Source: Candidatus Peregrinibacteria bacterium (GTDB lineage: Bacteria; Patescibacteriota; Gracilibacteria; Peribacterales; Peribacteraceae). Taken from it: DNA of 35,942 nt. The stretch spans positions 1 to 35,942 of the forward strand of contig JACPMB010000030.1 in assembly GCA_016186175.1 (NCBI GenBank), written 5' to 3'. The notes beneath the pieces are model-generated. The model was not told the origin of the DNA. It did not search any database and was given only the letters and a program-made list of their open reading frames with translations. Shown piece after piece: positions 1 to 35,942 of this stretch (the first letter of the stretch is position 1; every line of letters begins with the position of its first letter). A program made the position numbers and the translations under genes.

Positions 1-324
1 GAGGTCCGAACCATAGGGTATCGCAAGACCTTGGGATGACTTGTGGATAGGAGTGAAAAGCTAACCGAACCCGGAGATAGCTGGTTCTCTTCGAGATGCC
101 TTTAGGGGCAGCCTCCATTCGCACGACGGGGGGTAGAGCGACTGTTTGGATGCGGGAGTCACCTCGACTTGCCAAATCCTGACAAACTCCGAATACCCGT
201 CTTTTGGAATGGGGAGTGAGACGGTGACAGCGAACTGCCATCGTCGTGAGGGAAAGAACCCAGAACATTCGCTAAGGTCCCTAATTATCGTTCAGTGGCA
301 AAGGTGGTGTATGTGCGCAAACAA

Positions 325-355
<31 letters not shown>

Positions 356-452
356 TAAAGAAAGCGTAACAGCTCACTGGTCGACGCATGTATGCGCCGA
401 AAACTCAACGGGGCTAAACGATAAACCGAAGCGGTGTGTGCGATGCGGTCGC

Positions 453-492
453 AAACAGTTAACAATTGACAATTAACAATTAACATTTGACA
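453..492 (+). repeat. Heptameric AT-rich repeats, left edge of the helix-45 insertion
   Basis: Tandem units of the type AACAATT/GACAATT occur here. Related or complementary units recur at 868-914 and at four places in the L1951 intron (2754-2784, 2831-2859, 2931-2952, 3096-3135). They resemble the short tandemly repeated heptamers known from cyanobacteria and other genomes. In this window they are concentrated in the rRNA insertions. Confidence 0.75.
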
Positions 493-503
493 ATGATCGA
501 CTG

Positions 504-890
504 ATGGAAACATTTCGTTTCAAAAACTTTGGCGTGTACAGCGATGCGAAGAAATTCCGCAAACTCGTTCAGAGTTATCTGAAAAAATTTCCACCACATC
601 ATTCATTGCATGATCAGATCAGTAGAGCATGCCTTTCCATTATCTTGAATATCGCTGAAGGTTCTGCCAAAGGTTCCGATAAGGAGTTCAAGAGATTTCT
701 GGGGATGGCAATTGCTTCTGTGAATGAGGTTGTCGCTGGATTTGATCTTGCATGCGATGACGCACTTATTAACGCTGTGGATTTGCAAGTTATTGAAGAT
801 GCCGCAGGAAATGTCGCCAGGCAAATCGGTGGATTCATCAGGAGGCTTGCGTTTGATGTGAAGAGTCAAAAGTTAAGAGTTAAGAGTTAA
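504..890 (+). CDS. Four-helix-bundle protein encoded in the 23S intervening sequence
   Basis: This 128-residue protein belongs to the 23S rRNA intervening-sequence / four-helix-bundle family (the S23 ribosomal-protein-like or IVP family). It has the family hallmark SIILNIAEGSAKGSDKEF (about residues 45-62) followed by FLGMAIASVNE. The family forms small helical homo-oligomers. Its molecular role is not settled, and a link to the rRNA insertion in which it is often found is only proposed. The last residues (QKLRVKS) are encoded by the heptamer repeat that closes the insertion, so the repeat has contributed the C-terminus. No Shine-Dalgarno site is visible before the ATG. Because it lies inside rRNA, it would be translated from the rRNA transcript or the excised fragment. 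Confidence 0.88.
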   Translation: METFRFKNFGVYSDAKKFRKLVQSYLKKFPPHHSLHDQISRACLSIILNIAEGSAKGSDKEFKRFLGMAIASVNEVVAGFDLACDDALINAVDLQVIEDAAGNVARQIGGFIRRLAFDVKSQKLRVKS

Positions 891-914
891 GAGTTAAGAG
901 TTAACAGTTAATTG
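868..914 (+). repeat. Heptameric AGTTAAG repeats, right edge of the helix-45 insertion
   Basis: Four to five tandem AGTTAAG units end in AGTTAACAGTTAATTGTT, which is largely complementary to the left-edge repeats at 453-492. The array overlaps the stop codon of the four-helix-bundle gene. It probably forms the AT-rich part of the stem that closes the intervening sequence. Confidence 0.75.
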
Positions 915-1198
915 TTCGCGGCCGCACCGCGCGGTAGAAGAGCGTTCCCTTCAGCTGTGAAGCAGCACCGCGAGGTGTTGTGGAGCGTAGGGAAGTGAGA
1001 CTGTTGGCATGAGTAACTACTAGGCAGGTGAAAACCCTGCCCGCCGAATCCCCAAGGTTTCCCACGCAACGGCAATCGGCGTGGGGTTAGTCGGTCCTAA
1101 GGCCAGGCCGAAAGGCGTAACCGATGGGCAACAGGTCAACATTCCTGTACTTCCGGAAGATCGTCCCAGGGCAGTCGTTGAAAGTTCAACGAGCCTCT

Positions 1199-1321
1199 GT
1201 CTTCACCATTCTTCACTTACGGCAGTTGAAAGTGGAAAACTGAAAGTGGAAAGTTCGCGAAAAACTTTCCACTATCCACTTACAACTTTTCACTCGTTTG
1301 AGTGTGGAATGGTGGAGACAT
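1199..1321 (+). other. ORF-less hairpin insertion in 23S rRNA
   Basis: Between conserved segments near E. coli position 1400-1420 there are about 120 extra bases that fold back on themselves. The outer arms GTCTTCACCATTC (1199-1211) and GAATGGTGGAGAC (1309-1321) pair almost perfectly. The inner arms AGTGGAAAGTT and AACTTTCCACT, with a GAAAGTGGAAA repeat on the left side, form the tip. It looks like a second RNase III-type intervening sequence without a gene. A lineage-specific helix extension kept in the mature rRNA is the alternative. Confidence 0.6.
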
Positions 1322-1805
1322 GTTTGTCGAAAAGGATACTTCGGTCCTAGGAGCGGTGTGACGGGATGGGAAGAACGCAGCGTGCGCATTGACTGCACGT
1401 GTAACGCGCGAGACGCCGAGAGCGGCAGGGAAATCCGCCGCTTGAGTCGAACGCGGAATCCAAATGTCCCCCGCGAGGGGGTCGAGTGCGTACCTTTCCG
1501 TCTCCAAGAAAACCATCGCTCACAGAGCTTCCGGAAACCGTACCGCAGACCAACACCGGTGGGGTGGTCGAGTAGACCAAGGCGAACGGGAAAACTCGCG
1601 TTAAGGAACTCGGCAATGAAGCGTCCGTAACTTCGGGATAAGGACTGCCAGCGCTTAGCTGCGTTGGTTGCAACAACAGAGGCCGGGCGACTGTTTATCA
1701 AAATCACAGGTCCCTGCTAAGCCGCAAGGCAACGTATAGGGGCTGATGCCTGCCCAGTGTCAGAAGGTCACGTGAGAGGGTGTATGCCTTCGAACTAAGC
1801 CCTGA

Positions 1806-1859
<54 letters not shown>

Positions 1860-1865
1860 GGTCCC

Positions 1866-1915
1866 CCTCGATACGCCCCGCACCTTTCGAAAAGGTGCCG
1901 GGCTACTCGGGTGAC
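1866..1915 (+). repeat. Dispersed hairpin repeat, TCGATACG...CTACTCGGG family, copy 1
   Basis: The constant ends CCTCGATACG and CTACTCGGGTGAC flank a variable hairpin (GCACCTTTC-GAAAAGGTGC). This copy sits in the P1 loop of the L1951 intron, between the 5' splice site and the internal guide sequence. Other copies are at about 2003-2042, 2991-3045, 14732-14790 and 14817-14863. Confidence 0.75.
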
Positions 1916-2002
1916 AATACTTGCCCGAATGCATCGCAAGGTGCAGCACTGAGGAATATCTCTAATGATTTTGATGCGGTCTCATGATCGAGACTCATGA
2001 TG

Positions 2003-2042
2003 TCCTTCGTACGAAATTGCTTCGGCAATTTCTACTCGGGAC
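2003..2042 (+). repeat. Dispersed hairpin repeat, TCGATACG...CTACTCGGG family, copy 2
   Basis: TCCTTCGTACG is followed by the hairpin AAATTGC-TTCG-GCAATTT and CTACTCGGGAC. It has the same constant ends as the other copies, with a different hairpin core. It lies in the 5' peripheral part of the L1951 intron. Confidence 0.7.
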
Positions 2043-2049
2043 GGTCTTA

Positions 2050-2273
2050 TGTTGACCCCACTACGCTCACTGCGTGAGCTACGCGGGGTAAATCTGAGTT
2101 CTATAAATTTTTTGGGACTCCGGAGTCCCTTGGCTGAAGTCTTCTTTACGAAGATGGAAGTTGTATCAGTCCGTAGCTTGTCCCGCGAAGCTCCGCAGCA
2201 GCGGAGCGTAATGGGATGGAATACCATTCAATCACCCCACGTCGCTCGCTTCGGCGAGCTATGCGGGGTAAAC
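2050..2273 (+). repeat. Pair of CCCCAC...GCGGGGTAAA hairpin repeats and a palindrome inside the intron
   Basis: Two related hairpins lie at about 2056-2091 and 2235-2272. Each begins with CCCCAC, has a GCTC...GAGC stem and ends with GCGGGGTAAA. A loop-free palindrome, GGGACTCCGGAGTCCC, lies between them at about 2114-2129. All are in the peripheral part of the group I intron, 5' of the catalytic core, and would probably fold as separate stems. Confidence 0.6.
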
Positions 2274-2443
2274 AGTGTAAAACGTTGCTATATGCTGGAA
2301 TATCCGAGTATGGCGCACTACTTGACAAATTTAATTTGTTGAGTGAAAATGTGTCGCCTGCGCCATGAACCATTCGCGCCTAACGACGCTCAGGTACATG
2401 GCAACGGACAATCAGCAGGAAAGATCTCTTCCCAATCAACGCT

Positions 2444-2710
2444 ATGGTAAATATTGCAGAGATAAAAAATCTGGCTCAGCGCTTAGATGAACTTGATGCT
2501 GCTAGTAGCCATATGGATGATTCATATACTCCAGACGACATAGAAGAGAGTCCGATCATTCAAGAAACTATCTCTGTGACTGAAAATTTAATGTAAATTT
2601 ATCGTTCAGATAGAGTCGGCTTCCGTGCAGTTCTGGGTCAGATGTCACTGACTGACCAAGTCATATTGGCGGAGATTGCAAAAGAAGCTGATGAAGAAGA
2701 TGGGAAGTAA
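2444..2710 (+). pseudogene. Small acidic ORF in the P6 loop of the L1951 intron, interrupted by an in-frame TAA
   Basis: An ATG at 2444 opens a 50-codon ORF (starting MVNIAEIKNLAQRLDELDAA) that ends at TAA 2594-2596. The same frame continues for 37 more codons (with QMSLTDQVILAEIAKEADEE) to TAA 2708-2710, exactly at the 3' strand of P6. The bounds match the P6 loop, where intron genes are typically housed. The composition is acidic and helical, with no LAGLIDADG, GIY-YIG or HNH motif. It could be a decayed 87-residue intron gene, a functional 50-residue peptide, or chance coding. I do not recognise a family. Confidence 0.35.
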
Positions 2711-2753
2711 AGAGAATCCTCAGAGACTACACGCGACGCGCCGCCTTCGGCGG

Positions 2754-3135
2754 ACAATTGACGAGTAACAATTAACAATTGACAGAAAAGTTACAGCCGC
2801 ACGCACCCGTGCGTTTGTTACTCCCAAGGTCAACTGTTAATAGTCAACAGTTAATAGTCCACCGCGAAGCGGTGATGATATAGTCCGATCCCTGTGGCGA
2901 CACAGGGGGCGGCTTCGCCGCAACTGTTAACAATTAGCTGTTAACAGTTGACGGTAGAAAACCGTGCCGCCAATAAAAAACATGCGTTACTCTCCCTCGA
3001 TACGAAATCGCTCCGCGATTTTTACTCGGGGTGACAGAGTAGGTGTTAGTGCGCCCGGATTCGATCCGGGTTCTTGGTTCACCACCAAGAGGAATCGTTA
3101 ACTGTTAATTGTCAAAAGTTAATTGTTAACTGTTC
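2754..3135 (+). repeat. Four clusters of GTTAACAATT-type heptamer repeats in the P8/P9 regions of the L1951 intron
   Basis: Clusters lie at 2754-2784, 2831-2859, 2931-2952 and 3096-3135, built from TAACAATTGAC, CAACTGTTAATAGT and related units in both orientations. They can pair with each other. The last cluster ends GTTAACTGTTCGCG; the right border of the helix-45 insertion ends in a similar TTAATTGTTCGCG. Confidence 0.7.
2991..3045 (+). repeat. Dispersed hairpin repeat, TCGATACG...CTCGGG family, copy 3
   Basis: CTCCCTCGATACG is followed by the hairpin AAATCGC-TCC-GCGATTT and TACTCGGGGTGACAG. It lies in the 3' peripheral (P9) region of the L1951 intron. Confidence 0.72.
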
Positions 3136-3724
3136 GCGTGCTTCGCACGCGTGAAGTTCCGACCCGCACGAATGGTATAACGGTCTGGTCACTGTCTCGA
3201 CGCGAGATCCGGTGAAATTTCAATCCTGGCGCAAATGCCAGGTAGACCACGGTAGGACGAAAAGACCCTATGAAGCTTTACTGTACGCTGACATTGTTTC
3301 GTTGGTTTGCGTGCGCAGGATAGGTGGGAGGCTTTGAGGCTCCGACTTTGGTCGGGGCGGAGCCGCCGTTGAGATACCACCCTCGCGTTCCGCCGAAACT
3401 CACCCCGTCTCTGAAACGGAGCGGGGGACAGTGTTTGCCGGGCAGTTTAACTGGGGCGGTTGCCTCCTAAAGCGTAACGGAGGCGCGCAAAGGTCAACTA
3501 GCGCCGGATGGAAATCGGCGTTGTCGTGTAATCGCACAAGTTGGCCTGACTGTGAGACTTACAGGTCGAGCAGGGACGAAAGTCGGTGATAGTGATCCGG
3601 CAGCCGAGCACTTAAAAATGCTCTTACCACGTGGGTGGGCTGTCGCTCAACGGATAAAAGTTACTCTAGGGATAACAGGCTGATCGGTCCCAAGCGCCCA
3701 CAGCGACGGACCGGTTTGGCACCT

Positions 3725-4563
3725 CAATGGGGTGCTGCGGGAGCAATTCCGCACCAAAAATTCGGCTTATAACGGTGAAACCGTCAAGTAGCACAGTGGG
3801 GTGTACGAATGTACAATACACCTATGCTACCCGGCGATACCGTGGGAAGTCTGAATGCAATACAACGGTCAATTCTCATTGGCAGTCTTCTCGGCGATGG
3901 AACGCTGAGGAGGCAAGGCACGAGGACAAATGCACTTTTCGAAGTGAATCATTCGTTCAAGTGCAAAGAGTATGTCGACTGGAAATATGCGCAGTTTCAA
4001 CCGTATGTCCTGACGCCACCAAAAGCCCGAAAAGGCCGAGGCAAGCGCATCGCATATCGATTTGTCACCCGCAGCCTTCCGGTATTCACTCACTATCATG
4101 AGTGGTTCTACCGGAATGGAAAGAAATACATTCCAGAAGACGTCAATCTCGATCCAATGACATTGGCAGTGTGGTTTATGGATGATGGCACGAATAGTCG
4201 CTCAGCGATTTATCTCAATACGCAGCAGTGCGATATGTCCCAGCAAAAATTCCTTCAGGGATTATTGCGAGAAACATTCGGGATTCGATCCACTCTCAAT
4301 CGAGATCGAACGTATTATCGATTACGTATCACGAGCGAAAGCACGAAAGTATTCAAAGCAATCGTGCAGCCATTCATTCTTCCATGCTTTCAATACAAAT
4401 TGCGTTCATGACCCCGTAACGACTGACTCGAAAGAGAAGGGTTTGCTCCTAGCAAGCCAACACGCCGAGTCCTGCGTCACAACATCAGGCTATGGTGAAT
4501 AACCTACGGCCGATGGCAGGAACAAGATATAGTCTGCGCCACACGAAATTGTGGAACAACGTA
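3725..4563 (+). other. Group I intron in 23S rRNA at E. coli position 2500
   Basis: This 839-nt insertion splits the peptidyl-transferase centre sequence GGCACCT/CGATGTCGG. P1: exon GCACCT pairs with GGGTGC at 3730-3735 around a 5-nt loop, giving the U-G wobble at U3724. The P element ACGGTGAAACC (about 3771-3781) and Q element GATACCGTGGGAAG (about 3836-3849) form P4. P7 is GACT (about 4421-4424) with AGTC in the S element AAGATATAGTCT (4523-4534). A P9 hairpin CCACA/TGTGG follows at 4539-4554. It encodes a LAGLIDADG endonuclease overlapping the core. With these splice sites the last intron base is A, not the canonical G. Confidence 0.85.
3809..4411 (+). CDS. LAGLIDADG homing endonuclease of the L2500 group I intron
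   Basis: This 200-residue single-chain LAGLIDADG DNA endonuclease resembles the LAGLIDADG_2 family of organelle and bacterial LSU introns. Motif 1 is ILIGSLLGDG (residues 22-31) and motif 2 is LAVWFMDDG (119-127); D30 and D126 are the likely metal-binding acidic residues. Family landmarks FKCKEYVDWKY and SLPVFTHYHEWFY lie between them. Such enzymes cleave intron-less 23S alleles near the insertion site and drive intron homing. The ORF is intact, which suggests recent activity. It overlaps the Q element, and its stop lies just before the R element, so coding and ribozyme sequence share bases. An in-frame ATG at codon 6 is an alternative start. Confidence 0.93.
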   Translation: MYNTPMLPGDTVGSLNAIQRSILIGSLLGDGTLRRQGTRTNALFEVNHSFKCKEYVDWKYAQFQPYVLTPPKARKGRGKRIAYRFVTRSLPVFTHYHEWFYRNGKKYIPEDVNLDPMTLAVWFMDDGTNSRSAIYLNTQQCDMSQQKFLQGLLRETFGIRSTLNRDRTYYRLRITSESTKVFKAIVQPFILPCFQYKLRS

Positions 4564-4599
4564 CGATGTCGGCTCATCGCATCCTGGGGGTGGAGAAGC

Positions 4600-4668
<69 letters not shown>

Positions 4669-4799
4669 TGGCCTCTATCCTCCGCGGTCACTTAGAAACG
4701 TGAAGAAAGCTGCTCCTAGTACGAGAGGACCGGAGTGGACGAACCTCTGGTGTGCCTGTTGTCGCGTCAGCGGCATTGCAGGGTAGCTATGTTCGGACG

Positions 4800-4832
<33 letters not shown>

Positions 4833-5111
4833 CCTTCTAAGATAGCGTTTCTCCATCAGCCCGCCGGAAGACTACCGGCTAGATCGGTCGCAGGTGTACG
4901 CGCAGCAATGCGTTCAGCCGAGCGATACGAACGGGCAATTGAACATTTTTTAATGACGAAAGGACAACCTACGGTTTTCCTCTCGTCGGCTCTCCTTTCC
5001 CTCAGTGGAGTGCTTCGGCACGTTTATTGTATGGACCGGAGAGGTACTGTTCGTGTGCTACAACTTGGGCACATCTCAAGAATTGATTCTTTTACAATAA
5101 CGAGTCCAAAG

Positions 5112-5227
5112 TCTTGGTGCTTCTACCGATGGGGCAACACCCGATCCCATTCCGAACTCGGCAGTTAAGCCCATCTGGGCCGATGGTAGCCGGCGGCACA
5201 GCCTGCAAGAGTAGGTCGGCGCCAAGA
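5112..5227 (+). rRNA. rrf: 5S rRNA
   Basis: Conserved 5S segments are visible, such as CCGATCCCATTCCGAACTCGG and GTTAAGCCC, and helix I pairs CTTGGTGC with GCGCCAAG. The gene lies about 170 bp after 23S rRNA in the same operon. It is enclosed in a long perfect processing stem, GAGTCCAAAGTC (5102-5113) with GACTTTGGACTC (5226-5237), that continues helix I. The mature ends are estimated from helix I. Confidence 0.95.
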
Positions 5228-5246
5228 CTTTGGACTCATATCACTG

Positions 5247-5268
5247 CCTAGAATTTTCTAGGTTTTTT
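5247..5268 (+). terminator. Rho-independent terminator of the rRNA operon
   Basis: The hairpin CCTAGAA-TT-TTCTAGG is followed directly by TTTTTT, 20 nt after the 5S gene. The stem is perfect and short, with an unbroken T tract. It should end the rRNA transcript. Confidence 0.88.
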
Positions 5269-5281
5269 GACATGGGTCACA

Positions 5282-5317
5282 CCCTGTACCAGTCGCGCTT
5301 CGCGCTCCGGTACAGGG
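5282..5317. repeat. Inverted repeat CCCTGTACC...GGTACAGGG
   Basis: A 9-bp perfect inverted repeat encloses a second GCGC-TTC-GCGC stem. A degenerate partial copy follows (GATACCAGTCGTGC, about 5325-5338). No T tract follows, so it is not a standard terminator. It lies in the spacer between the rRNA terminator and the pseudouridine synthase gene. Confidence 0.55.
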
Positions 5318-5441
5318 CAAGCCCGATACCAGTCGTGCAATTACAGGTGGACTGATACATGCACTCATGATCAGCCGTGACGCGCTAGTATGAACGCATG
5401 CCTGGGTCCTTCGTCCTCCTCGTGCCGCCTTCCAATGAATT

Positions 5442-6158
5442 ATGCTAGAACGATTGCAGAAAATTCTTTCGGCTAGAGGCATCGCCTCGCGGCGCAAGGC
5501 AGAAGAGTACATCATTCAGGGGCTGGTGACGGTCAATGGCACGGCTGCGACGCTCGGGCAGAAGGCGGATCCCGAAAGCGACAAGATCGAGGTCTCGGGA
5601 AAAGTCATGCAGGCGCGACATGAGATGCTCTATTATATGATGAATAAGCCGCGAGGGATTATCACCGAGAACGTGAGCCGTGTCGCTTCTTCCGGCAAGA
5701 CAGTTCTCGATCTCATTCCTTTGAATCTTCGCGGAAAGATCTATCCGGTGGGTCGCCTCGATAAAGAATCTGAGGGACTGCTCCTTCTGACCAATGACGG
5801 CGTCCTCGCCTATCGTCTCACGCATCCGAAATTCGATCACGAAAAAGAATACGAAGTGACCGTGACGCACATAATCAAAGACGGGCAGATCCGGAAACTG
5901 GAACAGGGGATGACGATCTCGGGTGAGAAAACTAAGCCCGCGCGCGTCCGGCGGCTCGATGAATCGCGATTCCGGATAGCGCTGACAGAAGGCAAAAACC
6001 GGCAAATACGCCGCATGTGCCAGAAGGTCGGCGCGCCGGTCGCGCTGCTTAGGCGTGTGCGGATCGTGACTCTGCAGGATGCCTCTCTCAAACCAGGAGC
6101 GATGCGGCCTCTTTCTGCGCAGGAAAAGGAGGAGCTGCTTGCCGCTACCGGAATGTAA
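5442..6158 (+). CDS. 16S/23S rRNA pseudouridine synthase, RsuA/RluB family
   Basis: This 238-residue protein converts specific rRNA uridines to pseudouridine. An N-terminal S4 RNA-binding domain (about residues 2-46, LQKILSARGIASRRKAEEYI) is followed by the RsuA-type catalytic domain. The catalytic motif is VGRLDKESEGLLLLTNDG with D107 as the nucleophile, and the later KNRQIRRM signature is present. Length and layout fit RluB (23S helix 89/90 region) slightly better than RsuA, but the target cannot be fixed from sequence. It lies right after the rRNA operon on the same strand but beyond its terminator. The start ATG has no clear Shine-Dalgarno site. Confidence 0.9.
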   Translation: MLERLQKILSARGIASRRKAEEYIIQGLVTVNGTAATLGQKADPESDKIEVSGKVMQARHEMLYYMMNKPRGIITENVSRVASSGKTVLDLIPLNLRGKIYPVGRLDKESEGLLLLTNDGVLAYRLTHPKFDHEKEYEVTVTHIIKDGQIRKLEQGMTISGEKTKPARVRRLDESRFRIALTEGKNRQIRRMCQKVGAPVALLRRVRIVTLQDASLKPGAMRPLSAQEKEELLAATGM

Positions 6159-6254
6159 GATCTCCACGATTTTTTTTCATGTCCAGAGAAAGTGTGGGTA
6201 TTGCATGCATAGCCTCTACACATCCATGTTATTTTTCGACTATCATCCGGTCCG

Positions 6255-7289
6255 ATGACAAAGAAGAAGAAAAAGTCTGCCGACGGGCATATTCGATACA
6301 GCGGCGTCGTCGCAATCGCGCTTGCCGTCGCTCTTGTGATGCAATCGGGTTTTGGATCCATGTACGGCTCCTTTGCAATGGCAGACCTTTTTAATGTTAA
6401 GTCCTGGCTGGATATTTCCAGATGGTGGCAGAGTCAGGGGGGCGCGGACGGCGACAGCCGGGGGCAGGAAAAAGGCCCTGTGGAATGCAGGGCGCAATAT
6501 GATATTCCGGGTATGTGTCCGGCGAACGGGGATTGTCCTGCAGGAAAATACTGCAACAAATGGGGTGACGAGTGCGAATGCGTGTGGAATACGGGCGATT
6601 ATTGTCCAGATACATGGCCAAACGCACCGCTTTTACAGGACGACAGCGACCCGACAGGCTGCATTGCAGGTGATCAGTTGAGCGGCCTATGTCCGGAGGG
6701 CACGAAGGAAGAATTAGGCATAAGATGCGGCAACAGCCCCGATGAGAGATTTTGTCATTATTGCAGATCTGGCTCATGCCTGGATGGTTTCGAGTGTCGG
6801 CAAACCGGGAATAATATCTGTCCGGACGGTTCGCAAGCCGAAGTAGGAGACCCGTGCAGCGACGGGACGTGTTATCATTGCGCAGATCAGGAATGTCCGG
6901 CGGGCTTTGATCGTTGCTGGATCCAGACCGGAGAACAGCCATGCGACTCTGGTTTTCCAAACATAGGACCGAGATGCACAAGGAATGGAGTGGCAGGGCG
7001 ATGCATTATCTGCCCGTCGGACGGCGGCGACAGAGGCGTGTCCGACGGAACAGATGCGGGAATCGGCCAGAGTGGGCAGGACAACGCCGACTCCGGCAAT
7101 TTCCACGGCTCCAACGGCGATAGAACCGGCTGCGACCCTGCGATCGCCAGCCTGAACGACGAGCAAAGATCGGCGCTTATGCATCCGGGTGGAGCGACGG
7201 TCGGTACTCTGTTACATGCGCTAAGCCAGTTATCTGGTGACAAGACGCTCGATCAGGTAATTCAAGCAATAGGCGTGTGCGGAGGTTAG
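6255..7289 (+). CDS. Secreted or membrane-anchored cysteine-rich protein
   Basis: This 344-residue protein has a lysine-rich start (MTKKKKKS) and one hydrophobic segment (about residues 15-44) that can be a signal peptide or membrane anchor. A Trp-rich stretch (SWLDISRWWQS) precedes a long region with 26 cysteines. Repeated modules of the type CPDG...G..C..G.CYHC...CPAGF..C suggest tandem disulfide-bonded units. A low-complexity Gly/Asp/Ser stretch (about 255-290) leads to a helical C-terminus ending GVCGG. I do not recognise a family. The extracellular location is inferred from the leader and the cysteines. A role in surface attachment or binding is possible but not shown. Confidence 0.75.
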   Translation: MTKKKKKSADGHIRYSGVVAIALAVALVMQSGFGSMYGSFAMADLFNVKSWLDISRWWQSQGGADGDSRGQEKGPVECRAQYDIPGMCPANGDCPAGKYCNKWGDECECVWNTGDYCPDTWPNAPLLQDDSDPTGCIAGDQLSGLCPEGTKEELGIRCGNSPDERFCHYCRSGSCLDGFECRQTGNNICPDGSQAEVGDPCSDGTCYHCADQECPAGFDRCWIQTGEQPCDSGFPNIGPRCTRNGVAGRCIICPSDGGDRGVSDGTDAGIGQSGQDNADSGNFHGSNGDRTGCDPAIASLNDEQRSALMHPGGATVGTLLHALSQLSGDKTLDQVIQAIGVCGG

Positions 7290-7310
7290 CGCGAAAAATG
7301 GTGGTTACGC

Positions 7311-7316
7311 TATAAT
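7311..7316 (+). promoter_or_regulatory. Promoter -10 box TATAAT of the beta-CASP RNase gene
   Basis: A perfect TATAAT ends 8 nt before the ATG at 7325. No good -35 is visible. Transcription would begin within a few bases of the start codon, so the mRNA is probably leaderless or nearly so. Confidence 0.6.
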
Positions 7317-7324
7317 GAAATAAA

Positions 7325-8749
7325 ATGAAATTCATCAGTCACGGCGCGGCACGGGAAGTCACCGGCACATGCCACGAGCTGCGGATCGAATATGCTCCCG
7401 GCAGGATAAGCCGCGTTTTGCTGGATTGCGGGCTCTTCCAGGGAAGGCGCAAGGAATCCGCCGAGAAAAACGCGACTTTCGCGTTCAAGGTCACCGACAT
7501 TGACGCGGTCATCCTCAGCCACGCGCACATGGATCACGTCGGGCGCATCCCTCTCCTGCACAAGAAGGGATACCGCGGCCCCGTCTACTGCACATACGCG
7601 ACGAAGGATCTGGCGGCGGTGATGCTGCGCGACGGCGGGTATATCCAGGAACAGGACGAGGAATTCTTCCAGAAACATCTGAAAAGTTCGATGATTGCAT
7701 TCGACGGGCCGCTTTATACCCAAGAGGACGCCGCCGCATGCATGAAGCTCTTCAAGGGCCAGAATTACGGCGACTGGATATCCGTCTGCCCTGGCCTCCG
7801 CGCACGGTTTTTCGACGCGGGGCACATAATCGGGTCGGCGCAGGTGTTGATGGAAATCAAAGAACAGAGAGGCTCCGGCGCGGCGCGGGTCTTGCGGCTC
7901 GGATTCAGCGCGGACCTCGGCAGGTCGGAACTCCCGATCATACGCGATCCGGTGCCGATGCAGCCGGCGGGCGTGCTAATCTGCGAAAGCACCTACGGCA
8001 ACCGCCGGCACGAGGAAGTCGGACAGGCGAAGAATCATTTGCGCGAGGCGATCGTGCGCACGGCCGAGCGCGGAGGCAAGATAATCATTCCTGCGTTCTC
8101 TTTGGAACGGACGCAGGAGATCGTCTACGACCTGCACGTTCTGTGGGATTGGAAGAAGATCCCGCCGGTCCCGATCATCATTGACTCGCCTCTGGCCAGT
8201 TCCGTCACTGACGTTTTCATGAAGCATCCGGAATGCTACGACCAGGAAATGTTCGCGCAGTTTCTCGGAAAGCAGCACAACCCGTTCCAGTTCTCGCTGG
8301 TCAGTTACACCGATACCGTCGAGCAGAGCAAGGCGCTCAACAACACGCCCGGCCCCATGATAATCATGGCGGCCTCCGGCATGTGCGAAGCCGGTCGCAT
8401 CCGCCACCACCTGAAAAACGAGATCGAGAACCCCAAAAACACAGTTCTTGCCGTCGGTTACATGGCGGAAAACACGCTCGGCAGGCGCGTGGTAGACCCC
8501 GCCGTCGGAGCGATCAAAATTTTCGACAGGATGTACCAGAAAAAAGCGGAAGTAGTCACCATTGACGCGTACTCGGGGCATGCGGACATGGACGATCTTG
8601 ACCGGTACGTTGCGGCGGTGGAGGGTCTGAAAAAGATTATCCTTGTGCATGGCGAAACTGAGCAAATGGAACCTTTTGCGAAACGGCTGAATACATCGCT
8701 TGGCGTGGAGACTTTGCTGCCGGCTAGGGGGGAAGAAATTGAAATATAA
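7325..8749 (+). CDS. Beta-CASP metallo-beta-lactamase RNA-processing exonuclease/endonuclease
   Basis: This 474-residue cytoplasmic RNase belongs to the beta-CASP branch of the metallo-beta-lactamase fold (the CPSF73/Ysh1-like bacterial group, similar to Thermus TTHA0252). All zinc motifs are present: HAHMDH (66-71), GHIIGSA with H166, SADLGR with D197, then beta-CASP motif A (CESTYG, E221), motif B (YSGHAD, H419) and motif C (VHGE, H442). The family degrades or trims RNA. It lacks the C-terminal extension of RNase J. A TATAAT box lies 8 nt before the ATG. A hairpin (about 8747-8771) overlaps its stop codon. Confidence 0.93.
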   Translation: MKFISHGAAREVTGTCHELRIEYAPGRISRVLLDCGLFQGRRKESAEKNATFAFKVTDIDAVILSHAHMDHVGRIPLLHKKGYRGPVYCTYATKDLAAVMLRDGGYIQEQDEEFFQKHLKSSMIAFDGPLYTQEDAAACMKLFKGQNYGDWISVCPGLRARFFDAGHIIGSAQVLMEIKEQRGSGAARVLRLGFSADLGRSELPIIRDPVPMQPAGVLICESTYGNRRHEEVGQAKNHLREAIVRTAERGGKIIIPAFSLERTQEIVYDLHVLWDWKKIPPVPIIIDSPLASSVTDVFMKHPECYDQEMFAQFLGKQHNPFQFSLVSYTDTVEQSKALNNTPGPMIIMAASGMCEAGRIRHHLKNEIENPKNTVLAVGYMAENTLGRRVVDPAVGAIKIFDRMYQKKAEVVTIDAYSGHADMDDLDRYVAAVEGLKKIILVHGETEQMEPFAKRLNTSLGVETLLPARGEEIEI

Positions 8750-8771
8750 CGGTGCATTGTGCAGCGTTATT
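8747..8771. repeat. Inverted repeat at the end of the beta-CASP gene
   Basis: ATAACGGTGCA and TGCAGCGTTAT pair around a TTG loop with one internal mismatch. It overlaps the stop region. No T tract follows, so it may act as an RNA-stabilising stem or a weak terminator. Confidence 0.55.
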
Positions 8772-9804
8772 CGCTATTGCCAGAAATCAGGAATTAGTAT
8801 ATAAATGGCATGTGAACACTCTTGCAAAAGTTGGCGGCTTCTGTCCCAGTTCAGAGGAAATAAAAAATGAGATGTTCAAGAACGGAGGATGCGCAAATTT
8901 TCCATGCAATCCTTCCGATTCTCAACGTAAACATTTGGAAAGCAAAATTTCAACGTATGCGAGTATCAAGTGGATAAATCAAGGCGGCATTAAAAACGGA
9001 CGCGACAAAACACGAATGTCTGTATGCGCGATGATTGATCCAAAAACCATTCAAGACAGTTTGCAATTCGGTCACATGCTCGCCGACTTCGGGGCTTATG
9101 CAAAAAATACCACTATTGCGCGGCAGGCCCGGTGGGACACCGAGTCCTGGGAGCGAAATATTTTCCAGTGTAATATGCATGTTAAACGATTGCAGGAAAA
9201 AGGATTCATGCAATCCATTGAATGTATGTGCAGCTCAATATTGGGTCATACATCGGAATATCTTGCGCGAAAAATCATTAAAGAACTGATTTCCGCAATC
9301 CATGCCGATGATGAGTTGCACGTGCCGGAATTCACATCCAATGATTCATTAAAAATCGGGCGAAGTTTCAGAATAGGCGGATTTTCCAGCGGAGGCATAT
9401 TCTTGAAACGAAGAAACAAGAATCCGCAACGATATGATCAGCTTGTTTTACAGGGCGACGGGCCGAATCAGTATTGGTTTTGCGACATCACGGCTTCGGA
9501 ATGGTCTCTGCACAACGAAACTGCGTCTTCGCGCCATCACTGGCTTCCGTCACTTGAACATGAGCTGAAATGTCAGGCGGAGGAGCAAGGTTCTTCCGCG
9601 CCCGCAGTCCGTTTGATGTATATCGTTCATTCTGATTCGTCATCGGCCGATATGGTGGCTCAAGAGGGATTGGGAGAGTGCGTTGTCGTGCGTATTCCAT
9701 TTTTGCAAGAGGCATTGCACCTGAGCGAAGAAGTACTAAAGCGCATGGGTTTCGAGCACCTGATTCCAGTCCTGCAGGAAAACGATTTCGACAAAAACTG
9801 GTGA
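8752..9804 (+). CDS. Unknown protein, up to 350 residues
   Basis: I do not recognise this protein. The ORF is open from ATG 8752, but that codon lies inside a hairpin and upstream of a good promoter. GTG 8812 (giving MNTLAKVGGFCPSS, about 330 residues) is the likelier start and would make the mRNA leaderless. The N-terminal part has several cysteines (GGCANFPCN, CNMH, IECMCSS). The middle has basic and glycine-rich stretches (GGFSSGGIFLKRRNKN), then a C-terminal alpha/beta-looking part (YDQLVLQGDG, YWFCDITASEW, VRLMYIVHSDSSS). There is no leader and no membrane segment. It converges with lysS, whose gene ends 10 bp away, with no terminator between them. Codon use seems less GC-rich than its neighbours, so transfer is possible. 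Confidence 0.7.
   Translation: MHCAALFAIARNQELVYKWHVNTLAKVGGFCPSSEEIKNEMFKNGGCANFPCNPSDSQRKHLESKISTYASIKWINQGGIKNGRDKTRMSVCAMIDPKTIQDSLQFGHMLADFGAYAKNTTIARQARWDTESWERNIFQCNMHVKRLQEKGFMQSIECMCSSILGHTSEYLARKIIKELISAIHADDELHVPEFTSNDSLKIGRSFRIGGFSSGGIFLKRRNKNPQRYDQLVLQGDGPNQYWFCDITASEWSLHNETASSRHHWLPSLEHELKCQAEEQGSSAPAVRLMYIVHSDSSSADMVAQEGLGECVVVRIPFLQEALHLSEEVLKRMGFEHLIPVLQENDFDKNW
8777..8805 (+). promoter_or_regulatory. Promoter TTGCCA-17-TATAAA for the 350-residue unknown gene
   Basis: The -35 TTGCCA (8777-8782) and -10 TATAAA (8800-8805) are separated by 17 nt. The expected transcription start is about 8812, where an in-frame GTG codon lies. This suggests the upstream ATG at 8752 is not used. 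Confidence 0.55.
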
Positions 9805-9814
9805 TCGCGGTGCT

Positions 9815-11938
9815 TCATAATCCCATCTCCCTGGCGACTCCCTTCATGGCTTCCAGGGTCAGTTGTATCATTTCATCAAGCGGCACGCCCAATAACTCCT
9901 CGCATTTCCTGATCTGCTCCCTGCTGACCTGCGCCGCGAAACTCTTATCCTTCATTTTCTTCTTGATGGAACTGACTTCCACATCGGCGATCTTTTTTGA
10001 AGGCCTTACAAGCGTAACGGCGATAATCAGGCCTGTGAGTTCATCCACGCAATAGAGGCATTTTCGCAGCATGCTTTCCAGGGGGTGCTCCGCGCCGTAT
10101 TTCTCCGCATAATGCGAGCGTATGTCCTCCAACAGTTCTTTTGGAGACTTGATTTCCGCAAGCATCTGTTCCAATGTTTTACCACAGTGTTCATGCATAT
10201 CCTTTTCCAAATGATCCCAGTCGAGGTCGTGCAACATTCCGGCGATGCGCCACGTGGCGGTATCGCCTCCGAATTTTTTGGCAAACGCCTCCATAGCAGC
10301 TCCGGTCGCGATCAGATGAGAGCGCGTCTTATCGGCGTGCTTCGACAGAAGACCATGAGCGGCCGGCAAAAGGTGGCCGTATTCGAGGTGTTGCGGAGGG
10401 AGAGACGAAGGAGGGTTGGGGTTAGGGTTAGGGGTGGGGTTAGGTTCAGATTTTTGGCTTAGAAAAGGGCTCATCGTTTTTGCAAGAGGCTTCATCAACG
10501 GGAAAAGAACAACGTCACGAAGGTTTGTCTGTTGTGTCAGAAGCGCAACAATCCGATCCACTCCCATTCCCCATCCAGAGCATGGCGGACATCCGTATTC
10601 CAGAGCCGTCACGAATTCATCGTCTTTCCTGTGCGCTTCGTTGTCTCCTCCTGCATTTGCCTTGTCCTGCTCGTCAAAACGACGTGCCTGGTCCATCGGA
10701 TCAATTAATTCCGAATAGGCGTTCACTACTTCCCATCCGCCGACGACGAGCTGAAAGCGGTCGGTGATGTCCGGATTATCGTCATTTCTGCGCGCAAGGG
10801 GGGAGAGTTCAATGGGATGATCCGTGATAAAGACGGGGGAGGTAAAATTAGGACGACAAACCTTCTTGTAAAGCTGGTCAATCAGGTTCCCCATACTCAG
10901 GTTCTCAGTCGGAACATCGAGTCGGATACTCTCCTTTTTCATGGCTTCCATAAGGGCTCCCCGCGAATTACTCTTTGCAATGTCAATGTCACATCCGCCG
11001 ATAATCGCCTGGCGGATGCTCATGCGGGGCCATGGCGTGGCGAAATCCACTGCCACGGACTTTCCATTGCGGTCATGGATTTTAGTTTTCGTCGTTTCGA
11101 GCATTTCACCGATGATCGAGCTCAGCATTTTTTCGGTGAATTTCATATTTTCCAGATAATCCCAATACGCCGCGTAATGCTCTACCATCGTGAAGTCTTG
11201 CAAGTGGCTCGGATCAAGGCCCTCGTTGCGGAAGACGCGCGCTACTTCAAAAACTCGATCAAATCCCCCAATTAGACATTCTTTCAGGAATGTCTCGGGT
11301 GCAATACGCAGGAAGACATCCAGATCATAGGCTTCATGGTGAGTTGTGAATGGCTTGGCGAGCGCTCCCGACGCTGCATTCACTAGAACGGGCGTCTCCA
11401 CTTCCACGAACTCATGCGACCAGTAGAATTCGCGAAGCTTTTTGAGAAATGCGCTGCGGAAGATAAAGCGATCAAAGCTACCGCGATTGCTCACGGTATC
11501 CAGATATCTCTGCCGCCATGCGGTTTCTTGATCAGCGATCCCGTGCCATTTTTCCGGAGGCTGTCGCAAAGCCTTGCTCAGCATCGTCCATTCCGACGCA
11601 CGGACGGTCGGCTCGCCCTTTTGCGTCGTGAAACGCTTCCCCCTAATGCCGATGAAATCGCCTAAATCAAGCAGATGCAGCATTTCCTTGTACTTTCCCT
11701 TGCCGATGTCTTCCTCTTTCATCGCTATCTGCAGTCGCCCGGTGTGATCCTGCAGTGCCAAAAACGTCATCTTTCCCATGTCCCGTAGCAGGACAACGCG
11801 GCCAGCGATGACGGTTTTTTCTTCATCATTCAATGCCCTTGCCGCCATCAGAGTATGCGTCCGATCAAAGGAAGACGCGTACGGCTGCATTCCCTGCTGT
11901 CGAATGATCTGCGCTTTCTGGAGGCGAAATTGATTCAT
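9815..11938 (-). CDS. lysS: Lysyl-tRNA synthetase (class II) fused to a C-terminal HD domain
   Basis: This 707-residue protein charges tRNA-Lys. It has an N-terminal OB-fold anticodon domain (about 40-120) and a class II core: motif 1 region EVETPVLV (179-186), motif 2 VFRNEGL (235-241) and motif 3 GMGVDRIVAL (457-466). Bacterial LysS normally ends near residue 500. Here a Pro-Asn linker (NPTPNPNPNPP, about 500-510) joins an HD-family phosphohydrolase-like domain with H541, H570-D571 (LHDLDWD) and D632 as likely metal ligands. The linker is encoded by telomere-like GGGTTA repeats. A TATACT box (minus strand, 11953-11948) ends 9 nt before the ATG. The HD domain's substrate is unknown. Confidence 0.92.
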   Translation of the reverse strand: MNQFRLQKAQIIRQQGMQPYASSFDRTHTLMAARALNDEEKTVIAGRVVLLRDMGKMTFLALQDHTGRLQIAMKEEDIGKGKYKEMLHLLDLGDFIGIRGKRFTTQKGEPTVRASEWTMLSKALRQPPEKWHGIADQETAWRQRYLDTVSNRGSFDRFIFRSAFLKKLREFYWSHEFVEVETPVLVNAASGALAKPFTTHHEAYDLDVFLRIAPETFLKECLIGGFDRVFEVARVFRNEGLDPSHLQDFTMVEHYAAYWDYLENMKFTEKMLSSIIGEMLETTKTKIHDRNGKSVAVDFATPWPRMSIRQAIIGGCDIDIAKSNSRGALMEAMKKESIRLDVPTENLSMGNLIDQLYKKVCRPNFTSPVFITDHPIELSPLARRNDDNPDITDRFQLVVGGWEVVNAYSELIDPMDQARRFDEQDKANAGGDNEAHRKDDEFVTALEYGCPPCSGWGMGVDRIVALLTQQTNLRDVVLFPLMKPLAKTMSPFLSQKSEPNPTPNPNPNPPSSLPPQHLEYGHLLPAAHGLLSKHADKTRSHLIATGAAMEAFAKKFGGDTATWRIAGMLHDLDWDHLEKDMHEHCGKTLEQMLAEIKSPKELLEDIRSHYAEKYGAEHPLESMLRKCLYCVDELTGLIIAVTLVRPSKKIADVEVSSIKKKMKDKSFAAQVSREQIRKCEELLGVPLDEMIQLTLEAMKGVAREMGL
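10405..10447. repeat. Telomere-like GGGTTAGGGTTAGGGG repeat encoding the LysS-HD linker
   Basis: The plus strand reads as several G-runs separated by TTA, TT or T (GAGGGTTGGGGTTAGGGTTAGGGGTGGGGTTAGG in outline). Read on the minus strand it encodes alternating Pro-Asn. With at least five G-runs it could form a G-quadruplex on the non-template strand of lysS. Confidence 0.8.
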
Positions 11939-11947
11939 CGATTGTGA

Positions 11948-11953
11948 GTATAG
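11948..11953 (-). promoter_or_regulatory. -10 box TATACT of lysS
   Basis: TATACT on the minus strand lies 9 nt upstream of the lysS ATG. The -35 is poor (GTGCAA at the right distance). The short distance again points to a near-leaderless mRNA. This region is shared with the divergent toxin-antitoxin promoter. Confidence 0.4.
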
Positions 11954-11969
11954 ATCGAGTATTTATTGC

Positions 11970-11998
11970 TTGCACGCGGCATGGGGGCAATATATGAT
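11970..11998 (+). promoter_or_regulatory. Promoter TTGCAC-17-TATGAT of the toxin-antitoxin operon
   Basis: The -35 TTGCAC (11970-11975) and -10 TATGAT (11993-11998) have ideal 17-nt spacing. The antitoxin ATG is at 12027. The -10 is embedded in a palindrome. Confidence 0.7.
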
Positions 11999-12007
11999 AT
12001 TATCATA
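11993..12007. promoter_or_regulatory. Operator palindrome TATGATA-T-TATCATA
   Basis: A perfect 7-1-7 inverted repeat covers the -10 box and the expected start point of the toxin-antitoxin operon. RHH antitoxins typically bind such sites and repress their own operon, so this is the likely autoregulatory operator. Confidence 0.7.
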
Positions 12008-12026
12008 CTTAATTCCCAATGCGTTT

Positions 12027-12233
12027 ATGACGACCATTTCCGTGCCGCTCACCGACGAGATGTTGAAGGCAATTGAGGATTTGATTCGCGATGGCATTGC
12101 TTCCAATAAAGCCGATGCGATGCGTAAAGCGATGAAAAAATATTTGGAAGATCAGGCAGTGGAAGCAGTATTGCAAGCTCAACGCGAGCCGACTCTCCAC
12201 GGAAATTTTGATGACCTTCTGAAGAAGTTCTGA
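12027..12233 (+). CDS. Ribbon-helix-helix antitoxin
   Basis: This 68-residue protein starts MTTISVPLTDEMLKAIEDLI, a typical RHH beta-strand and helix that binds operator DNA as a dimer, with a second helix from SNKADAMRKAMKKYL. The C-terminal tail (QREPTLHGNFDDLLKKF) should wrap and neutralise the toxin. An ATG upstream at 11970 is in frame but lies in the promoter -35, so 12027 is chosen. The toxin gene begins 2 nt after the stop, as in classical type II modules. The operator at 11993-12007 suggests autorepression. Confidence 0.85.
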   Translation: MTTISVPLTDEMLKAIEDLIRDGIASNKADAMRKAMKKYLEDQAVEAVLQAQREPTLHGNFDDLLKKF

Positions 12234-12235
12234 CA

Positions 12236-12496
12236 ATGCTCCGCATTGCCTACAAAGCGGCTTTCTTCCGAGCGTTCAAGAAATTACCACACGTTCTTCA
12301 GAATGAAGCGAGGAGATCTATTGAGCTTTTTGTCAAAAACCCGCATCACCAAACGTTGCACACACACAAGCTGAAAGGAGCTCTGCGAGGCAGATGGGGT
12401 TTTCCCGTCAATTATCGATATCGGGTCATCTTTATCTACGAAAACAAGCACACGGCAGTTTTCCTTACCGTTGGCGACCATTCTGTCTACGAGTGA
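12236..12496 (+). CDS. RelE/ParE-family toxin (YafQ/RelE-like mRNA interferase)
   Basis: This 86-residue RelE/ParE-superfamily toxin has the family pattern KNPHHQTLHTHKLKGAL, then GRWGFPVNYRYRVIF and FLTVGDHSVYE. Basic residues and the terminal His-x-x-Tyr are typical of ribosome-dependent mRNA interferases, though a ParE gyrase-poison role cannot be excluded. It is cotranscribed with the RHH antitoxin 2 nt upstream. The gene appears intact. Confidence 0.87.
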   Translation: MLRIAYKAAFFRAFKKLPHVLQNEARRSIELFVKNPHHQTLHTHKLKGALRGRWGFPVNYRYRVIFIYENKHTAVFLTVGDHSVYE

Positions 12497-12517
12497 CAAC
12501 TACGTGGGGAGTTGCAT

Positions 12518-12546
12518 TTGCACACATCTTCATTTTCCGCTATAAT
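12518..12546 (+). promoter_or_regulatory. Promoter TTGCAC-17-TATAAT of the four-gene membrane cluster
   Basis: The -35 TTGCAC (12518-12523) and perfect -10 TATAAT (12541-12546) have a 17-nt spacer. Transcription should start near 12553, so translation must begin downstream, at ATG 12587. Confidence 0.75.
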
Positions 12547-12586
12547 AGTGGAAACCGTAACACTCATATCCATCCCCCCGTGCGCT

Positions 12587-13000
12587 ATGCGTACTGTCCT
12601 GTATCTGCGGTCGAACGAGAAAACGATGTTCGACAATTTGCCTGCTGCTCTTCGTCGGAAATGGGAGAGCAAAATAATCGAGGAAACCGCAGAAAATTTC
12701 GAGCATCCCGAAGAATTGGAACGCCGCATTGCCAGGTACTCCAAGAACCCAACGCTTGCTCCTTACATCGAGAAGGTCAACGAGCGATTGCAAAAGGGCG
12801 AGGATTTCGGCGCCATTCTCGCGGACATGCCCGAAAACGTCCTTAATGTCTTCCTAGATGCCATCGGCAACGCTGGCATCTGCATGTTCATTGAATTCGC
12901 ACTGCTTAGCGGCAAGGCGAATGATGAGGCGATGAAGGGCATCGCCGTTCTTTCTGCGATTCGCCATCGGCAACTGATGCATAAATCCGTTCTTGCCTGA
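12587..13000 (+). CDS. Unknown small protein, paralog 1 of the four-gene cluster
   Basis: This 137-residue protein is clearly related to the gene at 13512 (138 residues). Shared positions include Y-L near the start, E-K, D-x-LP, W-x-x-K, the EET triplet, EEL, and a C-terminal LSxxRHxxL. Both are charged and helical in the first two thirds and have a hydrophobic stretch near the end (AIGNAGICMFIEFALLSG here), which could be one membrane helix. The ORF is open from 12512, but the promoter at 12518-12546 rules that start out. I do not recognise a family. It is the first gene of a tight co-directional group. Confidence 0.72.
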   Translation: MRTVLYLRSNEKTMFDNLPAALRRKWESKIIEETAENFEHPEELERRIARYSKNPTLAPYIEKVNERLQKGEDFGAILADMPENVLNVFLDAIGNAGICMFIEFALLSGKANDEAMKGIAVLSAIRHRQLMHKSVLA

Positions 13001-13018
13001 TTCCTTAACCCCCCCCTC

Positions 13019-13474
13019 ATGGTAAACAGAAATAATCAGGGTCCTAATGAAAATCCAAGTGACGGACAGGAACGTCCTCGTTCCCGCCTGTTGAAATGGG
13101 TCGTGACTGCGCTTGCGCTCGTTGGAGCTTATTCTCTGCTTCCCGCATCGGCGAAAGCGACAATCTCAAATGTCGCAAGAGGTAGCTACAATGCGATCAC
13201 GAACAAACTGTTCCCCGGCATGCCGCCCATCGGCCTTTCGCCGGCGGCGGCCAGGGCTTACCGGGAGAAGTATCAAGAGCTGACGAAACTGCAATACGAC
13301 CCCCAAATTGCCAGAACGATGTCCTGGGACTGGGCAACGGAAGTCGGCAAAAAAACTGTCCATGCGGAGCGTACCAAATTTGCAACGGATGCAGGGAGCG
13401 TGATTGGCAGCGTGGCCCCCGGACCGGCTGGCCTGCTGACACAGGAGGCAATAAAGCAATCCTCAGGAATCTGA
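13019..13474 (+). CDS. Unknown membrane-anchored protein, second gene of the cluster
   Basis: This 151-residue protein has a disordered, polar N-terminus (NRNNQGPNENPSDGQERP), then one hydrophobic segment (WVVTALALVGAYSLLPASA, about residues 27-45). A soluble helical part with KYQELTKLQYDPQIARTMSW follows, and the C-terminus is Gly/Pro-rich. The layout fits a single-pass membrane protein or an exported protein with an uncleaved leader. It lies 18 bp after paralog 1 and 37 bp before paralog 2. It shares the LLP-after-hydrophobic-segment feature with the fourth gene, but clear homology is not visible. Function unknown. Confidence 0.68.
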   Translation: MVNRNNQGPNENPSDGQERPRSRLLKWVVTALALVGAYSLLPASAKATISNVARGSYNAITNKLFPGMPPIGLSPAAARAYREKYQELTKLQYDPQIARTMSWDWATEVGKKTVHAERTKFATDAGSVIGSVAPGPAGLLTQEAIKQSSGI

Positions 13475-13511
13475 GCAAGTTGGCCTGATCATCAAGTTTC
13501 GCACACAAACA

Positions 13512-13928
13512 ATGACCATCTACCTCACCAAAGCCGAGCGAAAACTCTACGACAGACTACCCGTGAGCATGAAGAAGGCATGGGGCGGGAAAGTGGAAGA
13601 AGAGACAGGGACCGCGTGGGAGACGAATGAGGAGCTGATTGAGCGCGCCGATTATCTGCGCAGCCAGCTGCCTCCGCGTCTTGGTCTCGCCCTGGAACAT
13701 ATGGTTTCAAAAGCGGGTAAGGAAGGCCTGGATGCTGTTGGCGTTGATGATTTCCCCTCCGAAGTCCTGACGAAAGCGTTGCTCGTTCTCGGCGCGGTCG
13801 GCCTAACAGCAGTCATCCATCGCACACTCATCGACGCAAAGAATACCAAGGACCTTTCCGCAGTTGCCAGTTTGAGCGAAGTGCGTCACCAGATTCTGAT
13901 ATCGAATTCGCTCGTTCTTCAACGATAA
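13512..13928 (+). CDS. Unknown small protein, paralog 2 of the four-gene cluster
   Basis: This 138-residue protein (MTIYLTKAERKLYDRLPVSM...) aligns over its full length with the protein at 12587. Common positions are D-x-LP, W-x-x-K, EET, EEL and LSxVRHxxL at the end. The hydrophobic segment is LTKALLVLGAVGLTAVI. The low identity but equal length points to an old tandem duplication, with a membrane gene between the copies. No catalytic motif is seen. Function unknown. Confidence 0.72.
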   Translation: MTIYLTKAERKLYDRLPVSMKKAWGGKVEEETGTAWETNEELIERADYLRSQLPPRLGLALEHMVSKAGKEGLDAVGVDDFPSEVLTKALLVLGAVGLTAVIHRTLIDAKNTKDLSAVASLSEVRHQILISNSLVLQR

Positions 13929-13933
13929 TTCTC

Positions 13934-14575
13934 ATGAGTAGCACACAAGCACCACCGGAAAATCCATCCGAGAATCCGCCATCCGTTGACGAAAAACTGA
14001 CAGTCCCGAAGAAGGGACCCATTCGCCTTGAGCAAAATCCCGGCGATATTCGTGTTGCCGGACCGACGTTGAAGCGCTTTGTAGAAGCGGACAGTCCCAC
14101 GAAAAAGTATCGTGCGGGGCTGGAACTGCAGGAAGAACTCATTAAAAACATGGCATTGGAAAAGAAAACATGGCTCGGAAAGATCTTCAAGAACAAACTT
14201 ACCAAAGCCGCTTTGCTCATTGGCGCCGGTGCCCTCCTCCCCACTGTCGGCAGCATCGCATTGGGGGGAGAAGTTCCTGCGTGGATGACCGGCATTTGGG
14301 AAAGAGCAAAAGATACAGGAGGGACTCTCGCAGGAGTTGTGCCAACGGAATATGCAAAAGCAATATGGGGTGAAATGCCGCTTGGCTCCAAAGCCGCGTT
14401 TACTCTTGCCGGTGGGGGGCTCGCGGCAGCCGGTATCTACAAGGTCGGATTGCGTTTGACCCAAGGAAATAAAGATGCCAGAGATGAACGCAAGAGACTA
14501 CTGAGCAATCTTGAAGATGAAAAGAGGAAAATTGATATCGGGCAGGTGCATATTCGAAAAGCGGAGGATCGGTAA
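13934..14575 (+). CDS. Unknown membrane protein, fourth gene of the cluster
   Basis: This 213-residue protein has a Pro/Ser/Glu-rich disordered start (STQAPPENPSENPPSVDE), a helical segment and two hydrophobic stretches: AALLIGAGALLPTVGSIALGG (about 92-112) and AAFTLAGGGLAAAGIYKVGL (about 156-175). They are separated by a 40-residue loop with EVPAWMTGIWERAKDTGG. A basic coiled tail (DARDERKRLLSNLEDEKRK) follows. The topology is probably a membrane hairpin with both ends in the cytoplasm. It starts 5 bp after paralog 2, so it should be cotranscribed. Function unknown. Confidence 0.7.
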   Translation: MSSTQAPPENPSENPPSVDEKLTVPKKGPIRLEQNPGDIRVAGPTLKRFVEADSPTKKYRAGLELQEELIKNMALEKKTWLGKIFKNKLTKAALLIGAGALLPTVGSIALGGEVPAWMTGIWERAKDTGGTLAGVVPTEYAKAIWGEMPLGSKAAFTLAGGGLAAAGIYKVGLRLTQGNKDARDERKRLLSNLEDEKRKIDIGQVHIRKAEDR

Positions 14576-14662
14576 GTATCTTTGTGGAGCAGGAAGCATG
14601 AGAAAATGAGAAACATGCTGCTTTCTCTTGATCATCAGGTTCCCTCTTTCTCCGAGTGAAGT

Positions 14663-14691
14663 TTGACAGGTCAGCTTGGCATGCCTAGACT
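14663..14691 (+). promoter_or_regulatory. Candidate promoter TTGACA-17-TAGACT for the ribosomal-protein operon
   Basis: A consensus -35 TTGACA (14663-14668) lies 17 nt from TAGACT (14686-14691). It is the only strong match between the membrane cluster and rplC. Confidence 0.55.
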
Positions 14692-14731
14692 CCGTCCGCT
14701 CTCGTTTTTTGCGTGAGTGGTCTTGTGTTCG

Positions 14732-14790
14732 TTCCTCGGTACGCCCCGCACCATTCTGCGGAAAGGCGCGAGGGCTACTCGGAATGACAG
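14732..14790 (+). repeat. Dispersed hairpin repeat, TCGATACG...CTACTCGG family, copy 4
   Basis: TTCCTCGGTACG is followed by a GC-rich variable core (CCCCGCACC...GGCGCGAGGG) and CTACTCGGAATGACAG. This copy is outside the rRNA operon, which shows the family is genome-dispersed and not part of the intron ribozyme. Confidence 0.72.
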
Positions 14791-14816
14791 AGGGCCGTCT
14801 TGTGTTCAAGTCTGGT

Positions 14817-14863
14817 GTTCCATCGATACGAAATTTGCTCCGCAAATTTCTACTCGGGATGAC
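14817..14863 (+). repeat. Dispersed hairpin repeat, TCGATACG...CTACTCGGG family, copy 5
   Basis: CCATCGATACG is followed by the perfect hairpin AAATTTG-CTC-CGCAAATTT and CTACTCGGGATGAC. Confidence 0.75.
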
Positions 14864-14914
14864 AACTATCCAGGCTAGAAGAACCTCCAGGATCTTAAGT
14901 TCACAAGCTCTTCC

Positions 14915-14953
14915 TCTCATCCTTCGTGGCCCTTCGGGGCGCCTCAGGATGAC
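14915..14953 (+). repeat. Hairpin repeat TCATCCTTCGTGGCC...GCGCCTCAGGATGA
   Basis: The ends TCATCC and GGATGA pair, with an inner GGCCCTTCGGGGC stem. It resembles small dispersed palindromic repeats of other genomes. It lies just upstream of rplC. Confidence 0.6.
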
Positions 14954-14997
14954 CACTGTATGTCCGGCCTTATCGCTAAAAAAATGACAACTCTTTT

Positions 14998-15612
14998 ATG
15001 TCTGGATTGATTGCTACCAAAATCGGCATGTCACGCATCTTTCGGGAGAGCGGGGAGGCGGTTGCCGTGACTTTTCTACAGGCCGAGCCGAATACAGTGG
15101 TGCGGACAAAGACGAAAGAGAAGGACGGCTACAATGCAGTGGTTCTGGGCGTCGGCGCGAAACCGTGGAAGAGCCGAAAGGGGAAAGAGAATGTCCGGTA
15201 CGCCGCGCAAAAGGAATGGAAAGTTGATTCGCTCGAGGGGATGGAACCGGGGAGAAAAATCACCGTGGAGATATTCGTCCCCGAAAGCCTCGTTTGCATT
15301 CAGGGCGTCTCCAAAGGAAAGGGCTTCCAGGGAGTAATGAAGAGGTGGCACTTCGGCGGCGGCCCCGGCAGCCACGGATCGCACTTCAAGCGCGAGCCGG
15401 GCTCCGTCGGCATGCGCACGCAGCCGGGCCGCATCCTCCCCGGTCATCACATGGCCGGTCACATGGGCAGTGACAGCGTAACGCTCCACCGCCGTCCGGT
15501 AGTTACGGTGGATGCGGAAAAAGGGATAGTCGGCGTGAAAGGGCCGGTGCCCGGGCCGAACGGGGGGCGGGTGTACATTACTGTTGAGCCTTCCACTGAT
15601 AAGAAGTCCTAG
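14998..15612 (+). CDS. rplC: 50S ribosomal protein L3 (uL3)
   Basis: This 204-residue 23S-binding assembly initiator contacts the peptidyl-transferase region. The start GLIATKIGMSRIF, the central loop FQGVMKRWHFGGGPGSHGS and HMAGHMGSDSVT are diagnostic. The usual GQ(S/T)NP-type variation near the loop tip is replaced by GRILPGHHMAGHMG. It is the first gene of the large ribosomal-protein operon; S10 is missing upstream. The ATG is preceded by a CTCTTTT tract and no Shine-Dalgarno site. Confidence 0.97.
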   Translation: MSGLIATKIGMSRIFRESGEAVAVTFLQAEPNTVVRTKTKEKDGYNAVVLGVGAKPWKSRKGKENVRYAAQKEWKVDSLEGMEPGRKITVEIFVPESLVCIQGVSKGKGFQGVMKRWHFGGGPGSHGSHFKREPGSVGMRTQPGRILPGHHMAGHMGSDSVTLHRRPVVTVDAEKGIVGVKGPVPGPNGGRVYITVEPSTDKKS

Positions 15613-15676
15613 TTTTTACCCTCACCCCTCCGCCCCTCTCACGCTTCGCAGGAGAGGGCGGACTGCCTTCCCTCTT

Positions 15677-16303
15677 ATGAAGATTGACGTCTACTCAGCC
15701 ACAGGCACCAAGACAACCACGCGAGATCTACCGTCGGGGCTCTTCGATGTTCGCATCAACATGGACCTGATGCACCAGGCGGTCACGATGCAGCAAAGCA
15801 ACCGCCGCATGCCGGTCGCGCATGCAAAAAAACGCAGCGAGGTCCGTGGTTCAACGAAGAAGGTCTACGCACAAAAGCACACCGGCCGGGCGCGCCGTGG
15901 TTCGCTACGCTCACCACTCCTGCGCGGAGGCGGCAAGGCGTTCGGCCCGAAGAAGGACAGGAATTTCACGAAATCCATGCCGAAAGCCATGAGGCACGCC
16001 GCGCTCAGGAGTTGCCTTTCGGCGCAGGCGAAGAACGGCGCGATACTGGGACTTGAGAGCTATCCGGAAACGATCAAAACGAAAGCGTTCCATGAACTGC
16101 TCACCAAACTTCCGGTTCAAATCGGACGCCGCCTGCTGTTCGTGGTTCCGGAAAAGCATGATGCCATGCTGATGTCGTCCAGAAATATTCCCAGAATCAG
16201 GATTTTGCGCGCGGCGTATCTGAACCCCGAAGACGTGCTGCTTGCGAAATCCATCGTATTCGTAGGGGATTCGATTGAGCGCGCCGAGAAAGTTTTTGCA
16301 TAG
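15677..16303 (+). CDS. rplD: 50S ribosomal protein L4 (uL4)
   Basis: This 208-residue protein binds domain I of 23S and lines the exit tunnel. Family marks are the KKRSEVRGSTKKVYAQKHTG-like basic loop with GRARRGS, then FGPKKDRNFTKSMPKAMRHAALRS. The ORF is open from 15584, but the family N-terminus (MKIDVYSATG) sits at ATG 15677, so that start is chosen. The 64-bp gap after rplC contains a pyrimidine-rich hairpin with CTCTCACGCTTCGCAGGAGAG, one of the intercistronic repeats of this operon. CCCTCTT precedes the ATG. Confidence 0.95.
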   Translation: MKIDVYSATGTKTTTRDLPSGLFDVRINMDLMHQAVTMQQSNRRMPVAHAKKRSEVRGSTKKVYAQKHTGRARRGSLRSPLLRGGGKAFGPKKDRNFTKSMPKAMRHAALRSCLSAQAKNGAILGLESYPETIKTKAFHELLTKLPVQIGRRLLFVVPEKHDAMLMSSRNIPRIRILRAAYLNPEDVLLAKSIVFVGDSIERAEKVFA

Positions 16304-16363
16304 TTTCTTATTTCTCACCCAAGCGTCTCTTTTTCTGCCATCACTCCCTCATCCCTCATTCAC

Positions 16364-16675
16364 ATGAATCTCTCCTGCGTAATCATCGCCCCCATTGTCA
16401 CCGAGAAGGCCGAACGCCTGAAAGCCAGTGACGTGCGAACCTACACGCTTCGCGTGGATCCGCGCGCGACGAAAGTGGACGTAATAAACTCGCTCAAGAT
16501 GTTTTACGGCGTTGACGTCTCCGCCGTCCGCATTATCAAGACGCAGGCCAAGAAGCGCGATCTTGGCGCCGGGAAGACGATGGAAAAGCGGCATGCATGC
16601 AAAAAGGCGATGGTGACGCTGAAGCCGAAAAGCAAGGCACTGGATATTTCTGACTTTCAAGTGATCTCCGCCTAG
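16364..16675 (+). CDS. rplW: 50S ribosomal protein L23 (uL23)
   Basis: This 103-residue protein sits at the tunnel exit and docks trigger factor and SRP. The sequence follows the family: APIVTEKAERL, YTLRVDPRATKVDV, FYGVDVSAVRII, and a basic loop before KKAMVTLKP. Length is normal. It lies 60 bp after rplD. There is no Shine-Dalgarno site; the leader is CCTCATCCCTCATTCAC. Confidence 0.95.
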   Translation: MNLSCVIIAPIVTEKAERLKASDVRTYTLRVDPRATKVDVINSLKMFYGVDVSAVRIIKTQAKKRDLGAGKTMEKRHACKKAMVTLKPKSKALDISDFQVISA

Positions 16676-16705
16676 ACTCTCACTCCCAGTCCCTCCTCCG
16701 CTTGC

Positions 16706-16742
16706 CTGCCCTGAGTGTATCGAATGGGCGGGAGATGGGAGT
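16706..16742 (+). repeat. Intercistronic repeat between rplW and rplB, orientation 1
   Basis: The segment CTTGCCTGCCCTGAGT-x-TATCGAATGGGCGGGAGATGG is the near-exact reverse complement of the sequence at about 20868-20907 between rplN and rplX. Flanking ACTCCCA...TGGGAGT arms make it a hairpin. Confidence 0.8.
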
Positions 16743-16761
16743 GCCTACCCCCCTCAATGTA

Positions 16762-17607
16762 ATGCCACTCAAGAAGCCAAAGCCGACAACACCGGGTAGG
16801 CGACAAATGACGATCGCGGACTTCTCGTGGCTCACGAAGAAAGAGCCCGAGAAAACCCTCGTCTACGGCAAGCAGCGTTCCTCGGGACGGGATAATAAGG
16901 GGCGAGTATCTTCCAGATTCCGGGGCGGCGGGCATAAGCGGCTATACCGGATCATTGACTTTAAACAGACGACGAAGTTCGGGATCCCCGCCCGCGTCGC
17001 AGCGCTGGAATACGATCCGAACCGGTCGGCGCGCATCGCGCTGCTTCACTACTCCGACGGCGAGAAAAAATACATCCTCGCGGCGGAGGGGCTTAAGATC
17101 GGCGATCATGTCGTCTCGGGGCCGCGCACGAAAGTCAAGCTCGGAAATCGCATGCAACTGCAGCATATTCCGGTCGGTTATCGCGTTTTCAACATTGAGA
17201 TGCAGATGGGACGCGGAGGACAAATCGTCCGTTCGGCCGGATCAGCTGCCACGTTCGTCGGCATTGACGATCCGTATGCGATCATCCAGCTGCCGAGCGG
17301 CGAGACGCGCAAAGTGCGAAAAGAATGCTTCGCGACGATCGGCGCAGTCAGCAACGCCGAACATAACCTGATCACAATAGGCAAGGCAGGCCGGATGCGC
17401 TGGATGGGACGCAAGCCGCATGTGCTGGGCAAGTCAATGAACGCAGTGGACCACCCGCACGGTGGAGGAGAAGGCCACGCGTCCATCGGCCTCGTAGCGC
17501 CAAAGACGCCGTGGGGCAAGAAAGCGTTCGGCGTGAAGACGCGATCTCGCAGAAAATCCACTATGCTTATCATCCGCAGACGCTTGCATAAGAAGAAGCG
17601 GAGGTAA
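16762..17607 (+). CDS. rplB: 50S ribosomal protein L2 (uL2)
   Basis: This 281-residue protein is needed for subunit joining and the peptidyl-transferase core. It has the OB-fold part (SSGRDNKGRVSSRFRGGGHKR, broken here for length, about 42-61) and the SH3-like part with MNAVDHPHGGGEG carrying the conserved histidine. The C-terminus is basic (RRRLHKKKRR). ATG 16762 gives the family N-terminus (MPLKKPKPTTPGRRQ). The frame is open to 16702, but those codons are part of the intercistronic repeat. Confidence 0.96.
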   Translation: MPLKKPKPTTPGRRQMTIADFSWLTKKEPEKTLVYGKQRSSGRDNKGRVSSRFRGGGHKRLYRIIDFKQTTKFGIPARVAALEYDPNRSARIALLHYSDGEKKYILAAEGLKIGDHVVSGPRTKVKLGNRMQLQHIPVGYRVFNIEMQMGRGGQIVRSAGSAATFVGIDDPYAIIQLPSGETRKVRKECFATIGAVSNAEHNLITIGKAGRMRWMGRKPHVLGKSMNAVDHPHGGGEGHASIGLVAPKTPWGKKAFGVKTRSRRKSTMLIIRRRLHKKKRR

Positions 17608-17714
17608 ACCCCCTCCCCTAACCCCTCCCCCGCCTTCGCTACGCTCAGTCGGGAGATGGGGACTGCTCCTCTCGTTCACTACTCGCCAGCCAAGATCACT
17701 TCTTCCTCCAACTA

Positions 17715-18056
17715 ATGTCTCGCTCGCTCAAAAAAGGCCCGTACGTTGATCCGGCTCTCCTGCAGAAAGTCATGAAAATGATCGAGAAGCAGGAAAAAAA
17801 GATTGTCAAAACATGGGCGCGCGACTGCGACATCCCGCCCGAATTCGTGGGATTCACATTCGCCGTCCACAACGGCAAAGACTTTGTTCCGGTGTACATA
17901 ACCGAGCAGATGGTCGGTCACAAATTGGGTGAGTTCTCCTGGACGACGAAGTTCAAGGGGCACGGCGGCAAAGCGGCCACGACGGTCGCTCCGGCAGCTG
18001 CCGGAGCCGCGCCCGGCGCCACAGGTTCCGCTGCTGCTCCGGCTCCGTCGAAATGA
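17715..18056 (+). CDS. rpsS: 30S ribosomal protein S19 (uS19)
   Basis: This 113-residue protein of the 30S head contacts S13. The family core is [41 protein letters not shown] and [18 protein letters not shown]. After the core there is an unusual Ala/Pro/Gly tail (about residues 88-113, [20 protein letters not shown]). The stop overlaps the rplV ATG (ATGA). The preceding gap contains another CTCCC/GGGAG hairpin. Confidence 0.96.
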
Positions 18057-18574
18057 CCATCCCCTACGATTTATCATCTATGAAAGCATATCTTCACTCC
18101 GCGCGCATCGCCCCAAAAAAGGCCAATCTCATCGCAAAGATGGTCCGTGGGATGAGCGTGCCTGATGCAATTGAATCGCTGCGAAAAACTCATAAAAAGG
18201 CCGCACGCATGATGGAACTGCTGCTGCGATCCGCCGTCGCCAACGCATCGCATAACGACAAACAGGACGCGCAGATGATGGTTATTCAGTCCGTTGTTGT
18301 AAATCAGGGGCAGGCGTATCGCAGGGGAATGCCGATGGCACGTGGACGCACGCGCCCGTACAGGAAATTCCTGTCGCATGTCAGTTTGGAACTAGGTTTT
18401 CCCGATGATCGTGGGCAACCAAAGCAATCAGCGGAATCGAAAAAAGCGACAAAAGAGCCGGGCAATGCTTCACAAAGATCGGCACATGCTGTAAAAACAG
18501 CGGGTTCTGCCAAGGCGAGAAAGGGAAAAGCAGCGCAATCCGCCGATTCTTCTTCGTCATCTCAACCCTCTTAA
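18053..18574 (+). CDS. rplV: 50S ribosomal protein L22 (uL22)
   Basis: This 173-residue protein, with its loop in the exit tunnel, has the core [36 protein letters not shown] and [15 protein letters not shown]. The loop is close to the family form. A 50-residue Ser/Lys/Ala low-complexity tail (from about 122) exceeds the usual 110-120 residue length. The ATG overlaps the rpsS stop as ATGA, which supports this start; ATG 18080 is an alternative that gives [12 protein letters not shown]. Confidence 0.95.
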
Positions 18575-18586
18575 CATTCTTTTTCA

Positions 18587-19255
18587 ATGGGCCAGAAAGT
18601 CAACCCCAACGGCTTCAGAATCGGCATAACTCATACGTGGCCTAGCACGTGGTTCGCGAAGGGCAGAAAATTCAGCGATCTTCTCATTCAGGACGTGCAG
18701 ATCAAGCGTTACATACGAAAACGTGTAAAGGAATCCGGCATAAGTATGATCGCTATAGATCGTGGCAAGAAAGTGACGGTCACCATCGTCACCAGCAAGC
18801 CTGGCGTGCTGATCGGCAAGCAGGGAACCGCCATCGAAGAGATGCGAAAGGACCTTGAAAAGCGATTCAGCGGATCGTTTCTGGTCGAAATTCAGGAGCT
18901 TCGCAATCCAGACGCAGACGCCGAAGTTATCGCAGAGACGATCCAAGGACAGATAGAACGCAGAATGCCGTATCGCCGCGCGGTAAAAATGGCCATCGAG
19001 AAAGCGACGCAGGCCGGAGCCGAGGGCATAAAAATCACGGTGTCCGGCCGCCTTAACGGCGCAGAGATCGCGCGCGATGATCTCTTTAAAGAGGGGAATG
19101 TTCCTTTGCAAACGCTCCGCGCGAATATCCAGCATGCGCACCGCCATGCCGTCACCAAGTTCGGCACAATCGGCGTTCAGGTCTGGGTGTACAAGGGAAT
19201 GGTGTTCAAGAAGATTCAACAGGTTCAGTCTGCCTCATTACAATCTGCCGCCTAA
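18587..19255 (+). CDS. rpsC: 30S ribosomal protein S3 (uS3)
   Basis: This 222-residue protein of the mRNA entry site starts MGQKVNPNGFRIGITHTW. It has a KH domain with KPGVLIGKQGTAIEEM and a C-terminal domain with AETIQGQIERRMPYRRAVK and GAEGIKITVSGRLNGAEIAR. Length is normal for bacteria. It lies 12 bp after rplV, with TTCTTTTTCA before the ATG. Confidence 0.97.
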   Translation: MGQKVNPNGFRIGITHTWPSTWFAKGRKFSDLLIQDVQIKRYIRKRVKESGISMIAIDRGKKVTVTIVTSKPGVLIGKQGTAIEEMRKDLEKRFSGSFLVEIQELRNPDADAEVIAETIQGQIERRMPYRRAVKMAIEKATQAGAEGIKITVSGRLNGAEIARDDLFKEGNVPLQTLRANIQHAHRHAVTKFGTIGVQVWVYKGMVFKKIQQVQSASLQSAA

Positions 19256-19354
19256 ACCTCAACTCCCAGCCCCTCCCCCACGCCTCGTCCCGAGCGAAGC
19301 CGAAGGACTCGATGAGGGAGAGGGGAGTCTCTCCTCCCACTTGCAATCTCTTCC

Positions 19355-19774
19355 ATGTTGGAACCCAAAAAATTAAAGCATCGCAAGCATCATCGCCGCC
19401 GTGGCGCGTTTTACGGCAAGGCGACTCGCGGCGCACAACTCGCGTTTGGAAGCATCGGACTCAAGGCTCAGGGAGGCGGCGAGCTCACTGCGCGGCAGAT
19501 CGAAGCTGCCCGCAGGGCGCTGACACACAAAGCGCAACGCGGAGGGAAAATCTGGATACGCGTGTTCCCGCATACGCCTGTAACACGCAAGGCGGCGGAA
19601 GTGCCGATGGGCGCCGGCAAGGGCTCGGTGGAGTACTATGCTCTCGCGGTCAAGCCGGGAACGATGCTTTTTGAAATGGACGGCCTATCCGAAGAGATTG
19701 CGCGAGAAGCCTTGCGATTGGCGGCGCATAAACTCCCATTCAGAACGAAGATCGTTGTGCGGTTACGGTCGTAA
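19355..19774 (+). CDS. rplP: 50S ribosomal protein L16 (uL16)
   Basis: This 139-residue protein positions A-site tRNA. It starts [17 protein letters not shown] and has [17 protein letters not shown]-like sequence (here [19 protein letters not shown]), then [17 protein letters not shown]-like and [15 protein letters not shown]. The 100-bp gap after rpsC holds a pyrimidine-rich hairpin (CTCCC...GGGGAG). TCTCTTCC precedes the ATG. Confidence 0.96.
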
Positions 19775-19829
19775 TCTTATTACGTATGCGGCGTGCCGCA
19801 TCCATGCAGCCGAATTTATTTTCCCATCC

Positions 19830-20090
19830 ATGACGGCAACCACCACCATCACAGAGTTACGCGCCATGCCGATTTCGGATCTGCGCAAAGAACTGCGCAT
19901 TCATCAGACGCATGTCCGCAAGATGCGATTGCAGATCACGATGAATACCGAGAAGGATACAGGTCGGTATAGGCGGGAGAAGAAGCAGATTGCGAGAATG
20001 ATGATGGTCCTTGGCGAAAAGACGGATTTGAAGAAGGAGCCAAAAACAGCTACAGTCTCCGTCCGCAAAAAGGCCATGCGTTCTTCTTGA
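19830..20090 (+). CDS. rpmC: 50S ribosomal protein L29 (uL29)
   Basis: This 86-residue helical-hairpin protein near the tunnel exit carries TITELRAMPISDLRKELR, a family N-terminus, and a second helix with GRYRREKKQIARMMMVL. The frame is open from 19638, but that overlaps rplP, so ATG 19830 is chosen. A C-terminal tail (KTDLKKEPKTATVSVRKKAM) is longer than usual. Confidence 0.88.
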   Translation: MTATTTITELRAMPISDLRKELRIHQTHVRKMRLQITMNTEKDTGRYRREKKQIARMMMVLGEKTDLKKEPKTATVSVRKKAMRSS

Positions 20091-20098
20091 TTTTTCTT

Positions 20099-20455
20099 AT
20101 GCGCACCAAAGTAGGAACAATCACCGCAGCCAAGATGACCGACACCGTCACTGTGACTGTGCATCGCTCCGTGTTCCATCCGCTCTACCGCAAGCGGTAC
20201 CGCGTGAGCAAAAAGTTCCTCGCGGACACCAAAGGCATGACAGACTTGGGTATCGGTGACACCGTCGAGATCACCGAATGTCGCCCGATTAGCAAGCGCA
20301 AGTTCTTCAAGATCACGCATGTTGTTAAACGCGTCCCAAGAGTAAGTGATTTGGCTGAGGAGGGTGCGATTGAGAGGGTTATGAGAAAGCGACATAACAA
20401 AGATGCCAATGACGCCGAAGGCGCCAAGAGCACTTCTTCCGACGTACGATCATGA
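20099..20455 (+). CDS. rpsQ: 30S ribosomal protein S17 (uS17)
   Basis: This 118-residue OB-fold protein is a primary 16S binder. It has the marks [32 protein letters not shown] and [20 protein letters not shown] roughly 35-residue charged tail is extra compared with the usual 80-90 residues. ATG 20099 is preceded by GATTTTTCTT; an in-frame TTG at 20087 overlaps the rpmC stop. Its own stop overlaps the rplN ATG. Confidence 0.94.
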
Positions 20456-20820
20456 TTCAACCCCAGTCCATGTTGACAGTGGCAGATAACACGGGTGGGA
20501 AAACGGCCATGTGCATCCGTGTGCTTGGCGACAGCAACAGGCGCTATGCGCGCATAGGCGATGTAATAATCGTGGTCATCAAGGATGCCGAGCCCCGAGG
20601 CACTGTTCGAAAAAAGACCATTGAGACCGCGGTTGTTGTGAGAACCCGGCAAATGACGCGTCGCAAGGACGGCAGCGGCGTGCGTTTTGACGACAATGCC
20701 TGCGTAATAATCCAAAAAGACGGCATGCCAAAGGGAACGCGCGTATTCGGGCCAGTGGCGCGCGAACTGCGCGCCAGGGGATACCAGAAGATTATTTCCC
20801 AGGCGCCGGATGTCCTATAA
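20452..20820 (+). CDS. rplN: 50S ribosomal protein L14 (uL14)
   Basis: This 122-residue subunit-interface protein bridges 16S and binds L19. The sequence follows the family: [55 protein letters not shown] and [13 protein letters not shown]. Normal length. It has an ATGA overlap with rpsQ. Confidence 0.97.
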
Positions 20821-20867
20821 TTCCTGTTTTTTTAATCACGCTTTTTTCTACTCTCACAATTCCGTCC

Positions 20868-20907
20868 ATCTCCCGCCCATTCGATAAACTCAGGGCAGGC
20901 AAGCGGG
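20868..20907 (-). repeat. Intercistronic repeat between rplN and rplX, opposite orientation
   Basis: CATCTCCCGCCCATTCGATA-x-ACTCAGGGCAGGCAAG is the reverse complement of the repeat at 16706-16742, with one or two differences over about 40 bp. The same element has thus landed twice in one operon in opposite directions. Confidence 0.8.
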
Positions 20908-20933
20908 GGGAGGGGGAAATTGTTCCACTCATT

Positions 20934-21482
20934 ATGAAGCTTCACACAGGCGACACAGTCCTGGTAATCAGCGGCAAAGATAAGGGCAAGACCGGCTCGA
21001 TTCTCCGCGTTTTGGAAACCGAGAACCGCGTGATAATCGGCGGCGTCAACATGCGTACGCGCCACGTGAAAAAAACCCACCAGCAGGCTGGCCGTATTTT
21101 GAAATACGAAGCGTCGCTCTCCGCGAGCAACGTCATGATTCTCGATCCAAAAACCGGCAAGCCGTCGCGCATCGGATACAAGTTCGACGACAAGGGGAGG
21201 AAAATACGCGTCAGCAAAATTAGCGGCGATGAGGTGAAGGCGGTGAAACCGAAGAAGGAAGTCAGGAAAAAGGCGGATGAAACGCAGAAAGAAATAAAAG
21301 AAATCAAGGAAGCCAAAGACACCACAGCCATCGGCAAAAAACAGCCGTTCTGGAAACGCATCGGGTTCGGCGCGCAGGCGGCTGAGGAGCAGGTCGAGGT
21401 GAAAGAGGCATCGCACATGCAGCAGGACCACACCATTCCAAGCCAGCAGCTTCATTCCCGCAGTGCGGGAAGAGGTTCATAA
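20934..21482 (+). CDS. rplX: 50S ribosomal protein L24 (uL24) with C-terminal extension
   Basis: This 182-residue protein has a KOW-domain core (MKLHTGDTVLVISGKDKGKT, VIIGGVNMRTRHVKKTHQQ, GRILKYEASLSASNVMIL) that ends near residue 105 like normal L24. About 75 extra residues follow: a Lys/Glu-rich helix (VRKKADETQKEIKEIKEAKD), a WKRIGFGAQAAEE stretch and a polar tail. L24 initiates 50S assembly. The extension may be a lineage feature. The preceding gap holds the reversed repeat. Confidence 0.94.
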   Translation: MKLHTGDTVLVISGKDKGKTGSILRVLETENRVIIGGVNMRTRHVKKTHQQAGRILKYEASLSASNVMILDPKTGKPSRIGYKFDDKGRKIRVSKISGDEVKAVKPKKEVRKKADETQKEIKEIKEAKDTTAIGKKQPFWKRIGFGAQAAEEQVEVKEASHMQQDHTIPSQQLHSRSAGRGS

Positions 21483-21543
21483 CCTTCATTTCTGCGCCCT
21501 TCCCACGCTTGCGAGAGAAGGGGGATAACTCCAATCACTCTCC

Positions 21544-22179
21544 ATGACTAAGTACGATTCATTGCATGACAGGCTGCGAGGTCCCATCGTCACAGCGCTT
21601 AAGCAGGAACTGGGGATCAAGAATATCCACGCTCTGCCGCGCATAGAGAAGGTGGTTGTGAATGTTGGTATCAATAAAACGAAGATGGACAGCAAGGAAA
21701 TGCACGAATTCGTAGCCGACGTGCTCAAGCGCATCACCGGACAGAAGCCGATATTCCGGACAGCGCGAATCGCCATTTCGAATTTCAAGACTCGCAAAGG
21801 ATTGGTGGTCGGCGCAATGGTCACGCTTCGCGGCATGCGCATGGAAGAATTTCTGGATCGACTGATCAGCTGCGCCCTGCCGCGCATACGCGACTTCCGC
21901 GGACTCCCGGCAAGGCTCGACGGGCGCGGCAATTACGCGATTGGGATCAGGGATCACACGATTTTCCCGGAATCTCCCGGAGCCGATGCCGGCAAGATAT
22001 TCGGCATGCAGATCCAGATTACGACCACTGCAGGACGCGACGATCATGGGATGGCGCTCTTGAAGCATATGAAAATGCCCTTCGCTCCCGATCGTCCAAA
22101 ATCCGCTCCAAAAGGTTCGCAGAAGACGGGAAAACCTGTTGATTCACAGCCCAAATCGGGCGATACTCCCGCGTCGTAG
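21544..22179 (+). CDS. rplE: 50S ribosomal protein L5 (uL5)
   Basis: This 211-residue 5S rRNA-binding protein has the diagnostic segments LPRIEKVVVNVGI, LKRITGQKPIFRTARIAISNFK, GAMVTLRGMRMEEFLDRLI and PRIRDFRGLPARLDGRGNY. The C-terminus adds a 30-residue polar tail after the usual end. TCACTCTCC lies before the ATG. The gap upstream holds a short CTTCCC...GAAGGGGG hairpin. Confidence 0.96.
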   Translation: MTKYDSLHDRLRGPIVTALKQELGIKNIHALPRIEKVVVNVGINKTKMDSKEMHEFVADVLKRITGQKPIFRTARIAISNFKTRKGLVVGAMVTLRGMRMEEFLDRLISCALPRIRDFRGLPARLDGRGNYAIGIRDHTIFPESPGADAGKIFGMQIQITTTAGRDDHGMALLKHMKMPFAPDRPKSAPKGSQKTGKPVDSQPKSGDTPAS

Positions 22180-22205
22180 CAAATTCCTTTATTCATCCAT
22201 AAAAC

Positions 22206-22430
22206 ATGGCCCGTCTATCACTGGTCAACAGCCAGCAAGCACGCCTCGGTGAATATCTTAAGGCCAGGCGCGCAGGAAAAAAGCCGGCATTCCCGACGCG
22301 TGTTTATAATCGCTGCAAACTTTGCGGGCGCAGGCACGGGTACATGCGTTTCTTCGGGATTTGCCGCATATGTTTCCGGGAACTGGCATGCAACGGAGAA
22401 ATTCCAGGTGTGACGAAATCTTCGTGGTAA
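22206..22430 (+). CDS. rpsN: 30S ribosomal protein S14 type Z, zinc-binding (uS14)
   Basis: This 74-residue zinc-ribbon S14 has CKLC (C37, C40) and CRIC (C53, C56), which bind one zinc. The family end is [20 protein letters not shown]. The N-terminus ([20 protein letters not shown]) is about 12 residues longer than typical type Z proteins. It sits in the normal L5-S14-S8 order. Confidence 0.96.
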
Positions 22431-22454
22431 GGCTCTCATCTTCCCACTCCTTCT

Positions 22455-22844
22455 ATGTCCGTAGTCAATGACCCCATCGGCGATCTGATTACAAGGATGC
22501 GCAACGCGCAGCACGCGCGCAGACCCGCATGTCGCGCGCCATGGTCGAAAATCAAGCAGGACCTGCTGGAGCTTTTGAAGCGCGAAGGGTGGGTGGCAGA
22601 TGTGGCAGTCATAGGCGAAGCGCCAAAGCAGGATATTGAAGTTACGTTCCATGCCAACAAACCTTCGCTCGAACTGAGGCGCGTTAGCAGGCCCGGACGC
22701 CGCGCGTACGCATCCGCCTCCAGCATCAAACCGGTTCTGCAGGGTTTCGGCATGGCAGTGGTCACCACAAGCAAAGGATTGCTGACCGACAAAGAGGCAA
22801 GATCGCAAAAGGCAGGCGGCGAGGTTCTTTGCACTGTTTCGTAA
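22455..22844 (+). CDS. rpsH: 30S ribosomal protein S8 (uS8)
   Basis: This 129-residue 16S central-domain binder starts NDPIGDLITRMRNAQ. The C-terminal part RVSRPGRRAYASASSIKPVL and GMAVVTTSKGLLTDKEA matches the family. In many bacteria S8 is also the translational repressor of the spc operon, but no obvious S8-site mimic was checked here. The leader CTTCCCACTCCTTCT before the ATG is pyrimidine-rich. Confidence 0.96.
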   Translation: MSVVNDPIGDLITRMRNAQHARRPACRAPWSKIKQDLLELLKREGWVADVAVIGEAPKQDIEVTFHANKPSLELRRVSRPGRRAYASASSIKPVLQGFGMAVVTTSKGLLTDKEARSQKAGGEVLCTVS

Positions 22845-22849
22845 TTCTT

Positions 22850-23407
22850 ATGTCCAGAATAGGAGCTAAACCAGTGGCGATTCCATCCGGAGTGTCGGTT
22901 GATGTGAATTCAGGGGTGGTGCGTGTAAAAGGGCCGAAAGGCGAACTTGCTTATGCGCTGCTTCCGGAAGTCACGGTTGCCATCGAAGGAAGCATCGTGA
23001 AAGTCACGCGCAAGGACGACAGCGACGACGCGCGCGCGCGGCACGGTCTGACGCGCATGCTCATACGCAACATGACAATCGGCGTAAGTTCCGGTTACGA
23101 GAAAAAACTCGAGATAATCGGCGTCGGATACAAGGCGCAGATTAAAGGCAAGTCGCTGTCTCTCAATCTCGGACATTCGCACGCTGTGAATTTCGGCGTC
23201 CCGAACGGAATTGAGATCAGCCAGGACGAGAAGAACAAGAATATAATCATATTCCGGGGGATAGACAAACAACTGGTTGGCCAGGTCGCCTCCGATCTGC
23301 GCTCTCTGCGTCCGCCGGAGCCGTACAAAGGCAAGGGCGTCCGATACCTCGGTGAAGACGTCCGTCGTAAACCCGGCAAAGCCGCTGTTACGAAGGCTGC
23401 GGCGTGA
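22850..23407 (+). CDS. rplF: 50S ribosomal protein L6 (uL6)
   Basis: This 185-residue protein near the sarcin-ricin loop starts MSRIGAKPVAIPSGVSVDV. It has GPKGEL, the second repeat GYKAQIKGKSLSLNLGHSH, and the signature PPEPYKGKGVRYLGEDVRRKPGKA, here broken into PPEPYKGKGVRYLGED and VRRKPGK. ATG 22850 gives the family start; an upstream in-frame ATG overlaps rpsH. AATTCTT precedes the ATG. Confidence 0.97.
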   Translation: MSRIGAKPVAIPSGVSVDVNSGVVRVKGPKGELAYALLPEVTVAIEGSIVKVTRKDDSDDARARHGLTRMLIRNMTIGVSSGYEKKLEIIGVGYKAQIKGKSLSLNLGHSHAVNFGVPNGIEISQDEKNKNIIIFRGIDKQLVGQVASDLRSLRPPEPYKGKGVRYLGEDVRRKPGKAAVTKAAA

Positions 23408-23512
23408 TCATCTCTCACTAAGACTCTCCTGCTTATAATTTATCCAATTATTTACATCACTCGCCAGTCGCGATCTAAGCGCACCCTCCTCTCCACAATC
23501 TCCCTACGAGTC

Positions 23513-23860
23513 ATGTCCCGTCCAACCAAATCACAACTCCGGCAGGCCCGTATACGCCGGGTACGGACGAAAATCCGCGGCACGCCGGAGCGCCCGCGCA
23601 TGTCCGTGCACCGGTCGCTAAAAGTCATTAGGGTGCAGCTGATTGATGATTCCGCCGGCAAAACTCTCGCCGCGGCTTCGTCACTCGAAGCCAAGGCAAA
23701 ACTTACAAAAGAGGGCGCAAAAAAGGTCGGGGCGATCATCGCCAAAAAAGCCAAAGACGCCAAAATCATCGCCGCCGTCTTTGACCGCGGGCCGTACAAG
23801 TATCACGGACGCATCAAGGAACTCGCCGACGCAGCTCGCGCAGGCGGATTACAATTCTGA
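23513..23860 (+). CDS. rplR: 50S ribosomal protein L18 (uL18)
   Basis: This 115-residue 5S-binding protein has [20 protein letters not shown], then the later [20 protein letters not shown] and the terminal GGLQF typical of the family. A 105-bp gap after rplF has no strong element. The next ORF begins 3 bp after the stop. Confidence 0.96.
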
Positions 23861-23863
23861 TCT

Positions 23864-24091
23864 ATGCAGGAAATCCCTTTTGCATGGCGTGTTGAAACTC
23901 TCAGGGATAAGCATGGTCTCACATTGTCTGACGTGCCCGATGGCACTTTTTTAACGTTCAATAATGCAAGAGAGCTTGTGGCACTTAGTGATGATCCTTA
24001 CGTTGTGATACTGTCAGATCAAGAACGAACAAAACTGCAGCCTCTTATTGATTACGTGAACACGATTTCTTCTCCTTATACGTATGGCTAA
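23864..24091 (+). CDS. Unknown 75-residue protein between L18 and S5
   Basis: This ORF is inserted in the usual L18-S5 junction. It starts 3 bp after the rplR stop and ends 8 bp inside rpsE, so it should be cotranscribed and translationally coupled. The protein (MQEIPFAWRVETLRDKHG...) is mildly acidic, with no membrane segment and no cysteines. It has segments TFNNARELVALSDDPYVVILSDQE and YVNTISSPYTYG. Base use is AT-richer than in the flanking genes. I do not recognise a family. It may be a small regulator or a recent insertion; the neat junctions argue for a real gene. Confidence 0.65.
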   Translation: MQEIPFAWRVETLRDKHGLTLSDVPDGTFLTFNNARELVALSDDPYVVILSDQERTKLQPLIDYVNTISSPYTYG

Positions 24092-24764
24092 ATCTTCCCG
24101 TCCCGACCGCAAGCGCGGCGACCGCGGCGGCCGCCGCGAACCGAGCGAGTTCTCGGAAACCACTCTCTCCGTTGACCGCGTCACCCGCGTGGTGAAGGGC
24201 GGGCGCCGCATGAGATTCCGCGCGATCGTCGTCGTGGGCAACAAAAAAGGGAAGGTCGGGCTTGGAACCGGCAAGGCGACGGAGGTACAGACTGCGGTCA
24301 AAAAAGCGTCTTCGGCGGCCAGGCGCGCCATGATAAGAATTCCGATCGTAAACGACACCATTCCTCACTCCGTGGAACTTAAGTTCAAAGCGGCACGAGT
24401 TAGGTTGCTGCCGGCACACCCAGGAACCGGCGTGATAGCGGGCGGGGCGCTCCGCGTTATCCTCGATCAGGCTGGAGTGAGGAACGTTCTCAGCAAGCGC
24501 TTCGGCACACGCAACAAGCTGGTTAACGCGCAGACTGCCATCATGGCCCTGCAAAAGCTCCGTCACGCGCCCGGCGCGACGGCCGCGGTTATCGAAGAAG
24601 CGGCCGCAGCAACCATTGAATCCAGAAAGAAGCCGTTGACTGTCGGTTTGCCGGGAGAAGGAATCGAGGAGGAAGTCCGATCGGGCGGCCTTGAGCTCAC
24701 GGAAATGACCAGATCGGAAGTCGAGAAGCAGAGAGATATTCACCGGAAGGGGAAGATTGAATAA
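24084..24764 (+). CDS. rpsE: 30S ribosomal protein S5 (uS5)
   Basis: This 226-residue accuracy protein of the mRNA entry channel has SETTLSVDRVTRVVKGGRRM, VVVGNKKGKVGLGTGKA, then VRLLPAHPGTGVIAGGALR and RNVLSKRFGTRNKLVNAQTA. The C-terminus extends about 40 residues past the usual end. The start overlaps the upstream unknown ORF. No L30 gene follows, and the operon is broken here by an opposite-strand gene. Confidence 0.96.
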   Translation: MAKSSRPDRKRGDRGGRREPSEFSETTLSVDRVTRVVKGGRRMRFRAIVVVGNKKGKVGLGTGKATEVQTAVKKASSAARRAMIRIPIVNDTIPHSVELKFKAARVRLLPAHPGTGVIAGGALRVILDQAGVRNVLSKRFGTRNKLVNAQTAIMALQKLRHAPGATAAVIEEAAAATIESRKKPLTVGLPGEGIEEEVRSGGLELTEMTRSEVEKQRDIHRKGKIE

Positions 24765-24833
24765 AGCGCTGCGCGCGGCGGCCATTTTCTTTGCTCGTCC
24801 AAAGAAAATGGCCAAAAAGAAAGGACGGCGCTT
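24764..24833. repeat. Large inverted repeat between rpsE and the CAP-domain gene
   Basis: A perfect 14-bp stem GGCCATTTTCTTTG / CAAAGAAAATGGCC (24780-24793 and 24800-24813) has a 6-nt loop. Outer AAAGCGC/GCGCTTT arms extend the structure to about 70 bp. It lies between convergent genes and could act as a bidirectional terminator, though T tracts are lacking. Confidence 0.7.
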
Positions 24834-24972
24834 TCAACGCTCCTCCGCCGCTCTGCCATTGAAGCCAGGACAAACATTTTCTCGATTCACTGCACCCCTT
24901 CACCCCCCTGAAAGCGCGGCCGCGCCGTATGTTGTTTGATGTTTGTTTTGGAAAAACGCTTGCGCAATTAAG

Positions 24973-25608
24973 CTAGTTTTCTTTCACCGACATTCCTCCG
25001 AAATTTTGCACCCAAATGCCCCCAGAATACCCGAGTCCGAACTCCTTGAATTTTCCATTGAGAATATTCTCGCGGTGCGTACTTGAACGCATCCAGGCCG
25101 ACATAACGTCTTTTGCGTTCTTCTGGCCTTTGGCGATGTTCTCGCCGTACGGAAAACTGACGGAACAATTGCATGGTTTTACGAAATATCCTGTCGCTCG
25201 TATGCGGTCTTCCAGATCCGTGCCGTCCGGAGCTATGTGCGAAAAGAAGTTTCTCTTGGCCATATCGTTGGCATGAATTTGCGCGGAGCGCTCGAGAATG
25301 GGATTCCTGGTCAACGTGGCAATTCCGCGCTTTTGACGTTCCTGGTTAACGATTGATAAAACGTCTCTGCGAAACGCCAGAATCGAGTTGCGAATCGAAA
25401 TGGCCGAGATGGACGCTGAAGAAACTGATTGAAAGGACGCCGAAACATTCCCGGAACGCACTGGCACAGCGTTCGGAAGAACGAGATAGGGAGCTGTGCG
25501 ATCATCAACACGGAAGTAGGCCAGGCCTGATTGCGGGGTCAGGATGATAAAAGCGAGTGCCAGCAACAGCATCAGTGCAACGATTCTACACTTTCCTTTC
25601 CAGAACAT
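24973..25608 (-). CDS. Secreted CAP-domain (SCP-like) protein
   Basis: This 211-residue protein has an N-terminal hydrophobic leader (about residues 8-30, IVALMLLLALAFIILTPQSG) for export. A Ser-rich linker and a CAP domain (about 80-205) follow: VNQERQKRGIATLTRNPILE, AQIHANDMAKRNFFSHIAPDG, GENIAKGQKNAKDVMSAWM and HRENILNGKFKEFGLGY. His and Glu of the CAP cavity are present (FSH, GENI, HRENIL). Bacterial CAP proteins are extracellular with mostly unknown function. It lies on the opposite strand exactly where rpmD (L30) is expected, splitting the ribosomal operon; its start is only 41 bp from the L15 start. Confidence 0.9.
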   Translation of the reverse strand: MFWKGKCRIVALMLLLALAFIILTPQSGLAYFRVDDRTAPYLVLPNAVPVRSGNVSASFQSVSSASISAISIRNSILAFRRDVLSIVNQERQKRGIATLTRNPILERSAQIHANDMAKRNFFSHIAPDGTDLEDRIRATGYFVKPCNCSVSFPYGENIAKGQKNAKDVMSAWMRSSTHRENILNGKFKEFGLGYSGGIWVQNFGGMSVKEN

Positions 25609-25649
25609 CTATTCTACACTGCCGGCCTTCGGACATTCCCCGTTTTTCC

Positions 25650-26093
25650 GTGCTCAATCGTCTTAGTCCCAATCCAGGCTCCCGCAAACTCCGAAAACGA
25701 GTCGCGCGCGGAAACAGCGGAAAAGGCGGCACAACCGCCGGGCGGGGAACAAAAGGCCAGCAATCACGCGTCGGTAAAGGAAGGAAATTCGGATTTGAAG
25801 GCGGCCAGGTTCCGCTGATCCGGCGGCAGCCGAAAATGGGCGGTTTCAAGCACCCGCGGAGACGGACATATGAGCCGCTTAATCTTGATGTTTTGGAAGC
25901 GAAGCTCGATGCCGGCGAATACGACGTCGCGGCGCTTCGTGCGAAGAAAATAATCCGGACTGGAAATCCCGTTAAACTCCTCTCGCGCGGGGCCGTCAGC
26001 AAAAAGTTCTCGCTCTCGGTGCACGCAACCTCGGCGAAGGCGCGCATGGCGGTGGAGCAGGCCGGCGGCAGCATCACAATCCTTAAACAGTAG
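25650..26093 (+). CDS. rplO: 50S ribosomal protein L15 (uL15)
   Basis: This 147-residue 50S assembly protein has the family N-terminus LNRLSPNPGSRKLRKRVARG at GTG 25650, followed by the Gly-rich GRGTKGQQSR and the FEGGQVPLIRRQPKMGGF signature. The frame is open further upstream (25557), but that part overlaps the divergent CAP gene and has no family match. Because the operon is interrupted upstream, L15-SecY and later genes probably have their own promoter in 25609-25649; no convincing one is seen. Confidence 0.93.
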   Translation: MLNRLSPNPGSRKLRKRVARGNSGKGGTTAGRGTKGQQSRVGKGRKFGFEGGQVPLIRRQPKMGGFKHPRRRTYEPLNLDVLEAKLDAGEYDVAALRAKKIIRTGNPVKLLSRGAVSKKFSLSVHATSAKARMAVEQAGGSITILKQ

Positions 26094-26096
26094 CAC

Positions 26097-27383
26097 ATGG
26101 CCGTCTTATCATATTTGCAACAACTCTGGCGTTCCGAAGATCTGCGCAAGCGCATAGTGGTCACCGTGTTCCTTCTTTTCCTCTATCGCGTGGCCGCGCA
26201 TGTTGCCGTGCCCGGCGCGGATGTGTTCGCTTTAAGACAGTATCTGGATACGAAAGGATCGGGCGGAGGAGCTCTGGGGGTGTTCGCCGCGCTTACTGGC
26301 GGGGGCCTCGACAATTTCTCCGTTGTATTGCTGGGCCTGAGTCCGTATATCAACGCGTCAATCATAATCCAGCTTTGCACTGTGATATTCCCGAAACTCG
26401 AGGCGCTGAGCAAAGAAGGAGCGCAGGGGCAGCAGGAACTCAACAGGTACACGCGCTGGCTGGCGCTGCCGCTCAGTTTTCTGCAAAGCTACGGCTTTTT
26501 GGTTCTGCTTGGACGCGGAGGAGTCAACATCGTTGACATTTCCTTTCCGGCCGTAATTTTGCCAATGATCTTCGTAACTGCAGGGTCGCTGTTCCTAATG
26601 TGGCTCGGCGAGATCATTACCGAGAAAGGGATCGGCAACGGCGTCTCGATGATCATCTTTATTGGCATCGTGGCGGAGATACCAACGCGATTTGGCGGAA
26701 TACTTCTTACGGGAGACGGCAAGGTGGGCGCTTTCTATCTTTTCGTAATAGTCTCGATCGCGATGCTTGTAGCCGTGGTGTTGTTCACGGACGCGCATCG
26801 CCTGATACCGATCACGTACGCGAGCCAGGGGGCCGGTCGGGGAGTCCAGGGCTCCATTCCAATTCGTATCAACCAAGCCGGCATGATCCCGATCATTTTC
26901 GCGATTTCCCTCATCACGTTCCCGGAAATTCTCGCCCAATTTCTCCGCAGCGCGCCGCGCTTTGCCTCCGTGGTGGAGTTTATCACTAAATACCTGAGCT
27001 CCCAGAATCCCAGTTTTCTCTACATGGCGGGATACTTCCTGCTTGTCGTCGGTTTCACCTTCTTCTATGTGTCGGTCACTTTCAAGCCGAAAGAAGTCGC
27101 CGAGACCATACAGAAGCGCGGAGGCTTCATACCAGGCATGCGCCCTGGCCAGCAGACTGCAAATCTTCTTGCCAAAACCAGTAACCGCCTGAATCTCTGG
27201 GGCGGAATCTTTCTGGCAATCGTCGCGGTAATTCCATTGCTATTCACAAAATACTCATCGCTCGGTTCCACCGACTTGCTCATCTCCGGCTCCGGCCTGA
27301 TTATCATTGTAGGGGTCGTGATGGAACTAATCAGGCAAATTAACGCGCAGATGCTGGCTCATGATTACGAAAAACTCGTCTGA
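26097..27383 (+). CDS. secY: Protein translocase subunit SecY
   Basis: This 428-residue channel-forming subunit of the Sec translocon has ten membrane helices. It has RIVVTVFLLFLYRVAAHVAV (TM1), the plug-region FAALTGGGLDNFSVVLLGLSPYINASIIIQL split across TM2, and the cytoplasmic loop segments AYASQGAGRGVQGS-like (ITYASQGAGRGVQG) and GFIPGMRPGQQTANLL. Normal length. It starts 3 bp after rplO. Confidence 0.97.
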   Translation: MAVLSYLQQLWRSEDLRKRIVVTVFLLFLYRVAAHVAVPGADVFALRQYLDTKGSGGGALGVFAALTGGGLDNFSVVLLGLSPYINASIIIQLCTVIFPKLEALSKEGAQGQQELNRYTRWLALPLSFLQSYGFLVLLGRGGVNIVDISFPAVILPMIFVTAGSLFLMWLGEIITEKGIGNGVSMIIFIGIVAEIPTRFGGILLTGDGKVGAFYLFVIVSIAMLVAVVLFTDAHRLIPITYASQGAGRGVQGSIPIRINQAGMIPIIFAISLITFPEILAQFLRSAPRFASVVEFITKYLSSQNPSFLYMAGYFLLVVGFTFFYVSVTFKPKEVAETIQKRGGFIPGMRPGQQTANLLAKTSNRLNLWGGIFLAIVAVIPLLFTKYSSLGSTDLLISGSGLIIIVGVVMELIRQINAQMLAHDYEKLV

Positions 27384-27452
27384 TGATGCCTTCCTTTCGA
27401 ATCAGGCGACATTCACATTGATCATTGTTCGCCAATCATCAATCATTGGGTC

Positions 27453-28052
27453 ATGGATTTGGTGTTGTTCGGCATCCAGGGCAGCGGCAAAGGCACGCAA
27501 GCAAAGCGCCTCGCAGCCGAGTTCGGGTATGACATCTTCGAGGCCGGCGGCGAGCTCCGAAAAATCGCCGCATCAAGTTCAGAACTCGGAAAAAAAATCA
27601 GATTTTACATAGATAACGGGAACCTCGTGCCGCACGAGATCATAATGCAAGTGGTTAAAGAGGCGATCCTCGCGCGGCCAAAATCGCAGAAGATTCTATT
27701 CGACGGCATTCCGCGCGATGAGAATCAAATGACGGGTTTTAATAAGATAATGAAAGACGCCGGCCGCGATTTCCGTTGCATCCATATTCTCCTCGATCCC
27801 GCGGAAGGCATACGGCGCATTCTCGGCCGCGCAAAAATGGAAGGCAGGGCGGATGATGCGGATACAGCCATAATCGAGAGAAGAATGAAGACGTTTGTGG
27901 AGAAAACCATACCGGTTATTGAGAAATTCAAGAGAGAAAAAAAGGTACTGGATATTGACGGCATGCGCACGGTGGATGAGGTATATATGGAAATGAAAAA
28001 AAGTGCCCTAGACACGGCACCGTTTCTTCGTGGGCATCACTCCAAAATATAG
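27453..28052 (+). CDS. adk: Adenylate kinase, short-lid type
   Basis: This 199-residue enzyme catalyses ATP + AMP to 2 ADP. The P-loop is GIQGSGKGTQ (7-16), the AMP-site segment FDGIPRDENQ replaces the usual DGFPR, and RRILGRAKMEGRADDADTAI marks the lid site. The lid is very short and lacks the Cys4 zinc or INVAR insert. Ile in place of Phe in DGFPR is unusual. The tail (KKSALDTAPFLRGHHSKI) is encoded by the left arm of a long inverted repeat and may be a recent addition. It stands between secY and map as in many spc operons. Confidence 0.93.
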   Translation: MDLVLFGIQGSGKGTQAKRLAAEFGYDIFEAGGELRKIAASSSELGKKIRFYIDNGNLVPHEIIMQVVKEAILARPKSQKILFDGIPRDENQMTGFNKIMKDAGRDFRCIHILLDPAEGIRRILGRAKMEGRADDADTAIIERRMKTFVEKTIPVIEKFKREKKVLDIDGMRTVDEVYMEMKKSALDTAPFLRGHHSKI

Positions 28053-28099
28053 CTGTGTAAAGCCAATGAATGTTTGAAGAGAAACGGCGCCGTGTCTAG
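28008..28099. repeat. Long inverted repeat spanning the adk end and the map leader
   Basis: CTAGACACGGC-A-CCGTTTCT (28008-28027) and AGAAACGG-C-GCCGTGTCTAG (28079-28099) form a stem of about 19 bp with one mismatch. It encloses a 50-nt loop that contains the adk stop. The right arm ends 10 nt before the map GTG start. It could be an attenuator, an RNase III site, or the ends of a small inserted element. Confidence 0.75.
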
Positions 28100-28108
28100 A
28101 ATCAGAAA

Positions 28109-28858
28109 GTGCCGACCTTCCAGATTTTCACCGACGACGAGATTGAGTTGTTGAGAAAAGGCGGAAGCATCCTGCGAAGTTGCCTTGTCGAAACCGCAAA
28201 ACACGTGAAACCGGGTATCACGACCGGGCATCTGGATTACATTGCAGAGTGTTTCATACTGTCACATAACGGAGCGGCGCCTGCGTTCAAAGGATATAAC
28301 AATTTCCCGGCAACTTTATGCACTTCCATCAACGAGCAATGCGTGCATGGAATTCCGGGCAGCCGAACACTAATGGACGGTGACATAATCTCGCTGGACT
28401 GCGGCGTTATCTACGGCGGATTGTATACAGATGCATGCGTCACGGTGGCTGTAGGCAGAATCCCGGCAGACGTCCGGAAATTCATAGGCGTGTCCGCGCA
28501 AGCGCTTGAGCATGCGTGCAATCTGGCTGCGCCTGGAGTGAAAATAGGCGATATCTCTTCCGCGATACAACAGCATGTCGAAGGACACGGATATTCATGC
28601 GTAAACGGGTTGACAGGGCATGGGCTTGGAATTGCGCTTCACCAATTTCCGGATGTTCCGAACGTCGGCAAGGCGGGCACAGGGCCGAAACTTCCGTTAA
28701 ATACGATGATCGCCATAGAGCCCATTACTGCGATGGGCAGTCCGGAAATCCGAGACGATAAGGATGGGTGGACCATTTCGACTAAAGACGGTTCACCTTC
28801 CGCACATTTTGAGCATACGGTGCTCATCACGAGTCATGGATGCGAAATTCTGGCATAG
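28109..28858 (+). CDS. map: Methionine aminopeptidase, type I
   Basis: This 249-residue metalloprotease removes N-terminal Met. Metal ligands D97, D108, H171, E204 and E235 are in SLDCGVIYGGLYTDAC, GLTGHGLGIA, AIEPITAMG and FEHTVLIT; catalytic H80 and H178 are also present. The start codon is GTG (28109), just after a long inverted repeat. The neighbours adk and infA are canonical. Standard length. Confidence 0.95.
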   Translation: MPTFQIFTDDEIELLRKGGSILRSCLVETAKHVKPGITTGHLDYIAECFILSHNGAAPAFKGYNNFPATLCTSINEQCVHGIPGSRTLMDGDIISLDCGVIYGGLYTDACVTVAVGRIPADVRKFIGVSAQALEHACNLAAPGVKIGDISSAIQQHVEGHGYSCVNGLTGHGLGIALHQFPDVPNVGKAGTGPKLPLNTMIAIEPITAMGSPEIRDDKDGWTISTKDGSPSAHFEHTVLITSHGCEILA

Positions 28859-29008
28859 CCGCGTCATGATTATATATTATAAAATAATATGGTTATTATT
28901 CAACATAATTTTGCATACCTCAAGGTTTTATCAATCTCCATGCCTTGTACGAGCCTCTTTCCATACGTAAGATGCCTCGGCTTTACGTGCCACTTTGCTT
29001 TGCTTTCT

Positions 29009-29344
29009 GTGTCCAAAGACGTCATCGAGCTCATCGGCGTTGTGGAAGAGTGTTTCCCCAATGCCACATTCCGCGTCAGGATCACCAGCGAGCAAGCAGA
29101 GGGCCACATCCTCTTGTGCCATCTTGCGGGGCGCATGCGGGTAAATCGCGTGCGGATTCTGCCAGGCGATAGAGTGAAGCTGGAAATGACGCCTTATGAC
29201 TTGGGGAAAGGGCGCATCGTGTACAGATTTTCTCCAGTCTCCACGCACTCTCCTGCTCCCAAATTAGATGCTGCCGGAGCCGTTACGGACAAAGCCACAG
29301 ATGGACAGAAGCTGCCATCGGCCAATCCCCCAACCACCCCATGA
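29009..29344 (+). CDS. infA: Translation initiation factor IF-1 with C-terminal tail
   Basis: This 111-residue protein has an S1-like OB fold that binds the 30S A site. The core [39 protein letters not shown] and [13 protein letters not shown] is complete in about 72 residues. GTG 29009 gives the family start; the frame is open to 28889 but that part has no match. About 38 extra residues (Pro/Ala/Thr-rich) follow the core, which is odd for bacterial IF-1. The stop overlaps the rpmJ ATG (ATGA). The AT-rich stretch 28866-28905 upstream, with several TATA-like hexamers, is a possible promoter region. Confidence 0.93.
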
Positions 29345-29469
29345 AAGTCCGCCCGTCATGCACACCTATCTGCAAAAATTGCAGATTAGTCATACGGCGC
29401 AGCGGAAATGGCAAGCGCGTTCGCAGAATCGTCTGCAAAAATCCCAAGCATAAGCAGAGACAAGGTTAG
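29341..29469 (+). CDS. rpmJ: 50S ribosomal protein L36 (bL36), zinc-binding
   Basis: This 42-residue protein starts [20 protein letters not shown] and ends [11 protein letters not shown]. The zinc ligands C11, C14, C32 and H37 are all present, so it is the C+ form. It is a few residues longer than the usual 37-38. It is translationally coupled to infA by an ATGA overlap and stands in the canonical infA-rpmJ-rpsM order. Confidence 0.95.
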
Positions 29470-29540
29470 TGCCTCCCAATTCGTCCCCGGCCCTCTCTGC
29501 TCACTCAAGGCAGGGCGGTATGTTCCCTCTCAGCCATCAC

Positions 29541-29921
29541 ATGCTCCGTATATCAGGCGTCGTATTACCAGGCAGCAAGCGCATTGAGATCGCACTCACG
29601 GCGATCAGGGGCATAGGGCGTCCGCTCAGCAGGCGTATTTTACGCGAGCTAGGCGTCAATATGGATACGAAGACGGACAATATGAACGAGACAGACCAGG
29701 CAAGATTGCGCGGAAGAGTGGAGAGGGAGCTAACCGAAGGCGAACTGACGAGAAAGATATCGCTCGATATCAAGCGTCTGCAGGACGTGGGCACATGGCG
29801 CGGCTACCGGCACCGCCGTAAGTTGCCCGTGCGCGGTCAGACGTCCCGCAGAAACGCCAGGACTAAGCGCGGCAAAAAGAAAACAGGGCTCTCCGGTCGT
29901 ACAGTTCTTACTAAGACGTAA
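29541..29921 (+). CDS. rpsM: 30S ribosomal protein S13 (uS13)
   Basis: This 126-residue protein of the 30S head contacts L5 and P-site tRNA. It has MLRISGVVLPGSKRIEIAL, TAIRGIGRPLSRRILRELGV, then WRGYRHRRKLPVRGQTSRRN and NARTKRGKKKTGL. ATG 29541 gives the family start; the frame is open to GTG 29469 without family match. The usual order L36-S13-S11-S4 is kept. Confidence 0.95.
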   Translation: MLRISGVVLPGSKRIEIALTAIRGIGRPLSRRILRELGVNMDTKTDNMNETDQARLRGRVERELTEGELTRKISLDIKRLQDVGTWRGYRHRRKLPVRGQTSRRNARTKRGKKKTGLSGRTVLTKT

Positions 29922-30024
29922 CCTTCACCGCCTTATCCCCCTCCTCCATTATTTCCCGCTTTGCAAGACAAGTCGCTCGGAATGAAAGAACCAGCATCCA
30001 ATTCTTCTTACAATATTTGTTACG

Positions 30025-30495
30025 ATGACTGACGATAAGAAAGAACCATCGGCAATAGAAAAAGCTCTCTCCAAAGGAGAGACATCTGCGGGCCCCGATG
30101 CGGAAACTGCGATCGGCAAGCGCGTCAAGAAAAAGAAAATCAAACGCGCGTTTCCAAAGGCGCGCGTCTGCATACATGCTGGCGAGAACAACACAATCGT
30201 CACTTTTACGGATCTTGACGGCAATGTTCTTGGTTGGAGCAGCAGCGGATCCGCGGGATTCAAAGGCACGCGCAAATCAACGCCGTACGCTGCGAAAATC
30301 GCTGCCGAGACTGCAGCTGGAAAAACAAAGTCGTACGGCATTGAGACTATTACGGTGGAAGTGAGCGGACTCGGCCCTGGGCGCGAACAGGCTATTCGCG
30401 GATTGCAGGGCGCAGGTTTGAATCTCGACGCTATCGTGGACGTCACGCCAATCTCGCACGGCGGGTGCCGGGCGCCTGGGAGGAGAAGAGTTTAA
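30025..30495 (+). CDS. rpsK: 30S ribosomal protein S11 (uS11)
   Basis: This 156-residue platform protein has a family core from about residue 36: RAFPKARVCIHAGENNTIVT, FTDLDGNVLGWSSSGSAGFKG, TPYAAKIAAETAA and GLGPGREQAIRGLQGAGL, ending HGGCRAPGRRRV. A 35-residue charged N-terminal extension (TDDKKEPSAIEKALSKGE) precedes it. A 103-bp gap with no gene separates it from rpsM. Confidence 0.96.
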   Translation: MTDDKKEPSAIEKALSKGETSAGPDAETAIGKRVKKKKIKRAFPKARVCIHAGENNTIVTFTDLDGNVLGWSSSGSAGFKGTRKSTPYAAKIAAETAAGKTKSYGIETITVEVSGLGPGREQAIRGLQGAGLNLDAIVDVTPISHGGCRAPGRRRV

Positions 30496-30517
30496 ATATG
30501 CCCATTCTTATAAGTTT

Positions 30518-31135
30518 ATGAAGTACAACGGACCAAAGGCAAAAAAGTGCCGCCGGCAGGGCGTAAATCTGTATGGAACAGATAAGTACGACAAAATATT
30601 GCAGCGCAAGCCGCACGGTCCCGGTAAAACTCCGCGTGATCAAGGCGGCCGCCTGTCGGAATTCGGGCAGCAGCTTAAAGAGAAGCAGAAGGCGCGCGAC
30701 ATGTATGGCATCAGCGAGCGCCAGTTTTTGGGCATGTATATGCGGGCCACAAAAATAGCCGGCCAAACCGGAGATGTGCTGAAACAGATGCTGGAGCGCC
30801 GCCTCGATAATGTCATTTACCGGGCCGGATTTGCCATGACGCGCACGCAGTCGCGGCAATTCGTGGGGCATGGCCACTTTCTTGTTGATGGCGTCCGCGT
30901 CACGATCCCATCGTTCCAGGTGAAGCAGGAACAGATCGTCACAGCCAGAGGCAAATCTAAGAATTCTCCGGTATTTGCACCAATTCTGGCCGCTCATGAA
31001 AAATATCTCCCCCCCGCATGGATGACGGTTGATCCAAAAGCGATGCGTATAGAGATACGGGCGATGCCGCCGCCAGAAGCGGCAGAGCAGGCGGTGGACA
31101 TGAGGCAGATCGTGGAATTCTACTCACGCACCTAA
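30518..31135 (+). CDS. rpsD: 30S ribosomal protein S4 (uS4)
   Basis: This 205-residue 16S assembly initiator is the alpha-operon repressor in some bacteria. The N-terminal part has KAKKCRRQGVNLYG, RKPHGPGKTPRDQGGRLSEF and KEKQKARDMYGISERQF. The S4 domain (LERRLDNVIYRAGFAMTR, FLVDGVRVTIPSFQV) follows. It lacks the N-terminal zinc-binding cysteine set. Normal length. Confidence 0.97.
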   Translation: MKYNGPKAKKCRRQGVNLYGTDKYDKILQRKPHGPGKTPRDQGGRLSEFGQQLKEKQKARDMYGISERQFLGMYMRATKIAGQTGDVLKQMLERRLDNVIYRAGFAMTRTQSRQFVGHGHFLVDGVRVTIPSFQVKQEQIVTARGKSKNSPVFAPILAAHEKYLPPAWMTVDPKAMRIEIRAMPPPEAAEQAVDMRQIVEFYSRT

Positions 31136-31177
31136 TTTTATTTCCGCGGGTCGAATACTCGCGTTATCTCTGTCTTT

Positions 31178-31636
31178 ATGCACATCATTCAGGAAGACAT
31201 AGGACTACCAACGTTCACGGTTAATCCGGTCACAAAAGGGGATGCCACGCACGCGATTTTCGTGATCGGGCCTTTGCCGCCAGGATACGGCATGACTCTG
31301 GGCAACAGCATGCGCCGCGTCTTGCTCTCCAGCTTGCCCGGTGCGGCGGTAACTTCCATGCGCGTCGCCGGCATTCATCATGAATATTCAACGATCAAAG
31401 GCGTGCGCGAGTCCATGCTGGACGTAGGTCTGAACATGAAGCTCCTCCAGTTGCGCAAATACAGCAAAACTCCAGAAGTCATCACGCTCGACGTCCGCGG
31501 CCCGATGGCGGTTACCGCAAAGGACCTGAAAACCAGTTCAGATATCGAAGTCTTGAACACGGACCTTGCGCTTATGACTCTGGAGAAGGGCGCTTCGGTG
31601 GAAAGTAGGCTACCTGTCTGCCCAGGAACGCAATAA
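31178..31636 (+). CDS. rpoA: RNA polymerase alpha subunit, N-terminal part (before frameshift)
   Basis: The alpha subunit dimerises and nucleates RNA polymerase assembly. This part contains GYGMTLGNSMRRVLLSSLPG, VTSMRVAGIHHEYSTIKGV and ESMLDVGLNMKLLQLR. The match to the family stops at VES (codons 141-143, near 31606). The remaining residues before the TAA (RLPVCPGTQ) are out of frame. The family continues in the +1 frame from 31608 (GYLSAQERN). The junction is AGT-AGG-C. The change may be an assembly or sequencing error, a real mutation, or programmed +1 frameshifting. The ATG follows CTCTGTCTTT. Confidence 0.9.
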   Translation: MHIIQEDIGLPTFTVNPVTKGDATHAIFVIGPLPPGYGMTLGNSMRRVLLSSLPGAAVTSMRVAGIHHEYSTIKGVRESMLDVGLNMKLLQLRKYSKTPEVITLDVRGPMAVTAKDLKTSSDIEVLNTDLALMTLEKGASVESRLPVCPGTQ

Positions 31637-32150
31637 AAAGCAGAACGAGCCCGGACTTATTTATATTGACGCCATTTACAGCCCGGTAGTCCGGGTTCGG
31701 TTTGACGTTGAGGCCACGCGCGTCGGCCAAAGAACAGATTTGGAGAAGCTCGCGCTCGAGGTACAAACGAATGGCTCTTTGAGTGCCGAAGAAGCAGTTA
31801 TATTCGCTTCACAGCTTCTTCAGGGCTATTTCGCATATTTCGCGTCCGACAAAAAGATAGTCGAACCCGAGTTCGTCGCGGACTTCTCGCGCACTGCAAC
31901 GCAGCACGTGGACGACTCGGCGCACGCTCCTGTAAAAGAGAGCTACACTCCGATAGAGATTCTGAGCTTCTCGCCGCGCACTCTTAACGCGCTTATCAAC
32001 GCCGGCGTCGGATCCATAGAGCAGCTAACCAAATGCACAGAGAATACGCTCCAGAACTTCCGCGGCTTCGGCGCAAAGGCGCTTGACGAAGTCAAAAAGA
32101 TGCTGGGAGATAGAGGATTGAAGTTATCCGATGAAAACATTGAAGAATGA
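31608..32150 (+). CDS. rpoA: RNA polymerase alpha subunit, C-terminal part (after frameshift)
   Basis: In the +1 frame from 31608 the alpha family resumes: GYLSAQERN, EPGLIYIDAIYSPVVRVRFD, VEATRVGQRTDLEKLALEV and TNGSLSAEEA complete the N-terminal domain. A linker and the alpha-CTD (PIEILSFSPRTLNALINAGV, GAKALDEVKKML) follow. Joined to the first part, the protein is about 324 residues, a normal size. An internal in-frame start (TTG 31740) could produce only a truncated piece lacking the dimerisation region. The end overlaps the rplQ ATG. Confidence 0.9.
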   Translation, partial: GYLSAQERNKKQNEPGLIYIDAIYSPVVRVRFDVEATRVGQRTDLEKLALEVQTNGSLSAEEAVIFASQLLQGYFAYFASDKKIVEPEFVADFSRTATQHVDDSAHAPVKESYTPIEILSFSPRTLNALINAGVGSIEQLTKCTENTLQNFRGFGAKALDEVKKMLGDRGLKLSDENIEE

Positions 32151-32539
32151 GACACCGTATTTCCCGTCTTAGGCTGCGACACAAACCAGCGCACAGCAGG
32201 TCGTTGCTCAGGAACCTGATTACGTCAGTTCTCCTATATGAATCCGTGCGGACGACAAAGAAACGCGCGGAGGTGGCGCAGCCGCTAGTGGAAAGAATCA
32301 TTACCGTTGCCAAAAATAAGGATCCGCGAGGCGCAATTCGCTCCATTAATGCAGTTGTGACGCATGTGAACGCCTGTAAAAAAGTCATGGAAGTGCTAAA
32401 AGAACGGTATGCCAAGCGATCGTCTGGATATACGCGGATTGTTCCTCTGGGGCTCCGGCATGGAGACGGGGCGAAGATGGTGGAGTTGTCGTTGGTTGAT
32501 TCGAAGACGGATGGCAATAGTTCTCTTCCTAAGTCATGA
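32147..32539 (+). CDS. rplQ: 50S ribosomal protein L17 (bL17)
   Basis: This 130-residue protein near the exit tunnel has RHRISRLRLRHKPAHSRSLL, RNLITSVLLYESVRTTKKRA and GYTRIVPLGLRHGDGAKMV. It has an ATGA overlap with rpoA and with rplM. Slightly longer than usual at the C-terminus. Confidence 0.96.
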   Translation: MRHRISRLRLRHKPAHSRSLLRNLITSVLLYESVRTTKKRAEVAQPLVERIITVAKNKDPRGAIRSINAVVTHVNACKKVMEVLKERYAKRSSGYTRIVPLGLRHGDGAKMVELSLVDSKTDGNSSLPKS

Positions 32540-32967
32540 AAACGACCACTGTTCCAGTTTCGGCGCCGCTCTGGCACGTCGTTGACGCTGCCGGGCTTAC
32601 GATCGGATTTGTCTCATCTAAGATTGCGCACGTCTTGCGCGGGAAGCACAAGCCGTCTTTTGCGCCGCACCAATTATGCGGGGACCATGTGATAGTCATC
32701 AATGTGGAAAAGCTCTCAGTGACTCCCGAAAAGGGCCGGCGCAAGACGTATTTCGATCACACGGGATATATCGGCCACACCAGTGTCAAGACGCTCGCGA
32801 AGATGATGGAAGAGACTCCGGAAAAAACAATCGAAAAGGCGGTCTACGGGATGCTCCCAAAGAACCGTCTCCGTCATCAGATGCTTCGCAGATTGCATGT
32901 TCACGCCGGCACAGAGCATAAATATGCCGCGCAGAAACCCCAGCTCCTCGATCTCACTACCATCTAA
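32536..32967 (+). CDS. rplM: 50S ribosomal protein L13 (uL13)
   Basis: This 143-residue early assembly protein has WHVVDAAGLTIGFVSSKIAH, LRGKHKPSFAPH, GDHVIVINVEKL and KAVYGMLPKNRLRHQMLRRL followed by HVHAGTEHKYAAQKP. Normal length. An ATGA overlap with rplQ suggests coupling. Confidence 0.96.
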   Translation: MKTTTVPVSAPLWHVVDAAGLTIGFVSSKIAHVLRGKHKPSFAPHQLCGDHVIVINVEKLSVTPEKGRRKTYFDHTGYIGHTSVKTLAKMMEETPEKTIEKAVYGMLPKNRLRHQMLRRLHVHAGTEHKYAAQKPQLLDLTTI

Positions 32968-33056
32968 TCCTTCATCCGCCCCTCGACTGCGCTCGGGGCG
33001 CCTTCCCACCGTCCTTCGCTCCGCTCAGGACTGGAGAAGGAACTACCCCTCATAGT
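32968..33056 (+). repeat. Intercistronic hairpins between rplM and rpsI
   Basis: Two stem-loops lie here: GCCCCTCGACTGCGCTCGGGGC (about 32980-33001) and CCGTCCTTCGCTCCGCTCAGGACTGG (about 33009-33035). They belong to the same style of C-rich/G-rich elements found in several other gaps of the operon. No promoter is evident. Confidence 0.6.
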
Positions 33057-33455
33057 ATGACCCATTCCCGCTCGTATCTCGCCGGCCTCGGAAAAAGAAA
33101 AACAGCGCGCGCCAGAGTTAAGCTGTATCAGGACGGCTCCGGCGAAATAACGATCAACGGATTGAAGCTGAAAGAGTACTTCTCTGGCTTCTCAATCGAG
33201 AACGCAAAGGCGCCTTTGGCGCTTGCCGGCATCGCCAAAACGGTTGACGTTGAAGTCAGGGTTTCCGGCGGCGGCAAAGCCGGCCAGTCCGACGCAGTCC
33301 GCCACGGCATCAGCCGCGCGCTGCTGCTTCTAAACCCAGATTTCCGTCCGGACTTGAAACGCGCCGGGTTTCTTCGCCGGGATGCGCGCATAAAGGAACG
33401 CAAGAAGCCCGGGCTGAAGAGAGCGAGGAGGGCTCCGCAGTTCAGCAAGCGCTGA
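33057..33455 (+). CDS. rpsI: 30S ribosomal protein S9 (uS9)
   Basis: This 132-residue protein's C-terminal tail reaches P-site tRNA. It has GLGKRKTARARVKL, SGGGKAGQSDAVRHGISRAL and the diagnostic end RKKPGLKRARRAPQFSKR in outline. The last two residues are the conserved Lys-Arg. It is the last gene of the ribosomal-protein series in the window. No terminator is visible downstream. Confidence 0.97.
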   Translation: MTHSRSYLAGLGKRKTARARVKLYQDGSGEITINGLKLKEYFSGFSIENAKAPLALAGIAKTVDVEVRVSGGGKAGQSDAVRHGISRALLLLNPDFRPDLKRAGFLRRDARIKERKKPGLKRARRAPQFSKR

Positions 33456-33465
33456 TTTTCCTGTT

Positions 33466-33894
33466 TCACACAATCGCCATCTTCACATAATAGAGGCTCT
33501 TCCCGTCGTCGGTATCGAGGATGAACTTCGCGTCGAGCTGGCTCAGGTTCATGATCGTCTGGCACATTTTTAGCAACATTCCGGGAGGCAGGGAGATTCC
33601 GGATTCTATGCAGGCGGCACAGAGGCCGGCGGCATCCTTGCTGCGAAGGTATCTTTCCCCGCGATTCTGGATGGCGTTTCTGAGTGATTCCTGCACGGTC
33701 AGCACGAAACGCTCCACGTAAGTCTCCAGCTCGTCCACCGGCACATATTCGACTTCCGGGAGAGCTTCCAGGATATCCAGATCACTGTGGATCGCGTGGG
33801 CAATGCAGGCGTCGAGCGTCATTTGGTTTGTGTTCGTGAAATCCACACATAATAGCAGAAATACCCATGCTAGTACAGGATTCTTCTTGCACAA
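33466..33894 (-). CDS. Unknown protein, about 118-142 residues
   Basis: The ORF (MCKKNPVLAWVFLLLCVDF...) is on the minus strand, convergent with rpsI, 10 bp from its stop. The first 24 residues are hydrophobic. The likelier start is ATG 33822 (MTLDACIAHAIHSDLDILEAL), which would make a 118-residue soluble helical protein. Segments include VEYVPVDELETYVERFVLTV, GERYLRSKDAAGLCAACIES and FILDTDDGKSLYYVKMAIV. I do not recognise a family. Confidence 0.6.
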   Translation of the reverse strand: MCKKNPVLAWVFLLLCVDFTNTNQMTLDACIAHAIHSDLDILEALPEVEYVPVDELETYVERFVLTVQESLRNAIQNRGERYLRSKDAAGLCAACIESGISLPPGMLLKMCQTIMNLSQLDAKFILDTDDGKSLYYVKMAIV

Positions 33895-33954
33895 CCGCGA
33901 ATTCCATGCCCTGCCAAAATACTCCGTTATGCCCTGGAAGGCAGATGGAAACTG

Positions 33955-33960
33955 TATAGT
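33955..33960 (+). promoter_or_regulatory. -10 box TATAGT of the TPR membrane protein gene
   Basis: TATAGT (in TGTATAGT) ends 6 nt before the GTG start at 33967. No clear -35. If used, the transcript starts on the GTG itself. Confidence 0.45.
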
Positions 33961-33966
33961 GCGTGC

Positions 33967-35862
33967 GTGAATTGGAGCCTAACTCCACGTAGGCGCTTTA
34001 TATTGGCTGTTATAAGCGGATTTTTTGCCATTTCCGCCATCGTCTACGGCAAAGCGGTCTGGCAAAGCGAATTTGTGCGATGGGACGATGGAATGCTCGT
34101 GTATGAGAATCCGGCAATTCGCGAAATCTCTCCGGCAACAACCAGGCACATCTTCAGCACATACGATCCGGAGCTGTATATCCCTCTCACATTTCTCAGT
34201 TATCAGCTCGATTACCAAATCGGCGGGATTCGTCCATTCCAGTATCATTTCACGAATTTCCTGTTACATACGTTCAACTCCCTGCTGGTGGCGTGGTTTG
34301 CCGCGTTGATTTTTATGCGCCGGTCTGCGACCCGCGCGCGCGGACTCGGAATTTTCTGCGGGTTGCTATTCCTGCTTCATCCGCTCCATACCGAAGGAAT
34401 TATGTGGATTAGCGGACGCAAAGATCTTCTTTCCACGTTCTTCACGCTTCTGACGCTTACTACATGGATGCGTTGGCAGGATAATCCGGCACGCAGACGC
34501 AGGATCGCCGCCATCGTGTTCTTTGCGCTCGCGCTAATGTCCAAAGTCATGGCGATTACGCTGCCCATCCTTCTTCTCCTTATTGACTGGCAGCGGGGCA
34601 GACGGTGGTCGTGGGAGATGATCGCCGAGAAAATCCCTTTTTTGGCGCTATCGGCGCTTTTCGGTCTCATCGGGCTTGGCGGCAAGACGTATACAGTCGC
34701 ATCCTCGACGATTCTCGAAAAAATTCTGATGGCTGGAAAATCCTCCGTGTTCTACCTGCGGAAGATCGTTTGGCCGGATTCGTTTTCGCTCCTGTACCCA
34801 TACCATAAGGACATCGTCATTGCGTCGCCGGATTTTTACATTCCGATAGTCGTATGGATCGCGATTCTGCTGCTTCTAACGTCACTGCGGAAGCGCACGC
34901 GTGATGTTGCGTTCGGCACGGCGCTGTATCTGGTGGCAGTCGCGCCGACTTTCCTCAATTTCACCAAAGGAGGCGATCTGGATGTGTATTTCGCCTCCGA
35001 TCGTTACGCGTATTTCCCGTCAATCGGAGCATTTATTGCCGTTGCGGGATTGTTGATGGTGGCAGGACGCCGCGTCCGCGGATATGCGCCGCCGGTCGTA
35101 GCAAGCATCATAATTGCCATATTGGGATATCGTTCATATCTGCAATCGAAGGTCTGGCGCACGACGTACGAGCTTTTGACAAACGTTCTGCGTCAATATC
35201 CCGAATCGCATGTGGCGCACAATAACATCGCCAATGCCTGGAGACTCGAAGGCCGGCTGGACGACGCAATAGGTGAATTCAAAAAAGCGCTTGCCATCAG
35301 GCCGCATGCGAAGATTTACGCGAATCTGGGAGCCGTATATCGCAAACAGGGGAAAATCGCCGAAGCTATGGATGCATACGGCAAAGGTCTGGCCTTGAAT
35401 CCACAAAGCAGCGAGTCCTACATGGGACGCGCGCTTGTATACATTGCGAAGAAAGATTATGCGGCGGCGGAACAGGACCTTCTATCGTCCTTACGGGAAA
35501 ATCCCAGGTATATCGAGGCTCGCATCAACCTGGGGGCAGTATACGCATATCAAGGGAACATGCAGAAAGCGATTGAGCAGTACACCATGGCGCTCGCACT
35601 TAATCCTTTCTATCCGGATGTCCGGTTTAACATGGGCGTTGCTCTGCAATCCACGGGCGACATAGAGGGGGCGCTTGCGCAGTACGAGCGCGCGGTCCGC
35701 CTGGCACCGGGTTTGATTCCGGCGCGAATCAATTACGGCGTTCTCCTTTATCAGACCGGAGATCGCGACGGAGCGCGGGAACAATTCGAGGCAATTCTTA
35801 AAGCCGATCCGGAGAATGTCGCTGCAAACAAAGCGTTGCGTCAGATTCTTGGAAATTTTTGA
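33967..35862 (+). CDS. Multipass membrane protein with C-terminal TPR repeats (TMTC-like)
   Basis: This 631-residue protein has about ten hydrophobic helices in residues 10-395. RWDD (38-41, the acidic pair expected in the first external loop of GT-C-type glycosyltransferases) and HPLHTEGIMWISGRKD (138-153) match the TMTC / O-mannosyl-transferase-like family. About six TPR units follow (about 412-631), for example NNIANAWRLEGRLDDAIGEF and INLGAVYAYQGNMQKAIEQY. A role in glycosylating surface proteins is an inference from the family. The start is GTG, and a TATAGT box 6 nt upstream suggests a leaderless mRNA. Confidence 0.85.
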   Translation: MNWSLTPRRRFILAVISGFFAISAIVYGKAVWQSEFVRWDDGMLVYENPAIREISPATTRHIFSTYDPELYIPLTFLSYQLDYQIGGIRPFQYHFTNFLLHTFNSLLVAWFAALIFMRRSATRARGLGIFCGLLFLLHPLHTEGIMWISGRKDLLSTFFTLLTLTTWMRWQDNPARRRRIAAIVFFALALMSKVMAITLPILLLLIDWQRGRRWSWEMIAEKIPFLALSALFGLIGLGGKTYTVASSTILEKILMAGKSSVFYLRKIVWPDSFSLLYPYHKDIVIASPDFYIPIVVWIAILLLLTSLRKRTRDVAFGTALYLVAVAPTFLNFTKGGDLDVYFASDRYAYFPSIGAFIAVAGLLMVAGRRVRGYAPPVVASIIIAILGYRSYLQSKVWRTTYELLTNVLRQYPESHVAHNNIANAWRLEGRLDDAIGEFKKALAIRPHAKIYANLGAVYRKQGKIAEAMDAYGKGLALNPQSSESYMGRALVYIAKKDYAAAEQDLLSSLRENPRYIEARINLGAVYAYQGNMQKAIEQYTMALALNPFYPDVRFNMGVALQSTGDIEGALAQYERAVRLAPGLIPARINYGVLLYQTGDRDGAREQFEAILKADPENVAANKALRQILGNF

Positions 35863-35942
35863 CGTGAACAATCCTGTCCGTTCGGGAAGCCCTTAAGTGC
35901 AAGGTAATGTGAATATCCATGTTTGAACGCGGCGCGTAACTC

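Follow-up and report, generated by a model that had tools for sequence, protein, structure and literature searches.

The window, the whole stretch of 35,942 nt analysed here, comes from a Candidatus Peregrinibacteria bacterium (contig JACPMB010000030.1) and contains a cluster of four genes between lysS and rplC. These are A1 (12587-13000, +), encoding a small, helical and probably soluble A-family protein of 137 aa; B (13019-13474, +; 151 aa), with a short polar N-terminus, a single membrane helix at residues 24-42 and a tail that is likely exported; A2 (13512-13928, +; 138 aa), an A-family protein from a separate, old clade; and C (13934-14575, +), a membrane protein of 213 aa with a helix at residues 92-110 and a weaker hydrophobic stretch at approximately 152-172. 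The ORFs, their sizes and their shared + strand agree with the original prediction of a four-gene membrane cluster, and the genes are separated by only 18 nt (A1/B), 37 nt (B/A2) and 5 nt (A2/C). A candidate cluster promoter (TTTGCA-18 nt-TATAAT; 12517-12546, +) matches 10/12 hexamer positions and lies ~40 nt upstream of A1. That one promoter serves all four genes, as had been proposed, is plausible in that the hexamers exist and are well placed, but the region has 4 promoter-like sites compared with 3.0 ± 1.9 in shuffles, a number not above chance. A ribbon-helix-helix/RelE-type toxin-antitoxin pair ends upstream at 12496 and rplC begins downstream at 14998. The gap between C and rplC (14576-14997) contains short repeat-like stretches of ~45 nt that are 81-93% identical to several other places in the genome.

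A1 and A2 had been called paralogs and this was borne out. A whole-genome search with A2 found A1 at E=2.6e-12 (32% identity over 132 residues), and the two proteins have the motifs DxLP, EET, EEL and LSxxRHxxL in common. Compared with its orthologue in sister genome G001 (71.5% identity), A1 gives a dN of 0.19 and a dS of 1.89, the latter near saturation; on these estimates A1 is under purifying selection, with a dN/dS of ~0.1. The hydrophobic segment previously assigned to each A protein does exist, with a mean Kyte-Doolittle value of 1.46, but it contains 1.84 charged residues on average (64 relatives), whereas the corresponding values for B are 1.77 and 0.30. The AlphaFold2 model of A2, based on 12 sequences (pLDDT 87.7), is compact, with two short strands, six helices and no disordered parts. 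The A proteins are therefore without a clear membrane helix and are probably soluble, possibly membrane-associated. Searching the PDB for similar folds with this model gave no clear match (best Foldseek E 1.1, best VIA-align Z 5.5), these best scores being in the range of common helical arrangements.

A profile search, suggested along with the prediction, identified A homologues across the GTDB family of the window. With A2 as the sole query, copies were found in 14/40 relatives, all from that one family, reaching A genes outside the genus at E-values down to 3.6e-16; two further copies lie in the source genome itself, at C38 and C35. A 15-row profile that includes both window sequences scores A1 and A2 at 2.4e-44 and 3.5e-43. 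By profile search A is present in 55/74 genomes and 29/40 genera of the family and was not found outside it in a 380-genome sample of the phylum, nor were relatives found among viral contigs, phages and plasmids. Named carriers are mostly Ca. Peribacteria or Peregrinibacteria MAGs.

The usual arrangement in these relatives has A as the first gene of an operon, followed by B and then by a gene for a very large protein, hereafter the giant. For 63 A copies the downstream sequence reaches 900 nt or more; 7 of these belong to the genus cluster of the window type and 56 lie elsewhere. Essentially all of the latter are followed by B: 54 by HMM under an automatic rule (E<0.05), L028 by HMM at 5e-14 and L038 by position only. 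The B start is mostly a few nt from the A stop, and a 4-nt overlap is the commonest arrangement. A giant comes next in 49/56 cases, 46 of them at least 800 aa by rule and three by inspection (L028, with 791 aa plus a second part, L038 and L077). The giants range from 791 to at least 2,560 aa, are mutually related and evolve fast. Of the seven copies without one, five lie in loci ordered pyruvyl transferase-A-B-lepA, one is at the end of a contig and one is in the first unit of the A-B-A-B-giant tandem of G010. Since these five loci keep A-B alone, the giant is not obligatory. Moreover, A is absent from 19 genomes of the family (G002, a member of the window's genus, and 18 others), so the A-B module is non-essential. 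The commonest setting (27 copies) places the module after a CsaB-like pyruvyl transferase gene and before lepA, and 8 copies are divergent from glmS. The CsaB-like gene is immediately upstream in about half of the loci; it scores 133.6 bits against TIGR03609 (cutoff 213.1), an assignment below cutoff. One contig titled Micrarchaeota archaeon (L053) has the Peribacteria order A-B-giant-lepA, groups with L054 and is probably misbinned.

The window has a derived form of the module, two A-B units in tandem, in which the giant third gene is missing and rplC comes after C; the source genome retains A-B-giant modules at C38 and C35. The giant profile (A4) misses even these giants and its silence is thus uninformative.

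For the second gene, an HMM was built from 21 B proteins, all from outside the window's genus. It recovers B in 20 loci kept out of training, 18 at E<=3e-8 and 2 at 0.02. Immediately ahead of the helix the family carries an almost invariant His, with Pro as the usual next residue, and in 23/27 proteins Lys/Arg are more numerous before the helix than after it. Because basic residues favour the N-terminal side, B likely has its N-terminus inside and its tail outside. C of the window matches this HMM at E 1.1e-4, the best true non-member in that set being 0.062; however, hits of ~1e-4 also occur as genome-wide noise, and the membership of C therefore leans on position too. B of the window has no detectable match (E 1.9). 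In both, position and a membrane helix fit the B role. Of the two, only C scores, weakly, against the B family, and B and C are not similar to each other in pairwise comparison (best E 0.55). Between the window and G001 B is barely alignable, whereas A1 is well conserved, and the first B of the window's genus has only ~20 residues ahead of the helix, a small surface for A to bind, which weighs against the binding proposed below. A phylum-wide search with B gave, outside the class, only hits of 1e-4 to 7e-4; these are mostly inside long unrelated frames and were taken as noise.

The module extends beyond the family. A 50-row A profile searched against 353 genomes of the class returned two weak out-of-family hits (E 0.002-0.006), both of which begin an A'-B'-large third gene locus whose B' scores 5e-9 and 3e-6 with an HMM made from family B proteins only. 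A profile from these two A' sequences identified two more A'-B'-large loci in two further families (B' 9e-13 and 2e-9). With such loci in four other families, the module spans five families of the class or more. The alignable part of A' and A is confined to the C-terminal hairpin (hhalign probability 85). The large third genes outside the window's family are related among themselves but show no significant link to the giants within it. Of the class genomes, 54 carry both A and B, 5 have A alone, 4 have B alone and 290 have neither (54/63 of those with either), counts that are not corrected for kinship. At locus L105 (1-2579, family f17) two or more copies of the large third gene stand in tandem, their N-termini almost the same.

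Recurrence of the A-B-A-C order had been proposed as a check, and the order is kept in 3/4 genomes of the genus, at the same site ahead of rplC in sister genomes G001 and G003 (loci L025 and L026). In G002 (98% complete) lysS adjoins rplC with no cluster between them, and no A was found anywhere in the genome. In a tree of A sequences, A1 and its orthologues form one clade (100/93) and A2 and its orthologues another (98/85), the latter clustering with the leading A copy of G010 and with a copy in G416 that lacks a giant (88/90). Because A1 and A2 fall in separate clades, the tandem is best read as two old A types and not as a local duplication, and on this tree A1 and A2 are old paralogs. The original suggestion of a membrane complex built by duplication is only partly right: A paralogs do alternate with membrane partners, but A is probably soluble, the duplication is old and the unit is the A-B pair.

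The position after a toxin-antitoxin module and before the ribosomal operon likewise describes the window correctly, but adjacency to the ribosomal operon is limited to this genus and the toxin-antitoxin pair appears incidental. In G003 lysS and A1 lie less than 150 nt apart, too close to accommodate the pair, which is therefore not part of the cluster. A link was rejected, the pair being missing at the orthologous sites of relatives. RelE-type toxin-antitoxin pairs are beside 2/3 A loci of the source genome (window 12009-12496; L003 2425-2918), probably by coincidence. The adjoining lysyl-tRNA synthetases differ in kind: G001 has a class I enzyme beside the cluster (L025:4036-5547; PF01921, 2.5e-87), unlike the class II LysS with a C-terminal HD-type domain at 9815-11938 of the window.

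A1, B, A2, C, the B relatives and the giants gave no above-cutoff match and no recurring family in Pfam, NCBIfam, PHROGs and PADLOC, and PDB sequence searches with the A and giant profiles gave nothing usable. A literature search, with most subscription journals outside its coverage, did not find the operon described. The A-B(-giant) module, whose identity has good support, thus seems to be undescribed and to fit no known kind, and we infer its function. In this respect the original prediction of an undescribed system stands, with the A-B pair recurring across relatives and no curated family fitting any part.

The explanation that we favour, at about an even chance of being correct, is that the cluster consists of two tandem copies of a conserved A-B pair, the invariant core of a probable cell-envelope module of Peribacteria and some related families that is usually completed by a giant. 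A would be a small cytosolic helical protein whose synthesis immediately precedes that of B, often with translational coupling, and which may bind the cytosolic or membrane-proximal part of B. B would be bitopic: from an N-terminus on the inside it would run through a basic segment containing Trp and His-Pro into one helix and end in an exported tail rich in Pro, Ala and Gly. Together the pair would be a foot in the membrane that carries the giant. Behind this reading, the gene families, the operon, the co-occurrence, the distribution and the A model are shown directly, and the topology of B, its binding by A, the mounting of the giant and the envelope role are inferred. The pairs of the window would either serve the giants encoded at C38 and C35 in trans or display their own tails. 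More tentatively, and with rather low confidence, we suggest that A-B-giant could be the membrane base and shaft of a lineage-specific envelope or surface structure of Peribacteria and related families, perhaps for attachment to other cells, in which the A-B foot was doubled and acquired new tails in the window's genus. The CsaB-like gene upstream of A-B(-giant) in approximately half of the loci recalls S-layer anchoring and hints at an envelope context; unlike in that system, there are no S-layer family matches for A, B or the giants, and the cluster in the window has no CsaB-like neighbour.

In type III and ESX chaperone-client pairs, a small soluble protein is encoded directly before larger partners. 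A resembles these chaperones in size, probable solubility and gene position, a likeness of working and not of descent: it has no sequence match to them, no recognisable fold match among the listed PDB entries and no secretion apparatus nearby. A could nevertheless be a dedicated chaperone for secretion or membrane insertion, with B and the giant as its clients and the giant an exported or surface effector for cell contact. A is better conserved than these putative clients, and the size and rapid evolution of the giants would suit such a role, but secretion-system genes are absent beside the module and the giants showed neither a recognisable signal peptide nor a known secretion domain. Moreover, no known chaperone is among the PDB entries listed for the A fold, an absence that excludes nothing. 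Overall we consider this explanation unlikely.

A different account would have the window cluster as a decaying remnant of A-B-giant, kept by chance and without present function. The missing giant, a B and C that barely retain family features and the lack of a cluster in G002 are consistent with decay, but four intact ORFs whose order is shared by three species, and the low dN/dS of A1, argue against it. Moreover, the A2 clade and the five giant-less A-B loci make giant-less pairs look long-lived, and we regard a remnant as improbable. Less probable still is a defence, toxin-immunity or regulatory unit in place of an envelope part. The fast evolution of the partner genes and the RelE-type neighbours in the source genome point in that direction; however, there was no PADLOC hit, the toxin-antitoxin pair is missing at orthologous sites, and a fixed chromosomal setting across many genera with no presence in phages, plasmids or viral contigs is unlike mobile defence.

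Under the preferred reading of A-B as an envelope core, the operon adds a candidate to a poorly stocked inventory, as to our knowledge few CPR envelope parts are known. A life on or together with other cells is ascribed to many CPR bacteria. Here a conserved three-gene operon with no annotated family is found in approximately three quarters of the genomes of one family and in four more families. Its recurring chromosomal setting and clear minimal unit, A-B, make it a target for binding, localisation and structural work. The giants resemble the large surface proteins of Ca. Peribacter riflensis in being large, unannotated and of the same lineage; those proteins are cysteine-rich and mostly have signal peptides, and the passages of that report consulted contain no mention of the operon (PMC4736985).

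Lastly, two further features of the window were observed. Pfam and NCBIfam gave no match for a 350-aa ORF at 8752-9804, directly after the beta-CASP nuclease gene. The 23S rRNA gene (1-4938) is interrupted, with Rfam matches at 1-1919 and 3222-4938 and ~1.3 kb between adjacent model positions. The second match spans twice its model length and encloses a LAGLIDADG endonuclease ORF (3809-4411), and the gene likely contains two or more introns.
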